From: Microvenator marinus
GTDB taxonomy: Bacteria > Myxococcota_A > Bradymonadia > Bradymonadales > Bradymonadaceae
DNA length: 64,000 nt
NCBI RefSeq assembly: GCF_007993755.1
Contig: NZ_CP042467.1
Coordinates: 4,922,001-4,986,000, forward strand
Direction: 5' to 3'
Part shown: one piece after another, positions 1 to 64,000 of the stretch
Position numbering within the stretch: position 1 is the first letter of the stretch
How the letters are laid out: each line of letters starts with the position of its first letter
Program-made: the position numbers and the translations under genes
Notes under the pieces: generated by a model
The model's database searches: none
Told to the model about the DNA's origin: nothing
The model's input: the letters and a program-made list of their open reading frames with translations, nothing else

Positions 1-92
1 ACATTATTCGGGGCAGGTGTGCCGGGATCGTCGGTGCCACAAGCACCTGCAAAGAGAGTAACTAAAGCTAAAAGTAGAAATTTACGGGACAT
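1..92 (-). CDS. Truncated lipoprotein (N-terminal part only)
   Basis: Reading the minus strand from the ATG at 92-90 gives about 30 codons before the window edge. The product starts with a short basic N-terminus, a hydrophobic stretch and a lipobox ending in FAGAC, then GTDDPGTPAPNN, so it looks like an exported lipoprotein with a polar linker. A strong ribosome binding site (GGAGGAAG) lies just upstream at about 93-100. Nothing can be said about its function, because the mature protein lies outside the window. Confidence 0.75.
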   Translation of the reverse strand, partial: MSRKFLLLALVTLFAGACGTDDPGTPAPNN

Positions 93-230
93 TCTTCCTC
101 CAAAGTCCAACATGTTTGCGCGTGGATAACACAATATGAATCCGAATGCGAAATTGGATGTGCACACAATTTATTGTCTGCACTCTTTGTAGCTGATACG
201 TTAGACTGCGAACAAATCTTTAGGAAAGTA

Positions 231-1838
231 ATGGCAGTATGCCCAAAATGTGGTCATCGGGGAGGAGATGTTGCGTCGCCTTGCCCCAATGACGACCACT
301 ACCTCGTTCCCGAATCTGCGATCTCCCCTCATAAGAACGACAAGAATCTCGGTCGCCTCATCGGCGGAAAGTACATTGTGACCTCGTTGATTAGCGAAGG
401 CGGGATGGGCGCTGTCTACCGAGCCATTCAGACGCCAGTGGACCGCGAAGTCGCGCTCAAAGTGCTTAAAGCCGAGCTTGAATCCTCGGCAGAAGGCGCT
501 GAGAGATTCTTGAGAGAGGCGAGGGCGGTCTCCAGGCTTTCGCACCCGAACATCATTACGCTCTTTGATTTTGGTGTGGACGCAGGCCAGCCGTTTATGG
601 CCATGGAGTACGCGCCTGGGGTCAGCCTCGGGAAATGGCTGGAAAGCACCACACTCTCCTTGGATCGGATTATACACGTCATCACCCAGACGGCGTCGGC
701 TTTGGCTGAGGCCCATAATCAGGGGATTGTGCACCGAGATCTAAAGCCCGAGAATATCATCGTCATCCGCTCTGGAAACGACCCTGACTTTGTGAAGCTC
801 TTGGACTTCGGCATCGCCCGTTTGGTGAACGCGACAGCCACGCGAGGCCTGACGCGAGAAGGCGAGGTCTACGGGACGCCGCACTATATGGCGCCTGAGC
901 AGGCAAAAGGTGAGGCGAATATTGGGCCTCCGGCAGACGTGTATTCCATAGGAATCATGCTCTATCAGCTGCTCTGCGCAAAGATGCCCTTCGACGCGCC
1001 TACACCACTAGCCGTGCTCTACCAGCACTTGCATGAGCCGCTTCCTGCTATCGCGGCGCGCCCTGGAGTGGTGGTTTCTCCTGAGCTGGAAAGGATCATT
1101 CGCACAGCGACGCAGAAGTCGGTTCAAGACCGCTACCAGACGGCTTCAGAGCTTCTCGGGGCGCTGCAAAATCTTAAGAACCCCACTAGGGCTCCGGCCT
1201 TGGCGGAGGAGTTATTCGCTGATTTTGGGGGTACGATTCCGGGAGCCACACCCCTGGCATCCACGCAGAATCATCCGGCTCTGCAATCTTCGGCAATTCC
1301 TGTCCATGATCCTGACCCAAGCATCGAATTGCCGCCGGAGCCCCACGTTGAAGAAGGCGTGTCCAAAGCTCTGATCGGCTTGGTTGCCGCGTTAATGCTG
1401 GCTGTCATCGGTGGAGTTGCATATCTTGCTCTGGATACTTTCTCAGGTCAGGCAACGACTGAACCCGTAGATGTGGTTCAGAATCCACCAGTCGAAAAGA
1501 AGACCCCGCCCCAGCCTGAGAAGACCGAACCAGAGAAAGTGGCCGAAGTACCCAAAGTCGAACCTGTGGCTGTGCAAGAACCTGAGAAAGTTGAGCCCGA
1601 GAAAGTCGAGCCTGAAAAGGTAGAGCCCGAAAAGGCAGAGCCCGAGAAAACCGCGGAATTGGCCAAACCTGAGCCGAAGACAAAAGTTGCGGCTTCAACA
1701 AAAACTAAAGTCAAGAAAGTCTCAGAACCTAAGGTCGAGAAGACCGAGCCCGCGAAAGTAGAAGAGCCCGTTGAGGCTGAAAAGAAAGTGGAACCGATGA
1801 AGTTCAAACCCGTCGGTGACCCTCGAAAATGGAATTAG
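231..1838 (+). CDS. Transmembrane Ser/Thr protein kinase with N-terminal Cys-rich motif
   Basis: An active-type Hanks kinase of 535 residues that should phosphorylate Ser/Thr on protein partners at the inner membrane. A short Cys-rich segment comes first (CPKCG at residues 4-8, another Cys at 18; possible zinc ribbon). The kinase domain spans about 45-320 with a glycine loop (SEGGMGAVY), Lys77 in VALK, catalytic Asp170 in HRDLKPEN, DFG at 192-194 and an APE-type segment. One membrane helix at about 378-400 is followed by a Pro/Glu/Lys-rich tail with tandem EPEKV units, predicted to lie in the periplasm. The frame is open back to 174, but ATG 231 is chosen because AGGAAAG sits at 222-228 and the Cys motif begins there. 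The TPR-like gene downstream may be a partner. Substrates are unknown. Confidence 0.9.
   Translation: MAVCPKCGHRGGDVASPCPNDDHYLVPESAISPHKNDKNLGRLIGGKYIVTSLISEGGMGAVYRAIQTPVDREVALKVLKAELESSAEGAERFLREARAVSRLSHPNIITLFDFGVDAGQPFMAMEYAPGVSLGKWLESTTLSLDRIIHVITQTASALAEAHNQGIVHRDLKPENIIVIRSGNDPDFVKLLDFGIARLVNATATRGLTREGEVYGTPHYMAPEQAKGEANIGPPADVYSIGIMLYQLLCAKMPFDAPTPLAVLYQHLHEPLPAIAARPGVVVSPELERIIRTATQKSVQDRYQTASELLGALQNLKNPTRAPALAEELFADFGGTIPGATPLASTQNHPALQSSAIPVHDPDPSIELPPEPHVEEGVSKALIGLVAALMLAVIGGVAYLALDTFSGQATTEPVDVVQNPPVEKKTPPQPEKTEPEKVAEVPKVEPVAVQEPEKVEPEKVEPEKVEPEKAEPEKTAELAKPEPKTKVAASTKTKVKKVSEPKVEKTEPAKVEEPVEAEKKVEPMKFKPVGDPRKWN
1570..1770 (+). repeat. EPEKV low-complexity tandem repeat inside the kinase gene
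   Basis: The C-terminal tail of the kinase is encoded by tandem 15-base units giving EPEKV/EPEKA five times, flanked by looser Glu/Lys/Pro/Val sequence. The resulting charged, Pro-rich tail lies after the membrane helix and probably acts as a spacer across the periplasm. The unusually Ser/Thr-rich open frame on the opposite strand here is only the complement of this repeat. Confidence 0.8.
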
Positions 1839-1902
1839 TCACGAATCTTGACGTGTCGGGCGCCGCGTAGCACTCTTCGATGAGTCGAATAAGGTGTCTT
1901 TT

Positions 1903-2772
1903 ATGAATAGTTCCCGATACTCGAGTGTGCTTGTGGTGATGCTGAGCGTTTTGCTCGCCTCACCCAATGTTTGGGCCGATCCCGGCAAGGCTGCAGAGTA
2001 CTACAAACAAGCCAGCGAGGCCTACGCCGCCGGGCGCCTGCAAGAGGCTGCAGATCTACTCGAGCGAGCTTTCGCCGAAGAGCCGGACCTCGTCTACCAA
2101 TACAATCGGATTCTGGCGTTTGAGGGACTCAACGATTTTGACGCTGCGCTCAGACTTGTGGATATCTACAAAGACCCGATGCTGCGCGACCCGGACAACC
2201 GGTTCTCAGATATCGCGACCATCGAGCAGCGCCTCAAAGACGGCAAAGAAGTCGCTCGACTCAAGGCGCAAGTTGAGGAAGAAGAACGATTAAAGAGAGA
2301 AGAGGAAGAAAAGAAGAACGCCGAGCTCAAGACTCCCCCTGATCCAGAGCCTAAAGACTCGGATGAGGCCGGTCCAAACTGGGTCGCGATTTCGCTTGTT
2401 TCCGCAGGGGTAGTCTCTCTGGGCGCGGGCGGTCTTTTTGCCTCTGGCTTGCTAGTCTCAGACGAGCTCGATTCGACAAAGTGCGTGAACGATAATCTCT
2501 CGGCAGGATCGGCTGGAGACGCGATTTTCCAAAATTGCGATGCCTACGCCGGCTTGATTTCCTACGACGCAAGAGCCAACCAATACGCGGACGACAAGAG
2601 CGCGATTGAGACCCAACAACTCATGAGCATCGTGTTTCTCTCGGCAGGGGCGGTCCTGGCCACCAGCGGCGTACTCGTGTGGGTACTCTCCGATTCCTCC
2701 GAAGCGAATGCCTCGCTCTTCCCAGTGGTCGGGGCAGATCGTGCGGGAGCCGGTTTAAATGTCAACTTCTGA
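1903..2772 (+). CDS. Exported TPR-like protein with coiled coil and two membrane helices
   Basis: About 289 residues. A signal peptide ends near VWADP. TPR-like helices follow (AAEYYKQASEAYAAGRLQEAADLLERAF, residues about 28-55), then a charged Glu/Lys coiled coil (about 120-150). Two hydrophobic segments lie at about 165-185 and 240-262. Similar proteins beside bacterial Ser/Thr kinases are often annotated as PEGA/TPR proteins, but no PEGA domain is seen here. A GTG at 1894 would add three residues; ATG 1903 is preferred because AATAAGG lies upstream at a good distance. Its last 14 bases overlap the next gene, which indicates co-expression. Function unknown. Confidence 0.8.
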   Translation: MNSSRYSSVLVVMLSVLLASPNVWADPGKAAEYYKQASEAYAAGRLQEAADLLERAFAEEPDLVYQYNRILAFEGLNDFDAALRLVDIYKDPMLRDPDNRFSDIATIEQRLKDGKEVARLKAQVEEEERLKREEEEKKNAELKTPPDPEPKDSDEAGPNWVAISLVSAGVVSLGAGGLFASGLLVSDELDSTKCVNDNLSAGSAGDAIFQNCDAYAGLISYDARANQYADDKSAIETQQLMSIVFLSAGAVLATSGVLVWVLSDSSEANASLFPVVGADRAGAGLNVNF

Positions 2773-3280
2773 AATCCAAGGTTTTGACAACCCCATCGAA
2801 CGTCTACGAGACCTCTGGCAAACGCCAGCGGACGTTTCACCCACGCCGTTCCCGTCTCCATCAAACCTCGCTGAATTGCGATTACGGCTCCTGAAGCACT
2901 CTTTGCCCGCTCATGAGGAATCTCCTCTGAGTGAGATTTTTGATTCGGCGATGGAATCGGTGCTTGAAACGGGGCCATGGGAATACACGCGGCCCCAAGA
3001 CCCCATGCAATTCCTTAATCTGCGCGTGAGTGGCGTGGATCCCGAACCTCCGGCGAAGAAAGAAGAGGCGAAGGCTCAACCTGCAAAAGCAGCGGCTAAC
3101 GAGGCTTCTCCGCTGAGTCATATTCTTGGGCAAGAACTTCTGAACTTGGCTCAGGGCCAGGCACTCAGCCCCGAGGCGCGCGCCGAGGCACTCGAGGCAA
3201 CTGCACTTGCGCTCGTTAACCCCACACAGGACAACGTACGAGCCATTCTAAGGGCTTTGATTCGCGGACTTAAGGTCTAA
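2759..3280 (+). CDS. Hypothetical acidic protein
   Basis: 173 residues with no signal peptide or membrane segment. The N-terminal part is Pro-rich. The middle has a charged Lys/Glu/Ala linker (about residues 95-115), and the C-terminal 55 residues are predicted helical with an Ala/Leu pattern. It starts inside the end of the preceding TPR gene (14-base overlap) and ends three bases before the convergent glgC, so it is probably translated from the kinase-TPR transcript. I recognise no family. Confidence 0.7.
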   Translation: MSTSEIQGFDNPIERLRDLWQTPADVSPTPFPSPSNLAELRLRLLKHSLPAHEESPLSEIFDSAMESVLETGPWEYTRPQDPMQFLNLRVSGVDPEPPAKKEEAKAQPAKAAANEASPLSHILGQELLNLAQGQALSPEARAEALEATALALVNPTQDNVRAILRALIRGLKV

Positions 3281-3283
3281 GCC

Positions 3284-4519
3284 TCACTCAAACACGGCGC
3301 CCTTAGGAATCACTACAATTCCATCCGAGACAGTAAATCTCTTTGCGTCGTGAACGGGGTCGTATCCGATCGTGGTGTCGGGAGGGATATTGACCCCCTT
3401 GTCGATAATCGCCTTGCGAATTCGAGCGCGTCTCCCGACCGTCACATCCTCGAAAAGCACCGATTGTTCAATATGGCTATACGAATTGACCCTGACTCGA
3501 GGGAAGAGAACCGAGCTGCGGATGATGCCACCGGAGACGATTACACCTTCAGCCACGATTGAGTTGATAGCCGCACCCACACGGGCGTTGGTCGGATCGT
3601 CGTGTACAAACTTGGCGGGCGGATAGTGATTATGGTGTGAACGAATTGGCCATCGTTTGTTGTAGAGGTCGAATTTCGGCGTCAATGAAACGAGCTCCAT
3701 CGATGCATCCCAATAGGACCAAAGCGTCCCCACGTCTCGCCAATAGCCTCGCTCGGCCTCCGATTGACCTGGAACGTGATTGTGGGTGAAGTCGTAGACG
3801 TAGACCGAATAGCGCGACTCGCGAGCCATCTTAGTTATGATGCTCTTACCAAAATCATGCGCGCTCTTTTGGTCCAACGCATCCACCCGAATCTCTTCCA
3901 CAAGCGCCTCGCGCTGGAAAATATAGTTCCCCATCGAGGCAAGGCAGCGAGTTGGGTCGCCTGGCATGGGCTTTGGCTTTTTGGGTTTCTCCTCGAATCC
4001 AACCATGCGCGACTCTTCGTCCACTTCGATGATGCCGAAATTCGACCCTTCCTCGATGGGCACTGGAATAGCGGCAACGGTGAGCGCAGCTTCGCGCTCG
4101 CGATGAAACGTGAGCATTTGAGACACGTCCATCTTGTAGATATGGTCGGCTCCGAAGACGCAAACGTCGCGCGGATCCTCGTCTTCAATAAGGTTTAGAT
4201 TCTGAAAGATGGCGTCAGCACTACCCAGATACCAGGTTGGCCCGGTTCGCTGCTGCGCTGGAACTATCTCCACAAAATGGCCAACCATCTCGGAGAGTCG
4301 CCAACCCCTTGAGATATGCTGGGTGAGGGACTCGCTCTTGTACTGCGTCAAGACCTTGATCTTGAAGAAACCGCTGTTGACGAAGTTGGAGAGCGCGAAG
4401 TCGATGATTCGATAACGGCCGCCAAAAGGGACCGCCGGTTTCGCCCGCTCTTGAGTGAGTGGGCGCAAACGACTGCCTTCGCCTCCCGCCAAAATCATAA
4501 CCAAAACGTCGTTATTCAT
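3284..4519 (-). CDS. glgC: Glucose-1-phosphate adenylyltransferase (ADP-glucose synthase)
   Basis: Makes ADP-glucose from glucose-1-phosphate and ATP, the committed step of bacterial glycogen synthesis in the cytosol. At 411 residues it has the usual family length. The N-terminal nucleotidyltransferase signature [12 protein letters not shown] is followed by KPAVPFGG, and [14 protein letters not shown] and a left-handed beta-helix C-terminus ([20 protein letters not shown]) are typical of GlgC. AGGGA sits upstream of ATG 4519. It lies head to tail after a kinase gene (21-base gap). No other glycogen genes are adjacent; a phosphoglucomutase-family gene lies at 60.5 kb and could supply the substrate. 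Confidence 0.95.
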
Positions 4520-4540
4520 GGTGTTCCCTGCTCAAGGAAT

Positions 4541-6118
4541 TCACCCCTGAGTCATCACCACACCTATCACGGCCAGTATGCAAAGCAAGATCAGCACGGA
4601 GACCACGATCATCACAGTCTTCGAGCCTTCCTTCTTGACCTTGATTTCCTGAGTTGTTCCCGAGCGTTTTGCAGCCGCTTCGGCTTTGGCCTGTGCGGCA
4701 GGCACAAACTCGGCTTGCCCCTGAATATCGTGCGCTAGCTCGATGGAGCGGTCAGGTGCTGCGCCTTTTTGCGGCCCACGTTGGTGTAAGGGGACATCGG
4801 CGCCCGGCCTTCCTGCGGCGCGCTGCGCGTGGCGAATCGCGTCCTGAGCCACCTGTGGGTTAACCTCCACAGTTGCTTCCTCGGGTGAAATCGTAGGGTG
4901 CCCACCTGGGTAGGTTTGGCGCCTGCGCATGATTTCGTCGAGTCCACGCTCTTGCCATGCTTCGTCTTCGCTGACCGGAGCCTCCCGAACCGAGACGTCA
5001 TCCAGCCCGAAATCAGCCCAGAGCCTTGGATCCTCAAAACTCCCGTCATCGCCAAATTCTCCTCCGCCTTCCGACTCGAACTTGCCGTACTGGCTCGCAA
5101 GGTAGAGGTCGAGGTCTTCGACTTCTTCGAGCGACACGATTCGGTTCACCGCGGCCTGAATCTCAGCGTCCACAGCTTTGTCTTTCTCGGTACGCTTCGG
5201 TGGACTCTTATGGGCCCGGTAGTGCTGGACGAAACCCGCGATATCAAAAGACGTGACGGGGCGTCCGTAGGAAAAAAGAAACGCAGATACCGCTCGGCCC
5301 AACTCTTCCGCCGTTTGATAGCGCTTCTGAATGTCGCTTTCCAGGGCGTGCCGAATGATTGCCTCGAATTCGGGTGGCACATCGCTACGGAATTTTGAAA
5401 GCGGCGGGACTTTGTTCTTTCGAACGAGTTGCAAGGTGTCGATATCCGACTCGCCTAAGAAGAGGCGAGTACCGGTGAGCATCTCCCACATCAAGATGCC
5501 AACAGCAAACACGTCTGTTCGCGCGTCAACGGCCTCACCGTGAGCAGCTTCCGGCGAAAGATAGCCGAACTTACCCTTCACGATGCCCGGATCGGTTGTC
5601 TCCACCTGGGATTTGGCTTTCGCCAGACCGAAGTCCGTAATCTTGACCTCGCCCTCCGACGAAATGAGCACGTTTGGAGGGCTGATATCGCGATGGACGA
5701 TGCCGAGGTGGTTGTTCTGCTGGTCTTTCTTATTGTGCGCGTGTGCGAGCCCCTTACAGATTTCAAGCGCAATATAGGCTACCTGCTCGGTAGAAATCGC
5801 TTTGCCCTGCGCCTTCAGCAGCTCAATAATATTCTTGAGATTCGTGCCGTCCACGAACTCCATCACGATGAAGTAGGTGCTATCGGCGAGTCCGAGGTCA
5901 AAAACTTGGACGCAGTTCGTGTGATTTAGGTGGAGCGAGACCTTGGCTTCATCAAGGAACATGCGCACGAAACGCTCGTTCTTGGTCAAGTCAGGCAGAA
6001 TGCGTTTGATCGCAACTAGCTTCTCGAAACCCTGAAGGCTGGTGGAGTTGGCCTTGAAAACTTCGGCCATGCCACCGGCGTCAATGCGTTCGATGACGTG
6101 ATATCGTTGCTGAGCCAT
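4541..6118 (-). CDS. Ser/Thr protein kinase with C-terminal membrane anchor
   Basis: A 525-residue Hanks-type kinase. The domain covers about residues 6-280: glycine loop DAGGMAEVF, Lys38 in VAIKRI, catalytic Asp144 in HRDISPPN, DFG at 162-164, then the SPE variant of APE. The HRD-S-P form, where Lys of HRDLKPEN is Ser, is common in myxobacterial-type kinases and still compatible with activity. A long polar linker (about 300-490) contains EEATVEV. The protein ends in one hydrophobic helix (VMIVVSVLILLCILAVIGVV) almost at the C-terminus, so the kinase is cytoplasmic and tail-anchored. It is followed by glgC and preceded by the FHA-cyclase gene on the same strand. Confidence 0.92.
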   Translation of the reverse strand: MAQQRYHVIERIDAGGMAEVFKANSTSLQGFEKLVAIKRILPDLTKNERFVRMFLDEAKVSLHLNHTNCVQVFDLGLADSTYFIVMEFVDGTNLKNIIELLKAQGKAISTEQVAYIALEICKGLAHAHNKKDQQNNHLGIVHRDISPPNVLISSEGEVKITDFGLAKAKSQVETTDPGIVKGKFGYLSPEAAHGEAVDARTDVFAVGILMWEMLTGTRLFLGESDIDTLQLVRKNKVPPLSKFRSDVPPEFEAIIRHALESDIQKRYQTAEELGRAVSAFLFSYGRPVTSFDIAGFVQHYRAHKSPPKRTEKDKAVDAEIQAAVNRIVSLEEVEDLDLYLASQYGKFESEGGGEFGDDGSFEDPRLWADFGLDDVSVREAPVSEDEAWQERGLDEIMRRRQTYPGGHPTISPEEATVEVNPQVAQDAIRHAQRAAGRPGADVPLHQRGPQKGAAPDRSIELAHDIQGQAEFVPAAQAKAEAAAKRSGTTQEIKVKKEGSKTVMIVVSVLILLCILAVIGVVMTQG

Positions 6119-6193
6119 GGTTGAGGTCCGTACAGCGTTTCTTAAAGGTCCAACCTAAGCCACTTATAGCCGGTTGTCACAAATTCTTTTCCC

Positions 6194-7825
6194 TCACCAG
6201 TTCCTAGGTGATTGATGCGTCTCAGTGTCGTCACCAACGGGCTTGAGGTTGAGAACCCGATAAATATCTACATGCTCGAGCTTACCCTTCAATTTGGTTG
6301 GCGGAAGTTTTTCGAGGTCGAATAAAAATCCAACTTCTCTGAAGGTGTTTTCGCCTATCAAGACGTCTTGGGGGCCGGCCGTGCTGCAGAAGCGTGCCGC
6401 AGTGTTTACGGTGTCACCCATCACCGTATAGTTCATGCTCTTGGTAGAACCCATATAGCCCGCCACAACCTCGCCAGTATTCAGCCCGATGCCGATCTCG
6501 AACCCCACGTTCCCCGAGAGATCTTGCGCTTCGTTGAACCGCCGCATGGCCTGTTGCATCTCTACCGCCGCCCGCACCGCACGTTCGGTGTCGTCAGGTC
6601 TTGTAATCGGAGCGCCCCAAACAGCCATAATTTCATCGCCGACGAACTTATCGAGCGTGCCCTCGTACTTGAAGATGATGTCCACCATCAGCTCAAAATA
6701 TTCGTTCAAGAGATTAACCACCTCTTGAGGAGGCATGCGCTCGGAAATCGTCGTAAACCCACGGATATCGGCGAACATCACGGTGGCCCGCCTTAGCTCG
6801 CCGCCTTTCTTAATATCGAGTCGGCCCGAGACCACTTCTTCCACAAGTTGAGGCGAGAGAAGTCGGTGCAATTTCTCACGCATCACGACCTGGCTTTCGA
6901 ACTCGGTCAGCAGTCGCTGGTGCCTAATCATGAGCGCCGCTTGACGCGCAAATCCCGAGAGCACCTGAAGGTCCTTTTCCATAAAGGCGCCAGATGCGAT
7001 TTTGGAGTCGAGGTGGATGACTCCCAAAACCTCGTCGTCGTGCATCAGGGGGACTGTCATGGTGGAGCGAATCTGTTCCAGGATAATCGAGTGCGAGCCC
7101 GCAAACCTCGAGTCCATCATGGCGTCGGACGAAAGGAGGCCCTGTTTCTCTTCCATGATTTCGCTCAGAATCGTCTGCGAAATCCGCACATTCTCAATAT
7201 TGGCTTCTCCGCCACGAGCCTTGACGACCATGGGCACCAAAGTGGCACTCTCAGCCTCTTTGAGTAGGATCACGCCACGGTCGGCTGGGAAAATCTCAAA
7301 CGCCTTGTCCAAGATCTTGTCGAGCAAGACTTCCAAGTCCATCTCGAGACCGATGGCCTGATTGAGCTCATAGGAGATTCGCAGCTTTTCGTAGTCTTGG
7401 CGAAGGTGCCTCTCATCTTCGACGTTTCCTTCGGGCAGGAATCGGCCTTCGTCTCGCGATGCCACTCGTCCGCGGATATGGGTGTCCATATTCCCGGCCA
7501 TGATGGTCACGCGGCCAGCCAAGGGGTCAGTTTTCATCTCTTCCGAGAAAACTATCTCACTCGAGCCGATGGTAATTCGGTCCCCATTTCGCAATTCCGA
7601 GCGTGTTTCAACGAGTTTGCCATTGACGAACGTACCGTTTCGGCTGCCTGCATCGCGCACGAAATAGCGGCCCGTCGCGTCTTTCTCCACGATGGAATGT
7701 TGCTTGGAGACAACTCGGTCGAGGACCTGTAAGTCTTGGTCTGGGTGCCGGCCCACGGTGGCCTGGTGCCCAAGCGTGACTTCGTGTACACGCCCTCTGC
7801 TATCTACGTAGGTAAGTTTTGCCAT
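6194..7825 (-). CDS. FHA-GAF-adenylate/guanylate cyclase
   Basis: A soluble class III nucleotide cyclase of 543 residues. An FHA domain comes first (about 1-95: TVGRHPDQDL, VSKQHS, GSRNGTFVNG), then a GAF sensor domain (about 150-315), then the cyclase domain (about 345-525). The cyclase has both metal-binding aspartates (VMFADIRGF and GDEIMAVWG) and GDTVNTAARF. Its product is probably cAMP. The FHA domain should bind a phosphothreonine protein, which links cyclase activity to the neighbouring kinases. The frame extends to 7879, but ATG 7825 begins directly with the FHA fold and is preferred. It is divergent from the sigma54 activator at 7925. Confidence 0.92.
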   Translation of the reverse strand: MAKLTYVDSRGRVHEVTLGHQATVGRHPDQDLQVLDRVVSKQHSIVEKDATGRYFVRDAGSRNGTFVNGKLVETRSELRNGDRITIGSSEIVFSEEMKTDPLAGRVTIMAGNMDTHIRGRVASRDEGRFLPEGNVEDERHLRQDYEKLRISYELNQAIGLEMDLEVLLDKILDKAFEIFPADRGVILLKEAESATLVPMVVKARGGEANIENVRISQTILSEIMEEKQGLLSSDAMMDSRFAGSHSIILEQIRSTMTVPLMHDDEVLGVIHLDSKIASGAFMEKDLQVLSGFARQAALMIRHQRLLTEFESQVVMREKLHRLLSPQLVEEVVSGRLDIKKGGELRRATVMFADIRGFTTISERMPPQEVVNLLNEYFELMVDIIFKYEGTLDKFVGDEIMAVWGAPITRPDDTERAVRAAVEMQQAMRRFNEAQDLSGNVGFEIGIGLNTGEVVAGYMGSTKSMNYTVMGDTVNTAARFCSTAGPQDVLIGENTFREVGFLFDLEKLPPTKLKGKLEHVDIYRVLNLKPVGDDTETHQSPRNW

Positions 7826-7924
7826 GACTTCACGCCAGTTTGGATGATGCCAAACTCTGCGGTAGGGTATCGCGGGCAACGATTGTTATGCAAACCCAAA
7901 GCAACCCCGAACGCCACATATCTC

Positions 7925-9259
7925 ATGAACACTGCCAGAATACTTCTCGTAGACGATGAAATTGCGCATCTAAAAACACTCGAGAAGTTGTTTGCCAAGG
8001 AGGGATACGAGGTCCTGAGCGCCGAAGGGGGGACTTCCGCCCTTGAAATCCTGCGCCAGGAGCCCGTCAATCTGGTCATCACGGACCTCATGATGCCCGA
8101 TCTCGGCGGCATGGAGCTTCTCAAACTCATCAAGACGATTCGCCCCGAGTGCGAAGTGATTCTAATGACGGCATTCGGCACGGTGGAGCGAGCTGTCCAG
8201 GGGATGAAAGAGGGCGCCTACGACTTCATCACAAAGCCCATCAAGAGGGCGACTATCGTCAAGAGTGCGGCACAGGCGCTCGAGAGGCAGGCCCTTGTGG
8301 CAGAGAACCGAGTGTTGAAGGCACAAATCGCAGAGCTCAAAAACGAGCGAACCATCGTCGGTCAGTCCCCACCCATTTTGAAGGCTATCAGCCTTGTTAA
8401 ACAGGTCGCTCCGTCGGATGTGACGGTGCTACTCACCGGCGAGTCAGGAACCGGAAAGGAGTTGCTCGCGCGAATGATCGTAGAGCGTTCTCAGCGCGAA
8501 AAGAAGCCGTTCATCACAGTGAACTGCGCTGCCCTTCCCGAATCCATCCTCGAGAGCGAATTGTTTGGCTATGAGAAGGGCGCCTTTACCGGCGCAAATC
8601 AGCGTCGGATAGGCCGATTTGAGGCCGCAAGCGGCGGGACCATCTTCCTGGATGAAATCGGAGAGTTGAGCCCAGCCGTGCAGGTCAAGCTGCTGCGTGT
8701 GCTTCAAGAAGGAGAGTTCGAACGTCTTGGCTCAAACCAGAGGATCGAGGTTGATGTACGTGTCATCGCCGCCACAAACCGAGATTTGGAAGAGGAAATG
8801 CGGACTGGGAATTTTAGAGATGACCTCTATTGGAGACTAAACGTGGTCAATATCCACGCTCCAGCCCTGCGCGCCAGAACTGACGACGTCCCCTTGCTCG
8901 CCCAACATTTCCTCGCGATCTACGCCAAGAAGAACCGTCGGCAAATCCAGGGAATTCGCGCCGAAGTCATGGAGACGCTCCGAAACTACTCGTGGCCGGG
9001 CAACGTCAGAGAGTTAGAGAATCTGATCGAACGTGCGGTCGTTCTCGACCGTGACGGGATTGTCGGAGAGGACGACTTGCCCGATGGACTCTCCACAACC
9101 ACAAAGAATCCGCAACATCTGAGCGTGCCGCTCGGTACGACTCTGGAAGAGATCGAACGAAGAGTTATCGAAGAGACGCTCAAAATGACGGGCAATGATA
9201 AGAAGTTAACGGCGAAACTCCTCGGTGTGGCCACTCGAACCATCTATCGCAAGATTTGA
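7925..9259 (+). CDS. NtrC-family sigma54-dependent response regulator
   Basis: A 444-residue transcription activator. An N-terminal receiver (ILLVDDE; phospho-acceptor in LVITDLMMPD; KPIK) is followed by an AAA+ domain (Walker A GESGTGKE; ELFGYEKGAFTGA, the GAFTGA loop that contacts sigma54; Walker B GTIFLDEIGEL; R-finger region) and a Fis-type helix-turn-helix at the end (KKLTAKLLGVATRTIYRKI). ATG 7925 is used because it starts exactly at the receiver; the frame is open further upstream into the divergent cyclase gene. No histidine kinase is adjacent, so its partner is unknown. Target genes cannot be named from the window. Confidence 0.94.
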   Translation: MNTARILLVDDEIAHLKTLEKLFAKEGYEVLSAEGGTSALEILRQEPVNLVITDLMMPDLGGMELLKLIKTIRPECEVILMTAFGTVERAVQGMKEGAYDFITKPIKRATIVKSAAQALERQALVAENRVLKAQIAELKNERTIVGQSPPILKAISLVKQVAPSDVTVLLTGESGTGKELLARMIVERSQREKKPFITVNCAALPESILESELFGYEKGAFTGANQRRIGRFEAASGGTIFLDEIGELSPAVQVKLLRVLQEGEFERLGSNQRIEVDVRVIAATNRDLEEEMRTGNFRDDLYWRLNVVNIHAPALRARTDDVPLLAQHFLAIYAKKNRRQIQGIRAEVMETLRNYSWPGNVRELENLIERAVVLDRDGIVGEDDLPDGLSTTTKNPQHLSVPLGTTLEEIERRVIEETLKMTGNDKKLTAKLLGVATRTIYRKI

Positions 9260-9262
9260 AGT

Positions 9263-9291
9263 TTGTTCACGGGCAATTTCTGGCTTAGTAT
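9263..9291 (+). promoter_or_regulatory. Candidate sigma70 promoter for the Asn/Thr lipoprotein
   Basis: TTGTTC at 9263-9268 and TAGTAT at 9286-9291 are separated by 17 bases. They lie between the activator stop and the GTG at 9328. The match is partial, and no transcription data support it. Confidence 0.35.
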
Positions 9292-9327
9292 GCGCGCCAC
9301 CAAATGGCTTAGTAACGGAGCATTAAC

Positions 9328-9870
9328 GTGATTAAAGTAGTTTTGACAGCAGGTGTGGTTTCGGTCCTTCTCGCAGCGGCAGCCTGTAGCGACGATGAAG
9401 AGACGGTCAATTGTAACGATCCAAATATCGTGTGCACCACGAACAACGGCACAAACCAGTCGTCCAACAACCAGACAACCAGTAACAACGCGTCGAACAA
9501 CGACACGACGCCAACCAACAATCAGACCACTACGAACAATCAGACCACTACGAACAATCAGACCACCACGAATGGCGGTGGCGTGGTTGAGTCTTGTGAG
9601 CAGATCAGCGCAGCGGTTTGTGAGTACAGCGTGGATTGCACCGAGACCACGGTTTGCGAGACGCAGAACAATCCCGCGACTGAGGTGCGTTGTTGTGTCC
9701 CTGGAACGCGTGGAACCAAGCAGCTTGGCGAAGAGTGCTCGGACACCGTGGAAGAGTGTGAGTCGGGTGCATGCGTAAACAACGTATGTGCTGAGCGCTG
9801 CACCACAGAAGGAGAGTGTCCAACCGGTTACGAATGTAACGCTTTCCTCTTCCTCTGCTTGCCTGAATAA
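9328..9870 (+). CDS. Cys-rich lipoprotein with Asn/Thr linker
   Basis: A 180-residue predicted lipoprotein. The signal sequence ends in a lipobox with the lipidated Cys at residue 20 (LLAAAAC). A long disordered linker rich in Asn, Thr and Gln (residues about 38-85, with repeated NNQTTT units) leads to a compact C-terminal domain of about 90 residues holding about 14 cysteines, probably disulfide-bonded outside the membrane. The GTG start is supported by AACGGAG upstream. The same linker style occurs in the lipoproteins at 38.2 and 40.8 kb. Function unknown; a surface or periplasmic adhesin-like module is possible. Confidence 0.85.
   Translation: MIKVVLTAGVVSVLLAAAACSDDEETVNCNDPNIVCTTNNGTNQSSNNQTTSNNASNNDTTPTNNQTTTNNQTTTNNQTTTNGGGVVESCEQISAAVCEYSVDCTETTVCETQNNPATEVRCCVPGTRGTKQLGEECSDTVEECESGACVNNVCAERCTTEGECPTGYECNAFLFLCLPE
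9500..9575 (+). repeat. NNQTTT coding repeat
   Basis: Near-identical 18-base units encode NNQTTT three times in the linker of the Cys-rich lipoprotein. The unit is perfect at the DNA level in two copies (the segment accactacgaacaatcag recurs), so the linker length can probably change by slippage or recombination. Confidence 0.75.
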
Positions 9871-9888
9871 GGTCCTTTCATGGACCTT
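9869..9888 (+). promoter_or_regulatory. Hairpin over a stop/start junction
   Basis: AAGGTCC (9869-9875) and GGACCTT (9882-9888) form a perfect 7-bp inverted repeat around a six-base loop. It includes the end of the lipoprotein stop codon and the ATG (9880-9882) of the next gene, whose only Shine-Dalgarno-like bases (AAGG) lie in the stem. Ribosomes finishing the upstream gene would open it, suggesting translational coupling. There is no U-run, so it is not an intrinsic terminator. Confidence 0.45.
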
Positions 9889-10185
9889 CGTGTCCACCTT
9901 CAAGACAAAGGGATCAGCTTCATCGACGCCGCCGACGTTCAGCCGGCCTCCGATGAAAGCCTTGTCCTCGATGCCCTTCGCGGCTCTAGGCTCGCCGTTC
10001 TCTTGAAAGATGTAGAACGCGGGACATGGCCGGTGGTCAGTCCGGGCCGCTACACCCTACAACTCCAGATCCAATTGAAGCGAGAGGGCGTATCGGCTTT
10101 GGCGACAATCGACCGTATCCTTTATGAGATTTACGCAATTGAAACCGCGAAAGTTTGGAGACTTGAGAGGAAAAAATGGCCCTAA
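9880..10185 (+). CDS. Hypothetical small protein
   Basis: 101 residues, soluble, with no signal peptide or recognised motif. Alternating polar and hydrophobic segments suggest a small alpha/beta fold. It starts 9 bases after the lipoprotein stop and overlaps the start of the GST-like gene by 10 bases, so these three genes probably form one transcript. No family is recognised. Confidence 0.65.
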   Translation: MDLRVHLQDKGISFIDAADVQPASDESLVLDALRGSRLAVLLKDVERGTWPVVSPGRYTLQLQIQLKREGVSALATIDRILYEIYAIETAKVWRLERKKWP

Positions 10186-11213
10186 AACTCTATGTTTCCG
10201 AGGCGAGTCCTTATTCGATTAAGATTTGGGCTCTGCTCAATTATGTGGGCCTAGCACCCCAAGTTGTGCACCAGAACATCATCAATCGTTTCGCGACCAT
10301 CAAGCGACGCTCAGGAGCTACCATGGTGCCCATGCTCTTGGAGTCTGGACGCCCGATCAACGACTCAACCCGCATCATCGAACATATCCAGAGTAGGGCG
10401 GAACGCCCGTTGATTCCGGATTTTGAAGGCGCAGGGTTTCTGGCGTGGCTTCTTGAAGATTTTGCGGATGAATGGATGGTTCGTTGGTTCGTCACCGACC
10501 GATGGGCGCCCGACGTCGCCGAAGTCTGTGGAAAGCGCGTTGGCAGGGAGCTCTTCTTTGGCATTCCTGTCGCCTCCGAGGCTCTTGGTGTCCAGGTTGG
10601 GCGAGTACTCTCAAAGACTCTGGCAAAAAAAGGGGTCTTGAGCGACCAAGAGGCGCTCAAAGCGTCCAGAAGCCGTCTCCTCTCTACTTTAGAGACTCTC
10701 TTTGAGGATCAACCCTACATCTTCGGGAACACCCCGAGCGTTGCCGACTTCTCGTTCTACGGCGTCTTATGGCAACATCGCTCGGACCCGCTTGGTGCAA
10801 AGGCGCTGGAGGGCTACCCCAGGGTCAACGAGTTCATCGATCGCGTGGATGCATGGCGCTGGCATAAAGGCGTTTGGCTCGAACCAAAATTGCGCGACTT
10901 AAGTGAACTCGAGGATCTCTTTGCCGAAGTCTTCGGAACCTACATGTTGATGCTGGTTGAGAATTTGAAGTCCCGATCCTCAAGCTCGAGGTCTGCGAAG
11001 GCGACCCTACTCGACGGCAGCCCATTCGAGTTCCAGGCTTCGGGCTATTTTATCGCTCGGCTCAAGGAGCACCTCGCGAGAGGTATCCAGCCGCGACAAG
11101 ATCTTCTGCCCGACGCTGCGGCCAAGATTGAGGAGGGGTGGTTCGGCGTGCTTCGACAACTCTCAGACTTTGAAGCGGGTCGCCAAGTGCTCAAGGAATT
11201 TGGCTTTGAATAG
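10176..11213 (+). CDS. Glutathione S-transferase-like protein, extended
   Basis: 345 residues. The N-terminal thioredoxin-like domain (LYVSEASPYSIKIWALLNYVG, ATMVPML, NDSTRIIEHI) and the helical C-terminal domain (about 95-235, with NTPSVADFSFYG) match the GST fold. GSTs usually have 200-230 residues, so about 110 extra helical residues follow. The region where many GSTs carry a catalytic Tyr, Ser or Cys reads SPYS, leaving Ser or Tyr as candidates. It may detoxify electrophiles or serve a binding role; the substrate is unknown. Confidence 0.82.
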   Translation: MALKLYVSEASPYSIKIWALLNYVGLAPQVVHQNIINRFATIKRRSGATMVPMLLESGRPINDSTRIIEHIQSRAERPLIPDFEGAGFLAWLLEDFADEWMVRWFVTDRWAPDVAEVCGKRVGRELFFGIPVASEALGVQVGRVLSKTLAKKGVLSDQEALKASRSRLLSTLETLFEDQPYIFGNTPSVADFSFYGVLWQHRSDPLGAKALEGYPRVNEFIDRVDAWRWHKGVWLEPKLRDLSELEDLFAEVFGTYMLMLVENLKSRSSSSRSAKATLLDGSPFEFQASGYFIARLKEHLARGIQPRQDLLPDAAAKIEEGWFGVLRQLSDFEAGRQVLKEFGFE

Positions 11214-11265
11214 TTGGGGCCAGCGGCTAGTATCACGCTGAAGGTATTCGAATTTAGGAGTCACG

Positions 11266-11811
11266 ATGTTGAAGCTGAAACTTGCCGTTCTAAGTCTTGC
11301 GATGGTGCTACCCACATTGGCTAGCGCTCAAGGAGCCCCTTATAGTCCTAAGGCTGCTGACTATTCATCGCTCCTTAAGCCAGCGAGTTACAAAGAATCT
11401 CCGCTCCAACTTCCGTATCCTCTGATCGAGGCCAGGCAGGTTGTGAACGGGCCGAGACTCGACTTCGAACACGTCTACGACGTTCCTTACATGCAGCTCA
11501 TCGACGAATTGGACAAAGCATTTAAGGGCCAAGAGCCACTCACCATGCTTCGGCCAGGCGCGATTCCCTATCTGAATAACGCGCAACTCTACGTCATGGG
11601 TATGAGTCAGACACCGAGCGGTGATCGGCGGATCGTCCTCGGGATGAAGGACGTTGCGCTTAGGTTTTCGTTCGATGTCATCTCAGATAATGGCAGGTCG
11701 ATCGTGGTCATTCAGAACGCCATCTTCTCGCAGCTCTATAGCGGCGTCATGCCTGCTCGAGCTGGATACAAGCCTGCCGACGCGCAAAGTGTTCCGTTCC
11801 GATGGAACTAA
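11266..11811 (+). CDS. Exported hypothetical protein
   Basis: 181 residues with a clear signal peptide cleaved near ASAQG (residue about 22). The mature protein is mixed alpha/beta with no cysteines or membrane segment and is probably periplasmic. ATG 11266 is preceded by TTAGGAG. It stands alone between the GST-like gene and the tRNA gene, and its stop lies one base before the tRNA promoter. No family is recognised. Confidence 0.75.
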   Translation: MLKLKLAVLSLAMVLPTLASAQGAPYSPKAADYSSLLKPASYKESPLQLPYPLIEARQVVNGPRLDFEHVYDVPYMQLIDELDKAFKGQEPLTMLRPGAIPYLNNAQLYVMGMSQTPSGDRRIVLGMKDVALRFSFDVISDNGRSIVVIQNAIFSQLYSGVMPARAGYKPADAQSVPFRWN

Positions 11812-11812
11812 G

Positions 11813-11841
11813 TTGACAGACCAATCGGACAAATATATTCA
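11813..11841 (+). promoter_or_regulatory. sigma70 promoter for tRNA-Leu
   Basis: A perfect -35 box TTGACA (11813-11818) and TATTCA (11836-11841) are separated by 17 bases. The overlapping TATATT at 11834-11839 would give a 15-base spacer. The predicted start falls within a few bases of the mature tRNA 5' end at 11852. Confidence 0.7.
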
Positions 11842-11851
11842 CTCAGCCCGC

Positions 11852-11934
<83 letters not shown>

Positions 11935-11940
11935 TAAAAG

Positions 11941-11965
11941 AAAAGCCCCGAATTTCGGGGCTTTT
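11941..11965 (+). terminator. Intrinsic terminator after tRNA-Leu
   Basis: AAAAGCCCCG (11941-11950) pairs with CGGGGCTTTT (11956-11965) around AATTT, followed by more pyrimidines. Because of the flanking A and T runs, it can work in both directions, stopping the tRNA transcript and also the convergent PhnD-like gene that ends at 11986. Confidence 0.85.
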
Positions 11966-11985
11966 CGCTTTTCTTGGCCTTCCAC

Positions 11986-12909
11986 TCAAAGGGGAAGGTC
12001 TGCCGCGACCGTCTGCACCACTTTCTCCATCGCGCCTGAATACTCAAACTCCTCAACCGCCGACAATCCGTCCACGCCAAACGCTCGTTTGATGAGCGCC
12101 GGATCAAGCTCGAGGAACGCCTTCTTGATGGACTCCTTGTCTTCGGGAGACATCATGCTCTTCATCGAGAACGACGCACGGGGTACCGGGCCCTGGGTAT
12201 TCAAGATCTTGAGCTTTGCGCGTGTTTCCTCGTCGAGTTTCTCGAATCCGTCCTGACTAAGCGCCACGGCGTCCAAGTCCCCAGCTATCAATCGATCGAC
12301 GCTTGTGCGTTCTCCACCAGTGAATTGGACGTCTTTGAAGATTTTCATCGGGTCATCATCGAGAGTCAGAACCTTCGCGTCAAAGAGCGCCGCTGAAGCA
12401 AACAGGTAGCCCGCTGCAGATGTGTTCGTTGTGAATCCAATCGCCTTCGATTTCAACTCCACCAGCGACTTCGCCTTTTCATCGGCTCGCACCACCCAGA
12501 GAGAGTCTTGTGAGGATTTCCCGTTGACCATCTCTACAGCAAACACCGACATGTCGGCCCGATGATGCGCGGCCAGGTAAGGCCACGCGGGGAGGCGGGC
12601 GAGGTTGGCTTCATTGTTGCGAAGCGACTCCACGACTCCTGCGACATCGGCCGAAATGGAAACCTCAAATGACCTCCCAAGTTTCTCCGATAGTGCCTTC
12701 TCAAGTTCCGCGATCGCCGCATTATCAGCGATGCTGGCCGCAGTGAGGTTCAGGGTCAATTTCTCTTCGGTCGCGGGGACTTCGACCTCGGTCGTCTTCG
12801 GTCCGGCCTGATTGGTTTCGGGTTTAACCTCTGTCGCCTCTTCCTTTTTGCATGAAGCAAAGAGGAGTAGGGCGATCAGGCCGAAGAGAGGAGCGGTACG
12901 GGTCTTCAT
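11986..12909 (-). CDS. PhnD-like substrate-binding lipoprotein
   Basis: 307 residues with the lipobox LLFASC and a Glu/Thr-rich linker. The mature domain resembles periplasmic binding proteins of the phosphate/phosphite/phosphonate (PhnD) family: KSKAIGFTTNTSAAGYLFASAALF matches the family's Ser/Thr-Gly-Tyr ligand loop, and the typical bilobal length is present. ATG 12909 is chosen over an upstream frame to 12999 because GGAG precedes it and the lipoprotein signal begins there. No permease or ATPase gene is adjacent, so it is an orphan. Ligand uncertain; a sensory role is possible. Confidence 0.82.
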   Translation of the reverse strand: MKTRTAPLFGLIALLLFASCKKEEATEVKPETNQAGPKTTEVEVPATEEKLTLNLTAASIADNAAIAELEKALSEKLGRSFEVSISADVAGVVESLRNNEANLARLPAWPYLAAHHRADMSVFAVEMVNGKSSQDSLWVVRADEKAKSLVELKSKAIGFTTNTSAAGYLFASAALFDAKVLTLDDDPMKIFKDVQFTGGERTSVDRLIAGDLDAVALSQDGFEKLDEETRAKLKILNTQGPVPRASFSMKSMMSPEDKESIKKAFLELDPALIKRAFGVDGLSAVEEFEYSGAMEKVVQTVAADLPL

Positions 12910-13043
12910 GGACATCTCCAAATTTAGAAAGTTCTGGAGACACTTACTTCGAATTACGTCTAGTCGTCTAGCTAGAGCTTGAGTTCTGGCGATCTGCAAA
13001 GTTGTGACCTAGCATCCAAGATGAACGACCTTGGAGCTTTCCT

Positions 13044-13574
13044 ATGCAGCTTTTGGATATCTTAAATTTCACTGAGCGTCTTGAGGCCCTCCCACGAACG
13101 GGTTGGCTCAACGCTGGTGTTTCCCCGTGCGAAAACATTTCTTCTCACGTCTTCCACGTGGCGTTGATCACCATGTGGCTCTGCGACCAAGTCGAAGGCG
13201 TTGACGAAGCATGTGCGCTCAAGATGGCGCTCTTGCATGATATCGGTGAGTCTCTGATCGGTGATCTGACGCCCGAGTCGAAGCGGCTTCTCGGTGATGT
13301 GGCCCACGAGGCAGAAAGAAACGCAGTGGAGAAGATCGTCGGGACGGGCGAGTGGCTCGAGCTCTGGGAGCGCTATCATCGAAGAGAGTGTCCAGAGTCA
13401 AAAGTGGTGAAAGCCGCCGACGTGATCCATCTCTACTCAAAGGCCCTTCGTTATTCCGAGCAACGTGGAGCGAACGTAAGCGAGTTTTTTACGCAGCGTC
13501 CCAGCACCGGAATCCCAAGTGCCGACGCTGTGATCACAGACATCTTTGAGCGTTGGGGGAAAACAACGAAATGA
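13044..13574 (+). CDS. HD-domain phosphohydrolase, YfbR/HDDC2-like 5'-nucleotidase
   Basis: 176 residues, the normal length for this family of metal-dependent 5'-deoxynucleotidases, which dephosphorylate dNMPs in the cytosol. The HD metal ligands are visible: His in SENISSHVFHV-type sequence (about residues 33-37), HD in LLHDIGES, and the distal Asp in VVKAADVIHL. GGAG sits 7 bases before ATG 13044. It stands alone before the Tad cluster. Substrate preference cannot be read from the sequence. Confidence 0.87.
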   Translation: MQLLDILNFTERLEALPRTGWLNAGVSPCENISSHVFHVALITMWLCDQVEGVDEACALKMALLHDIGESLIGDLTPESKRLLGDVAHEAERNAVEKIVGTGEWLELWERYHRRECPESKVVKAADVIHLYSKALRYSEQRGANVSEFFTQRPSTGIPSADAVITDIFERWGKTTK

Positions 13575-13663
13575 GGGACTGGACCCGCCCCCTTCAGTCT
13601 GCTATTTTGTCGCTATCTGTGGAACTTTAACTCAACTTGAGTGCGCTACTCGGGAGATGACGC

Positions 13664-14515
13664 ATGGCAAAGAAAAAACTCCTCATCGCAGCGATTATCG
13701 TCGGTCTATTCGCTGCTGTTTTGCTCTACCTCTACGCAAGTCAGCTAGAGAAAGAAACCGAAGTGTTGATGAGAGACCAGCGTGAGGTGGTCAAAGCTGC
13801 GCGTAATATCCCCGCTGGCACCCCGCTCACCAAAGACAGAATCACAACCGAGAAAGTGCCTGAGCGCTTCCTTCCTCCTAACCCACTTCTTGAGGCAGAC
13901 CTGAACATCTACCTCAACACGCCTCTGGCGGTGAACGTGGAGCAGGGCGCGATGATTCTTACGAGCGACTTCAGCGTTCAAGAGGTTTCGAGGACCTTGT
14001 CGTCCAAGATTCCTCCATCAGAGCGCGCGATGTCGATGCCTGTTGATGCTATCAGCGGCGTTTCGGGCCTTCTCCGTCCAGGGGATCGCGTGGACATCCT
14101 CGCGACGTTCCCTGTGGGTAGCGCGGACCAAGTTGTGGCGGACGAAAAGGGCGAAGACGGCGTGGGCTACATCACCATGACGCTCCTTCAAAACGTGACC
14201 CTTCTCGCTGTGGGCCAAGAGATCTCCGATGTTCCAACGGGTGACCAGCGTCAGGCTTCGGGCTACGCAACCGTCACGCTCTCGGTGACCATCGAAGAAG
14301 CTGAGCTCATCACCATCTCGCAGACCCGCGGAAAGATGACGCTTCTGCTCAGAAACCGCGAAGATGTGGACATGCACACCGTGTCGCGTCGAACACTCAA
14401 AGAGGTCATGACGCAGCTCGAAGTTATCCAAGCTGCTCGTACCGTCAGGGTTAAGAAGTCCGGGCCGAAAAAGCCAGCAGGACCAATTATCGAGCGCGGC
14501 GACGACCGTCGATAA
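13664..14515 (+). CDS. cpaB: Flp pilus assembly protein CpaB/RcpC
   Basis: 283 residues. An N-terminal membrane helix (LLIAAIIVGLFAAVLLYLYA) leads to a SAF domain (AARNIPAGTPLTKDRI) and the CpaB region with the typical SMPVDAISGVSGLLRPGDRVDILATF. CpaB sits at the inner membrane and periplasm and is thought to stabilise the outer-membrane secretin CpaC. GGGAG precedes ATG 13664. It is the first Tad gene. A terminator and a candidate promoter separate it from cpaC, so it may be expressed in a different ratio. Confidence 0.94.
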   Translation: MAKKKLLIAAIIVGLFAAVLLYLYASQLEKETEVLMRDQREVVKAARNIPAGTPLTKDRITTEKVPERFLPPNPLLEADLNIYLNTPLAVNVEQGAMILTSDFSVQEVSRTLSSKIPPSERAMSMPVDAISGVSGLLRPGDRVDILATFPVGSADQVVADEKGEDGVGYITMTLLQNVTLLAVGQEISDVPTGDQRQASGYATVTLSVTIEEAELITISQTRGKMTLLLRNREDVDMHTVSRRTLKEVMTQLEVIQAARTVRVKKSGPKKPAGPIIERGDDRR

Positions 14516-14536
14516 ACCTCTTGATTCTCCACTATC

Positions 14537-14560
14537 AAACCCGGCCTGCCGGGTTTTTTT
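14537..14560 (+). terminator. Intrinsic terminator after cpaB
   Basis: AAACCCGG (14537-14544) pairs with CCGGGTTT (14549-14556) around CCTG, followed by a T run to 14560. This is a textbook rho-independent terminator inside the Tad cluster. Confidence 0.85.
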
Positions 14561-14612
14561 GTTTCTTGGCCTCTTCTTTTGGGAATCTATAGGAAAATGC
14601 CAATTTCCATGG

Positions 14613-14641
14613 TTGCGATTTTTCTCGCGTCGTACCATACT
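14613..14641 (+). promoter_or_regulatory. Candidate promoter for cpaC and downstream Tad genes
   Basis: TTGCGA (14613-14618) and CATACT (14636-14641) lie 17 bases apart, downstream of the cpaB terminator and about 80 bases before the cpaC ATG. A promoter is expected here because of the terminator; these boxes are the best fit I see by eye. Confidence 0.4.
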
Positions 14642-14720
14642 CCACAACGTTAATTACCAATGCTTAAGGGTCGACAGCGTGAACACACGCTAAAGACTAG
14701 TCGACGAGTTAAGGAGAGAC

Positions 14721-16148
14721 ATGAACACCTTGAATCGCTTGGGTGCTGTTGGACTGACCTTTGCTGCAACCGCGCTCGCCTCGAGTGTGGCAGTCGCACA
14801 GGCGCCAGACAAAGAATTCACCATTTCAGTTGGCGAAACACTGACCTTCAATGCCCGTGGCGTTGACCGTGTAACCATCGGTCTCTCCCAGATCGCAGAC
14901 GCCCGTCCTACCTCGGACAACCGTCAGATCATCCTGACTGGAAAGCAGCCTGGTGTGACCACTGTCAATATCTTCTCAGACCGCGGTCAACGCACGCTTC
15001 TCATTCGAGTGGTGGACGTAAACCCTGACTCGCTTGCAGAAGAAGTTCGGGAAACCCTCGGCGAGCGCTCCGGCGTGGATGTGCGAGTGGTTAAGGGGCG
15101 CGTTTTGCTTGAAGGCGAGGTCGCGAGCGAAATCTACAAGCGCAAGATCGAAAAGCTTGTTGAGATCTACCCGCAGCAGGTTTTGAACTTTACCACCTTC
15201 CGTGAGGCTTTCGTTGAAGGCGCTCGAATGGTGGCTATCGACCTCTATTTCCTCCAGTTGGCAACGACCAATCAGGACAATATCGGTGTGGGTTGGGGTC
15301 AATTCCTCGGCGCAAACTACTCCTTCGGTACCGGCCAGGTTCCGCTCTTCTACCCCGGAAGCACGGGTGGAGAGTCTTTCGGATCGGGTGTGCTCCCTGG
15401 AGAAGTTAATCCTGGTCGTCTTCCGGATGCCATCGGTTTGACTGGTGGAGACGGCGCGTCTTACTGGTCCTTGATCGGCAATATCAACCTCACGCTTGAT
15501 CTGATGGAGCAACACGGCCTCATCAAGGAAGTTAAGAAAGGGTTGATCGTCACAGAAACCGGTACGGAAGCTGAATACCACTCAGGTGGTACGCTCCTCA
15601 TCCGTATCGTTGGACAAGACGTGGGCGCTGTTGTTGAGAAGGAGTACGGTCTTCGCGTGAAAGTGAAGCCGATTCTCGACTTCGAAAATCGCGTCAAAGT
15701 GGCGATCGATGCCGATATCTCGGAGCTCGATTATGCCAACGGCGTCGGTGATCTGCCTGCATTGCGTAACACCTCGCTCAATAGCGTTGTGAACATGATG
15801 GAAGGGCAATCTGTCCTGATCTCAGCTCAGCAAAACGTGCTTGATACCTCCAACGAGCAAGGCTTCTGGATGTTGAGCCGAATTCCGATTCTCGGCTGGC
15901 TCTTCAAGTCTCGTAGCTACGTCGGTACCGGTATCGACAATGCCTTCTTCCTGACCCCTCGCGTGTACGAGCCAGGTGGAAAGCTTCACAGAACGCTTGT
16001 TGAAGCCGCATTTGAAGACCTCTTGAATGCCGGTGCTGAGGCGGAAGATCTTCCAGAACTCTCCAACGTGCAGGCACCTGCTGCAGCCCCTAAACCAGCG
16101 CCAAAGGCTGAGACCAAGCCAGATCCGAACGCTGACTTACTCGATTGA
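14721..16148 (+). CDS. cpaC: Tad secretin CpaC/RcpA
   Basis: A 475-residue outer-membrane secretin of the Tad/Flp pilus. The signal peptide ends near SVAVAQA. An N-terminal pilus-assembly domain follows (TFNARGVDRVTIGLSQIADA), then a BON-like segment (about 95-150) and the secretin domain (about 290-420: GGTLLIRIVGQ, VKPILDF, GQSVLISAQQN, PILGWLFKS). The end is Ala/Pro-rich. The order and motifs match CpaC. AAGGAGAGAC precedes ATG 14721. It is followed four bases later by FHA-cpaF. Confidence 0.94.
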   Translation: MNTLNRLGAVGLTFAATALASSVAVAQAPDKEFTISVGETLTFNARGVDRVTIGLSQIADARPTSDNRQIILTGKQPGVTTVNIFSDRGQRTLLIRVVDVNPDSLAEEVRETLGERSGVDVRVVKGRVLLEGEVASEIYKRKIEKLVEIYPQQVLNFTTFREAFVEGARMVAIDLYFLQLATTNQDNIGVGWGQFLGANYSFGTGQVPLFYPGSTGGESFGSGVLPGEVNPGRLPDAIGLTGGDGASYWSLIGNINLTLDLMEQHGLIKEVKKGLIVTETGTEAEYHSGGTLLIRIVGQDVGAVVEKEYGLRVKVKPILDFENRVKVAIDADISELDYANGVGDLPALRNTSLNSVVNMMEGQSVLISAQQNVLDTSNEQGFWMLSRIPILGWLFKSRSYVGTGIDNAFFLTPRVYEPGGKLHRTLVEAAFEDLLNAGAEAEDLPELSNVQAPAAAPKPAPKAETKPDPNADLLD

Positions 16149-16151
16149 TCT

Positions 16152-18029
16152 ATGAAGCAAATACGCGTCGTTGATAACTTCGGCAAAGAGTACTTCTATC
16201 CCGTAGAGCAGGCTGTAGCCGAAATATCGATCGGACGAAGTCAGAATAACGATATCATCTTGGGGTCAAAAACCGTCAGCCGACGGCACGCCACCATCAA
16301 GGTGATGGGCGATCGTATCCTTCTTGTGAATCAGTCGGCCAATGGATGTATGGTCAACGGCGAGCGCGTCGATCGCGTCCGTGAAATGCGGCTCGGAGAG
16401 GCGGCTCAGATCGATATCTACATGGTCAGTGTGGAAGGACCGGGCGCCCAATCAGGCGCGTCTGCTCCGATCTCCCCTGTCTCTCGATCTGCACAGGTCT
16501 CGGAGACGGGTCAGAGCATTAGACCGGCCATTTCCCCGACACCGAGGCCGAGCGGTCCATCGTCGCAATCGCAACCGCAGCCAACGTCTGCGCCGTTGCC
16601 GAAGCGTCACTCGCACGGTCGAGACATGGGAACGCGCGAGCTTCGGTCCAATGATCCCGAAGATGTACGAAACTTCCTCGGCTTCCTTGCGCCGGATGCA
16701 CAGCCTCCTGAGCCGCGCATCAGCCTCACGGGTACTAAGGTGGAGATGCTTCCTAGGGAGCAGCGAAACGAAATCATTCGCTTCAAGCATCAACTCCACG
16801 AAGAACTCAAAGAAAGGCTCGACCTCCACTCCTTTGAGATTACTGACTACGCGTCTCCTCGAGTGGTTCGCCAGGTCTCTGAAAAGCTCAAAGAGTTGCT
16901 TCAAATTCACGGCCACCTCATTCCGCCACCATTTACCAAAGAAGGCGTCTTCAAGGATTTGATGGACGACGTGTGTGGCTTGGGCGCGATCGAGGACCTG
17001 ATCAAACACCGCAAAGTGACCGAGGTCATGGTTGTGGATCGCGAGCATATCTACGCGGAGATGGGCGGAAAGCTGATTCTCACAGACCGATTCTTTAACG
17101 ACGAAAAAGCGATGATGACGGTCATCGAGCGTATCGTGATTCCTCGCGGCCGTCGTATCGATGAATCGACTCCGCTGGTTGATACTCGTTTGGCTGACGG
17201 ATCTCGCGTTAATGCCGTGATTCCTCCGCTTGCGCTTAAAGACCCGTGCTTGACCATTCGTAAGTTCCCTGAGGATCGCCTCGGTATTGGCGATCTCATC
17301 AAGTTTCAGTCCTTGACCCCGGAAATGGGTAAGTTCCTCGCCCGTGCAGTTCGTGGGCGTAAGAACATCATCATTTCGGGTGGTACAGGGTCCGGTAAGA
17401 CCACGCTCTTGAACGTGCTCTCGTCCTTCATCGGGCCCACAGAACGTGTTGTGACCATCGAAGATGCGGCCGAGCTACAGCTTCAGCAGGAACACGTGGT
17501 GAGTCTCGAGACCAAACCTCCGAACTTGGAAGGTAAAGGAGCGATCGAGATCCGTGACCTCGTGAAAAATGCGCTCCGGATGCGTCCTGACCGAATTGTG
17601 GTCGGTGAGTGTCGAAGTGGTGAAGCACTCGACATGTTGCAGGCCATGAACACCGGTCACGACGGGTCCATGACAACCGTTCACTCGAATAGCCCTATTG
17701 AGGCCATTTCTCGCCTCGAAACCCTGGTTCTGATGAGTGGTATGGAGCTCCCGACACGCGCGATTCGTGAGCAAATTGCCAACTCGGTGAACATCATCGT
17801 TCAGCAGTCTCGCTTCAGTGACGGGTCTCGCCGCGTCACCTATATCTCAGAGGTAGTCGGGATCGACGATGACGGTTTTGTGCACATTGAGGATATTTAT
17901 CGCTACAAGCAGACGGGCATTGACGAGAAAAACAAAGTGCAGGGATATCACCTCGCGACGGGCTATCTTCCTACGTTTGTGCAGGAATTTATCGTGAAAG
18001 GATTGGCCACAGCAGAAGACTTCTTCTAG
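16152..18029 (+). CDS. cpaF: FHA-CpaF fusion, Tad secretion ATPase
   Basis: 625 residues. The cytoplasmic hexameric ATPase that powers Tad pilin export is present from about residue 205 onward, with Walker [13 protein letters not shown] (Lys near 416), [16 protein letters not shown] and [12 protein letters not shown]. The usual CpaF has 450-500 residues; here an FHA domain is fused in front (about 1-95: [29 protein letters not shown]) with a Ser/Pro-rich linker to about 155. The FHA domain should bind phosphothreonine proteins, which would let kinases control secretion. Its start is 3 bases after the cpaC stop. A second cpaF without FHA lies at 33.2 kb. Confidence 0.94.
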
Positions 18030-18140
18030 TCTGTGCTCCTTGCGAATCTGTTTACAGGCAGCTAAACTTCAACGAACTTTATTCGTAGTACGCCACTATG
18101 GTGTAATGTCGACTTGTTCGCACACTAAAGAGGTTCTCCG

Positions 18141-19001
18141 ATGGGAGATATGACAATCATTGTCGCCATTGCGCTTGCATTCATCGCCGCCGCTCTGGCT
18201 GTGGTCGGAGGAGGCGAGTGGGCTGCCTCGAAGGTTGCCAAAGAACGTGGTGTTTACGAGCGTATCGTAGGAAAGGAGCTTTACCGACTCTTCCTCGACG
18301 TTTCGCCACAAGAGTTCTTCCTCCTTCACATCGTGTTCTTTGCGTTCGCGATTGTCATGATGAGTATCCTACTTGGCGACTGGCTCTTCGGAACCGTTGT
18401 TGGAGCCGTTATCGGCATCATGGGGCCGAGGTTCTACCTTCAGAGTTCGTGGAAAAAGCGTCTGCGAATGATCGACGAACAGGTCGAAGAGTCCATGATT
18501 TACATGGCGAACAGCTTCAAAGCTAACCCTGCACTTCCTGACGCTATCCAAGACTGTATCAATTCGATGGGTCCTCCAATTACGCAGGAATTCAGCGTTT
18601 TGCTCAAAGAGTACAAACTCGGTACTCCCCTCGATCAAGCGCTCATCAATATGCAACAGCGCGTTCCAGCAAGGAACCTGCAGCTCGCCGTATCGGCGCT
18701 CATTATTGGAAGAACGGTGGGTGGCAATATCCCAAAAATTCTGGAAGATATCGCGTCGACCATCCGAGAGAGCTATCGTCTTGAGCGCGTCATCGATACT
18801 CAGACTGCGCAAGGAAAGATGCAGGCTTGGGTTATGGGCTTGATGCCTGCGGTGGTTGTGGGGTTGTTCTACTTGATGGACCCCGAGCTCATTACGCCTC
18901 TATTCGAGACATTGCCTGGGTACGGCATTCTGGCTGTGGCTGCGATTCTTAACGTTATCGGCGTCGTCTTGATTCTCAAGATTATCCGTATTCAAGTCTG
19001 A
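18141..19001 (+). CDS. tadB: Tad inner-membrane platform protein TadB
   Basis: 286 residues of the type II secretion F family. Membrane helices lie at about 2-22, 55-75, 80-98 and two at the end (about 232-285). The cytoplasmic region MIDEQVEESMIYMANSFKA and the IGRTVGGNIPKILEDIA motif are typical of TadB. With TadC it forms the inner-membrane platform above the CpaF ATPase. It starts 111 bases after cpaF, with GAGG-like bases upstream, and ends 7 bases before tadC. Confidence 0.92.
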   Translation: MGDMTIIVAIALAFIAAALAVVGGGEWAASKVAKERGVYERIVGKELYRLFLDVSPQEFFLLHIVFFAFAIVMMSILLGDWLFGTVVGAVIGIMGPRFYLQSSWKKRLRMIDEQVEESMIYMANSFKANPALPDAIQDCINSMGPPITQEFSVLLKEYKLGTPLDQALINMQQRVPARNLQLAVSALIIGRTVGGNIPKILEDIASTIRESYRLERVIDTQTAQGKMQAWVMGLMPAVVVGLFYLMDPELITPLFETLPGYGILAVAAILNVIGVVLILKIIRIQV

Positions 19002-19008
19002 GGTCTCC

Positions 19009-19941
19009 ATGTTTGGAATCCCAACACAAGTCTTTGCGTACCTCTCGGTCATTCTCATATTCATCGCCTTCTCCCTCTTTGTTTTTGGGTTTGTGCCTGA
19101 TGAAGTGGAAGAGGACGAGATCTTCGGCTACCGCCTCACCAAGAGAAAGCGTCTACTCGAGAACAACGATCTCTACGCGATTACGCTGCCTCTGATTAAG
19201 ATTTTCGCTCACTATTTCCGGAGCATGCCGGATACAAAGTTCTTTCAGATCTCCAAGCTTCGCATGGACCTTCGCGACAAGCTGATGCGTTCTGGCTTCA
19301 TGGGTGCGTTCACTCCAAACGAGTTCCTTGGCCTTTGTTGTGTTTCAGCACTCGGAATGTTTCTGGCACTCTTCTTTCTCACCATGATGATGACAGGGCT
19401 TCCGCAGATTCCTGTGGCTGTGATCGCATCAGGAGTGGGCTTCTACATGCCATTTTTGAGCTTGAATGGAGCGATCGTGGAGCGCTTGATGGAGATCGAC
19501 CGCCGACTCCCTTACACCGTCGACCTTTTGGTGCTTTCAATGCGCGCTGGTCTTGACTTCATGACCGCGCTCGACCGCGTTGTGACTCGTGGTCAGGAGC
19601 AGAATCCAGATGACCCGATGTGCCAGGAATTGGGCGTGGTTCTTCAGGAGATGCGCGTGGGTACGGCGCGTTCAGATGCGTTGATTAACCTTTGTGAGCG
19701 CGTGAAGTCCGACTATCTGCAATCGATGGTCGGAACCATTCTTCAGTCTGAGAAACGCGGTAGCCCTCTTGCGAACGTGCTTGAGGTGCAGGTGGATACC
19801 ATCCGAAACAAGCGTACTCAAAAGATCGAGAAAATGGCCAGTCAGGCCGCGGTTAAGATTCTTATGCCACTGATGTTCATCTTCGGTGCTGTGATCGTGG
19901 TGGTCATGGGCGCCATGGTTCTGAAGATCATGAATCAGTGA
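19009..19941 (+). CDS. tadC: Tad inner-membrane platform protein TadC
   Basis: 310 residues, the partner F-family platform protein. Hydrophobic helices lie at about 8-28, 108-128, 132-155 and 283-305. The central motif RRLPYTVDLLVLSMRAGLDF and LQSEKRGSPLANVLEVQ are diagnostic of TadC. It is transcribed directly after tadB and just before an FHA protein gene (15-base gap). Confidence 0.92.
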   Translation: MFGIPTQVFAYLSVILIFIAFSLFVFGFVPDEVEEDEIFGYRLTKRKRLLENNDLYAITLPLIKIFAHYFRSMPDTKFFQISKLRMDLRDKLMRSGFMGAFTPNEFLGLCCVSALGMFLALFFLTMMMTGLPQIPVAVIASGVGFYMPFLSLNGAIVERLMEIDRRLPYTVDLLVLSMRAGLDFMTALDRVVTRGQEQNPDDPMCQELGVVLQEMRVGTARSDALINLCERVKSDYLQSMVGTILQSEKRGSPLANVLEVQVDTIRNKRTQKIEKMASQAAVKILMPLMFIFGAVIVVVMGAMVLKIMNQ

Positions 19942-19956
19942 GAGTGCGAGCTGTAA

Positions 19957-21333
19957 ATGTCGTTTTGGTTAGAGCATGAACAGGATGGGCAGCGTCAAAA
20001 GTACACGTTTGACACGCCCAGCATCTCCATCGGTCGTGACCAGAGCGCAGATTTCGTGCTCGATCACCCGACCGTTTCCCGTCAGCATGCGCGCATTGTA
20101 GGGCAGGGCGGCGCGTATCGTCTTGTTGTCCTTTCAAAAGGCGGACTCACTGCGATCAATGGATCTGCAGTCAGTGGAGAAGTCGCTCTTAGTGACGGAA
20201 ACGCCCTTCAGATAGGGCAGTTTTCCTTCGTGTTCCGCGCCGACGCTCCTTCATACGCTCAACCAAATAGTCAGCCAGGCTTTGGCGGTTTTGGTGCGCC
20301 ACCTTCATCGAGTGGCTTTGGTGCCCCTCCCGCTTCTGGTGGATTCGGCACTCCTCCCGCTTCTGGTGGATTCGGAGCACCCCCTGCCTCAGGCGGTTTT
20401 GGAGCCCCTCCCGCGTCTGGTGGTTTTGGCGCACCTCCCGCACCGAGCGGCTTTGGTGCCCCTCCGGCGTCAGGTGGATTTAATCAGCCGGCAAGTCCAC
20501 CCAGTGGATTCGGAACGCCACCTTCATCTGGTGGCTTTGGAACTGCACCGCCTGCTTCGGGCGGATTTGGACAGCCATCGGGTTTTGGACAGCCATCGGG
20601 TTTTGGCCAGCCTGCGTCTTCTCCCGGTCAACCCGCTCCTCCACGCGACGACAACCACATCACTTCGTGGGATGAAATCGCTCAGAGCGCGGATGCCATG
20701 GGGGAAAAGGAGGTTGCTGAGACGGATTTCCAGAGGCTTGAGGCAGCGCAGAAGAAAGCTACCGAAAAGTCTCAGCGCACGAATCCACTTCTCATTCTCG
20801 TGGTCTTGGCCGCCGTAGGTGGGACTGGATGGTTCGTATTTGGTGACGGGCCGAAACAAAAAGCGGAAACCAGCCAAGAGATTAGCGAGACTGAGCCTTT
20901 GCGCTTCCAGGGTAGCGAAGTCGATTGTGTGGGCGCAGCCGAGTGCACGGAGCGAGCGACCAACGAGTTCCGTGTGGCCGAACAATTGTCTCAAAAGATC
21001 GAAGTGGATATTCGAAACCGATTCGATGCTTACTTCAAGTATGAGTTGGCGCTTGCCCTTCTCGAGAAAGGCGGTGTGGATCCGATACCGCCACAGTTTG
21101 CCAGTCTGAAGACGAATCGCGACAAGCTCCGTACCGAGTTGGATACAATTTTCCAGCAGCGGCGCGTCAGATACCACGACCTTTCGAAGCGTAAAATGTA
21201 CCGAGAGATGGTGGCTATCCTGAATGAAGTTCAGGCTATTTTCCCCTACAAGGGCGCGAGAGAGAATATCTGGGCGGTCAAACTTGAGCGCGATCTCAAG
21301 GATCAGAACCTCTATCCCATGACCCCGTATTGA
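19957..21333 (+). CDS. FHA-domain membrane protein with Gly-Phe-Gly repeat linker
   Basis: 458 residues. An FHA domain at about 1-95 (SIGRDQSADFVL, VSRQHARIV) is followed by a disordered region of tandem GFGAPPASG units (about 108-230), a single membrane helix (NPLLILVVLAAVGGTGWFVFG, about 272-292) and a helical C-terminal domain (about 320-458). The FHA part should be cytoplasmic and the C-terminal part periplasmic, so it could pass a phosphothreonine signal to the secretion machine. It sits between tadC and the TPR lipoprotein with gaps of only 15 and 2 bases. No known Tad component has this architecture; its role is inferred from position. Confidence 0.85.
   Translation: MSFWLEHEQDGQRQKYTFDTPSISIGRDQSADFVLDHPTVSRQHARIVGQGGAYRLVVLSKGGLTAINGSAVSGEVALSDGNALQIGQFSFVFRADAPSYAQPNSQPGFGGFGAPPSSSGFGAPPASGGFGTPPASGGFGAPPASGGFGAPPASGGFGAPPAPSGFGAPPASGGFNQPASPPSGFGTPPSSGGFGTAPPASGGFGQPSGFGQPSGFGQPASSPGQPAPPRDDNHITSWDEIAQSADAMGEKEVAETDFQRLEAAQKKATEKSQRTNPLLILVVLAAVGGTGWFVFGDGPKQKAETSQEISETEPLRFQGSEVDCVGAAECTERATNEFRVAEQLSQKIEVDIRNRFDAYFKYELALALLEKGGVDPIPPQFASLKTNRDKLRTELDTIFQQRRVRYHDLSKRKMYREMVAILNEVQAIFPYKGARENIWAVKLERDLKDQNLYPMTPY
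20279..20625 (+). repeat. GFG(A/T)PPASG coding tandem repeat
   Basis: About a dozen imperfect 27-base units encode a linker of Gly-Phe-Gly-(Ala/Thr)-Pro-Pro-(Ala/Ser)-Ser-Gly. Codons vary between copies, so it is a maintained low-complexity linker rather than a recent expansion. The only exact repeat is near the 3' end (CAGCCATCGGGTTTTGGA twice). The FG-rich composition could allow weak self-association. Confidence 0.85.
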
Positions 21334-21335
21334 AC

Positions 21336-22469
21336 ATGAAACGATTATTGGTGGTGTTTTTCCTCGCATTCGGGACTCTTGCGGGGTGCGCCACAGCTCG
21401 CACCTACGGTGACCAAGAGTTCGAGAAGGGCAATTATAACGCGGCCTTGACGCGCTATGAGCAGGCTTTTGCTGAGGGTGAGAAGGATTGGAGAGCCTAT
21501 CACAATGCAGCGAAAGCTAGCCTTGCGACCGCTGATTTCTCCAAGGCTGAACGCTACTACGCGCAGGCGATTCGATTGGGGGCGGATATCGAAGTCGCGC
21601 GCGAGCTCGCTGCGTTTTACGTCAAGACCTCGAATTACGTCAGCGCTGTGCAGATGTATCAGTACCTATTGAACTACGAGAAGGATCCTCGGCCAGTGTA
21701 CACCAACCTTGGAGCCGCGCTGATGTACGCCGGCAAGCCTCTAGAGGGTGAGTCATTCCTTCTCATGGCCCAGCAGCTCGACCCCGTGGCGAAGGTTCCC
21801 TATCTGAACCTTGGTATTCTCTACGATCAGCACCTACGCCAACCGCAACACTCACTTGGCTTCTACAAGTGCTTCCTCACTTACGCCACAGATGAAGACC
21901 CGAACCGCGTGAAGGTGGACCAACGTATCCGAGAGCTTGCAGCGAAGTATCCTTCGGCCGCGAATCGAACCATTGAGTGCGGAAAGCCCTATTCGCCAGA
22001 TTTGGAGACCAAATCGGTGAATCTTAAGGCCGAGATGGAAAAGGTTGAAAAGGAATATGAGTTGTTCGAGGGGCAGGCCAAGTCTGAGGAATCGAAGGAA
22101 GTCGTGATCGAAAAGATGGTTGAAGAAGACTCACCGGAGAAAGAGAAAGGTACCTCGGAGGCCGATCGCCGATATCTGATAGGTGATTATGAAGAAGCCA
22201 CTCGCATCTACATGGACCAACAAGTCTCTAAACTCACGCCTCTTCAGGTGCGTCGCCTTGCGATAGGTCTCTCGCGGCTTCAGAAGCACGCAGAAGCCGA
22301 GATGTGGATTACTATGGCTCTTGGGCAGGAAGAGACTCCTGAGCTCGTCAGGGCCGCTCTCGTGTCGCTTAAGGCAATCGAGAAGCAAGACAAAGTGGAC
22401 GAACTTTGCCAGAAGTTCAAAGATCGGGCAGAGTACAAGGAAGCGCTTGAACCCTGTAACGGTCCATAA
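21336..22469 (+). CDS. TPR lipoprotein, TadD-like position
   Basis: 377 residues. The signal ends in the lipobox LAGC (Cys at about 19). TPR units follow (about 25-215: YGDQEFEKGNYNAALTRYEQAF, YAQAIRLGADIEVARELAAFYV), then a charged segment and two more helical repeats at the end. In Tad systems the TPR lipoprotein TadD helps secretin or pilus assembly, so this gene probably fills that role. ATG 21336 is preferred over the in-frame TTG at 21330 because the lipoprotein signal begins there. It ends 3 bases before the pilin-like gene. Confidence 0.82.
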   Translation: MKRLLVVFFLAFGTLAGCATARTYGDQEFEKGNYNAALTRYEQAFAEGEKDWRAYHNAAKASLATADFSKAERYYAQAIRLGADIEVARELAAFYVKTSNYVSAVQMYQYLLNYEKDPRPVYTNLGAALMYAGKPLEGESFLLMAQQLDPVAKVPYLNLGILYDQHLRQPQHSLGFYKCFLTYATDEDPNRVKVDQRIRELAAKYPSAANRTIECGKPYSPDLETKSVNLKAEMEKVEKEYELFEGQAKSEESKEVVIEKMVEEDSPEKEKGTSEADRRYLIGDYEEATRIYMDQQVSKLTPLQVRRLAIGLSRLQKHAEAEMWITMALGQEETPELVRAALVSLKAIEKQDKVDELCQKFKDRAEYKEALEPCNGP

Positions 22470-22472
22470 CTT

Positions 22473-23030
22473 ATGCTGAAACGACTTCGACTGAACCGTC
22501 GTGGAGCTACCGCGACTGAATATATCGTGATGATTGTGCTCGTCGCACTCTTTGTGCTCGGCATCATCCGGGTCTTCGGCGACACCGTCAAAGACAAGTA
22601 CATGCGGGCCAATAGTGAGCTGACCGGTACTTTGGCCGAGGAAGATGGACAGGCAGGCTCCATGGGCCAAGACGGTACTTACGGCGACGGCTCTGCCGCG
22701 GGAAGTGGGCAAGGTCAGGGTGGTGCTGGGGGCCAAGGAGGCTCAGAGGCTGGCGGTTCCGGGGGTTCGGGATCAGCGGGCGGTGCGTCTGCCTCAAAAG
22801 GTGGCAAGTCAGGGTCTGGGAAGAGTGGTGGTGGAGGCTCCGGCGATAAAGGCTCCGGCGCGGGGGGCGGTAGTTCTGGTGACGATGCTGACGCCGCCGG
22901 TGGTGGCGGAGGTGGAGGAGGCGGTGGCCTCTTTGGCGGAAAAGGAAGTTTCAATCCGATGATCCTGCTCGCCGCACTCCTCATGGTAGGACTTCTCCTA
23001 TACGTGATGTTCAAAGGGAAAGATGGATGA
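22473..23030 (+). CDS. Flp-like pilin with Gly-rich region and C-terminal membrane helix
   Basis: 185 residues. The N-terminus has the type IVb prepilin pattern: basic residues, Gly11, then ATATEY, giving Glu at +5 and Tyr at +6, followed by a hydrophobic helix (IVMIVLVALFVLGIIRVF). Flp pilins are normally 50-80 residues. Here a Gly/Ser-rich disordered region (about 60-155) and a second hydrophobic helix (MILLAALLMVGLLLYVMF) follow. A prepilin peptidase could cut after Gly11, but none is encoded in the window. It may be a structural pilin-like subunit or an anchored minor pilin. It overlaps the next gene by 8 bases. Confidence 0.8.
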   Translation: MLKRLRLNRRGATATEYIVMIVLVALFVLGIIRVFGDTVKDKYMRANSELTGTLAEEDGQAGSMGQDGTYGDGSAAGSGQGQGGAGGQGGSEAGGSGGSGSAGGASASKGGKSGSGKSGGGGSGDKGSGAGGGSSGDDADAAGGGGGGGGGGLFGGKGSFNPMILLAALLMVGLLLYVMFKGKDG

Positions 23031-24504
23031 GCTCAGGCGCCTTTTCGCCTCACCTCTGAAGCTCGCTGCGTTCTGGTGGCTGCTTCCCATCTGCGGGATC
23101 CTCTTTGCTGCCACGATAAATCCCATTCCACCTCATGATTATTGGTGGGCGCTCGTGATGGGTCGCGAAATCTCGGCAGGCCATTTTCCTGACGCAAATC
23201 TCTTTCTCTTCACGTTACCCGCAGACAAACCCTTCCTGAACCAGCCCTGGCTTGGTCAGTGGCTGCTCTTCGAATTGAGTCAATGGGGGCACGGGGCAAA
23301 TGTTTTGGCACGCAATTTGAGCCTTGGTCTCTCTCTTGGTCTGATGATGTGGTCGGGTCTGAGAGTCAATCCTCGCGTGGAGTCGGTATCCATATTGGCC
23401 ATTGGGGTGATGGTGGTTGCGTTTCCGGGTCTCGCGGTTCGGACTCAATCCTTTGCACTCCTTCCCTTTGTGTGGACGCTGGTGCTCGTCTTGGGCGTGC
23501 GAGATGGGAGGTTCGAGCGCAAGTGGCTCTGGACCCTCGTGCCGGTAATCTGGTTTTGGGCCCAAGTTCACGGGACCTTTGTATTGGCTCCGGTCATGCT
23601 TGGCGTCATCTGGATGGATGCACAAGAACGATGGGCAAAGGAGTGGGTCGTGGTCGGCGCTGCTTCTGCACTGATTGGGCTCTTACATCCTCTTGGACTC
23701 GAAATTTTTACCTACGTTAAAGGGCTGGTCTTCGATTCGACGGTCGGGACGACCGTGCAGGAGTGGTCTCCTCCTGGTTTAGATGATGCGCAGGGAATCG
23801 GTTTCTGGCTCCTGTGCTTTGCAGGGCTTGCGGTCGCAACCGCGCAACGAAAACGGCTCGCAATCTCCGATGCCGTCTTGCTCTTGCTCGCCACATGGCT
23901 AGGGACGGGTGCCGTACGAAATTTGGTCTGGTGGGCGTTCATCTGGGTTGTTGTCTTGGCGAAGACCCTTCCTCGTTCCATTCAAGAGTCCGAGACAAAG
24001 CCATTTGAACACAAACTGCATTGGAGTTTGGTTTCTGCGTGTGTTCTTGGCCTGATAGTGGCTCAACCAGGGCTCTTTCACACTCATTTTGTCCAGGCGA
24101 CGAGCATTGAGTTCGCGAAGAAGCAGGGCGAGGGCGCGATGGTTCTTGAGAAACGAAACTCAATTGAATTGGTCAGAGCCCTAAAGGGCGAGTCTGCGCA
24201 AAGGGTGTTCCACGACCAGGCGCTAGGCGGCCTTATCGAGTTTGAGCTCTCCACCCGAGATGTCCAGGCCGTTGCCTTTGTGGACCAACGAATGGAGCTG
24301 ATCGACGAAGATATCTGGGACGACTACTTCCTCGCTTCTGCCGGTCAGGTCGGATGGAAAGAAGTGTTTGAACGGTGGAAGATCGATGCGGCGGTTCTGC
24401 ACATCGAAGACCAAGCACCGCTTATCGAAGCACTGAGAGCTAGCGGGTGGCGCTTGATGGGTGAGTCCGAGGTGCATCAGCTCTACCTTCCGCCTATTCG
24501 ATAG
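23023..24504 (+). CDS. Polytopic membrane protein, GT-C-like
   Basis: 493 residues with about ten predicted membrane helices in the first 370 residues and a soluble C-terminal domain of about 120 residues. The start PHDYWWALVMGREISAGHFP, followed later by LNQPWLGQWLL and WAQVHGTFVLAP, resembles integral membrane sugar transferases of the GT-C type that use lipid-linked donors, but no catalytic residues can be assigned. Its start overlaps the pilin-like gene by 8 bases, so it is probably co-translated and might modify that protein. Its last 11 bases overlap the convergent ccmB. Confidence 0.7.
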   Translation: MDELRRLFASPLKLAAFWWLLPICGILFAATINPIPPHDYWWALVMGREISAGHFPDANLFLFTLPADKPFLNQPWLGQWLLFELSQWGHGANVLARNLSLGLSLGLMMWSGLRVNPRVESVSILAIGVMVVAFPGLAVRTQSFALLPFVWTLVLVLGVRDGRFERKWLWTLVPVIWFWAQVHGTFVLAPVMLGVIWMDAQERWAKEWVVVGAASALIGLLHPLGLEIFTYVKGLVFDSTVGTTVQEWSPPGLDDAQGIGFWLLCFAGLAVATAQRKRLAISDAVLLLLATWLGTGAVRNLVWWAFIWVVVLAKTLPRSIQESETKPFEHKLHWSLVSACVLGLIVAQPGLFHTHFVQATSIEFAKKQGEGAMVLEKRNSIELVRALKGESAQRVFHDQALGGLIEFELSTRDVQAVAFVDQRMELIDEDIWDDYFLASAGQVGWKEVFERWKIDAAVLHIEDQAPLIEALRASGWRLMGESEVHQLYLPPIR

Positions 24505-25186
24505 CCGAGAGAATCCATCGGAAGAGCCAGAGCCCGAGCATAAAGTACACCACGTCAGCCACGCCCATACCCACGAGCCATGTAAGAACCTCCTCGCGGC
24601 CTTGAAGGTCGTTCGAGAGTACTTGTGCTGTCACTTTCACCCCGCCGATGAGTAGAGGAGACGCCATCGGGAAGAGGATCACAGGGAGGAAGACATCGCG
24701 CATTTGAATGTGCACGAGCATGGCGGCAACCACGGTTCCAAGCGCTGCGAATCCCGCTGTCGCTAGAACTAAAGCAAGGATGAGCGGACTTGAGTCGAAC
24801 TCCCAACTCACGCCGAAGGTAAAAAGTAGAAGCGGAACCAGAATCACCTGAAAACCCAGCATAAACACCAGATTCATGATGTATTTGCCGATGAAGAGGC
24901 TGCGTTCCGTGCCTGGGATTAGAGCGAGTGCTCGAAGGCATTGGCCTTCTTTTTCGTGGTCAAATGAGCGCGTCAACACGAGCGTTCCCGTGAAGAGTAC
25001 CGATATCCACAGAACGCCTGGAAAAATCCCGATGGCCGACTCATCGTGTTTGAAGAATCCGAATGCAAAAATGACCATGAGCATTAGCGAAAACGCCAAT
25101 GTGGTGGTCAAGACCTCACGTGTTCGAAGCTCACGTTGGAGGTCCTTTTGGATGATATGCTTAGTTTGGGATAGCCAAGCGGGCAT
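24494..25186 (-). CDS. ccmB: Haem exporter permease CcmB
   Basis: A 230-residue inner-membrane protein with six predicted helices. The region with DHEKEGQCLRALALIPGTERSLFIGKY-type sequence and LPVILFPMASPLLIGGVKVT is characteristic of CcmB. With CcmA, CcmC and CcmD it forms the ABC complex that releases haem-loaded CcmE in cytochrome c maturation. Its start abuts ccmA (one-base overlap), so the two are translationally linked. It is the last gene of the minus-strand ccm run. Confidence 0.93.
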   Translation of the reverse strand: MPAWLSQTKHIIQKDLQRELRTREVLTTTLAFSLMLMVIFAFGFFKHDESAIGIFPGVLWISVLFTGTLVLTRSFDHEKEGQCLRALALIPGTERSLFIGKYIMNLVFMLGFQVILVPLLLFTFGVSWEFDSSPLILALVLATAGFAALGTVVAAMLVHIQMRDVFLPVILFPMASPLLIGGVKVTAQVLSNDLQGREEVLTWLVGMGVADVVYFMLGLWLFRWILSAIE

Positions 25187-25881
25187 TAGGAAGTCTTTTC
25201 AAGATAGAGGTCCGCAAGGTTCATACCTTCGTGGGTGCTATCGTGGAAGACAAGTTTTCCCTGGTCCAAAATGATCACACGGTCTGCCATCGAGATAGGC
25301 ACCGAAAAATCATGGGTGATCATCACCACAATTTGCCCTTGTGAACGCGCCTCGTCAAAAATACGCAGCATGACGTCCTTCGAGCGGTGGTCGAGTCCAG
25401 TCATAGGCTCATCGAGAAGCACGAGGGCAGGCCGATGAATCAAGGCGCGGGCAATACTCAGGCGTTGCTTCATTCCTCTTGAATAGGTTCTAACACGCTT
25501 GTCTGCAGCCGCACTCAGCTCAATTCTCTCGAGCCAATCTTGTGCGGTTTTGCTCGGGTTCTTGATGCCATACATCTTGGCGTAGAATTCAAGGTTCTCG
25601 CGACCTGAGAGCTCAGGATATAGCAGGGAGTCGTGACTGACCCAACCGATATTTCGGCGGCCGCGGCGTGAAAATGTTTCGAAATCCCAATCGCCAAATC
25701 GGATACTGCCGTCACTTGGGGGCTCAAGTGTGGCGAGCAGATTCATTAGAGTGGTCTTGCCGGCGCCGTTTCCTCCCAAGACTAGAGTGAGCTGACCTGC
25801 GTTGAACTCTGTGGTGACACGATGTAGGGCGAAATGGCGCTGATAGACCTTTGAGACGTTATCGAGCCTAATCGTTTTCAT
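25186..25881 (-). CDS. ccmA: Haem exporter ATPase CcmA
   Basis: A 231-residue ABC ATPase. Walker A GGNGAGKTTL, signature YSRGMKQRLSIARAL, Walker B LVLLDEPMTGLD and a switch His in MITHD are all intact. Its place directly before ccmB and within a ccm operon identifies it as CcmA, which hydrolyses ATP to free haem-CcmE from CcmC. It lies 2 bases after the unknown membrane protein gene. Confidence 0.92.
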   Translation of the reverse strand: MKTIRLDNVSKVYQRHFALHRVTTEFNAGQLTLVLGGNGAGKTTLMNLLATLEPPSDGSIRFGDWDFETFSRRGRRNIGWVSHDSLLYPELSGRENLEFYAKMYGIKNPSKTAQDWLERIELSAAADKRVRTYSRGMKQRLSIARALIHRPALVLLDEPMTGLDHRSKDVMLRIFDEARSQGQIVVMITHDFSVPISMADRVIILDQGKLVFHDSTHEGMNLADLYLEKTS

Positions 25882-25883
25882 GC

Positions 25884-27164
25884 TCAGGCTTGAGCCGCAG
25901 CGGTTTTGACGTTGAGTTCATGCTCGAAGTCCTGAATCTTCTTGTTGATGATCGCCAGACGCGCTTTGAGTGCGAGGTCAAGCGATTCAAACTCATTCTC
26001 AGACATCTCATCGCGAAGAGTCTCCAACTCGGCAATTCTCCGGAGGACGAGCTCGCGCTCTGACTTCAAGGATTGAATAGCGGTTTGGAGCGACTTCGAT
26101 TGTTGAGAGAGGGCATATTCTCGGCGTCCAAAGAAGATCACCAATCCACTAAAGAGCAGGGCCAGTCCAAGCACCACGAAGGGGCCAATTGGGCGAGCGA
26201 AAGGCAGGTTTGATAGTTTGAACTTAAACGACTCACCTGGCTTGAGGCTTGGACCCTTTGCTCCGATGAAATCCATATCATCGCGCAGGTCAAAGATGCC
26301 CTTTCCCGAAAGCATTTCTGCCTCGGGCATGGCCATAGACACATCCGAGAGACGCGGGAGCTTTTGGAATTGCGTCTGAAGTGGAACGGCAACCTCGACG
26401 TTATCCACGGGGTAATCAACTTCCTGCTCATAGACAAAGTCAGCGCTACTGACCGCCATCGAGAAGCGGATTTGGATTGGCACTCTCTCGCCGGGCCTAA
26501 TTCGACCTTTCCAATACGCCGTGGAATTTACGACAGTGTGTTCACCGGCAGCGCTCACCTGAACCCCAAGGGCCTTGACTGGCAACTCGATGGGCATGCC
26601 GCGCTCGTGGTCGAAGCCTTGAACAGAAACCGTCTCAATCACCGTGCTACTGGTATTCTCGAGCACGTAGAATTGGGTGAAGACAAGGTAGTCTTCCCAA
26701 AGTTCAGTGATCGTTCGGATACTCACGAACTTCAGGGCCGATGCATCGGTTCCCTTCTCGTATACGGGGACCTTGAGTTGAAGGGCGTTGATCGGCGGTT
26801 CTGCAGACGACTTGAACGCGACACCACCGTAGGTGGTCACCGCATGAATTCTAAGCCCGGTCTCAGTGACGTTCTTTGGAATTGAAAATGTGGCTACCCC
26901 AGTTGAATCGGTAATCTCGGACCACTCAAATTGCGGTTCAGGGTCAGTAGGTTCAAACGGACCCTTGGGCCGCGCCGCTCTCAGGAAAACCACGGCGTCA
27001 GCCACCTTCTCGGAGGTGGTGCCATGCGAGACGTGGACGCGGATACTAAGAGAGTCGGTCTGAGGCTTGACCTCTAGTGACTCGGGTGGTGTTTCCGCAG
27101 GAGCTTCTTGCCCAAAGGCAGGAGCGGCAAGGAAGAGTAGCGCAATGAATAGAATTGGCTTCAT
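25884..27164 (-). CDS. Unknown ccm-operon membrane protein with periplasmic beta domain and CcmI-like coil
   Basis: 426 residues with a signal peptide cleaved near AFGQE. A large beta-rich periplasmic part follows; its first domain (about 38-125, with TDSTGVATFSIP) looks like a carboxypeptidase-regulatory/Ig-like fold. One membrane helix (about 327-347) then leads to a cytoplasmic coiled coil whose sequence (ERELVLRRIAELETLRDEMS) resembles the coil of the neighbouring CcmI-like protein. It has no cysteine, so it cannot be a thiol-disulfide factor like CcmG or CcmH. The ATG at 27164 overlaps the upstream stop by four bases (ATGA). A role in cytochrome c maturation is inferred from operon position only. 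Confidence 0.8.
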   Translation of the reverse strand: MKPILFIALLFLAAPAFGQEAPAETPPESLEVKPQTDSLSIRVHVSHGTTSEKVADAVVFLRAARPKGPFEPTDPEPQFEWSEITDSTGVATFSIPKNVTETGLRIHAVTTYGGVAFKSSAEPPINALQLKVPVYEKGTDASALKFVSIRTITELWEDYLVFTQFYVLENTSSTVIETVSVQGFDHERGMPIELPVKALGVQVSAAGEHTVVNSTAYWKGRIRPGERVPIQIRFSMAVSSADFVYEQEVDYPVDNVEVAVPLQTQFQKLPRLSDVSMAMPEAEMLSGKGIFDLRDDMDFIGAKGPSLKPGESFKFKLSNLPFARPIGPFVVLGLALLFSGLVIFFGRREYALSQQSKSLQTAIQSLKSERELVLRRIAELETLRDEMSENEFESLDLALKARLAIINKKIQDFEHELNVKTAAAQA

Positions 27165-27655
27165 CCAGGCACCTCTTGTGACATACGTGTGGTGAGTTCG
27201 GGCCTTACGGGTGTCCCACACTTGGCGCAGAATCGGTCATCTAAGGAGAGCGGTGCGCTGCAAGATGAACACTCCAAACTCTTCTGTGCCTTTTCAATCT
27301 TTTCGACCATTGGCTTGTGGTCCCTGACGTAGGCTTCTGTTTCTGCGCGCCATCCCCTACCGCCGTGAATCTGGTCCAGTTCTCTCATGACACCCATAGC
27401 CTGGCGTTCCAGTTTGATTTTGAAGCGTTCGAAGTCTTCTTGCGAGATCTTCTCGGTGCCTCGGTCGAATTCAAGCTCACGCAAACCGCGCAGAAGCGCC
27501 TCTTTGCGAGCGAGCAAGAGCTCAACTTCTCTGATCTCATCATCGATTAGCTCGAGTCTGGCCTGCTCTTCCCGCGACTTAAGAAAGGGCTGGAGCGTGA
27601 GGTAGACCGCGACGAGCGTGAAAAATGCCCCGATCAAGATGAGTAGGAAGCTCAT
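27161..27655 (-). CDS. CcmI/CycH N-terminus-like protein with zinc ribbon
   Basis: 164 residues. A single N-terminal membrane helix (FLLILIGAFFTLVAVYLTL) leads to a coiled coil with LLRGLRELEFDRGTEKISQEDFERFK, the pattern of the CcmI/CycH N-terminal module. A C-terminal zinc ribbon (CSSCSAPLSLDDRFCAKCG) replaces the TPR domain that classical CcmI uses to bind apocytochrome. It overlaps ccmF and the next gene by four bases each. A scaffold role in haem ligation is likely but inferred. Confidence 0.8.
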   Translation of the reverse strand: MSFLLILIGAFFTLVAVYLTLQPFLKSREEQARLELIDDEIREVELLLARKEALLRGLRELEFDRGTEKISQEDFERFKIKLERQAMGVMRELDQIHGGRGWRAETEAYVRDHKPMVEKIEKAQKSLECSSCSAPLSLDDRFCAKCGTPVRPELTTRMSQEVPG

Positions 27656-29823
27656 GGTAAGTCGGTAGTTTCGGTAATGATATGAGTGTTGGCTACCAGT
27701 TCATAGCGCAACGCTGAGCCCCATGGTGTAAACGATTCCACGGCAAGCAACAACATCGGCAGCATGGCGAGGAAGAGAAAACTAGAGACCAGGGCAACTC
27801 GGGCCACAAGGTGCGAGGTCGGTCTTAGAGAATGGAGACCTTCGCGTGTTGGCCACATGCAGATCATCGTGCCAAACATCAAGACCGCAGCGCCAAACCA
27901 GAACCACCACGTAAATGGTGAGACGAAGATCTTGAAGCTCGCCCGGGTGCCCGTTGAGTCGTAGTTGACTAGCGCAACGTAGACGTCCTCAAGTGGCGTG
28001 GAACGGATGTCGATTTCACTGGTCGGCATGTTTGGCGACGTGTGGAAAATCGCTTTGCCAGGGTGGATGGTGTAGAGCATCTTCCCGCGCTGGGTCACGT
28101 CCATATCGGCGATGATCAGCAACTTCTCCTGGTCATTCTTTTCTCTAAGATTATTGAATTTGAAGGTGTAGTCGCCAACGGTGACGGTTTCACCACGTGC
28201 GATGGAGATATCCTTCTCAATCTTGAGCGCGTTTCCTGCGAATGCAATGAAGGCGAAGAGAATTCCGATGTGGATAATGTAGCCGCCATATCGTCTGCGC
28301 TGTTTAACCAAGAGTTCGTAGATCGCTTTGACAACAGACTCTTCATGCGACTTTCGGCGAGCCAAGATGCCTCGGACGAATTCTTCAACGGACGCTGCGC
28401 CGGCGAAGAAACAAAGCGCGACTGCGATCACGGCGTAGGTAACATCGTTCGGGTTTGGGTTAACGCCCAAGTATTGGGCGCGTGCGAACCAGTAAATGGC
28501 AAGGGAGAGCGGAGTAAGCACGAGCATGGTGATGGTTGGCCAGATAAAGTTCTTCTTAAAACTCTTTCCGGTGGTCTTGCGCCAAGACATGACGGTACCA
28601 AGCCCCATCAGAAGGAGGAGAACTAGGCCCATCGGGGCCATCCACTTATTGAACCATAGTGGTCCGATCGTGATTTCTTGGCCCCAGATTCCTTCTTTGA
28701 CCTTTGGCCACATGGTGCCGAAGAGAACCACGCCGGTCATGGCCATGAAGAGCCAGTTATTGAAGATGAACGCAGCTTCTTTGGACGCGGTGCTATCGAG
28801 CCTTTGCTCGGCTTTCATCGACGGCCATCGCCAGGCGAACATGCCAAAACCAATGACTGTCACACTGACCAAAAGGACAAGGAAGTACGGTCCAATCTCA
28901 CTTTGAGCGAAGGAGTGTACGGACTCGATGAGTCCACTTCGGGTGATGTAGGTACCAAAAATCGTCAGGATGAAGGAACCGATCATAAGCCCAAGATTCC
29001 AGCGCTTTAACATGCCACGCCGTTCTTGGATCATCAGTGAGTGAATCAACGCTGTGGTGGTCAACCATGGCAAGAATGATGCGTTCTCAACGGGGTCCCA
29101 GGCCCAGTAGCCACCCCAACCGAGCTCTTCATAGGCCCACATTCCGCCAAGCATGTTTCCGATACTGAGGAAGAACCACGGAATGAGGATCCATTGACGC
29201 GAAGCCTCGACCCATGCATTTGAGAAGTTCTTTGCGATCAGTGCAGCCATCGCGAACGCGAACGGAATGGTCATGGTGGCCATTCCAGTCAAGAGGCTCG
29301 GCGGATGTACCACCATTTTGGGGGTTTGAAGCAGCGGATTTAGGCCTTTTCCTTTTGTTGGGTCGTCGATGATCGAAAACGGTTCAAAGGGATTCGACCC
29401 GAAAACGAGGATCACCAACAAGCCTGTGATTACGGCGAGGCTCACAAAGGAAACCCAGGGCATCATGTCCTGGTATTTGTTGCGGTTGACATACATGCAG
29501 CTGGCAGTGGTGATTGCCACGATAGAAGTCCAGAAGAGCAAACTACCCGCCTGTCCACCCCACATAGCGCCCATCAAGTAGAAGAGCGGCATGGATTCAT
29601 CGGAGAAAGACGCCACGTACTGGATGCTAAAGTCGTGCGTAAAGAGGGCGTGCATAAGCACGCTACTCGCGGTCGCGATAGCCCCGAACGTGGCGTAGGT
29701 CGCCCAACGACTCGAAATGAGAAAGCGCCGTGACTGAGTTTGGCCGGCAACCCAGCTGAGTGCCATGCCAACGATGCTGAAATAGAGTGCAGCGTAGAGA
29801 GCTGCTGTCCCTAGCAATTTCAT
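27652..29823 (-). CDS. ccmF: Cytochrome c haem lyase CcmF
   Basis: A 723-residue polytopic inner-membrane protein that attaches haem to apocytochrome c. The WWD haem-handling motif is present (WGGYWAWDPVENASFLPWL, about residue 235), and the periplasmic domain with final helix (TWWFWFGAAVLMFGTMICMW) follows. Residues 1-480 carry most of the membrane segments. Family members usually have about 630-680 residues, so it is slightly long. It is 15 bases after ccmE and overlaps the CcmI-like gene. Confidence 0.95.
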   Translation of the reverse strand: MKLLGTAALYAALYFSIVGMALSWVAGQTQSRRFLISSRWATYATFGAIATASSVLMHALFTHDFSIQYVASFSDESMPLFYLMGAMWGGQAGSLLFWTSIVAITTASCMYVNRNKYQDMMPWVSFVSLAVITGLLVILVFGSNPFEPFSIIDDPTKGKGLNPLLQTPKMVVHPPSLLTGMATMTIPFAFAMAALIAKNFSNAWVEASRQWILIPWFFLSIGNMLGGMWAYEELGWGGYWAWDPVENASFLPWLTTTALIHSLMIQERRGMLKRWNLGLMIGSFILTIFGTYITRSGLIESVHSFAQSEIGPYFLVLLVSVTVIGFGMFAWRWPSMKAEQRLDSTASKEAAFIFNNWLFMAMTGVVLFGTMWPKVKEGIWGQEITIGPLWFNKWMAPMGLVLLLLMGLGTVMSWRKTTGKSFKKNFIWPTITMLVLTPLSLAIYWFARAQYLGVNPNPNDVTYAVIAVALCFFAGAASVEEFVRGILARRKSHEESVVKAIYELLVKQRRRYGGYIIHIGILFAFIAFAGNALKIEKDISIARGETVTVGDYTFKFNNLREKNDQEKLLIIADMDVTQRGKMLYTIHPGKAIFHTSPNMPTSEIDIRSTPLEDVYVALVNYDSTGTRASFKIFVSPFTWWFWFGAAVLMFGTMICMWPTREGLHSLRPTSHLVARVALVSSFLFLAMLPMLLLAVESFTPWGSALRYELVANTHIITETTDLP

Positions 29824-29838
29824 GAGGTGCCTCTTAGG

Positions 29839-30327
29839 CTAGAGGGATGCTTGAGGTTGATGCGCGGTGGGCGGAGCCCCTTCGTACCGGCTTGGACACT
29901 TTACGAGGACTTCGTTCGCCTCGACGATCATATCGTCAGAAACGACGCCTTCCACAACCACTTCCATGTCTTCATCGAAGGTGTCGGGCATCGCCTTATC
30001 GTAAGTCACAGCGATTGATTTTCCGTTTTCAATCACGTTGAACTTGCGATGCAGTTCTCCGTCATTGCCTACGATCGTACCGGGTTCAACCTTTCCCTTG
30101 ATACGTACTTTTTGGCCCACGAGGTCCGGACCTTTCGCTACGGCCTGATCAACGGTGTAGAAATAGGTTTCTGCGCCCATTCCGTCCATGACCAAAAAGG
30201 CCACGCCCACAGCGGCCATGAGAAGTCCAACGATCAAGAGCCAAGGAGTAGACTTGCCACTCTCTTCTTCGAGCTCTGCCTCGATGGGTGAATCTGGATC
30301 CAAGTCGTATTGCTCTGTCATAGTCAC
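29839..30327 (-). CDS. ccmE: Haem chaperone CcmE, Cys-type (CxxxY)
   Basis: 162 residues. A short acidic N-terminus and one membrane helix (about 28-47) precede the OB-fold domain (VGQKVRIKGKVEPGTI, KFNVIENGKSIAVTYDKAMPDTF). The haem-binding motif reads CPSRY (Cys144, Tyr148) instead of HxxxY, the codon for Cys being at 29896-29898. Cys-type CcmE is known from system I* organisms such as Desulfovibrio, where haem is bound by the cysteine. This is the only cysteine in the protein. GAGGTG precedes the start. It leads the ccmE-F-I-x-A-B operon. Confidence 0.93.
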   Translation of the reverse strand: MTMTEQYDLDPDSPIEAELEEESGKSTPWLLIVGLLMAAVGVAFLVMDGMGAETYFYTVDQAVAKGPDLVGQKVRIKGKVEPGTIVGNDGELHRKFNVIENGKSIAVTYDKAMPDTFDEDMEVVVEGVVSDDMIVEANEVLVKCPSRYEGAPPTAHQPQASL

Positions 30328-30425
30328 CTCGCCATCGTCGCTTTAGAACCTACACCAAAAAGTGTGATTAAGCGACTCAAAGGGGTAATAGATGACTAAA
30401 AGGCAGAACGGAAGACCGATATTCC

Positions 30426-31214
30426 TCACCAGAGGTCGATTTCGCCCTTCTTGCGCGGATCTTCTTTTTTCTTAGCGGGGGCGCGTTTGATCACGCGCTT
30501 TCTGACAGGAGCACTTCTTCTTGGCTTTGCTTTCGTCTTTCGGGCTTCTAGAGCGTTGACGAAGCTTTCTTCGATCAAAAAGATCTCCGAGTTAAACCCG
30601 AGTCCAACCTCAAAGGTCGGATTTTCAGGAATCGGTAGAATGGGATCTTTGAGGGGATCTACGGAAGGGGTCTTGATGCTGAACTTGACTTTGGTCTCTG
30701 GCACGCCAACAAACACGATATGTGCTTGGCCCATGTCGTCTGTCCGCCCGATCTCTTCACCATCCTTCAGGACAGGTAGGTTTTCGCAGAATGTAGAGTC
30801 GATCATCTTCGGGTCGCAATTTGCTGATACCCAAACCATGTATTCTTTCTTCTGAGACTCGAACGACGCGTTTAGAGCTACCGGTACACCTAGGCCCGAG
30901 CTCGTAAGTCGAAGGGACTCCGTCACGGATTCATCACTCATTAAGCGGTATCCGGAGAGAGTTCCAATTCCGAGTGTGACGCTTGCACCGGGACGCTCCG
31001 TAAGCATCGCTTCAAACTTGCCGTCTTGGTCGGTGTAGCCGATGACTTTGCCGTCCACGAGGACTGGCGCCAGCGGAACTGGCCCACCGGGCTCAGTGGC
31101 AGACACTTCGAGACGGAAATCTTTCATTGGAGGGGGCGGTGGGGGCCCTTCATCTCCGCATCCCAATAGTGGGGACGTCATGGCGATCAATAGTGAAATG
31201 GCGAGTGTTCTCAT
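30426..31214 (-). CDS. Lipoprotein with beta domains and basic C-terminus
   Basis: 262 residues with the lipobox LLGC and a Pro run (PPPPPP). Two similar segments follow, each containing DGK/DGEEIG(R/Y)TDxxG (about 45-62 and 145-160), as in PEGA or carboxypeptidase-regulatory-like beta domains. The end is strongly basic (KTKAKPRRSAPVRKRVIKRA). It sits directly downstream of the pseudokinase gene (24-base gap). Such PEGA-like proteins often accompany kinases. The basic tail could bind nucleic acid or cell-envelope polymers; function unknown. Confidence 0.75.
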   Translation of the reverse strand: MRTLAISLLIAMTSPLLGCGDEGPPPPPPMKDFRLEVSATEPGGPVPLAPVLVDGKVIGYTDQDGKFEAMLTERPGASVTLGIGTLSGYRLMSDESVTESLRLTSSGLGVPVALNASFESQKKEYMVWVSANCDPKMIDSTFCENLPVLKDGEEIGRTDDMGQAHIVFVGVPETKVKFSIKTPSVDPLKDPILPIPENPTFEVGLGFNSEIFLIEESFVNALEARKTKAKPRRSAPVRKRVIKRAPAKKKEDPRKKGEIDLW

Positions 31215-31238
31215 AGGAGCTCCTTGGTCCTTTTGTTC

Positions 31239-33188
31239 CTATGGACTCGGTTCTTCAGTTCGTTCGACTTTAACGGCCTTAAGCAGCTTGTTTCTATTGA
31301 AGAATCCTTGCTGATCCGCACCTGGGTCGATCTTACTAAGTTGCTGATAATAGAGCCGTGCGGCGCTAATCTTATCGTCCTTGATGGAGTTCCGAACTTG
31401 CTCAACCGATTCCTTTCGGATCTCCTTAACGAGCGAGGCGTCATAAAGATCTTCGATAAATTTCTTATCTTCATCGGTGAGTTCGGAATAGCGAATGGCT
31501 TCTGCCATCTTCTCAAGTGCGATGCTGTATTGCTCTTGTTGAGACTTTCTGGTCAGACGATTGATGCCCTTGACGGCCTCTTGTGCAACTTTCCTCGCAT
31601 TATCAGCGCGCTCTTGGTCTTTCTCAACAGGGGCATCTGCCGTTTCTTCTGGAGGCAGCGGGTTGGTCTCATAACTGAGTGTAACCGCGACTCTCGGGTC
31701 TGTCTCTTTGGCCAGACCCTCGGGAAGCCCTGGCTTTGGGTCTTCGGCCGGAGCGTCTTCCCCTGCGGCGTTCTCGGTATTTGGCGTTGGCTCTTCCAGG
31801 TTATCTGGCGGCGCAACTGCGATATCCGGCCCGGCAACAGGCTTGGGCTTCGGCTTCTGCTGAGAAACGTATCCGATGCCTAAGACGAGAACTGCGATTA
31901 GGGCAAAGACTCCAATTCCCACCTTCATGCGGTGTTCCGGTGGAATCCCCTTGATACCTTTACCTCCCGAGCCTTTTTGTGGAGCAAGAGCCGCCGCAAA
32001 ATCAGCCGGCGTCGCGATCCTCTGTGCAGGATCTTGCTGAAGCCCTTGAATACAAGCACCCGAGAACGGTGCCGGCAGCTGGGGCGTAATAGCCAGATTG
32101 AGCGGGTAGCCGGAGAGCATGGCCACACAAACAGCAGCCAAGCTGTAGACGTCCGTTGCGGGATAAACCTGACGCTGCTGCGGAGGAATATTGAGTTCTG
32201 GTGGCCCAAAGGGCCCGAGATTCCCTCGATCTTGGAACGCCACGATGTCGAAGGGTTCGATCATGATGTTTCCATCATCCTGAACCCAGACAGAATCGGT
32301 GGTGAGGTTTGCGTAAACAAACTGGAACTGGTGGATATGAGCCAGCGCCTGCGCGATTTGATTGACCCACTGAACCACGAGTTCGGGGTTCTGCGGGCCG
32401 TTCTGCGCGAGCACGTTCGTAAGCTGATAGCCAGACGGCATGGGCATTTCCACCCAGGCACCAGACGGGCTAGCCAACATCCCAGTAATACCCAAAAGGT
32501 GGGGATGTTTGATCTGGTCGAGCATCATGCAGCGTTGGCTGATCTCAAAAGGCATGGTGTTTACGTCCCCCTCCCAAATTCGCTTGAGCACGACTTGGCG
32601 GCCCATCCTGTTCTGGGCGAAAATCAGCGTGAGCTCACCAGACTGGATGTTTTCAGGGCCATACGCATACTCTTGTTTGAGTACCGGGTCGTTTTCGACG
32701 GAGTTCGAGTTCGAGACTCCAGCCCCTGCTTGCAAGGCATTGATATCGACAAATTGAGTATTCTGTTCGCTTGGAGCAGGCGCACCGGCCGCTAACTCGG
32801 CGATATTCAGGAATTGGGTCGCCCCTTCAGGCTCCTGCGATTGACCGATCACAAGCCCCGGACTCGAGCCGGGCTGAGCATAGCCACCGCTTTGGGGAGG
32901 CTGCCCGTATCCACCACTTTGTGGAGGCTGCCCGTAACCGCCGCTTTGAGGGCCGTGCCCTTGGACTTGAACACCTGGACCTGCGCCGGAAGGTTTTGGG
33001 TTTCCGTACGCGTCGATCGAGAACATTTCGGTCGCTTCATCTCCCGGGGCATCGTTCTGCATGGGAGGTAGCGAACTCAAATTTACCATCGCTGTAGCTT
33101 CATCGCCGAAGTCATCATCTTCGAATTGGCGTTGATTCTGGCGATCAATGAGGCTTTTGCGTGCCTGTTTGAACCGGTCTTCTGACAT
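31239..33188 (-). CDS. Transmembrane pseudokinase with four FHA-ligand-like motifs
   Basis: 649 residues. The disordered N-terminal arm (1-175) has four short Thr motifs: ATAMV (Thr32), ATEMF (Thr53), ATQFL (Thr124) and NTQFV (Thr144), with SGGYGQPPQ repeats between them. The kinase-like domain (about 180-400) keeps the lysine (VVLKRI) but lacks the HRD catalytic Asp (YANLTTDSVW) and has no DFG (IEPFDIV), so it is probably inactive. A membrane helix (VGIGVFALIAVLVLGIGYV) and a Pro/Glu-rich periplasmic region with a helical end follow. It lies between a CpaF ATPase gene and a lipoprotein gene. A scaffold that recruits FHA proteins is inferred. Confidence 0.85.
   Translation of the reverse strand: MSEDRFKQARKSLIDRQNQRQFEDDDFGDEATAMVNLSSLPPMQNDAPGDEATEMFSIDAYGNPKPSGAGPGVQVQGHGPQSGGYGQPPQSGGYGQPPQSGGYAQPGSSPGLVIGQSQEPEGATQFLNIAELAAGAPAPSEQNTQFVDINALQAGAGVSNSNSVENDPVLKQEYAYGPENIQSGELTLIFAQNRMGRQVVLKRIWEGDVNTMPFEISQRCMMLDQIKHPHLLGITGMLASPSGAWVEMPMPSGYQLTNVLAQNGPQNPELVVQWVNQIAQALAHIHQFQFVYANLTTDSVWVQDDGNIMIEPFDIVAFQDRGNLGPFGPPELNIPPQQRQVYPATDVYSLAAVCVAMLSGYPLNLAITPQLPAPFSGACIQGLQQDPAQRIATPADFAAALAPQKGSGGKGIKGIPPEHRMKVGIGVFALIAVLVLGIGYVSQQKPKPKPVAGPDIAVAPPDNLEEPTPNTENAAGEDAPAEDPKPGLPEGLAKETDPRVAVTLSYETNPLPPEETADAPVEKDQERADNARKVAQEAVKGINRLTRKSQQEQYSIALEKMAEAIRYSELTDEDKKFIEDLYDASLVKEIRKESVEQVRNSIKDDKISAARLYYQQLSKIDPGADQQGFFNRNKLLKAVKVERTEEPSP
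32876..32955 (-). repeat. SGGYGQPPQ coding repeat in the pseudokinase
   Basis: Three imperfect 27-base units encode QSGGYGQPP in the N-terminal arm of the pseudokinase. They are Gly/Tyr/Gln/Pro-rich and resemble the GFG linker of the FHA protein encoded at 20 kb, which supports a disordered, possibly sticky, arm. Confidence 0.75.
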
Positions 33189-33216
33189 GGGCCTTCAGGG
33201 GCGAGGGTGTATGGGC

Positions 33217-34326
33217 TTAATGCCTCGGTGGTTTGAACCAGTTTTCGTCGTAATCTAGTCCACGCGTCTTAATATCATCGGCGAAAGTTGGAATATTTCC
33301 AAGAGCTTCCATTTGTCCGAGGACTTTTCCGGTGCCAGGCTCGTAGCCACGATGCTTGAATTCAAAGAGCGGATAAATTCTGTATTCGCCGATTTCATCG
33401 AGTCCAAGGCACTCCACAATATGCGTCAGCTTTCTCGAACCATCGTTGAATCGAGAAGTCTGAATGATGATATTGATGGCGGACGCCACCTGAGAGCGAA
33501 TCGCTTTGAGCGGCAGTTCCACCTCGGACATCATACACATGGTTTCCAAACGTCTCAACGTATCGTCCGGATAGGTGGCGTGAGTGGTAGACATTGAGCC
33601 ACCGTGACCGGAGGTCATGGCCTGAATCAGGTCGAGGGCCTCACCACCACGAATCTCACCGATGACCACGCGGTCTGGGCGCAAACGCATCGCGGAGCGG
33701 AAGAGGTCGCCGATTTCGACTTTGCCACGGCCCTTTGAGTCCGCCTGCCGCGCCTCGAGCATGAGTACGTGGGGCTGTTGGAGCTGTAGCTCGGTCGAGT
33801 CCTCGATCACAATGATGCGCTCAGCTGGGTCGATCAGGGTGGACACACAGTTCAGAAGCGAGGTTTTTCCAGATCCGGTACCGCCGGCGACCATGATATT
33901 CTTTTCCGAGTGCACGCAGCACTCGATGAATTTTGCGGCTTCGTGCGTAATCGAGCCGTAGCTGATGAGTTTGTCGATGGTCAGGTCGAACTTACCGAAT
34001 CGACGGATGGCAATCGAGACCCCGTTTCGAGCACAGGGTGGAATGATGACGTGAACACGACTCCCGTCTGGCAGACGCGCATCAAGTCGAGGGTTGAGTT
34101 CGTTGAGCGTCTTCCCAACGTACTGAGCGATGTTCTTGGCACCGCCCATCAAATCATCTTCGTTGTCGAAAACCGCCTCAGTCTTTTGAAGCTTACCCTT
34201 GACCTCGATCCAGATATCGTCGGGTCCATTGATCATGATCTCAGAGACGGAATCATCCTCAAGGTATGGCTGAATGCACTTGAAGTACCGTTTGATCGAC
34301 TGATCGAATATCTCTTTAGGGATCAT
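33217..34326 (-). CDS. Second CpaF-family secretion ATPase (no FHA domain)
   Basis: 369 residues with the complete catalytic core of the CpaF/TadA family: RLPDGSRVHVIIPP, Walker [13 protein letters not shown] (Lys154), RPDRVVIGEIRGGEALD and GHGGSMSTTHA. It lacks the FHA domain and long N-terminal part of the CpaF in the Tad cluster. No other pilus or secretion gene is adjacent. Instead it stands between ccmD-like genes and the pseudokinase. It could serve the same Tad platform as an alternative motor, or a different machine. Confidence 0.9.
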   Translation of the reverse strand: MIPKEIFDQSIKRYFKCIQPYLEDDSVSEIMINGPDDIWIEVKGKLQKTEAVFDNEDDLMGGAKNIAQYVGKTLNELNPRLDARLPDGSRVHVIIPPCARNGVSIAIRRFGKFDLTIDKLISYGSITHEAAKFIECCVHSEKNIMVAGGTGSGKTSLLNCVSTLIDPAERIIVIEDSTELQLQQPHVLMLEARQADSKGRGKVEIGDLFRSAMRLRPDRVVIGEIRGGEALDLIQAMTSGHGGSMSTTHATYPDDTLRRLETMCMMSEVELPLKAIRSQVASAINIIIQTSRFNDGSRKLTHIVECLGLDEIGEYRIYPLFEFKHRGYEPGTGKVLGQMEALGNIPTFADDIKTRGLDYDENWFKPPRH

Positions 34327-34419
34327 GCGAAAGTCCTAGAAATCACGCAAAAATGGTGTCTTCGAAATGATAGTAGTGAGAGCTCTCGGTCGCACTATAC
34401 ATGAGGGAGAAAATGCAGG

Positions 34420-34587
34420 TCAATCCGCGGTCTTGTTTGCGGCTGCTTCCTCAATTTTTTGTCTGCGCTTAAGTCGTTTTCGTCTCTCAATCTCTTCCTG
34501 TTCGGCAGCCCAACGGCCTATATAATAGCCTGCGAATACGCCTACGAGCAAAATAACTGGTATGTAAAAAATGTGGGCGGTGGACAT
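34420..34587 (-). CDS. Small single-helix membrane protein, CcmD-like
   Basis: 55 residues: one membrane helix (IPVILLVGVFAGYYIGRWAA) and a highly charged Arg/Lys/Glu cytoplasmic coil. ATG 34587 is chosen because GTGGAGGAATG lies just upstream; the longer frame to 34650 overlaps the previous gene. It starts directly after the CcmD-like gene. Size and shape match CcmD, the small stabiliser of the CcmC-CcmE complex, but the sequence is too short for a firm call. Confidence 0.6.
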   Translation of the reverse strand: MSTAHIFYIPVILLVGVFAGYYIGRWAAEQEEIERRKRLKRRQKIEEAAANKTAD

Positions 34588-34588
34588 A

Positions 34589-34837
34589 TCATTCCTCCAC
34601 ACCTGCAATGGAGTCGAGTCGCTTCTGAAGCGTCTCGAGATCGTCTTCAATCGCAGATTGTCGGCGAGAAAGGATGGCTAGATAGCCAAGTAAGAGTGCG
34701 AAGAACCCGATGTACGAGGCGAGCATGAGCACGCCGCCAGGGACGCTGGTTTCGTTCGAAGCCATATTCTGAGCGACGGCATTCGTGCTCAAAAGGCAAA
34801 GTGTTACGCAAATGACGGGGGTAAGTCGGCTCATCAT
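34589..34837 (-). CDS. CcmD-family small membrane protein
   Basis: 82 residues: a signal-like first helix (ending near VAQN), a second helix (LASYIGFFALLLGYLAIL), then RRQSAIEDDLETLQKRLDSI as a short coiled coil. Its ATG overlaps the ccmC stop (ATGATGA), so it is co-translated with ccmC. Small proteins of this form after ccmC are commonly annotated as CcmD family. Confidence 0.65.
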   Translation of the reverse strand: MMSRLTPVICVTLCLLSTNAVAQNMASNETSVPGGVLMLASYIGFFALLLGYLAILSRRQSAIEDDLETLQKRLDSIAGVEE

Positions 34838-35529
34838 TTCACAGACCTCGAGTAATCTTCAAAATCGACGTAGAGGCGGTCGAGAGCTAGCTGTCGCGCG
34901 CGGATTCGGGATGCAAGCCACACGAGGACCACAAAGACCAGAAGTACGGCGAGCATGGAAAATCGGAAACTAAAGGCGATTTCGTCCGAGAGACCTCCGC
35001 CGCCTTCGCGCTCAACGGTTGGGTGCAAGCCGCCCCACTTTCGCACGGCGTAGTGAACGATTGGGATGTCCACAAATGCGAAGATCGTCGCAGCAGCTGC
35101 AATTTTCTTAATGCGCTCAGAGTTGCCGGCAAAGCTTCGAATCAAGAAGGCCCCGCCGTAGAGTAAGAAAAGTACAAAGGTCGCAGTCAGTTGAGGGTCC
35201 CAAACCCATGCCTTGCCCCACGCTTTGTAAGCCCAGAGGGGTCCGGAAACAAAGACGTAAAGGCAAAACAAGAGACCTATTTCTACGCCTGTCTGAGAGA
35301 GTGCATCCCAGCCGGCTCGAGGTCTCATGAGGTAGGCGAGGCTCGCAACGGAAGCTACGGTAAAGCCCGCGTAGGCGGCCATCGCGGCGGGCACATGCGT
35401 GTAGAAAATCTTCTGCACAATGCCCATGGTTTGCTCAATGGGGGCGCTAAAGAACACCAGATAGAGAGCAAACAACATCAAAGAAGAGGCTGCGATTAGT
35501 AGCCCCCAGTAGAGTTTTCTAAGTCTCAT
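34834..35529 (-). CDS. ccmC: Haem delivery protein CcmC
   Basis: A 231-residue inner-membrane protein with six helices. The WWD-type motif WGKAWVWDPQLT (about residues 125-136) and flanking conserved histidines (FYTHVPAA and VHYAVRKWGGLHP) are typical of CcmC, which binds haem and hands it to CcmE. It is the first ccm gene in the minus-strand run, 45 bases after obg. Confidence 0.94.
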   Translation of the reverse strand: MRLRKLYWGLLIAASSLMLFALYLVFFSAPIEQTMGIVQKIFYTHVPAAMAAYAGFTVASVASLAYLMRPRAGWDALSQTGVEIGLLFCLYVFVSGPLWAYKAWGKAWVWDPQLTATFVLFLLYGGAFLIRSFAGNSERIKKIAAAATIFAFVDIPIVHYAVRKWGGLHPTVEREGGGGLSDEIAFSFRFSMLAVLLVFVVLVWLASRIRARQLALDRLYVDFEDYSRSVK

Positions 35530-35574
35530 GTTTTAGACCTCAGGTCCGGCGCGCAACACCGTATATCATAAGGT

Positions 35575-36624
35575 CTAAGGTTCCCAGAACTCTTTTTGCT
35601 TTCCGAAACCGGCATTTTCAAGTGCGGTGCCGAGCATGAGTTGTAGTTCGGCGAGATTTTGGTGGGCAGCGGCCGAAATCGCGATGAAGGGGAGTTTCTC
35701 TTCTTCTTCGAAATAGGCGCGAAGTCTCTCGATTTCGTCACTCACAAACGGCAAGTCTGCCTTGTTTAGGATGACAATCTGAGGTCGTTCTAAAATTTCT
35801 GGATTGAAACTCGCCAGTTCCTTGCAGATACGGTGGAAATCCTGAATTGGATCTCTCTCGGTTTCTTGTCCTTCAAGTTGGGGGACTACCTCGATGACGT
35901 GCGCGATCAGGTTAGTCCTCTCCACGTGCTTTAGGAATTGGATGCCCAGACCGTGACCTTCGGAGGCACCTTCGATGAGCCCTGGGACGTCCGCGATCAC
36001 GAACTCTTTGTAATCGGCCCAGCGAACGACACCTAGGTTTGGCACGAGGGTCGTGAAAGGGTAGGCGGCAATCTTCGGCCGCGCGTTGGAAAGGGCAGCG
36101 ATGATGGTTGACTTCCCGACCGAAGGATAGCCTACCAAAGCGACGTCAGCGATGAGTTTGAGCTCAAGCTGCAGCTTCTTTTCTTCGCCTGGCCATCCGG
36201 GTGTAGCCTTTCGGGGCGTTCGGTTTCTGGCGGTTGCAAATCGTGCGTTGCCTTGTCCACCGTCACCGCCCTTTGCGACCACCACACGTTGTCCAGCCTC
36301 GATAAGGTCTGCGACGAGCTCACCGGTAGCGAGGTCTGTGATCAATGTGCCGACCGGGAGTTCGACGACGACGTCTTCTCCACTTTTTCCAGACATATTG
36401 TTGCCACCACCTTGTGCTCCCTTTTGGGCACGCAGGTGTCGCACGTGTCGGAAATCGGCGAGTGTGTTTGCGTTATGAGAGGCTACGAAGATGACATCTC
36501 CGCCCTTGCCGCCATCTCCGCCTGCCGGTCCTCCACGGGGCACGTATTTTTCGCGTCGGAACGCAACTGCGCCATCTCCTCCGTCTCCAGCAGAGACTTC
36601 AACTGTGGCTTCATCGACAAACAT
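35575..36624 (-). CDS. obgE: GTPase Obg
   Basis: A 349-residue ribosome-associated GTPase involved in 50S assembly. The Gly-rich Obg fold (AGDGGDGAVAFRREKYVPRGGPAGGDGGKGG) is followed by the G domain with GYPSVGKST, DVPGLIEGA and the NKAD guanine motif. The optional C-terminal OCT domain is absent. ATG 36624 begins exactly at the Obg fold; upstream in-frame ATG 36654 adds only a non-conserved stretch. It follows rplU-rpmA, as in many bacteria. Confidence 0.96.
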   Translation of the reverse strand: MFVDEATVEVSAGDGGDGAVAFRREKYVPRGGPAGGDGGKGGDVIFVASHNANTLADFRHVRHLRAQKGAQGGGNNMSGKSGEDVVVELPVGTLITDLATGELVADLIEAGQRVVVAKGGDGGQGNARFATARNRTPRKATPGWPGEEKKLQLELKLIADVALVGYPSVGKSTIIAALSNARPKIAAYPFTTLVPNLGVVRWADYKEFVIADVPGLIEGASEGHGLGIQFLKHVERTNLIAHVIEVVPQLEGQETERDPIQDFHRICKELASFNPEILERPQIVILNKADLPFVSDEIERLRAYFEEEEKLPFIAISAAAHQNLAELQLMLGTALENAGFGKQKEFWEP

Positions 36625-36650
36625 GGGATGCCTCGTGGTTGGGCAGAAAC

Positions 36651-36678
36651 ACAAAACGCCTCTCGAGTGGAGGCGTTA
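36651..36678 (-). terminator. Intrinsic terminator between rpmA and obgE
   Basis: On the minus strand, AACGCCTC pairs with GAGGCGTT (36655-36662 with 36670-36677) around a 7-base loop, followed by TTTTG. It would end or attenuate the rplU-rpmA transcript before obgE. Confidence 0.7.
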
Positions 36679-36705
36679 GAAGGTGAGTGAATTTCGAAGA
36701 ACTTC

Positions 36706-36972
36706 TTATTCAGCGGCGCTTTCGACCGGAACAACAGAGACTTCTTTTTTGCCGCGTGAATCGCGAAATTCAACGACGCCATCAATAAGAGCGAAAAGCG
36801 TGTGGTCTCGGCCAACACCTACATTGCGTCCAGGCTTCATTTTGGTGCCGCGCTGACGCACAAGGATGTTTCCTGCCACTACGATTTGGCCGCCGAACTT
36901 TTTGACGCCGAGTCGTTTGCTTTCTGAATCGCGACCGTTTCGCGAACTACCTTGGCCTTTTTTATGTGCCAT
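36706..36972 (-). CDS. rpmA: Ribosomal protein L27
   Basis: An 88-residue protein of the large subunit near the peptidyl-transferase centre. The conserved N-terminus [16 protein letters not shown] and [20 protein letters not shown] are unmistakable. It has no extra N-terminal extension of the kind processed in Firmicutes. It is 21 bases after rplU. Confidence 0.97.
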
Positions 36973-36992
36973 GACTTAACTCCTCACGCCCC

Positions 36993-37304
36993 TTAGGCGT
37001 TGATTTCAAGAATCCTAACACGTGTGTAGTGCTGACGGTGACCACGCTTAACCTGATAGCCTTTGCGACGCTTCTTTTTGAAGATGATGATCTTCTTTCC
37101 GCGCTCGTTAGCAATCACACTTGCTTTTACACTGGCGTTGCCGACAAGAGGTGTCCCGATTTTCAGGGATTCACCTTCACCCACAGCCAAAACTTGGTCG
37201 AATACGACCTCTCCACCTTTTTCGGCTTCGAGCTTCTCAATTTTGAGCTCATCGCCAGCTTTAACGCGGTATTGCTTTCCGCCGGTTCGGATCACTGCGT
37301 GCAT
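36993..37304 (-). CDS. rplU: Ribosomal protein L21
   Basis: A 103-residue 23S-binding ribosomal protein. The start MHAVIRTGGKQYRV and the end KRRKGYQVKRGHRQHYTRVRI match the family at normal length. It is the first gene of the rplU-rpmA pair and has its own promoter upstream at 37404-37432. GGAGTGACGT precedes the ATG. Confidence 0.97.
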   Translation of the reverse strand: MHAVIRTGGKQYRVKAGDELKIEKLEAEKGGEVVFDQVLAVGEGESLKIGTPLVGNASVKASVIANERGKKIIIFKKKRRKGYQVKRGHRQHYTRVRILEINA

Positions 37305-37397
37305 ACGTCACTCCTGGACATCAAACTGTTTCTTGTGAGGACTTTCTGAGCCCGGAGTGGTGTACCTATTACACTCACGAGGCGCCTTCACAAAGGA
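37305..37397 (-). promoter_or_regulatory. rplU 5' leader with alternative hairpins
   Basis: About 93 bases separate the predicted rplU start of transcription from its ATG. At 37355-37376 the sequence GAGTGGTGTACCTATTACACTC can fold two ways: GAGTG with CACTC, or GTGTA with TACAC. An autoregulatory ribosomal-protein leader is possible, but this is only inspection by eye. Confidence 0.35.
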
Positions 37398-37403
37398 CGG
37401 CGA

Positions 37404-37432
37404 ACCATACAGATCGACCCCAGTAGCGTCAA
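37404..37432 (-). promoter_or_regulatory. sigma70 promoter for rplU-rpmA
   Basis: On the minus strand, TTGACG (37432-37427) and TATGGT (37409-37404) lie 17 bases apart, a close match to the consensus, just after the trmH stop region. Confidence 0.7.
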
Positions 37433-37452
37433 GGACTTAGATCTCTTTTTGT

Positions 37453-38166
37453 TCATTTGGCGAGTCGCGAGGCCAGTTCTTGGAGAATCCGGTCTGATTC
37501 TCCCACGGATTTGCGGAAATACTCGGCTCGGAGGCGAACTTTTTGGGAATCGTCGAGATCGCCCGGGCCTGCAGTCTGACCAAATCGCTTGAGTCGAAGA
37601 TGGTGCAGGGAGATCGCGGCGGCGACCGAGATGTTAAAACTCTGAGAAAACCCGGCCATAGGCAGGATTACGGTGTGGTCAGCGTGTTCGCGCATGAGCT
37701 CCGAGGCCCCGAACTTTTCGTTACCGAAGACGAGCGCGGTGGGTTTTGAGAGGTCGAGATCGTCGATCGACGCCGAAGCGTTGAGATCGGTCACAACGAG
37801 TTGAAGACCTTCGCGTTTAACGGCGGCCACGCATTCCTCGGTGGAGTGCCATCGCTGAATCTCGAGCCATTTTTCAGCGCCCTGGGACACGCGATTCGCC
37901 ATCCGAAGTTTTTTCCTGCGTGCCTCGACAACGTGAACCGCGCCCATACCCAGGCCTTCGATGGTCCTTAAGACCGCTGACATATTGCCGCGATCGGCCA
38001 GGCTTTCGAGGATCGGCTGTATGCCGAAGCATCTGGATTCGATGACTTTTTCGATCCGAGCCTTTCTGCGCGGCTGAACCAGTGACTCTAAAGCTTGGAC
38101 CACCTCGGACGCGTTGAGGAAATGGCCATCTATTTCAACGAATTCATCAAATGGGAATGGAGTCAT
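37453..38166 (-). CDS. trmH: TrmH-family RNA 2'-O-methyltransferase
   Basis: 237 residues of the SpoU superfamily with a deep trefoil knot. The three family motifs are visible: NMSAVLRTIEGLG, LVFGNEKFGASE and MAGFSQSFNISVAAAI. The N-terminal segment RRKARIEKVIESRCFGIQPILESLADRGN is typical of TrmH, which methylates G18 of tRNA using S-adenosylmethionine. Exact RNA target is inferred. It is divergent from the von Willebrand lipoprotein gene. Confidence 0.88.
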   Translation of the reverse strand: MTPFPFDEFVEIDGHFLNASEVVQALESLVQPRRKARIEKVIESRCFGIQPILESLADRGNMSAVLRTIEGLGMGAVHVVEARRKKLRMANRVSQGAEKWLEIQRWHSTEECVAAVKREGLQLVVTDLNASASIDDLDLSKPTALVFGNEKFGASELMREHADHTVILPMAGFSQSFNISVAAAISLHHLRLKRFGQTAGPGDLDDSQKVRLRAEYFRKSVGESDRILQELASRLAK

Positions 38167-38168
38167 CT

Positions 38169-38196
38169 TTGACCGTGCGTGGGCTTTCGTTATAGT
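38169..38196 (+). promoter_or_regulatory. Promoter for the von Willebrand lipoprotein
   Basis: TTGACC (38169-38174) and TATAGT (38191-38196) are 16 bases apart, with the predicted start about 28 bases before ATG 38231. The -35 box overlaps the first codons of the divergent trmH gene region. Confidence 0.6.
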
Positions 38197-38230
38197 GCGC
38201 GCGTTGACAAATAGTTTAATGAGGACTGGT

Positions 38231-40726
38231 ATGGCTTTTCCAACCCTGAAAATTGCGTGTGTCGCGCTCGTTGGCGCGTCACTTCTTATGGTGTCTTGTA
38301 GTGACGACGTCGATCAGACGCCGTCGGGTCCCGTTCAGTGTGAGCCGGGAAGTGTTTACAACCCGATCACCGGCGTATGTTCTCCTACAGGCAACAACAA
38401 TCCGGACCCGCCCAATAACACGAGTTCCAATAATGTTGTCAGCACGAACAACATGAGTGGAAATAACTCGAACAACATTTCGAACAATCAGACCAATAAT
38501 CAGACGACCACCAACAATACGATGGGAAGCGATCGCTGTTTGCCTGGGCTTGATTCGGATGAAGACGGTTTGGAGAATGAGTGTGAGTGCTTCCTTGGCA
38601 CGAATCCATACTTAGCTGATACCGACGGTGATGGTTTGGAGGACGGCGAGGAAGACGCGAACGGGAGTTGTGATTTCGATCCGGGCGAGACGGATCCGAG
38701 AAGCGCGGATACGGATAGTGACGGCCTCAACGATGGTGATGAAATCACCGCGAATACCGATCCCTTGGCTCCTGACTCCGACGGCGATGGAATTCCTGAC
38801 GGAGCTGAAGTAGCCAGCGGGTGTATGAATCCGCTTGAGACAGATACGGACGGTGATGGGCTGCCAGATGACCTGGAAGATTCCAATGGTGATGGCGAGT
38901 TGGGCACATGCGTCAATCGCATGTTTGACCCCCAATGTGCTGGAGGCGAGTCAGATCCTTGCGTTGTAGATACGGACGGCGACGGCACGCCTGATAGCGG
39001 CGAGGCTCAGTACCGTCAGTGTTTGCCTGAGGACACACAGAATCTGATCGTTGCGCAGAAAGTAGACAATATGAATGCCAACTATCAGTTGGTGCACGAT
39101 GCATCCGCCTCGGTCTTTCCCGTTTCAACAACGACTTCCGCTCCAGTGGAAGCTCATGTGTTTGAGGACGCCACGGCTCGATATACGGGTTTTGTACTCT
39201 CTTTTGATCCGTCGGGAGAAACCAACCCTGTTCTTCTGGGCGATGCCCTGGTGGGTAGCATTCAAGCGGAGTACCCAAGCGCCGCGCGCCGCGTTTCCGG
39301 AAGGCGTGTTGTGACGCATGACGGATTTGAGGCGGCAGTTGCCTCGATTGTAGACCTTCCTGCAGGCACCTCGTTGTCAGCTGCTCGTGACGCGTTGCTG
39401 GCTGAGATTGCAGGCGTGATGCCTTCCGAAATCTCGCACGGAGCGACCACAGCGATCGCGGGGGATACGAGCCCCACGGTATTTGTGCATCAAGTAGTTT
39501 CGCGCTCGGCTTCGCAGGCAATTGTGGTGGGCGCGCTGGTAACTCTTGATGACTATCAAAACACCGCCATTCGCACTGGTTATCTCGTGGACGACCTCAC
39601 GGGTGGCAACAGCCTCGCCGGTCAAATGGATCAGGCTGTGGAAGAGTGTGTAGCGTATACCGTTACGGCAAAGCCTAAGGTCGACATCATCATCTCGATC
39701 GACGGTTCTGGCTCGATGAATGATGAGCAAAATCGCCTCGCGAGTTTCGTGACGACATTCACCACGCTTCTGACGAACTCAAACCTGGATTGGCGCGCGG
39801 CAGTCACACGACCTGATTGCAACGATAATATGGGGCTCTCGCAGGACATGACCGACCTGATTTCGGCGCATTGTCAGGCGATTCCAATTCCGATTGGTTT
39901 TCCTTTCCCTGGATTTGGTGGAAAGACGGGCGAGTTGGTGGCCGGCGGCTTTACTGGCGACCCCTCCGAGCTTCAGAATCGTCTTGATCCAAGCACGTTT
40001 GAGTCAGGCGGGGAGTACACGATTTCTGCGCTTACCGCGGCAGCGGACCGCGCACTTCCTCGCTCGGACACGGATGCCACTAAGTTTAGAACTGAAGCTG
40101 CGGTGGTCTTGATCGCGATCACTGATGAAGAAGATGAATTCTTCCAAGATGCTCTTTCGTTTGGAAACTCCCAGTCCATTACATTGGACGCAACGCAAGA
40201 AGCTGAGCTTGAGACCGAGACACAGCCTTGGATCGACTTCCTCCTTCGCCCTGAGATCGGCGCAACGTCATTCGGAATTGTGTGGCCTCCAGGTGAGGCA
40301 TGCCCCTCTGGTAACGGCGCTGCTGTAGCGCATGCTGTGGCGGCGATTGCCAATGGAACGGGTGGAAGTGTGGGTTCGATCTGCCAGGCCGATATCGCGT
40401 CGACTTTGCAGGAAATTGCGAATGCAACGGCGGGTATTGCGTCGGGGCTTCGACTCCGAGGCGCGCCACTTCCGCCAACCCTCAAAGTGGTTCACGGCGA
40501 GGCCGTATCTGGAAATATCTCAGATATGCCGCGAAGCCGAGCAGATGGGTTTGACTACGATTCCATCGTCAACCGCGTCAAATTCACCGGAACCACACCT
40601 CCGCAAACTGGTGATCGCGTGGTGATTCCTTATCGTCGATGGGAGAACTCCGTGTTCGTGTGCCAGACCAATGCGGATTGTCCTTCGGAGCAGAAACTCG
40701 AGTGTTTGGACGGTGAATGCCGATAG
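38231..40726 (+). CDS. Lipoprotein with Ca-binding repeats and von Willebrand factor A domain
   Basis: 831 residues. A lipobox (LLMVSC) is followed by an Asn/Thr-rich linker (about 55-105), thrombospondin type 3-like repeats with DxDxDG calcium loops (about 108-262, e.g. DSDGDGIPDGAE and DTDGDGLPDD), a mixed domain, and a von Willebrand A domain from about 483 with an intact MIDAS start (DGSGS) and a metal-ligand Asp in IAITDEEDE. The C-terminal 60 residues contain two Cys pairs. ATG 38231 is favoured over the longer frame because GAGGA lies at 38221 and the lipoprotein signal begins there. Probably a calcium-dependent surface adhesin; ligand unknown. Confidence 0.88.
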   Translation: MAFPTLKIACVALVGASLLMVSCSDDVDQTPSGPVQCEPGSVYNPITGVCSPTGNNNPDPPNNTSSNNVVSTNNMSGNNSNNISNNQTNNQTTTNNTMGSDRCLPGLDSDEDGLENECECFLGTNPYLADTDGDGLEDGEEDANGSCDFDPGETDPRSADTDSDGLNDGDEITANTDPLAPDSDGDGIPDGAEVASGCMNPLETDTDGDGLPDDLEDSNGDGELGTCVNRMFDPQCAGGESDPCVVDTDGDGTPDSGEAQYRQCLPEDTQNLIVAQKVDNMNANYQLVHDASASVFPVSTTTSAPVEAHVFEDATARYTGFVLSFDPSGETNPVLLGDALVGSIQAEYPSAARRVSGRRVVTHDGFEAAVASIVDLPAGTSLSAARDALLAEIAGVMPSEISHGATTAIAGDTSPTVFVHQVVSRSASQAIVVGALVTLDDYQNTAIRTGYLVDDLTGGNSLAGQMDQAVEECVAYTVTAKPKVDIIISIDGSGSMNDEQNRLASFVTTFTTLLTNSNLDWRAAVTRPDCNDNMGLSQDMTDLISAHCQAIPIPIGFPFPGFGGKTGELVAGGFTGDPSELQNRLDPSTFESGGEYTISALTAAADRALPRSDTDATKFRTEAAVVLIAITDEEDEFFQDALSFGNSQSITLDATQEAELETETQPWIDFLLRPEIGATSFGIVWPPGEACPSGNGAAVAHAVAAIANGTGGSVGSICQADIASTLQEIANATAGIASGLRLRGAPLPPTLKVVHGEAVSGNISDMPRSRADGFDYDSIVNRVKFTGTTPPQTGDRVVIPYRRWENSVFVCQTNADCPSEQKLECLDGECR

Positions 40727-40800
40727 TGGATTGCCGATAATGGACCCACGGTTAAATTCCGTTTACACTTCGGTGCGACTAAAACGAGCGAGTGAGAAAT

Positions 40801-41310
40801 ATGAACGAAAGAGCGCTGATGTGTAGCGTCAAATGGGCTGCAATCTTGGGTTTGTTGGCGTTCAGCCTTGGCTGTGCGCCTGAGACTCTGGAAGGTTTGG
40901 AAGAGAATCCGAACACTACGAACAATCAGTCGAATATGGGCGGGAACAATCCCACCAATATGGGTGGTGGCGATTTCACACCTGAGTTCGTCAACGTGAC
41001 CTCGATTCTAACCGCGAACTGCACTCAGGCTGCGTGCCACGGCCAGTTCTCGGCGAACGGATTCGTGGTGGCAACGGACGACAATGCAACTCCCGCTGAG
41101 ATGCGCGGAGCGCTCGAAGGCAAGATGGCGAATGTTTCTGGTAATTTGCTGATTAATCCAGGGACGCCTGATTCTTCGGATATCTGGGTCAGAATGAACC
41201 TGCCCAATGATGACCCTCAGTATATGCCGTCCACCAAGATGGTGCTGGACCAGGCAGCATATGACGCACTTGAGGCTTGGATCGCTAACGGTGCGGTCTA
41301 CACCCAATAA
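40801..41310 (+). CDS. Cytochrome-c-like lipoprotein with CX4CH motif
   Basis: 169 residues with the lipobox LGC (Cys25) and an Asn/Met/Gly linker. The mature domain has CTQAACH at residues 74-80 (CX4CH rather than CXXCH) and YMPS with Met142 as a possible distal ligand, ending in LEAWIANGAV as in small class I cytochrome-like domains. CX4CH haem sites are known in Desulfovibrio multihaem cytochromes, so covalent haem is possible. The in-frame GTG at 40792 is a less likely start than ATG 40801, which has AGTGAG upstream. If haem is bound, it depends on the ccm genes 6-16 kb away. Confidence 0.75.
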   Translation: MNERALMCSVKWAAILGLLAFSLGCAPETLEGLEENPNTTNNQSNMGGNNPTNMGGGDFTPEFVNVTSILTANCTQAACHGQFSANGFVVATDDNATPAEMRGALEGKMANVSGNLLINPGTPDSSDIWVRMNLPNDDPQYMPSTKMVLDQAAYDALEAWIANGAVYTQ

Positions 41311-41317
41311 GCTCGAG

Positions 41318-43426
41318 TCATCCGAACTTCCTCAGCAGCGCGAAACTCGCCCAGAGTGCAATGAACGTTCCGATGACGGCGAGGAGCGTTGGATATCGCT
41401 CTTCGTAGTCCGTGTTTCCGCTGGGTAACTCACCTTTAAACAGTCCTCTTGGGGTTAAGATGTAGAGCGTGGAGCCGGAGAGCACCAAGTCTTGCACGGA
41501 CGACACTGTAAAGCCTCCATCGACCGAGATGGTGAACGTTCTAGTGCTGGACTCTCGGATGTTCTCCCTCACGTGTAGTGAGACGGCGCCGTGATTGTCG
41601 GAAAGAACTGCGGCTCTCTGATTATCGATATGAAGTCCAAAGATTAGGCCGTTCTTCCATGGGCCTGAGATGGGTGTCCAAGAATCACCATCTTCCGTGA
41701 CTTCGAGTACATCGTCGTATGCGGCGTAGAGAGATTGATTCAAACCCATTTGCAAGATGACTGGGGATGGAGTCGGAGGAAAACTTCGAAGTGCGACCCA
41801 GGTTCCGCCGCCCTGGCGGCTCGACCAGAGCTGGGCCGGAGTTCCAGGATGGTGTGAGCGTTCCATCAAATACACTTCGTCGCCGATTTGAAAGATATGG
41901 GTGAGGCTGGAGCCCTTGAGTGTGTTGGTTAGGGCCTCTGGAATGACGAAGGGCTCCCATGTAGCTCCAAGGTCGTTGGAGACCATGGCGCCATTTGCTC
42001 TCGACCAGGCATAGAGTCGTGTATTCCCGCGCGCGAGCTTCACAACGGCTTCTGGCCTTGGCGCAAGGCGTCTTAACTCATCGGGGAGGAACTCTGGCGC
42101 TTTTTGAATGGGTATCTCAATGGATTCTTGCTTAGGGACAACGATTTTGCCGTCCGACGTTCCCACAAGCAAACCCTTTTCGGGAACTTTAAGTAGGCTT
42201 GTCGCGGGTGTCGCATGCACTCGTTCCCATTCCGCGTCGATGGTTTTCCTAAAGACGCCTGAATTTGTGGCTACCGTGATTTCGTCGCCTTCGACAATAA
42301 AGGCGTGAGTTCGCATCGCACGGAGCCCTTGATTGGCGGATTGCCAGGATTCTCCGAGGTCTTTGGAGCGAAGGGCGCCACCGCCGAGTGCCGTGGCCCA
42401 TAGGTTCTCGCCATCAAAATGGAAACCCGTAATGGCGAAGCCATCTTGAGCCCAGACTTCGGTCCACTCCGCTCCGTTATGGCGCAGGATTTCCCCGTTT
42501 TTCGTACCGACGAGCACAAACTGCCTCTGGCCTTCAAGGACGGGGTAAATGACCTCAATCTCCTTATCTTCAAATGGCCAGAACCTCAGCCATGTTTCGG
42601 CGTGATCATCGCTTCGGAAAACGGAGTCATCGGTCGCGAGGAAGAGTGTGGTACCGCTGCCTTCAGAGGAGTTTCGTTGTTCGAAGCCAACGACTTGTCT
42701 CTCTCCCACGGGGAACGTGGATGTAAGGACCCATTCCTGGTCCGCCTCACGCCTGTAGATCAGGAGTTGGTTGCTCAGAACCGTCAGGATATCAAAGTCT
42801 CGAAGAGAGTTTGCCGGCAAGAAGCTTCGAATCGCTGGAGGCAGTTCGTTTGCATTTTCGTCCAAAAGTACCGCGTTTAGATCGATGGCGCGCCACGAGG
42901 CGATATCCGTGGGGTCTTCGAGGGTCCAGATATATTTTGGATGTAGAAGGTGGAGTTTTTCGCCTGCCACCAACCGATAAGGCTCTATGGGGCGGATGAG
43001 ACTTTGCTCGGGGAGAAACGAGGGTATCTCGATGAAATTGAAGGTACGACCACCGTCTTGGCTCATCCAGGGTCTAGACGTGGAATCCACGAACCAGAGT
43101 TGAGAGTCTATGCCCGTGAAAAGCATGGAGCGCGGCATGGATAGCGTATGAGACGTGTCTCTCAAATGGTCCATGTTGGGTACACGAAACGACGGCAAGA
43201 GCTGCGAGTCGACTCGGGTAAAGCCCTCGTCTTGAAACTGATAGACACCAAACTCCCCAGCAGCGAGGGTGAGCGGAGTTCCCCCAACTTCCACACTGGT
43301 TGCGGCGAAGAGCGAGCCTCCGTTCGGAGTGCGGACACGCTCCATTTTGATGGTGTTATCGGTTTCGCATCCCAGCGAGTTGATGCTCAACGCCAGGGTC
43401 CCCAGCGCTAGCAGGAGGGCTCTCAT
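41318..43426 (-). CDS. Beta-propeller lipoprotein with C-terminal helix (BNR/YCF48-like)
   Basis: 702 residues. The lipobox NSLGC (about 20) is followed by many repeats of the form DxGxTW/SW (for example MSQDGGRTFNF, SKDLGESWQSA, SNDLGATWEPF, TEDGDSWTPI), as in BNR/sortilin-type propellers. A final membrane helix (LLAVIGTFIALWASFALL) makes it anchored at both ends. Its ATG overlaps the OmpA gene stop (TGATG), so it is the last gene of a three-gene operon. It probably acts as a periplasmic binding or assembly factor; ligand unknown. Confidence 0.8.
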   Translation of the reverse strand: MRALLLALGTLALSINSLGCETDNTIKMERVRTPNGGSLFAATSVEVGGTPLTLAAGEFGVYQFQDEGFTRVDSQLLPSFRVPNMDHLRDTSHTLSMPRSMLFTGIDSQLWFVDSTSRPWMSQDGGRTFNFIEIPSFLPEQSLIRPIEPYRLVAGEKLHLLHPKYIWTLEDPTDIASWRAIDLNAVLLDENANELPPAIRSFLPANSLRDFDILTVLSNQLLIYRREADQEWVLTSTFPVGERQVVGFEQRNSSEGSGTTLFLATDDSVFRSDDHAETWLRFWPFEDKEIEVIYPVLEGQRQFVLVGTKNGEILRHNGAEWTEVWAQDGFAITGFHFDGENLWATALGGGALRSKDLGESWQSANQGLRAMRTHAFIVEGDEITVATNSGVFRKTIDAEWERVHATPATSLLKVPEKGLLVGTSDGKIVVPKQESIEIPIQKAPEFLPDELRRLAPRPEAVVKLARGNTRLYAWSRANGAMVSNDLGATWEPFVIPEALTNTLKGSSLTHIFQIGDEVYLMERSHHPGTPAQLWSSRQGGGTWVALRSFPPTPSPVILQMGLNQSLYAAYDDVLEVTEDGDSWTPISGPWKNGLIFGLHIDNQRAAVLSDNHGAVSLHVRENIRESSTRTFTISVDGGFTVSSVQDLVLSGSTLYILTPRGLFKGELPSGNTDYEERYPTLLAVIGTFIALWASFALLRKFG

Positions 43427-45168
43427 CAGTTGGATCTCATCTCCAGGATGATGAACTCGACTCGGCGATTGTAGGCTCTGCCTTCGGCCGTGTCATTGTC
43501 GCGAATCGGGCGAGTCAGTCCGAAACCTATGGCTTCGAGCCTGTTCTCGGCGATTCCGTTATCGGTCATGTACTTGAGCACCGATTCTGCACGTCCCTGG
43601 CTGAGTTCAAGGTTCATTTGCTCGCCGCCGCGGTTGTCCGTGTGCCCTTCGATCCTCACTTTGACGATCTGCGGGTTCTCTTTCATGACCTTGATAACAG
43701 CGTCCAGGATCTCGAAACTCTGCTTCTTGATCGAAGTCTTGGCCGTATCGAAATACACTTGTTCGGTGATGATGATTCGGTCGCGCGCAATGTGCACCTT
43801 ATCATTCGGGTTGTCAGGGCAGCCATCATCGTCCATGAAGTCGTTGAACGTCTCTGGCTCATTTGGACAAGTGTCCACGGTGTCTGGGATACCGTCGCCG
43901 TCGTTATCAGGGTCGGGGCAGCCATCTACGTCTTGGAACCCGTCGATATCCTCTGGGTCTTCGGGACACTTATCCATGTCATTGGGGATACCGTCGCCGT
44001 CGATATCGTTGTCAGGACAGCCGTCTGGTCCAACCGGAACGCCGGGTGGGCTCGCGGGGCACTTGTCCATAGCGTCAGGAATTCCGTCGCCGTCGTTGTC
44101 GTAGTCTGGGCAGCCGTCGTCGTCCTCGTGGCCGTCGAAGTCTTCTGCCTGCATTGGGCATTTGTCGTGCACGCCGTAGATGCCGTCTTTATCGTAGTCA
44201 TAGCCCCAGGCTCCGCCCGAGACCCAGTAGCCTCCGATGCCCAAAAATACGCGGAAATCCGGGGTTCCAACGGCTTCTTCGTTCAGTCCAAACCCCATAC
44301 CGCCGGTAAGTGTCCAGTCCTCGTGTAATCGGTAGCGAACGGCCCCTTTGATCTCGGCGGGAACCTCGGTTCCCCGAATGCCTTCGCGGCCTTCAGGTTT
44401 CGACGCAACTCCAATCACACCGTCGATTTCCGCGATGAAATCTAGCGAATCCACAAAGAGCGGGAACTGACCAGCAAGGCCCCACATGATGCCATCACTG
44501 ATGAACGCATCCCTGACCTGTACTCGTTCGTGTCGGTATCTGTAGCCCAAGTTGATGCCTGCTCGGATTCCTCCAATGAGGAACTTATCAGCACTCACAA
44601 CGGCATCCATTCCGAAGGACTGGTCGCCAACAAATCGGTCATCCAGGCCGACGGGGATATACCCTGCTAAAACGAAGGCCAAGCCGACCTGGTCGCTCAT
44701 GATATCGAGGAATTGAGCCTTTGCGTGCAGACGAATATCATTGATGCCGAACGAATCGACCGAGGCATTTCTCGGGTCCGTGCCAATCGGGACAATCGCG
44801 TCAAGTGCGCCATGGGTTTGCCAAAGCGTTACAGGCAAGAGAAGTCCGACCTCAAAATTATCCCAGAGTCCAAGATTGGCCATCAAAGAGAGCGTCATCT
44901 GGCTCTCCATCACGGCGTTGAACTCTTGAGTGGCCGATGGGACTTTAAGCGGGTTGTCGGCGTAGTCGATGTAGAAGCCGAAATCCGGGTCGAGGTGTGG
45001 CGCGGTCTTCGAGCCGTAAACATTCAGGAAATCCGATGGTCCCGTCCCGGGACGGAATTGTTGGAGTTGGAGCTCCGGATAGTCTTGCGCTGAAACAGAT
45101 TGCGCGAACATGGCTGCTGCCATGATGGCCAAGAGTGTAAAAAGCGGTCTCTTCATCGGAATATCCAT
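43426..45168 (-). CDS. OmpA-family protein with Ca-binding repeats
   Basis: 580 residues. Signal peptide (to about SVSAQ), then a beta-rich outer-membrane-like region (about 30-320, transthyretin or porin-like strands), then thrombospondin type 3-like repeats rich in DxDxDG (about 325-450), and a C-terminal OmpA peptidoglycan-binding domain (about 455-575: VYFDTAKTSIKK, VRIEGHTDNRGG, LSQGRAESVLKYM, NRRVEF). It should tie the outer membrane to peptidoglycan. ATG 45168 overlaps the upstream stop (TAATG), which fits translational coupling; ATG 45156 (GGAT upstream) is a fair alternative. Confidence 0.9.
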   Translation of the reverse strand: MDIPMKRPLFTLLAIMAAAMFAQSVSAQDYPELQLQQFRPGTGPSDFLNVYGSKTAPHLDPDFGFYIDYADNPLKVPSATQEFNAVMESQMTLSLMANLGLWDNFEVGLLLPVTLWQTHGALDAIVPIGTDPRNASVDSFGINDIRLHAKAQFLDIMSDQVGLAFVLAGYIPVGLDDRFVGDQSFGMDAVVSADKFLIGGIRAGINLGYRYRHERVQVRDAFISDGIMWGLAGQFPLFVDSLDFIAEIDGVIGVASKPEGREGIRGTEVPAEIKGAVRYRLHEDWTLTGGMGFGLNEEAVGTPDFRVFLGIGGYWVSGGAWGYDYDKDGIYGVHDKCPMQAEDFDGHEDDDGCPDYDNDGDGIPDAMDKCPASPPGVPVGPDGCPDNDIDGDGIPNDMDKCPEDPEDIDGFQDVDGCPDPDNDGDGIPDTVDTCPNEPETFNDFMDDDGCPDNPNDKVHIARDRIIITEQVYFDTAKTSIKKQSFEILDAVIKVMKENPQIVKVRIEGHTDNRGGEQMNLELSQGRAESVLKYMTDNGIAENRLEAIGFGLTRPIRDNDTAEGRAYNRRVEFIILEMRSN

Positions 45169-48100
45169 TAAGTTGTGAGTGCCTGAAGTGCTCTTCTTAC
45201 TTCATCCACCTTGTCCGTGGCAACGTCCGCAGATTCTGCGATGGCGATAGCTTGGGTCAGAAGAACCCGTGCCGCGTCTGTTTCGCCGATTTCGTGATGT
45301 AAAAGGCCGCTTTCACGAAGAACTCGAAAGCGCTCATTGGGGTCAAGGAGCAAGTCTGCGTAGGCTTCGAGGTCTTGGGCGAGGTCGCGCTTGGCGCCAA
45401 GCTTGCGATTGATCTCGATACGCCGCTCGAGTGCTTCAACATGGTCTGGCCAAAGTCGGTGTACGAGCTTCCAAAGGTGCCGTGCTTCGTCCAAACTCTC
45501 GAGCTCGGCTTCAACCACATGGGCCAAATCCGAGACGATTTGACTCGCTGGAATCCTGAGCGGGGTCGGGATGGACTCGGCCTCAAGCGTAGTTAGTGCC
45601 GGGACGTCCAAATCTTTACGTCCGGTCAAGAGGCTCAGCTCGAGAAGCAGGCTCTCTGTGTATCCTTTCCAATCGCCGAGCTTCACCTGCGCACTCTTGA
45701 GCATATTGAGCGCGCCAGAGTCGCCCGGTGCGGCTTCGAGAACACTTCTCAAGTGTTGAATGGCTTGTCTTGGCTTTCCGAGATGATCGCTGAGGATTTT
45801 GGCGAGCTCACGCTCGGTTTCGACGGAATCCAAGCCGCCAGACGAGACCGCGAGTACGGTCCGCAGGTGTTCTGCAGCGGCTTCCCAGTCTTCGAGCTCC
45901 CTTGCGATTTCAGCGAGGAGTCGATGCGCGGCTTCGTGCCTGGGCTCTTTTTCGAGAATGCGGTTGAGCCAGGTGCCGGCCCGATCTCTGTCCCCAAAAG
46001 TTTCCCAGATCAGTTGAGCCAAAAGGAGCCGATAGACGGTGTCCATCTCTTCCGATTCAGCGCGCGCGAGCCTCTCTTCAAGGATTTTGATTCGGCCTTC
46101 GGCATGCCCGGTTTCTTCATAAATAGCCTCGAGCGCATTCATGATGCCCGGCTGTGCCCCAACACCCTCAGGGTCGGATTCCCGCACAAATTCGAGATGA
46201 GCGAGGGCTGGCTTAGACTCTTCGAGGTCGTAGTAGTAGAGCTCACCCAGCTCCTTGGAGTGGCGAACGATTTCATCCGCGTCCAACAGGACGCGTCCTT
46301 CTTTTGCGGCAGTTACCAGGGCTTCTAGCGCCCCAGCGAGTTCGCTCGGATCGTCGCTTGCGCGAGCGTCATTGACCTTTTGGACAAAGTCTTGAGGTTT
46401 GGGGGCGCTGAGCCCCTTAGGAACAAGGCTCTTCGCACTCAACGACTCGAGTGGCGGAATCGAGTGCGGCTTCTTAATCGTTTGTTCGAACTCGCGCCTA
46501 AACTCGTGCACATTCGCTGGCTCTTTGGCCTCTTCTGGCGAAGTAACTTCTTCAAAAGGGTTTCCAAGAAGTTCGTCGAGTCTCTCATCGACTTTTCCGC
46601 TTCGAGCCAATCCTGATGCGCGCTCCGAGGCAACCCGAGCCTGCTCTTGGTCACCGCGAAGGGTCGCGAGCTCGGCCAGTCGAATCAGTGCGTCGCGCTG
46701 TAGCTCGTGGTCCGGGCTGACCTCTGCGAGTCTCGAGACGATACGTTCGAGAAGTCTCGAAGCCGGTCCTTGGCCCACCGGTGAGGGGGCGTGGTAGTCC
46801 TTGGAGACGATGACCTCAAGCGCATCTCTCGCGCCGTAGAGGGCCTCGAGCTGCGTAGGCCGGACCTGCAGTGCTTCCATATAGTAGCGGGTCGCTGCAG
46901 GCGCGTCCGCGAGCCCGAAGAGAGATGTTCGGCCCAGCGAGACCAATACTTCCCACCTCGCATCTCTTTCTTCGATCTGAGGCAGCTTTCGCGCGAGGAC
47001 ATCTCGAAGTCTTCCAAAGAGTTGGCTTCTTTCGAGAAGTTGAGTCAAATGGTCGAGCGCGCGCGGGTGGCCAAGGTCGAGTGCCCGTTCAAGGGCTGAT
47101 GCTGCATCTTCGATCATGCCTAGATGCTTGAATACGTCGGCAGTTTTGAGCGCAAGTTCCGCTTTGTCGGCCTTTGAGTCGCGTTGATTTTCAAGAAATC
47201 TGAAGAGTTCTAGAAGCTGTTCTGGCGAGCCCGAGAGCTTGTAGTGTTCTTCGAGCTTGGTGGCGGCCACGGGATCAGCCGGGGCGAGTTCGAGGACTCG
47301 CCTCAAATGAGAGGCCGCCGAATCATCCCTTTGTCTGAGGGTGAAGATCTCCGCCAATTTGTGGTGGATTTCGATCTCCTCTTCTTTGCTCGACTTGCGC
47401 TCGAGAATCTCCAGAGCCCCCACGAGGTAGGTGACGGCTTCGTCGAGTCGGTCATGCGTGGCGCAGAGGTCGGCAACCCATCTCAGAAGGTCAGCGCGTT
47501 CAGCGTCGGGGCGCTCGTCGGATAGTTCGAGTGCACGGCGTGCGCTAAGCAAGGCCTGTTGTGGGTCCTGAACGTGTTCGAGCCAAATCTTCGCGGCCTT
47601 TTCGTGGAGTTGCGAGGCCCTCGAGTTTTGCTGACGAACCTGGGCGGATCTCGCTGCGGAGCCAAATGCCTTCAAGGCTCTCAAGGGCTCAAGGCTTAGC
47701 AAATACGACTCGCCGAGCGTGTAAAGAGCGTCCAATTGGGTCGGGTCGAGCCTCAATACACGTTCGAGATACACGCGTGCTTCGGCGAGTTCTCCCTGCC
47801 GATTCATGAGGTGTTGAGCGAGTTCTAGATAGGTCTGTGTCAACTTCTCGCGGTCAGTATAAACGCCGGTTAGTCGCTTTAGGACGTCTTCTACCCCGGC
47901 GCTCTCGGACTCGTTTTCGTAGATTCGTTTGAGCTGTTCGAGCACGATTTGATTTCGAGGGGACACCCGGAGAATCTCGCGCAGAATCGCCGCCGCCTCT
48001 TTGGGAGATTGGCTCTCAAGTAATTCGGCCAACGAGAGCTGGCAAAGGATCCAATCGAGCGTCTCGCCGCGTTGATGCAGGAGCTCGGCAATTCTCTTCA

Positions 48101-49169
48101 ATGATGCGATGGACCGTGCATTATCCGAGCGAACTCTCGCGGCGCGCATGCGTGCGACTGCGGCGTTCAAATCATCGGGATCTTCCCGTTCGAGCTCGTC
48201 ACAGATTGCATCGAGATGCGCGAGGTTCGAGACGCTTGGGTCGGCGAGCAAAAGGTCGAAGAGTCGAGCGATGAGTTCTGGATGGTTGCCGTAGATGTCT
48301 CGATAGCCAAAGAACTGGTCGAGGGCCTGCGGCAGTTGACGGTCAAAGATCGCCTGGTCACCGTGCGAGAAGAGGTCTTTGGCCTCGTATGCCGCTAGCG
48401 CGCGCCCGCCTTCCGTGGTGGCCACCAAAGGCGTTCTGAACGAGGCCTTTTGAGTCTCCCAGTTCTCAGGGGAGAGCGCGCGTAATGTCAAGCGGCCAGG
48501 GCGAATATGAGCTTGGTCAAGCGTGATATTCGAAAGATTTGGAAGCTTCCACCCGACGTGCGGAAAGAGGTGGAGCAAGAGCAGTTTTAGAGGTCTAACC
48601 CGCAGGATGTCTCCGGCGATTCCAATCGAGAACGAGTCTCCGCGCCCAGGGGGGCGAAGCGCCGGAGTCGATAGTATTCGGGTCATGAGCTCAGCGACCA
48701 GAATCCGTGCGGGGAAAGGGAGTGTTCCGTAGGCCCGATAATCGTATATCGAGACGTGTACTTCGTCCGCGCGGGAGGGCTCAGGAGGGATCAGTGCGAC
48801 TCGGAAACTTATGAATGCGCTTGCACCGAGGGACTTTACGCGGGCGGATACATGGATCGCTCCATCTAGGAAATGCACATCGATGGCATCGAAGCCGTGG
48901 ACTTCTTTAGCGGCTCTCGAGACGAGATCCGCGAGTCCGACTTCCGAAGTGGAGATCTCGATTTCTCGCACCAAGCACCGGGTATTTCGGAAGCGATGAA
49001 GTCCTGAGCGCGCGTCGAATGGGAAGGCGAGGTCTGGAATCTCCATTCGGAGGTGGTCGAGTTCAATCCAGTCGCTGAGCCTTTCATTCTTTGCCCAGAG
49101 GTATCCCCTCCCGAAAAGAAAATCGAGGTTGAGGCCAAGTGGGTTGTTTTGAGTCGATTCCGCGTCCAT
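45168..49169 (-). CDS. Very large TPR-repeat protein
   Basis: About 1333 residues. The first 270 residues form a mixed domain without recognised motifs. The rest consists of many tetratricopeptide-like helical repeats (for example LDQLDALYTLGESYLLSLEPLRALKAFG-type and AAEHLRTVLAVSSGGLDSVETE). No signal peptide or membrane helix is evident, so it may be cytoplasmic. The start is uncertain: the frame runs to 49235, but ATG 49169 gives a cleaner N-terminus; neither has a strong Shine-Dalgarno. It is the first gene of the operon with the OmpA and propeller genes, suggesting a role in assembling envelope proteins. Confidence 0.85.
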   Translation of the reverse strand: MDAESTQNNPLGLNLDFLFGRGYLWAKNERLSDWIELDHLRMEIPDLAFPFDARSGLHRFRNTRCLVREIEISTSEVGLADLVSRAAKEVHGFDAIDVHFLDGAIHVSARVKSLGASAFISFRVALIPPEPSRADEVHVSIYDYRAYGTLPFPARILVAELMTRILSTPALRPPGRGDSFSIGIAGDILRVRPLKLLLLHLFPHVGWKLPNLSNITLDQAHIRPGRLTLRALSPENWETQKASFRTPLVATTEGGRALAAYEAKDLFSHGDQAIFDRQLPQALDQFFGYRDIYGNHPELIARLFDLLLADPSVSNLAHLDAICDELEREDPDDLNAAVARMRAARVRSDNARSIASLKRIAELLHQRGETLDWILCQLSLAELLESQSPKEAAAILREILRVSPRNQIVLEQLKRIYENESESAGVEDVLKRLTGVYTDREKLTQTYLELAQHLMNRQGELAEARVYLERVLRLDPTQLDALYTLGESYLLSLEPLRALKAFGSAARSAQVRQQNSRASQLHEKAAKIWLEHVQDPQQALLSARRALELSDERPDAERADLLRWVADLCATHDRLDEAVTYLVGALEILERKSSKEEEIEIHHKLAEIFTLRQRDDSAASHLRRVLELAPADPVAATKLEEHYKLSGSPEQLLELFRFLENQRDSKADKAELALKTADVFKHLGMIEDAASALERALDLGHPRALDHLTQLLERSQLFGRLRDVLARKLPQIEERDARWEVLVSLGRTSLFGLADAPAATRYYMEALQVRPTQLEALYGARDALEVIVSKDYHAPSPVGQGPASRLLERIVSRLAEVSPDHELQRDALIRLAELATLRGDQEQARVASERASGLARSGKVDERLDELLGNPFEEVTSPEEAKEPANVHEFRREFEQTIKKPHSIPPLESLSAKSLVPKGLSAPKPQDFVQKVNDARASDDPSELAGALEALVTAAKEGRVLLDADEIVRHSKELGELYYYDLEESKPALAHLEFVRESDPEGVGAQPGIMNALEAIYEETGHAEGRIKILEERLARAESEEMDTVYRLLLAQLIWETFGDRDRAGTWLNRILEKEPRHEAAHRLLAEIARELEDWEAAAEHLRTVLAVSSGGLDSVETERELAKILSDHLGKPRQAIQHLRSVLEAAPGDSGALNMLKSAQVKLGDWKGYTESLLLELSLLTGRKDLDVPALTTLEAESIPTPLRIPASQIVSDLAHVVEAELESLDEARHLWKLVHRLWPDHVEALERRIEINRKLGAKRDLAQDLEAYADLLLDPNERFRVLRESGLLHHEIGETDAARVLLTQAIAIAESADVATDKVDEVRRALQALTT

Positions 49170-49216
49170 GCTCGGCTTTGTACGAGAGTCAAAGGGTATT
49201 GTCCCCTTGAAAACAC

Positions 49217-49282
49217 ATTGTGGCAATTTCCACAATTGCTGTGGTTTATCACAGAGAGGGCCTTGACGTAATTTAAGTCAAG
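49217..49282. promoter_or_regulatory. Inverted-repeat cluster between divergent genes
   Basis: Three inverted repeats lie in the 175-base divergent region. ATTGTGG/CCACAAT (49217-49236) contains TGTGG-N6-CCACA, the spacing of CRP/FNR-family sites. CTGTG/CACAG (49239-49254) follows 20 bases further (two helical turns). CTTGAC/GTCAAG (49262-49282) overlaps TTGACG, a possible -35 box with TAGTGT 16 bases on for the kinase at 49345. The cluster is a plausible operator; no regulator is identified. Confidence 0.4.
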
Positions 49283-49344
49283 AGTAGTGTTCGAGACGAT
49301 GGTATGCGCCTAGTCGGTGGCATGCCTAGGTTCCCGTAACTTGG

Positions 49345-51396
49345 TTGGAATTGGAATATTTGGCACCACAGTTGGCGGGAGCGGCAGCCTTGCAATTTTC
49401 GGTGGCTCTGGTCCTCTTCAACCTCTATCTGCGTGAGCATTCCGAGTATCTAAAGTGGTGGTCCATCTCTTATTCGTTGAGTGCATTGCGTCACATTCTG
49501 GGGGTGCTCTTTATTTACACCGGTGCCGAGTTTACCAATGTTGGAATGCACTTGACGCTGATTTTCGCCGGCGTGTTCCTTCTACACGGCACGGCCTTGC
49601 TCGCCGGCGCTCAGAATCTTAAATGGTGGTTTTCACTTGGTTTGCTCGTGTCCGGATGGATGCTAGTCGGATCGAACCTCGAATGGTCATTCCTAACCGT
49701 GACCATGCCAGTTTTCCTCTTCCGAGGATTTACAGATCTCTTGGCGGGCATTGTGCTCTTAAGGAGCGTAAAGGCGCGGGGCCTTGGCAAATGGGTGGCG
49801 TCGGCGAGTTTTATTCTCTGGGGTTTTCACCGATTCAACTATCCCTTCTTGCGGCCTTTGGACTGGTTCGCACCGTGGGGCTTTGCGCTGGCTTCGGTGC
49901 TTGGCGTGGTGACGGGGCTTGGACTTTTGGTCCTGCACTACGACCGTGCAAAGGCGGAAGGCGAGGCGAGTGAGGCCTCGTTCCGAGACATGTTTGAAAA
50001 CGCGTTGGACGGGTACATTCGAAACGACCGTCAAGGTGTGATCCTTGCTGCAAATCCAGCGCTTGTTGCCATGCTCGGGTATTCGAGTGAAGCCGAACTG
50101 CTAGCGAAGAACCTTCGCGATGATATCTGGGAGTCCCCTCAAGATTGGGCGTACATCCGAGACGTAGACGGCGTAGTTGATGGCCTCGAAGCAAAGTGGC
50201 GAAAGCGAGATGGCCGCCTTATTCACGTTGTGATTCGGGTTCGGCAGGTGGTCAGAGATCATGTCGAATACTTTGAGGGGTCGGTCCGGGACTTGACCGA
50301 GAATCGGATGTTGGAGGAGCAGCTCGAGCTCGGCCGAAGGCTAGAGGCTGTGGGCAGATTGGCAGGAGGCGTTGCGCACGACTTCAACAATATTCTGACG
50401 GCAGTTTTGTCCGGCGTGGATATGATGGAACACGAGCTCGCACAGGGCCGAGACCCTACCGAGGACTTGGAGGCCATTCGCGTGGCGGCGATGCGCGCTG
50501 CGGAGCTTTCGAATCAGCTCTTGGCGTTCAGCCGTGCGGACGGCGGAAAGGTTGTCCCCGTTCAGGTCAGTGCCACTCTGCGGACGCTGGAGTTGATGTT
50601 GACGCGTATCCTTCCGCGAGATGTGGAGCTCAACATCACCATTGCCTCCGAAGATTGGGTGATGGCGCAAGGTGGGGCGTTGGAAAGAGTGTTGCTCAAT
50701 CTGGCGGTCAACGCTCAGGATGCGATGCCTGGGGGTGGTCGGCTCGAGATTTCAGTGGGGCCTCATTCCGACGGGGTGATTTGCCTCAAGGTCTCAGATA
50801 CCGGCGAGGGGATCGATGCTGGTTTGTTGAACTCGATTTTCGAGCCTTATTTCACGACAAAAGGCGATGAAGGTACGGGCCTCGGCCTCTTCAATGTTTA
50901 TCGCATCATCGACTCAATGGGCGGTGAAATTCGCGTTGAAAGTTCCAAGGATGCCGGCACCACATTTGAAATGCTTTTGCCCACCTGTATTCCTCCGGAT
51001 GATGACGGTAAATTGCCTGAGGTTGAGGTTGATGGGGAGAGTCGATGCGTGATGGTGGTTGAGGACAAGGAAATCGTGCGGCGAAGTCTTGTGGCCACGC
51101 TCAAGAGCGCCAATTTCCAGGTGGTGGCCGCATCGAGCGCCGAAGAGGCCAAAGCTATTCTGGAGGAAGGGCGCGAGATTGACTTGCTCATCAGCGATAT
51201 CATGATGGAAGGCGCATCAGGTGTGGAGTTGGTGGAGGAATTGCGGGACGTGCGACCTGAGATTCCTTATCTTCTGATTTCTGGTTTCGTCTCCGACGAG
51301 TTGAGGCGGCGAATCTTGGATAGTCAGAACTTTCTGTCCAAGCCCTTTGGTGCGCGCACGCTTCTCGAGCGCGTGGGTCTACTCTTGGGCGAGTAG
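49345..51396 (+). CDS. Hybrid histidine kinase with membrane sensor, PAS and receiver
   Basis: 683 residues. Seven membrane helices (about 5-200) are followed by a PAS domain (about 210-325), a HisKA domain (phospho-His in GGVAHDFNNILTAV), an HATPase domain (NLAVNAQDAMPGG, DTGEGI, GTGLGLFNVY) and a C-terminal receiver (about 565-680, Asp in LLISDIMM, Lys in LSKPF). The TTG start at 49345 is the best in-frame start near the membrane region; no ATG is close. A single-receiver regulator and a second kinase follow, suggesting a multistep phosphorelay. Confidence 0.88.
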   Translation: MELEYLAPQLAGAAALQFSVALVLFNLYLREHSEYLKWWSISYSLSALRHILGVLFIYTGAEFTNVGMHLTLIFAGVFLLHGTALLAGAQNLKWWFSLGLLVSGWMLVGSNLEWSFLTVTMPVFLFRGFTDLLAGIVLLRSVKARGLGKWVASASFILWGFHRFNYPFLRPLDWFAPWGFALASVLGVVTGLGLLVLHYDRAKAEGEASEASFRDMFENALDGYIRNDRQGVILAANPALVAMLGYSSEAELLAKNLRDDIWESPQDWAYIRDVDGVVDGLEAKWRKRDGRLIHVVIRVRQVVRDHVEYFEGSVRDLTENRMLEEQLELGRRLEAVGRLAGGVAHDFNNILTAVLSGVDMMEHELAQGRDPTEDLEAIRVAAMRAAELSNQLLAFSRADGGKVVPVQVSATLRTLELMLTRILPRDVELNITIASEDWVMAQGGALERVLLNLAVNAQDAMPGGGRLEISVGPHSDGVICLKVSDTGEGIDAGLLNSIFEPYFTTKGDEGTGLGLFNVYRIIDSMGGEIRVESSKDAGTTFEMLLPTCIPPDDDGKLPEVEVDGESRCVMVVEDKEIVRRSLVATLKSANFQVVAASSAEEAKAILEEGREIDLLISDIMMEGASGVELVEELRDVRPEIPYLLISGFVSDELRRRILDSQNFLSKPFGARTLLERVGLLLGE

Positions 51397-51398
51397 AT

Positions 51399-51427
51399 TT
51401 GCCGCGTCCTATCGCCTCTGGTATTCT
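51399..51427 (+). promoter_or_regulatory. Candidate promoter for the response regulator operon
   Basis: TTGCCG (51399-51404) and TATTCT (51422-51427) are 17 bases apart, directly after the hybrid kinase stop and 46 bases before ATG 51473, which has a perfect GGAGG at 51461-51465. Confidence 0.45.
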
Positions 51428-51472
51428 TGCATCAAGTAATCTTGTGAAAAGCCAACTTCCGGAGGTCGACCG

Positions 51473-51850
51473 ATGAAAAAGATTTTGGTCGTGGAAGATG
51501 ATCCCATCAATGCCACGATGGTTTTCGATTATCTAACATCGCAAGGGTTTGATGTTGCGCTGGTGATGAACGGCCACGATGCCGTGGATAAGTACACGCA
51601 ACTCGAGCCTGACCTCATGCTTTTGGATATTCTCTTGCCTCAAAAGAACGGCTTCAATGTCTGCATGGAGATTCGCCGACTTAACGAAAAGGTCTGCCCG
51701 ATTATCATGATGAGTGCTGTTCATAATGATGAGCAAACGCAGGCGTTCGTGCGAAATGACCTCGAGGTCGTGGCGTTTATCTCCAAGCCCTTCAAGCTCA
51801 AGGAGTTGTTGACGCTGGTGGAAGAAGCTCTTTTGAGTGACGCAGCTTGA
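51473..51850 (+). CDS. Single-domain response regulator
   Basis: 125 residues, only a CheY-like receiver: VVEDDPINA acidic pocket, phospho-acceptor Asp in LMLLDILLPQ, Thr/Ser switch in IIMMSAVHND and Lys in ISKPFK. It has no output domain, so it probably relays phosphate or binds a partner. Its end overlaps the next kinase gene by four bases (TTGA), a sign of translational coupling and of a cognate pair. Confidence 0.92.
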   Translation: MKKILVVEDDPINATMVFDYLTSQGFDVALVMNGHDAVDKYTQLEPDLMLLDILLPQKNGFNVCMEIRRLNEKVCPIIMMSAVHNDEQTQAFVRNDLEVVAFISKPFKLKELLTLVEEALLSDAA

Positions 51851-53184
51851 GTTGGCTTGGCAAGCAGATCGAGGAACTCAACACGCCTTACTACCGTGAG
51901 AAGTTGGCATGGGGCGTGCCGTCCGGCTATATCCTGACGATTGGGCTCGCTGTTTTGGCGCTTCTTTTTGGCCATGTGGGGCTCTTGGAAAACGTCTGGA
52001 GCATGGTCCTCATATTGGCCCCGATTAAGCTCTTTACGAACACGTTGATGTGGTGGTCATTGCGCAAAGACCGGTTTGTCTTGAGCGTGGCCGTGCTCAA
52101 CCAGACCGCCGACGTCGGGCTGATTACGGGCATGATTTACTTTACGGGCGGTCCGACATCCCCCGTGATTTCGGTGTACTATGTGGTCCTCGCGCTGATC
52201 GCGATGTTGACCAATGTGGGGGCTACCATTTTGACGGGAGCCTTGATGCTTGTGGCATACTCCACAATGCTAGTGCTCATCCATTCTGGCGTTCTGAAGT
52301 TCTACCCAACGTTTTTGCAGACCGTGTACGAAGAAGGGGAGTTCACCTGGTTCTTCGTGGTGATCGATATCCTAAAGGTCGGCTTCTTGCTGGCGATCAT
52401 GGTGGTCGCATCGAGCGCGATTTTGAAGAAGGTCCAGGAACAGCAAGAGGCTTTGCAACTCAAGAACCGAGAGCTCGAAGAGGCGAATCAACTCAAGAGC
52501 CAGTTTGTCGCAAATATCACCCACGAACTACGCACCCCGATCCACGGAGTCTTGGGGCTGACGGAGATGCTCGACGACGAGATATACGGTTCAGTGAATC
52601 AGCGTCAGAAGAAGGCGTTAGACGGCATCAAGACAAGCGCTGAGGGGCTTTTGCATATGGTGGACGACCTCCTGAGTCTTGAGCGTGTGAACTCGGGGCA
52701 TCTTTCGATGCGCATTTCCGTCGTACCACTTCAAAAGCTGATCGAAGAACTTATGGCTTTTGGTCTCGGTATTCGTGGCAAACGCGATATCTCTATTGAG
52801 GCGCATTGCCCGCCTTCGCTTGTGCTGATGGCGACCGATAAGTCGCTGCTTCATCATATCCTGACCAATCTCCTCGCGAATGCCCTGAAGTTTACGCCGG
52901 ACGGGGGCAGAGTCGTGATTCGGGTGGAGCGAGAGGGGACTTTCGCAAAGATTTCCGTCAGCGATACTGGGATTGGGATTCCCGAGGAAAAGATACACAC
53001 GATTTGGGAGCCGTTCAGGCAGATCGACGGTACAGCGTCTCGTTCTTACGGCGGTGCGGGGCTCGGTCTAGCCGTTGTTGCGCGCCTCGCAAAACTTCTG
53101 AAGGCCGATGTCTCGGTGGCGAGCAAAGTCGGAGTGGGAACGACCTTCTGTGTGACCCTCGATGGTTGCACGGTGTCCGACTAG
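51847..53184 (+). CDS. Membrane histidine kinase
   Basis: 445 residues. Five or six membrane helices (about 20-195) and a coiled coil lead to HisKA (phospho-His in FVANITHELRTPIHGVL) and HATPase (NLLANALKFTPDGG, DTGIGIP, SYGGAGLGLAV). The TTG start overlaps the receiver gene stop. No extracellular sensor domain is visible, so it probably senses a membrane cue. Its last four bases overlap the convergent DUF805-SRPBCC gene. Confidence 0.92.
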   Translation: MSWLGKQIEELNTPYYREKLAWGVPSGYILTIGLAVLALLFGHVGLLENVWSMVLILAPIKLFTNTLMWWSLRKDRFVLSVAVLNQTADVGLITGMIYFTGGPTSPVISVYYVVLALIAMLTNVGATILTGALMLVAYSTMLVLIHSGVLKFYPTFLQTVYEEGEFTWFFVVIDILKVGFLLAIMVVASSAILKKVQEQQEALQLKNRELEEANQLKSQFVANITHELRTPIHGVLGLTEMLDDEIYGSVNQRQKKALDGIKTSAEGLLHMVDDLLSLERVNSGHLSMRISVVPLQKLIEELMAFGLGIRGKRDISIEAHCPPSLVLMATDKSLLHHILTNLLANALKFTPDGGRVVIRVEREGTFAKISVSDTGIGIPEEKIHTIWEPFRQIDGTASRSYGGAGLGLAVVARLAKLLKADVSVASKVGVGTTFCVTLDGCTVSD

Positions 53185-54548
53185 GATTTGTGCGCCTTTT
53201 CGGCCTCGGATTTCACGTGCTCCAACACACGAAGATGGATTCGGTGGATCAACGAATCCGTGATCACCGACCAGTAAACTCGAGGTGAGATATCTACCTC
53301 GTACCACGTGCTTCCCTCAAGGCGGGTGCGGCCGCCGGGGAGTTCGATCAGGCGGAACTCGCCGCGTTTTGACCGCAGATATCCGTCTAGATGAGGCGGA
53401 TGGATATGGTTGTAGGGGCTCCATTCGTCCATGGGGCGAGGCTGGGACGCGACATCGAAAGCGAGGCGAACGCCTTCTTCCCAATGGGTAATCGGCTCCA
53501 CAAATGCGCCAGTCGAGAACTCGCAATGCCTCACAGCGCCTACGCCTTCGCCTTCAAGTCGAGCACGAATCGGATAGGCAATGCCGGTGCTTTGAACCCA
53601 TTTTGGAGGCGGCGGCAGTTCCGAGAAATGGATGACCTGATGCCACACTTCCGAAGGCGGAGCGTCGATCTCCACAGTGGTGGCGACTTCGTAGAGCGGT
53701 GACTCTTTGTCCAAGGTCTCGGCACCGCCGAGAATTGGTAGGCTGAACATTACGGCCGTCATCGCTGCATTTCCCTTCCTCGAGATATTGGAGATGGCGA
53801 TGGCTCGGCCAACCAGTGAGCCTGCCATAGCGACGATCATCGCTGGTGGCATGGCCATAAGGATGCAGATGATGCCTTCGATGGCAAAGAGCAGTGTGGC
53901 TAGTCCTGCGATAGAAATCGAGATGGATGAGGTAGTGATTGTGGACATCTTGGAGCGTGGGTTTTCGCGATTCGTCAGAAAACCCACCAACATTCCTACG
54001 ACAAGTGGTGTGCCGATGAAGAGCGACCAGCCATAGTTTCCAAGCACAAAGACACTCAGGGCCACCATCCCAAGGACGAGAAAGACCCCAAGCGATATGC
54101 CCAGAATAGCGGATTTGAGGTCGACCGGGCTCGTCTTGGAGGCGGCGTCCCAATCAAAGGGCTCGCCGTTTCGACGCGTGGGCATGAGGCTCAAAACCAA
54201 GATGACCAACCAATTGACACCCGGGATCAAAAAGAGAATCCCTGCCCAAGGTGTCAGTCCGGCATCTGCAGCGCGTCTCACGCTCATCGTTAGCCCGATC
54301 CACGCAAAGGGTAGGGCGTACATCACGAGGGCCCAGAGCACCCACTCAGGCGCGGGCCTGATGGCCTCCGAGCGCATGAAAAGTACCGGCGAAAGGTAGG
54401 CTGCGAGCGTCCATGCCTTTCCGGTGGTCAGATAGACCACCAACCAGTCTATTCCAAACTTCAAGGCAGCGAGCAGAAGTCCAGCTACCACATACGTTTT
54501 CTGGTTGATTGGAGCATGCAGTCCAAACAAAAGCCTCAAAATCGCCAT
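53181..54548 (-). CDS. DUF805-like membrane protein fused to an SRPBCC domain
   Basis: 455 residues. The first 120 residues have the DUF805 pattern (SVRRAADAGLTPWAGILFLIPGVNWLVIL), with further membrane helices to about 280. The C-terminal 150 residues form an SRPBCC/polyketide-cyclase-like domain (about 300-450: EIDAPPSEVWHQVIHFSELPP, EGVRLAFDVASQP, GRTRLEGSTWYEVDI), a fold that binds lipids or other hydrophobic ligands. Fusion of these two modules is uncommon, so a membrane-associated lipid-binding role is suggested but unproven. Confidence 0.82.
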   Translation of the reverse strand: MAILRLLFGLHAPINQKTYVVAGLLLAALKFGIDWLVVYLTTGKAWTLAAYLSPVLFMRSEAIRPAPEWVLWALVMYALPFAWIGLTMSVRRAADAGLTPWAGILFLIPGVNWLVILVLSLMPTRRNGEPFDWDAASKTSPVDLKSAILGISLGVFLVLGMVALSVFVLGNYGWSLFIGTPLVVGMLVGFLTNRENPRSKMSTITTSSISISIAGLATLLFAIEGIICILMAMPPAMIVAMAGSLVGRAIAISNISRKGNAAMTAVMFSLPILGGAETLDKESPLYEVATTVEIDAPPSEVWHQVIHFSELPPPPKWVQSTGIAYPIRARLEGEGVGAVRHCEFSTGAFVEPITHWEEGVRLAFDVASQPRPMDEWSPYNHIHPPHLDGYLRSKRGEFRLIELPGGRTRLEGSTWYEVDISPRVYWSVITDSLIHRIHLRVLEHVKSEAEKAHKS

Positions 54549-54595
54549 AGGTCCTCCATCGAAGACCCTTCATACCCGATTTTTTAGACTTTTGG

Positions 54596-54889
54596 CTAGG
54601 CCGCTTCGTGCAGCTCGAAGTCTCTCAGGATTTTTTCGGCCTTGGCTTCTTTTAGCCGGTTGACCGTCCGAGATGCCTCGTGATTGTCACGAATGGTCTT
54701 GGCGAGTGTGAAGGTAGAACCCACCGTGAATAGCATTCCCATGGCCATGAAGCCTTTGATCCAAGGGTCTACAGGAAGGTAGAAGATTCCGCCAATCGTC
54801 GCACCGAATGCGAGGATAAACGAAATCCAAACCTGAAAAATCCATGCTGTCGTGTCGCGTTGTTCAATCATTTCATGCCTCTTAGTCAT
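54596..54889 (-). CDS. YiaA/YiaB-like two-helix membrane protein
   Basis: 97 residues. Two hydrophobic helices (FILAFGATIGGIFYLPVDPW and GFMAMGMLFTVGSTFTLAKT) followed by IRDNHEA match the YiaAB two-helix domain. It is an inner-membrane protein of unknown function. A 150-base region (54890-55039) with no credible gene separates it from the enoyl-CoA hydratase gene; GGAGACAAC precedes its start. Confidence 0.85.
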   Translation of the reverse strand: MTKRHEMIEQRDTTAWIFQVWISFILAFGATIGGIFYLPVDPWIKGFMAMGMLFTVGSTFTLAKTIRDNHEASRTVNRLKEAKAEKILRDFELHEAA

Positions 54890-55039
54890 GTTGTCTCCTT
54901 GAGCTGGTTGACTAACATCGCAAGAGGGATGCCAAGGGCTTTAGGTGTTTGTTTTGATTGGTTTTTAGGCTTCTTTGCGGTGGGCGGCTGCCCGAGCTTT
55001 TTAGTTGGCGGTGTACGCTTGATGCGCAGCGCGTGGGCA

Positions 55040-55819
55040 TTATTTGCCAGTGAATTTTGGAGTTTCCTTGGCCCTGAATGCTCGAAAACCCTCCGAGTGG
55101 TCATCGGTCATCACCGCCATACCTTGCAGTTTTGCTTCCAAATCAAAGGAATCATCCAGACTGTTGGTGGAAGCGAACGCGAGGCACTTCTTAGTCAAAC
55201 CGATTGCGTGGGTGGGCTTCTCAGCGAGCTCTTGTGCCCACTTGAATGTCTCTTGCTCGAGCATATCCGGGCGCACGACGCGGTTTGCCAGGCCCCACTG
55301 AAGGCAGGTCTCGGCTGAGATTCCTTTGCCGGCAATCAAGAACTCAAGGGCTTTGGAGTAGCCCACATGCCTCGCGAGGAACCACGACGAGCCTGCGTCG
55401 GGCACGAGTCCGATATTGATGAACGCCGGGTAAATCCCCGCGTTGTCCGACATGATTCGAAGGTCGCATGAGAGAGCGAGCGCCATCCCAGCACCGGCGG
55501 CAGCACCACCAATAGAGCCGATCACAGGCTTTGACATCGTGGTGATGGCCCGAATGATGGGCTTATAGTTCGTGTCGAGATAGACCTCCACATCTTCGGG
55601 CGTGAGGTCTTTTTCAAACTGAGAGAGGTCCGCACCCGAGCAGAACGCCTTACCTTCGCCTGTCAGGACCACACAACGCACGGAGTCATCATTGGCCAAT
55701 TCATTCAGAGTCTCGATGAGTTCAGCAGCCAGTGTTTCGTCGACAGCGTTTCGCTGATCCGGGCGGGAAAGTCGCACCGTGGCTACCGCCCCGCGCTTTT
55801 CGAGTTTGAGGGTTTTCAT
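55040..55819 (-). CDS. Enoyl-CoA hydratase/isomerase family protein
   Basis: 259 residues of the crotonase fold. The oxyanion-hole motifs are present (FCSGADLSQF and GSIGGAAAGAGMALALSCDLRI). The usual first catalytic Glu is not obvious, and the segment INIGLVPDAGSSWFLARHVG resembles PaaG-type isomerases, which use an Asp there. It may therefore isomerise rather than hydrate an enoyl-CoA. Substrate unknown. It follows the RCC1 kinase gene by 11 bases on the same strand. Confidence 0.88.
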   Translation of the reverse strand: MKTLKLEKRGAVATVRLSRPDQRNAVDETLAAELIETLNELANDDSVRCVVLTGEGKAFCSGADLSQFEKDLTPEDVEVYLDTNYKPIIRAITTMSKPVIGSIGGAAAGAGMALALSCDLRIMSDNAGIYPAFINIGLVPDAGSSWFLARHVGYSKALEFLIAGKGISAETCLQWGLANRVVRPDMLEQETFKWAQELAEKPTHAIGLTKKCLAFASTNSLDDSFDLEAKLQGMAVMTDDHSEGFRAFRAKETPKFTGK

Positions 55820-55830
55820 GGGATTCCTGT

Positions 55831-58440
55831 CTATTCAATAGGTACGACGCCAGCTCCCACGGGAGTTTCGTCGTCACCGATATCATCTGTATGGCCGTAG
55901 CCAAGTTGGCCAAATTTGTTGTGGCCCCAGCACTTGAGCGTATCTGATTCGAGCACCGCACAATTATGATAACTGCCTGCCGCGATGTAGAGCGCCTTCT
56001 CGCCGAGATAGACGTCACCGACGCTCGTGGGCGGCTCATCGTCTCCGATATTGCGCGTATGCGAGTACCCGAGTTGCCCAAAATTGTTCTCGCCGAAACA
56101 TCTTACGCTGCCACCTTCGAGCAGTGCGCATGTGTGATTGTCGCCGGCCGTGAGCTGCACGACCTTGGCGCCGAGCTCTAGGGGATTTGCGCTCAGAATG
56201 GGTTCATCGTCTCCAAGGTCATCCGTAGTACCGAGACCGAGCTGCCCTTTGGAATTCCAGCCCCAACAACGAACCTGGCCACCTTCTAAGAGCGCGCAGG
56301 TATGAAGCCGCCCCAAGGCGATGTCGGTGACCTTGCCGTCTAGTTTTACGGCTCCGGCCGAAACGGGAGTTTCGTCGTCTCCTATCGAGTCCTTGTGCCC
56401 GTAACCGAGTTGCCCTTTATCGTTCCAACCCCAACACATGAGCGAGTCATCTTCGAGGATGGCACACGAATGGTACTTACCGACGATCACCTTTTTGGCG
56501 GGTTGTCCGAGCACCAGGTCCGGTGCGGTTCTCGGAGATTCGTCGTCGCCGATGGTCGTGGTGTGGGCGAGTCCAAGTTGGCCATACCGATTGGCGCCCC
56601 AGCACTTTACCGAACCGCCATCGAGCAGTGCACAAGCGTGTGAGCCATATTGTGAGGCGCTAGCAGAGAGCGTGAGGACTTTTTTGCCCAAGTCCACAGG
56701 CGGCACGTCCAACACCTTGTTTTCCCGGCCTACGCTTTCCTGATGACCGAGTCCGAGTTGGCCGAATCGATTGCTCCCCCAACAGCGTATGGCGCCAGAC
56801 TCCAGCACCACGCAGGAAGACGACGCGTTGCGGTCTCCGGCAACGCTGACCTTGTTTGCGGGTTCATCGAGTTCGACGAAAGGGGCTTTGTCAGCCGTTT
56901 GCTCCGCTCCAAAACTCGTATTGCTCCCGATCCCCAATTCCCCGTCAAAGTTCGCGCCCCAACACTTCACCTTGCCTACGAGCAAGACGCACGTGTGGAA
57001 CTTGCCAGCAGACACGCCTTGAATCCGACCTTCAAGGACAAGCGCTTTGGCTTCGGTATCGTCTTGGGAGTCGACGAGGTCGGGTTCAATGCTGGGAGTA
57101 GGCAATGTGACCGGTTCGGCTGGGGGCAAGACGGCGACTTCTTTTGCTGGTGCCTTCTCAGCTACCGGCGCCTCGACACCATCTTGCGCATCGATGGCCC
57201 AAAATGCAGCCATTACGCCTATGAGTCCAACGCCGAGTCCAGTGGCGATCTTCAGTCCTCTCTTAGGTTTTGCGGCTTCGGGAGTCTTCGCTTCTTTCTG
57301 AGCAGCGGGTGGCGGAGGTGGGTTTTGGACCGAATCTGCCTCACGTGTGGGCGCCTCCATCATATGGGCGAGGTCACCCGTATCGAGGAGCCCGGTAAGC
57401 TCTACGCTCTCGCCCAGGGTTCCTTCGTAGCCTTCGAGTTTGTCGAATACGATGTGCAGCTCTTGGCGCAATTCAGAGGCGCTGCGAAAGCGGTCCTCTG
57501 GAGATTTCGCGAGGCATTTGCGCAAGAAGGTTTCGACTTCGTCTGGGAAGTCGAAGTTCTTCAAGACCGCGAGCGGGTCAAAATCGTCGCGCAGTTTGTA
57601 GGCAACGATTTCGTTCTCGGTTTCGCCTGGGAATGGTCGGCGGCCGGTCAGGAGCTCAAAGAGCATCACGCCAACGGCGTAGAGGTCAGACCATGGGCCG
57701 ATTCCCTTGAGATTGACCTGCTCGGGCGCCATATAGCTCGGCGAGCCGAGCGGCCATTTGGTATCGGCGCGATTTTCCACGAATTTGGCGGTCCCAAAGT
57801 CTAGGATTTTGACGTGCATGGGGTTTCCGACCACCCGTTGCAGCATGATGTTTTCAGGTTTGACGTCGCGATGAATGATATTCTGCGCATGCGCCGCCTC
57901 GAGCCCGTTTAAAATCTGGTCAAAAAGACTCCGCAGTTCTTTGTGTGAAAACCCACGTCCTTCGCGCGCCCGAACTTGTATTTCCTGGCGTACGGTGTGG
58001 GCTTCGTCCACGAACTCCATGACCAGGTAGGGCACCTGCGCATGAACGCCATACTTAAGAAGCTTGACGATATTGGGGTGCGATAGGTCAGCCAGAGCCT
58101 CGGCCTCGCCCTGGAATTTCTCGAGCAGCGCTTGCACGAGAACCGCATTGTCCGAAGGGAACTCGAGAAGCTTGAGGGCGCCTCGGAGCCGAAAAATAGG
58201 GCTTTGGAGCGCGAGGAAAACCTTGCCGAACCCGCCACTTCCAATCGGAGCAACTACCAGGTAATCCCCGATCAAAAGGCCTAACGTAGGGTCTGGTTGT
58301 GCGCCGCCTTTGTGCGCGCGCTCCCAATAATCTACGGGAATGTAGTGATAGCCGCGCTTGGCGCAAGCCCGCTCAGAACAAGCCTGACCGAGTGGTCCCG
58401 GTTGGTCACATCCAGGACACTGACCGTTTTGATCTGCCAT
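55831..58440 (-). CDS. Receptor-like Ser/Thr kinase with seven-blade RCC1 propeller
   Basis: 869 residues. An N-terminal Cys cluster (CPGCDQPGPLGQACSERAC) precedes the kinase (about 58-330: GSGGFGKVF, Lys in GALKLL, HRDVKPENI, DFGTAKF, APE). A Pro/Glu linker, one membrane helix (IATGLGVGLIGVMAAFWAI) and seven RCC1-like repeats follow (about 475-869). Each repeat has a Cys in xCxLL and another in xCWGxNxxGQLG. The kinase is cytoplasmic and the propeller periplasmic, so it looks like a receptor. The two cysteines per blade could form seven disulfides. Ligand unknown. Confidence 0.92.
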   Translation of the reverse strand: MADQNGQCPGCDQPGPLGQACSERACAKRGYHYIPVDYWERAHKGGAQPDPTLGLLIGDYLVVAPIGSGGFGKVFLALQSPIFRLRGALKLLEFPSDNAVLVQALLEKFQGEAEALADLSHPNIVKLLKYGVHAQVPYLVMEFVDEAHTVRQEIQVRAREGRGFSHKELRSLFDQILNGLEAAHAQNIIHRDVKPENIMLQRVVGNPMHVKILDFGTAKFVENRADTKWPLGSPSYMAPEQVNLKGIGPWSDLYAVGVMLFELLTGRRPFPGETENEIVAYKLRDDFDPLAVLKNFDFPDEVETFLRKCLAKSPEDRFRSASELRQELHIVFDKLEGYEGTLGESVELTGLLDTGDLAHMMEAPTREADSVQNPPPPPAAQKEAKTPEAAKPKRGLKIATGLGVGLIGVMAAFWAIDAQDGVEAPVAEKAPAKEVAVLPPAEPVTLPTPSIEPDLVDSQDDTEAKALVLEGRIQGVSAGKFHTCVLLVGKVKCWGANFDGELGIGSNTSFGAEQTADKAPFVELDEPANKVSVAGDRNASSSCVVLESGAIRCWGSNRFGQLGLGHQESVGRENKVLDVPPVDLGKKVLTLSASASQYGSHACALLDGGSVKCWGANRYGQLGLAHTTTIGDDESPRTAPDLVLGQPAKKVIVGKYHSCAILEDDSLMCWGWNDKGQLGYGHKDSIGDDETPVSAGAVKLDGKVTDIALGRLHTCALLEGGQVRCWGWNSKGQLGLGTTDDLGDDEPILSANPLELGAKVVQLTAGDNHTCALLEGGSVRCFGENNFGQLGYSHTRNIGDDEPPTSVGDVYLGEKALYIAAGSYHNCAVLESDTLKCWGHNKFGQLGYGHTDDIGDDETPVGAGVVPIE

Positions 58441-58581
58441 AACATCTAGTACTTGGCGAAAAGTTACCCATCGTGCCGCCGGATGATGCCAGAAACGATC
58501 GAGATACGCTATGCAAATGGCCTCCTGCGCGCTAAGTTGCGGCCGTCAAAACGAACTACGTTCAAAGAAGGAGTCTTAAAT

Positions 58582-58908
58582 ATGAAGCACGTGATCAAGC
58601 ATGACTTGAATATCGATCTTGCGCGCAAAGCCATGAAAAAGGCTTTCGAGATGTATGTCGCAAAGTTTGAGAAATACAACCCAACCGCCAACTGGACGTC
58701 TGAAAATCAGGTCAAGATCGGATTCGAAGCCAAAGGCGTCAAAATTCAGGGTGACGTAGACCTTCGCCCGAACGAAATCGAAGTGGATATGAGCGTCCCA
58801 TTCTTGCTTAAGCCTTTTCAGGGCAAGGCTATCGACGTGGTCGACAAAGAGATCAAAGAGTGGATTGGGAAAGCGAAGAATGGGGAACTTGACGACGTTG
58901 AAGCGTGA
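58582..58908 (+). CDS. PHA-granule-associated-type protein (PHA_gran_rgn)
   Basis: 108 residues. The pattern NIDLARKAMKKAFEMYVAKF, then VKIGFEAKGVKIQGDVDLRPNEIEVDMSVPFLLKPFQGKAIDVV, matches the family often called polyhydroxyalkanoic acid system protein. ATG 58582 is chosen because AAGAAGGAG lies at 58566-58574; the frame runs further upstream. No phaC or phasin gene is adjacent, so a role in PHA granules is uncertain. Its final 56 bases overlap the convergent FAD oxidoreductase. Confidence 0.8.
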   Translation: MKHVIKHDLNIDLARKAMKKAFEMYVAKFEKYNPTANWTSENQVKIGFEAKGVKIQGDVDLRPNEIEVDMSVPFLLKPFQGKAIDVVDKEIKEWIGKAKNGELDDVEA

Positions 58909-60391
58909 TTGAGGAAAGCAGGCTCTCCGCCGTTTTCACCCCACCAATTGCGGTCGCCAGAGTACTTTGCCCTGGAAAGACCGAATCCCCCACAAGGTAG
59001 AGGCCGGGAAAGAACTCACGTGGCCAAAAGTTGCGATAATTATCCCAACCAGCCACACGTGGAATCCCACCCACATAACCGTGTTTGCGGCGCGTGAATC
59101 GCTCGAAAGTGCGAGGGCTCGCCGTCATCTCGATGTAGATATGGTTGGCAATCTCCGGCACAAATCGCGCCAGATTTTGGCGCATTGTGTCTTGGATTTC
59201 TTGAATCAGTTGGCCTTGTGCTTCTTGGTCCAGCGCCATCAGCTTTGTCATGCGAAGATGCGTGGAAATGGTCACGGTGCGGTAGCCTTTCCTCGACTTG
59301 TTTTCGTCGCTTGCGCTCATCGACACAAAAAGATGGTTGCCTTCCTCGAACGGAATTCCTGGGTCTGCCACGATTTCGTAGTGATGGGCATCTGCGCTAA
59401 GCGCATCGTTGTCCACCTGCAAGTAAAGCATCACCGCGCCCCATCCCTCCTGAACACGTTTGGTCAAATCGTCTAGCTCAGCGGTCGGCGTTCCGGTCAA
59501 CTCAACTAGGTTCTGCGGCAACACGTTGGCTACCACCCTTCGCGCGAGCACACTCGAGCGTCTGGATGTGACTCTCCAGAGGCCGTCCTCCCGCTCAATC
59601 TTAGTCACGGCGTCTGCCATCCGAGTGTCGGCACCGTTCGCCTGCAGGTGTCTCAAGAGCGCCCAGGCGAGCTCTCCAATCCCGCCTTTGATATGCCCGG
59701 TGCCTCTGAAATAGTAATCCATCGTGGCGAACGCAAACGGAGTCTCGGCGTATGTGGCGTTTGTCTGAATCGTGATCTGGCAAATCGCGTTCAGATAGGT
59801 CAAAAGCGGCGTGTATTCGTGCAGGTCGAACTCGCGGAGTACTCGACCGAGCGGCTTAGCGACCATCGGCAAGAGTTCCAGATATTTGGGCGAGCGGGCA
59901 ACGTGTGTAGCGAGTTCTTTGAGTCCAAACGGTGGGAGCAATGAGGGCTCGTCAAAAAGACTCCACAAGAGGTCAGCCACCCGTTGTTGTTTCGCGAAAA
60001 AGGCCCGGATTTTATCCGAGGGTGCGTCTGGTAGATTGCAGAGTCTGTCCAGCAATTCTTCGCGTGATCGTGGAATCTCAAGCGTAAAGTCCGGGGTTCT
60101 GAACTCCACCAGAGGGTCAAGCGGCTGAAACTCCACGTTGAGATTATGGCGCGTCATCCAATCGTGAAAGAGTTGGCCGGGAGCGAACCCTGAAAAGAGT
60201 GTAGCCCCAGATTCGTACTCAGCCCCCCATCGCGAAAATGTACTGGCGCATCCACCCGGGTACTTCAGCGCATCAAAAACTACGATGTTGGCGCCTTCAT
60301 CGACCAACTTCATGGCTGCTCCGAGGCCGCCAAAGCCTGTGCCTATAACGGCCACGTCGAAGGGGGGTGGTTCTGGGGTTGGCGTAACCAT
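58853..60391 (-). CDS. CrtI-like FAD-dependent oxidoreductase
   Basis: 512 residues. The N-terminal FAD motif VAVIGTGFGGLGAAMKLVDEGANIVVFDA, the GGCASTF signature and the C-terminal YLVGDSVFPGQSTLATAIGGVKTAESL match the phytoene desaturase/retinol saturase-like family. It could desaturate or saturate a polyprenyl or carotenoid substrate, but no carotenoid genes are near. It is divergent from the phosphoglucomutase gene. Its last codons lie antisense to the end of the PHA-type gene. Confidence 0.88.
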   Translation of the reverse strand: MVTPTPEPPPFDVAVIGTGFGGLGAAMKLVDEGANIVVFDALKYPGGCASTFSRWGAEYESGATLFSGFAPGQLFHDWMTRHNLNVEFQPLDPLVEFRTPDFTLEIPRSREELLDRLCNLPDAPSDKIRAFFAKQQRVADLLWSLFDEPSLLPPFGLKELATHVARSPKYLELLPMVAKPLGRVLREFDLHEYTPLLTYLNAICQITIQTNATYAETPFAFATMDYYFRGTGHIKGGIGELAWALLRHLQANGADTRMADAVTKIEREDGLWRVTSRRSSVLARRVVANVLPQNLVELTGTPTAELDDLTKRVQEGWGAVMLYLQVDNDALSADAHHYEIVADPGIPFEEGNHLFVSMSASDENKSRKGYRTVTISTHLRMTKLMALDQEAQGQLIQEIQDTMRQNLARFVPEIANHIYIEMTASPRTFERFTRRKHGYVGGIPRVAGWDNYRNFWPREFFPGLYLVGDSVFPGQSTLATAIGGVKTAESLLSSITLQRRQVPHSSLSQSTL

Positions 60392-60559
60392 AGGGACTCC
60401 GGGCGATGCTTATGACTCTCGAATCGCCGAATGAGCCCTTCTCGGCGTCGAGTTTACCTGACGCAAAGATGCGATTTGAAAGATATCGGTACATCGTCGT
60501 TGCGTTTTCGAGTGTGATTTTGCACAAGGGTTAGAGTTCTAGTCCCCCGAGGAGTAAAG

Positions 60560-62263
60560 ATGTTGGACGAAGCAAAGAAATGGATCGAGCGCGACCCTGA
60601 CCCCAAAACCCGCAACGAAATCTTGGAGCTTGAAAAGGCTAAGGATTTTGATGAGATCGCCGCGCGATTCGCTGGGCGACTCTCGTTTGGTACGGCGGGA
60701 CTCAGAGGTGTCTTGGGTGCTGGGCCCATGCGGATGAATCGTCTTGTGGTTCGAGAGACGAGCGCCGGGCTCGGCCAGTATTTGCTTCAGAACGTGGACG
60801 GAGCTCAAGAAAAGGGCGTGGTGGTTGGCTACGACGGGCGCCTGATGTCCCGGGAGTTTGCCGAAGATACCGCCCGCGTCCTTACGGGGCTCGGGATCAA
60901 GGTCTATCTGAGCGAGGACCTGTGTCCGACGCCTGTCGTGGCTTTTGCACTCAAGCATTTTGGAGCCGCGGCCGGTGTCATGGTCACAGCGAGCCACAAT
61001 CCGCCGGAGTACAACGGATACAAGGTCTATTGGGGAAATGGGGCACAAATTGTACCGCCACATGACTCCGGAATTGCTGCGGCCATCGATGAGGCGTCGC
61101 GCGCCGAAATTCCCTTTGCGGACGACCTGGAGTTTGAGCGTTTGGCCGATTTCTTTGGGCGAGAAGTGGACGATATCTATATGGCCGAGGTCAGGAAACT
61201 GAGTCTCGTGGACGCGTCCGAATCCCGAAAAGACTTCGCCATCGCTTACACGCCTATGCACGGCGTGGGCTCCAAACTTGTGGAGCGTGCGCTCAAAGAG
61301 TCGGGCTTTGAAAAGGTATCGGTCGTTCCCGAACAACGACGTCCTGACGGACTTTTTCCGACTGTAAACTTCCCGAACCCAGAAGAGCCGGGAGCCATGG
61401 ACCTCGTCTGCGCTCTGGCCGAATCTGTGGGCGCCAATCTGGCGCTAGCCAGCGACCCTGACGCGGATCGCCTGGCTGTGGCGGCTCGAACTGGGAGCGG
61501 TGAGTTTAAGATGTTGCGCGGCGATCAGGTCGGCGTTCTGTTTGGATACGAGTGTCTTAGACGCAAAACTGGACATGCCGTTGCGACCACGATCGTTTCG
61601 TCGCAACTTCTGGGTGTGATGGCAAAGAAGTTTGGGGCTCCTTATTATGAGACGCTCACTGGGTTCAAATGGATCGCCAACGAGGCGATGGCACACCCCG
61701 ATACGCCTTTTGCGTTCGGCTACGAGGAGGCGCTTGGATACACGGTTGGCGAGCTTGTCAGGGATAAAGACGGCGTGAGTGCGGCCAAGATTTTTGCGGA
61801 GTTGGCCGTGAGTTGGGCTGACGAAGGTCGCGATGTTTGGGCGCAAATCGAGCGAATCGACCGTGAATTCGGCATATATCTCACAGGACAACGCTCGCTT
61901 CATTACGATGAAGAGAATCAAGCGCTGAAAAACTTGAATAACGGGATACGTGCAAACCTTCCATGGACGGTGGCAGGTGTGCCTGTCGACTCGATCACCG
62001 ACCTCGAGGCCGGAACCCGACAATGGGCTGATGGTAGGGTTGAACAGCTCAATCTACCTAAGAGCGATGTCTTGACGTTTTGGCTCAAAGGCGGGGCGCG
62101 TATCATTGTTCGTCCGAGCGGTACCGAGCCTAAAATCAAGTGCTATTACGAGATCGTCGAGCCTGTGGCCGGCGATTATGAAGACGCAAAATCAAACGCT
62201 AGAAACACGCTTGAGACGCTCATAGAGAGCCACCAAAAGGAACTTGGGGCTCTCGCGAATTGA
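60560..62263 (+). CDS. Phosphoglucomutase/phosphomannomutase, PGM2-like
   Basis: 567 residues of the alpha-D-phosphohexomutase superfamily. The catalytic Ser loop (MVTASHNPPEYNGYKVYWGNG), metal loop (SDPDADRLAVA), sugar loop (GYEEALGY) and phosphate loop (VRPSGTEPKIKCYYEI) are all intact. The N-terminal GRLSFGTAGLRG is typical of the PGM2/phosphopentomutase branch. It interconverts hexose 1- and 6-phosphates (or pentose phosphates), possibly feeding glgC at 3.3 kb. Confidence 0.94.
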   Translation: MLDEAKKWIERDPDPKTRNEILELEKAKDFDEIAARFAGRLSFGTAGLRGVLGAGPMRMNRLVVRETSAGLGQYLLQNVDGAQEKGVVVGYDGRLMSREFAEDTARVLTGLGIKVYLSEDLCPTPVVAFALKHFGAAAGVMVTASHNPPEYNGYKVYWGNGAQIVPPHDSGIAAAIDEASRAEIPFADDLEFERLADFFGREVDDIYMAEVRKLSLVDASESRKDFAIAYTPMHGVGSKLVERALKESGFEKVSVVPEQRRPDGLFPTVNFPNPEEPGAMDLVCALAESVGANLALASDPDADRLAVAARTGSGEFKMLRGDQVGVLFGYECLRRKTGHAVATTIVSSQLLGVMAKKFGAPYYETLTGFKWIANEAMAHPDTPFAFGYEEALGYTVGELVRDKDGVSAAKIFAELAVSWADEGRDVWAQIERIDREFGIYLTGQRSLHYDEENQALKNLNNGIRANLPWTVAGVPVDSITDLEAGTRQWADGRVEQLNLPKSDVLTFWLKGGARIIVRPSGTEPKIKCYYEIVEPVAGDYEDAKSNARNTLETLIESHQKELGALAN

Positions 62264-62347
62264 GCAAATAGATCGGTTTGATGTGGAATATGAATTCGGT
62301 GTGCTTAGGTTGAAACCGTTGGTTGATCTAAGCCCCGGAGTGTCCCA

Positions 62348-62749
62348 TTGAACCAGATGATTCACGTACAAACGCTCGAAGAGCGAAGCCCGTTTAGTCG
62401 GCTTCTCACCTTTGTCTTGGCTTTTTTCTTCGGAGTGTGGGGCGTGCACCGTTTCTACACGGGCCGAATTCTCACGGGTCTTCTCTGGTTCTTCACGGGC
62501 GGACTACTTGGATTCGGGTGGTTCTTCGACCTAATCGTCATTGCGATTGGCCGGTTTAAAGACGGTCAGGGGCGAATTGTTGGAGAACCCGTCTATTCGT
62601 CGCGCCCGATGATCGCTGCACAGCCCATGCGCCGAGAGACGGAGAAAGACGAATGGGGTAGCGCCAAAGAATTCGACTTTGGTGAAGTGGATCGTGACCC
62701 GCTTTTGGACAAGTTTGCTGAACTCGAAAAACAAGAGATGGGGCGTTAG
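62348..62749 (+). CDS. TM2-domain membrane protein
   Basis: 133 residues. The TM2 domain (LAFFFGVWGVHRFYTGRILTGLLWFFTGGLLG) gives two hairpin helices, with a C-terminal acidic cytoplasmic tail. The TTG at 62348 is preferred over ATG 62357 because GGAG lies 7 bases before it. Function of TM2 proteins in bacteria is poorly known. It is only 3 bases before the caspase-like gene, which implies co-transcription. Confidence 0.85.
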   Translation: MNQMIHVQTLEERSPFSRLLTFVLAFFFGVWGVHRFYTGRILTGLLWFFTGGLLGFGWFFDLIVIAIGRFKDGQGRIVGEPVYSSRPMIAAQPMRRETEKDEWGSAKEFDFGEVDRDPLLDKFAELEKQEMGR

Positions 62750-62752
62750 ATT

Positions 62753-63352
62753 TTGGGACTCAGGCTTCTCGTTTACGACGATACTTGTAGGGATGGGGCG
62801 TGGTTTGGGCTGACGCATTCCTGGATAGCCGGAGACGCTCTTTATAAAGCTCTTGGACGTCTTGACGCGAGTTTCGCCGCCCAAGACTGGGACTCGGCAC
62901 TCGCCTGGCTCGGGAGCTTCGGCGACCAAGAGATCGATGAAATCCAGTTTTGGGGGCACGGGAAGTGGGGCAGGGCCATGGTTGCCCGAGATGCGTTGAA
63001 TCTAGACTCGTTAAAGTCGCGGGAGAGCCGCCTTTTGGCGATCAAAGAGCGGATGCATCCCGATTCACTCTGGTGGTTTCGCACATGCGAGACGATTGGC
63101 GCTGATGCGGGGCATCGGTTCGCGCGGGAGTGGAGCGAGTTCTTCGAGTGCCCTGTAGCTGGACATACCTTCATCATCGGGCCGTGGCAAAGTGGGCTGC
63201 ACCTCTTAAAGCCTGGCGAGTCGCCGCATTGGACAGCATGGGAGGGGTTGGCTGAAGGGAGCCCCGACGCGCCGAAAAAATCGCTCTGGTCCACGCCATT
63301 TCAGCCACGCACAATTCACTGTTTGCGAAGCAGGGTGCCGTCCGGATGGTAA
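62753..63352 (+). CDS. Caspase-fold / DUF4347-like protein
   Basis: 199 residues, no signal or membrane segment. IQFWGHGKWG (His69) and WWFRTCETIGADAGHRFA (Cys112) give the His-Gly and Cys spacing of clan CD caspase-like proteins and of DUF4347 domains, and VAGHTFIIGPWQSG resembles the DUF4347 end. A Cys-His catalytic dyad is therefore possible. The start is TTG 62753, three bases after the TM2 stop. No substrate or partner is known; an inactive structural member is also possible. Confidence 0.65.
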   Translation: MGLRLLVYDDTCRDGAWFGLTHSWIAGDALYKALGRLDASFAAQDWDSALAWLGSFGDQEIDEIQFWGHGKWGRAMVARDALNLDSLKSRESRLLAIKERMHPDSLWWFRTCETIGADAGHRFAREWSEFFECPVAGHTFIIGPWQSGLHLLKPGESPHWTAWEGLAEGSPDAPKKSLWSTPFQPRTIHCLRSRVPSGW

Positions 63353-63459
63353 TCGGGCGTGGTGTCAAGAAAAAATTCTTGTCTCGGACTGGAAATCTTC
63401 TTTGAGTGCTGCTAGGTTCCGCGCGATTTGGGACAACCTGCTGAATTCGGAAAGCGAAA

Positions 63460-64000
63460 ATGATGAAATTTCAAAGATTTATTGTATTGTTTCTAGCCGG
63501 GTCACTGGCACTCACCGCATGTGGTGACGACGAGACCAACCTTGATCCTGTGGTTCGAGTAGATCCTCAACCCACTCCTCCACCAGATAATAACAACCAA
63601 GAGCCAGAGCCAGAGCCAGAGCCAGAAACTCTCGTGTTTCAGGCAGTGAGCGTCTTGGATCAAGAGGTTGAGGCCAACGCTGAAGTTGAGCTCAAGGTCG
63701 AGCTCGTTGGCAGCCGAACTGGCGCTGGACGCGCTGATGAGACCATTCGATTTACTGTACTTCAAGCACCTACCGCCGCTGTGACGCTCTCGGCATCATC
63801 GGTTCAAACCGATGACCTCGGACAAGCAGCCGTGATGTTGCAGGTTGGTGAGGTCGCAGGTCCTATCGTTGTTCGTGCTGCGTACCCAGGCCTTGCGCCG
63901 GTTGAGTTTGAAGTTCGCGTCAAAGGTCTTCCAGGAGGGTCAATTCGCGTTGAGATTCAGCGCCCAACACAGGGGCCAGGAACTCTCGCGCCATTTAAGG
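63460..64000 (+). CDS. Lipoprotein with Ig-like (Big-1-type) domain, truncated at window end
   Basis: The frame starts at ATG 63460 (or 63463) and remains open to the end, giving about 180 residues. The signal ends in the lipobox LTAC. A Pro/Glu linker with tandem EP units follows. The next part, with VLDQEVEANAEVELKVELVGS and TDDLGQAAVMLQVGEVAGPIVV, looks like a bacterial Ig-like (Big-1) domain. It resembles the other surface lipoproteins of the window. The C-terminus is missing, so the full architecture is unknown. Confidence 0.85.
   Translation, partial: MMKFQRFIVLFLAGSLALTACGDDETNLDPVVRVDPQPTPPPDNNNQEPEPEPEPETLVFQAVSVLDQEVEANAEVELKVELVGSRTGAGRADETIRFTVLQAPTAAVTLSASSVQTDDLGQAAVMLQVGEVAGPIVVRAAYPGLAPVEFEVRVKGLPGGSIRVEIQRPTQGPGTLAPFK

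Follow-up and report, generated by a model that had tools for sequence, protein, structure and literature searches.

The question raised by this locus is what a kinase-like membrane protein that has lost its catalytic motifs might do with a long disordered arm in which a short threonine motif is repeated. The protein, PSK, is encoded within the window, the 64,000-nucleotide stretch of Microvenator marinus DNA that was analysed. A sequence-only reading of the window had suggested that active kinases phosphorylate the arm and that PSK then scaffolds FHA proteins. PSK and its parts are located as follows.

31239..33188, minus strand: PSK, a pseudokinase and putative scaffold protein of 649 residues, comprising a disordered arm, a pseudokinase domain, one transmembrane helix and a helical C-terminal domain
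33135..33179, minus strand: conserved N-terminal segment MS[ED]DRFKQARxSLxDR (residues 4–18; here MSDDRFKQARRSLIDR), a low-confidence helix in the AlphaFold2 model
31974..32705, minus strand: pseudokinase domain (residues 162–405), with pLDDT of about 90, best Foldseek matches to PknA/PknB and catalytic motifs lost in all orthologues
31863..31937, minus strand: transmembrane helix (residues 418–442), located from the sequence and the AlphaFold2 model
31293..31616, minus strand: C-terminal helical domain (residues 525–632) in the AlphaFold2 model, which we infer to be extracytoplasmic

The kinase-like domain of PSK is matched by the Pfam Pkinase profile (4.5e-12) and by PknA and PknB in Foldseek with E-values of about 1e-11 or better. 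Nineteen PSK orthologues were found, all in the same family as the window genome, and 17 of them, which are 33–47% identical to the window protein, were aligned with it to give 18 sequences; counts on the arm refer to 20 arms, the window included. The HRD Asp is missing in 18/18 aligned sequences, mostly with Asn in its place, and DFG is replaced by EPFD, which is invariant in the same 18/18. Given its kinase fold and the loss of both the HRD Asp and the DFG Asp, PSK is a conserved pseudokinase, in agreement with the sequence-only reading. The disordered arm described in that reading is also borne out, with pLDDT values below 50 for residues 21–161 in an AlphaFold2 model built with 18 sequences. 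The conserved segment at residues 4–18 probably represents an additional docking or membrane element. A search of genome contigs with the single PSK protein returned no match. The orthologue-profile search of these contigs returned 15 loci, many of which are records already in the set, and the named relatives include Lujinxingia vulgaris and a Bradymonadaceae MAG.

Four threonine motifs had been proposed in the arm, and all four are present at the proposed places in the ORF at 31239-33188 (minus strand), namely T32, T53, T124 and T144, within 32733-33104.

33069..33104, minus strand: motif 1, DEATAMVNLSSL (Thr32), with Thr in 18/18 aligned sequences
33006..33041, minus strand: motif 2, DEATEMFSIDAY (Thr53), with Thr in 13/14 sequences that have a residue in the column
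32793..32828, minus strand: motif 3, EGATQFLNIAEL (Thr124), with Thr in 17/17 sequences that have a residue there
32733..32768, minus strand: motif 4, EQNTQFVDINAL (Thr144), with Thr and Phe at +2 in 18/18 sequences

The exception at motif 2 comes from L002 and appears to be an alignment shift, because DDATEMINVNDA stands elsewhere in the L002 arm. The first 172 residues of PSK contain exactly four Thr residues, every one of which lies inside a motif. With the motif defined as T-x-[FML]-[VFLIM] lacking Pro at +1 or +4, the window arm has four instances against a mean of 0.055 in shuffled arms (0/100,000 shuffles reached four), and the 20 arms contain 72 instances against 1.8 ± 1.3, the shuffles serving as a yardstick for the counts rather than as a significance test. 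Most arms carry three to five copies, and the L013 arm carries two. As the orthologues are related, these counts describe conservation and not independent events.

The motif instances share the consensus [DE]-[GED]-x-T-[QAE]-[FML]-[VFI]-[DNE]-[ILV]-x-x-[LF]. Upstream of the Thr, D/E is found at −3 in 62 of the 72 instances and G/E/D at −2 in 70. Downstream, Q/A/E occupies +1 in 66, D/N/E +4 in 66, I/L/V +5 in 69 and L/F +8 in 54; the residues at +2 (F/M/L) and +3 (V/F/I/L) are demanded by the search pattern. Retention of the Thr and +3 residues in an otherwise drifting arm, which had been named as the check on the sequence-only reading, is clearly observed, with a mean identity to the window sequence of 51% in the motif columns and 26% in the rest of the arm. 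Both residues are conserved, but the conserved pattern is longer than that pair and includes an acid at −3/−2 and hydrophobic residues at +2, +3, +5 and +8. Other short arm elements (PQFAPPPTMD, ITSSAPDYG and HFTPEQxxAGYDG) are found in most other genera (L003-L017) and are absent from the window genome.

The central position of the motif is restricted to Thr. Although the PSK arms contain 2.5 times as much Ser as Thr, no Ser equivalent of the motif is found in the 20 arms, against 3.9 expected. Thr precedes the [FML][VFLIM][DNSE] stretches of these arms by two residues in 70/80 cases, and the remaining 10 have Arg or Lys at this position. The motif has the features of an FHA ligand, being built on Thr and not Ser (72 versus 0), conserved and followed by V, F, I or L at +3. 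FHA domains tell pThr from pSer, and there is dispute over the pThr+3 rule (PMC4037201). The consistent absence of Ser from the PSK motifs fits FHA readers. The conserved residues at +2, +5 and +8 exceed known FHA reading and may form part of a motif for the kinase or for a second partner.

A partner of this kind could also bind without phosphorylation, if the motif is an amphipathic peptide with Thr as a helix N-cap that directly contacts another Tad component or the product of the adjoining gene.

33217..34326, minus strand: CpaF2, a CpaF/TadA-type ATPase of 369 residues without an FHA domain, which adjoins PSK wherever PSK is found with enough flank

The hydrophobic residues at +2, +5 and +8 could share one helical face. 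In the AlphaFold2 model, helices of low confidence begin close to motifs 3 and 4 (130–133 and 149–155), and CpaF2 is the immediate conserved neighbour, 73–84% identical. An N-cap would tolerate Ser, Asp and Asn, yet none of these occupies position 0 in the 80 stretches, and this explanation is considered unlikely. No motif docks onto the pseudokinase domain in the AlphaFold2 model, which is built without phosphate and in which the arm stays disordered.

The F-type form of the motif is concentrated in PSK. In 21 family genomes its DNA pattern gave 30 matches, nearly all in PSK, where a reversed control gave 1; in 57 class genomes it gave 31 matches, 28 of them in PSK, and the control gave 2. 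The three non-PSK matches look like chance, and the F-type motif appears to be essentially private to PSK in these 57 genomes. The M-type pattern led to an active transmembrane kinase (genome 1707593-1709707, minus strand), whose juxtamembrane linker carries DDGATQMLSAVDV and EGATEMVDISDV. This kinase was picked because it matched the motif, and its relatives provide the fairer test. One to six related motifs are found in 11/14 linkers from the kinase and its best relatives, and none in the other three; the 14 linkers hold 23 instances against 4.0 ± 1.9, and 3 Ser equivalents against 4.0. Across the 98 kinase linkers of the genome, the pattern acid-T-x-h-h occurs 25 times against 13.7 ± 3.5, and its Ser equivalent 10 times against 16.1; this genome-wide bias is confined to Thr and is weaker than that in the motif-bearing kinase family. 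Both the related Thr motifs in the linker of an active kinase and the Thr-only enrichment across kinase linkers argue further against a helix N-cap in PSK. The kinase at 1707593-1709707 is a candidate writer for the PSK arm, or may compete with it for the same readers. Active kinases, on which the sequence-only reading depended, are abundant in the window genome, with 123 Pkinase matches in 5.85 Mb.

A motif common to all kinases was considered and abandoned, since nearly all of the 30 top kinase loci lack the strict form. A divergent partner kinase was rejected as a motif family: it has the motif in its own genome, and its relatives are largely without it (3 versus 1.0). Further own-genome pattern matches, in HrcA-like and DNA polymerase III alpha-like frames (named by eye from the translation) and in stop-broken frames, were discarded.

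The resemblance of the PSK motifs to the kinase linker motifs could mean that the repeats form a multi-site kinase docking or pseudosubstrate arm, which would hold or inhibit an active kinase and recruit no FHA protein. The kinase-like fold joined to the arm might dimerise with active kinases. However, several copies conserved at the two ends of a long, length-variable arm fit multivalent docking better, and Thr at position 0 would be unnecessary in a pseudosubstrate; this role for the arm is judged very unlikely.

The three FHA proteins noted earlier in the window, a cyclase, a CpaF and a membrane protein, are confirmed by profile matches (E-values of 1.9e-19, 1.3e-15 and 6.4e-13).

16152..18029, plus strand: FHA-CpaF (KilF-like), a Tad motor ATPase with an N-terminal FHA domain and the favoured candidate reader
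16224..16418, plus strand: FHA domain of FHA-CpaF; 16/16 sequences retain its GR, SRRH and N residues
19957-21333: Tad-operon membrane FHA protein
20023..20217, plus strand: FHA domain of the Tad-operon membrane protein, with GR and SRxH kept and the Asn replaced (SKGGLTA)
7565..7759, minus strand: FHA domain of the FHA-GAF-cyclase, with GR, S, H and N intact

All three had been put forward as readers of the arm, and they differ in the integrity of their binding sites. FHA-CpaF keeps the binding-site Arg, Ser, His and Asn (GRS, SRRH and N) in every sequence compared, and the site of the FHA-GAF-cyclase is intact in the one sequence examined, the window's own. The Tad-operon membrane protein retains the Arg, Ser and His but has lost the Asn in 8/8 sequences (the window and seven relatives). 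This loss makes ordinary pThr reading improbable, and the membrane protein is probably not an ordinary pThr reader.

The genes on either side of PSK are conserved with it.

30426..31214, minus strand: putative lipoprotein and conserved PSK neighbour, so assigned because a Cys follows the leader

The order cpaF2-PSK-lipoprotein is kept in 15/15 relative regions with enough flank, usually followed by ccmE-ccmF, and PSK belongs to a conserved block of cytochrome c maturation (ccm) genes; a sixteenth region (L139) ends inside PSK. The identity of 73–84% in CpaF2 holds across the family regions, and PSK is much less conserved. The window Tad operon encodes RcpC, a secretin, FHA-CpaF, TadB, TadC, the FHA membrane protein, a TPR protein and Flp. 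FHA-CpaF lies 12–18 kb from PSK in a convergent orientation in 7/8 assessable genomes (G000, G004, G008, G010, G011, G013 and G016) and is not linked to PSK in the eighth (G007); in the remaining genomes, PSK and FHA-CpaF are on different contigs or one of them is missing. No clear orthologue of PSK, CpaF2 or FHA-CpaF was found in G003, which is 93% complete. PSK and CpaF2 are present in G012 (84% complete), and FHA-CpaF was not detected there. In a genome from another family of the class (G026), a CpaF2 homologue with 54% identity is located inside a Tad operon with an FHA-CpaF. The conserved linkage, the joint absence from G003 and the Tad-operon CpaF2 of G026 tie PSK to the Tad machine, a link made by gene neighbourhood only. 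The CpaF2 homologue of the other family stands at L308, 1290-2423, in the Tad operon.

Among the three window FHA proteins, FHA-CpaF is favoured as the reader because it combines conserved gene proximity with an invariant binding site. The window genome has 38 FHA matches and about 30 FHA ORFs, and with so many the reader of the PSK arm is not fixed by sequence. The arm could be phosphorylated and be read by an FHA protein that lies outside the window or is not part of the Tad machine, in which case the Tad link would be mere neighbourhood. The large FHA complement, the place of PSK in the ccm block and the genome that has PSK without a detected FHA-CpaF (G012) are compatible with such a reader. 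Against it, CpaF2, the conserved partner of PSK, also belongs to the CpaF-type motors and has a homologue in a Tad operon outside the family, FHA-CpaF shows convergent linkage in most assessable genomes, and PSK, CpaF2 and FHA-CpaF are missing together from G003. A reader outside the window or unconnected with the Tad machine is judged improbable.

The preferred reading is that PSK is a phosphorylated multi-site scaffold that recruits FHA proteins, probably FHA-CpaF, to the membrane, and a probability of roughly 0.55 is assigned to it. PSK would act as a catalytically dead, membrane-anchored scaffold whose disordered N-terminal arm displays a threonine docking motif, in most cases three to five times. 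The kinase at 1707593-1709707 is a candidate among the active Ser/Thr kinases that would phosphorylate the arm threonines. FHA domains would bind the resulting phosphothreonines, most plausibly that of FHA-CpaF, encoded 15 kb away, and possibly others. Binding would recruit or cluster the Tad motor at the inner membrane next to CpaF2. The scaffold is preferred because of the Thr-only rule, the predicted disorder, the multiplicity of the motif, the conserved FHA motor and the related motif that an active kinase has in its linker. The motif and its conservation, its restriction to Thr, the disorder prediction, the pseudokinase state, the gene linkage and the integrity of the FHA site are observed features; what we infer from them is that the arm is phosphorylated and bound, by which kinase and which reader, and with what output. 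G012, in which FHA-CpaF was not detected, and G007, in which it is unlinked, count against the scaffold.

The model resembles several known systems. The MviN pseudokinase of Mycobacterium tuberculosis is phosphorylated by PknB and recruits FhaA (PMC12599244). MviN (MurJ) is, like PSK in the model, a membrane protein with a dead kinase, to which an FHA protein binds once an active kinase has phosphorylated it (PMC12599244). The MviN site, however, lies in the C-terminal tail of the pseudokinase domain and regulates peptidoglycan synthesis, whereas the four PSK sites lie in a long N-terminal arm, and PSK lacks a MurJ part and is encoded beside a CpaF; Pfam and profile searches gave no match to a MurJ membrane domain in PSK, which has a single transmembrane helix. 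In type VIIb secretion, the EssC ATPase requires its FHA2 domain to associate with the EssB pseudokinase (PMC9436818). EssB/YukC, the partner of EssC/YukB, shares with PSK a cytoplasmic pseudokinase, one transmembrane helix and a helical domain across the membrane (PMC9436818, PMC12599244), and it is paired with an FHA-bearing ATPase as is proposed for PSK. The candidate ATPase of PSK differs in being a Tad/CpaF motor, and the PSK arm is built of Thr motifs, whereas EssB has no known phospho-site. No EssB match to PSK is present among the profile and Foldseek matches listed. PSK shares no evident homology with EssB or MviN beyond the kinase fold; it would work like MviN–FhaA and resembles the EssB–EssC architecture, and it appears to be a member of neither family.

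Disordered Thr motifs like those of the PSK arm are also found in GarA/OdhI and in the juxtamembrane regions of PknB/StkP, where they are phosphorylated by Ser/Thr kinases. GarA carries its own FHA domain and binds in cis. The PSK motif differs from that of GarA in being multi-copy and in belonging to a protein without an FHA domain. The phosphorylated juxtamembrane region of PknB binds FhaA (PMC12077195), and the motif of PknA-dependent sites in M. tuberculosis has upstream acids and a hydrophobic residue at +3 (PMC7164672). In the type VI secretion system (T6SS), Fha is reported to be recruited to a phosphothreonine on the membrane component TssL and to activate the secretion machine (PMC3953482), which parallels the proposed recruitment of an FHA protein to a membrane phosphothreonine in PSK; the machine there is a T6SS, which is not known to involve a pseudokinase.

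The closest counterpart of the window Tad operon is the Kil system of Myxococcus xanthus, which is Tad-like and has a motor ATPase, KilF, with an N-terminal FHA domain (PMC8460266). Kil systems are reported in Myxococcales, Bdellovibrionales and Bradymonadales; they involve many FHA proteins, and the signalling cascade upstream of their contact-dependent assembly is still to be defined (PMC8460266). The Kil-type Tad gene set, namely a CpaF with an N-terminal FHA domain, a secretin, RcpC, TadB, TadC and Flp, is present in the window. Descriptions of Kil include one ATPase and no pseudokinase, whereas here a pseudokinase accompanies the system and a second CpaF (CpaF2) is linked to the Tad locus and may serve the same machine. 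The host is probably a predatory bacterium. Tentatively, and with doubt prevailing, the PSK phosphothreonine scaffold might recruit a Kil-type FHA motor to the membrane as part of the missing signalling step from prey contact to assembly in Bradymonadales, with CpaF2 in the same machine.

If correct, the scaffold would extend the pairing of a pseudokinase and an FHA-fused ATPase to the Tad system of a Gram-negative bacterium; a pseudokinase–FHA theme in this setting is unreported as far as the open literature searched shows. The short conserved motif, the candidate kinase and the candidate reader with an invariant site make the question testable with peptides, and it bears on how FHA domains fused to pilus or secretion motors are addressed. 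Elsewhere in the genome, the region at 371613-390606 (L181) contains several FHA ORFs, an FHA-CpaF-like ATPase (373076-374800) and two kinases, and is possibly a second Tad/Kil-like locus.
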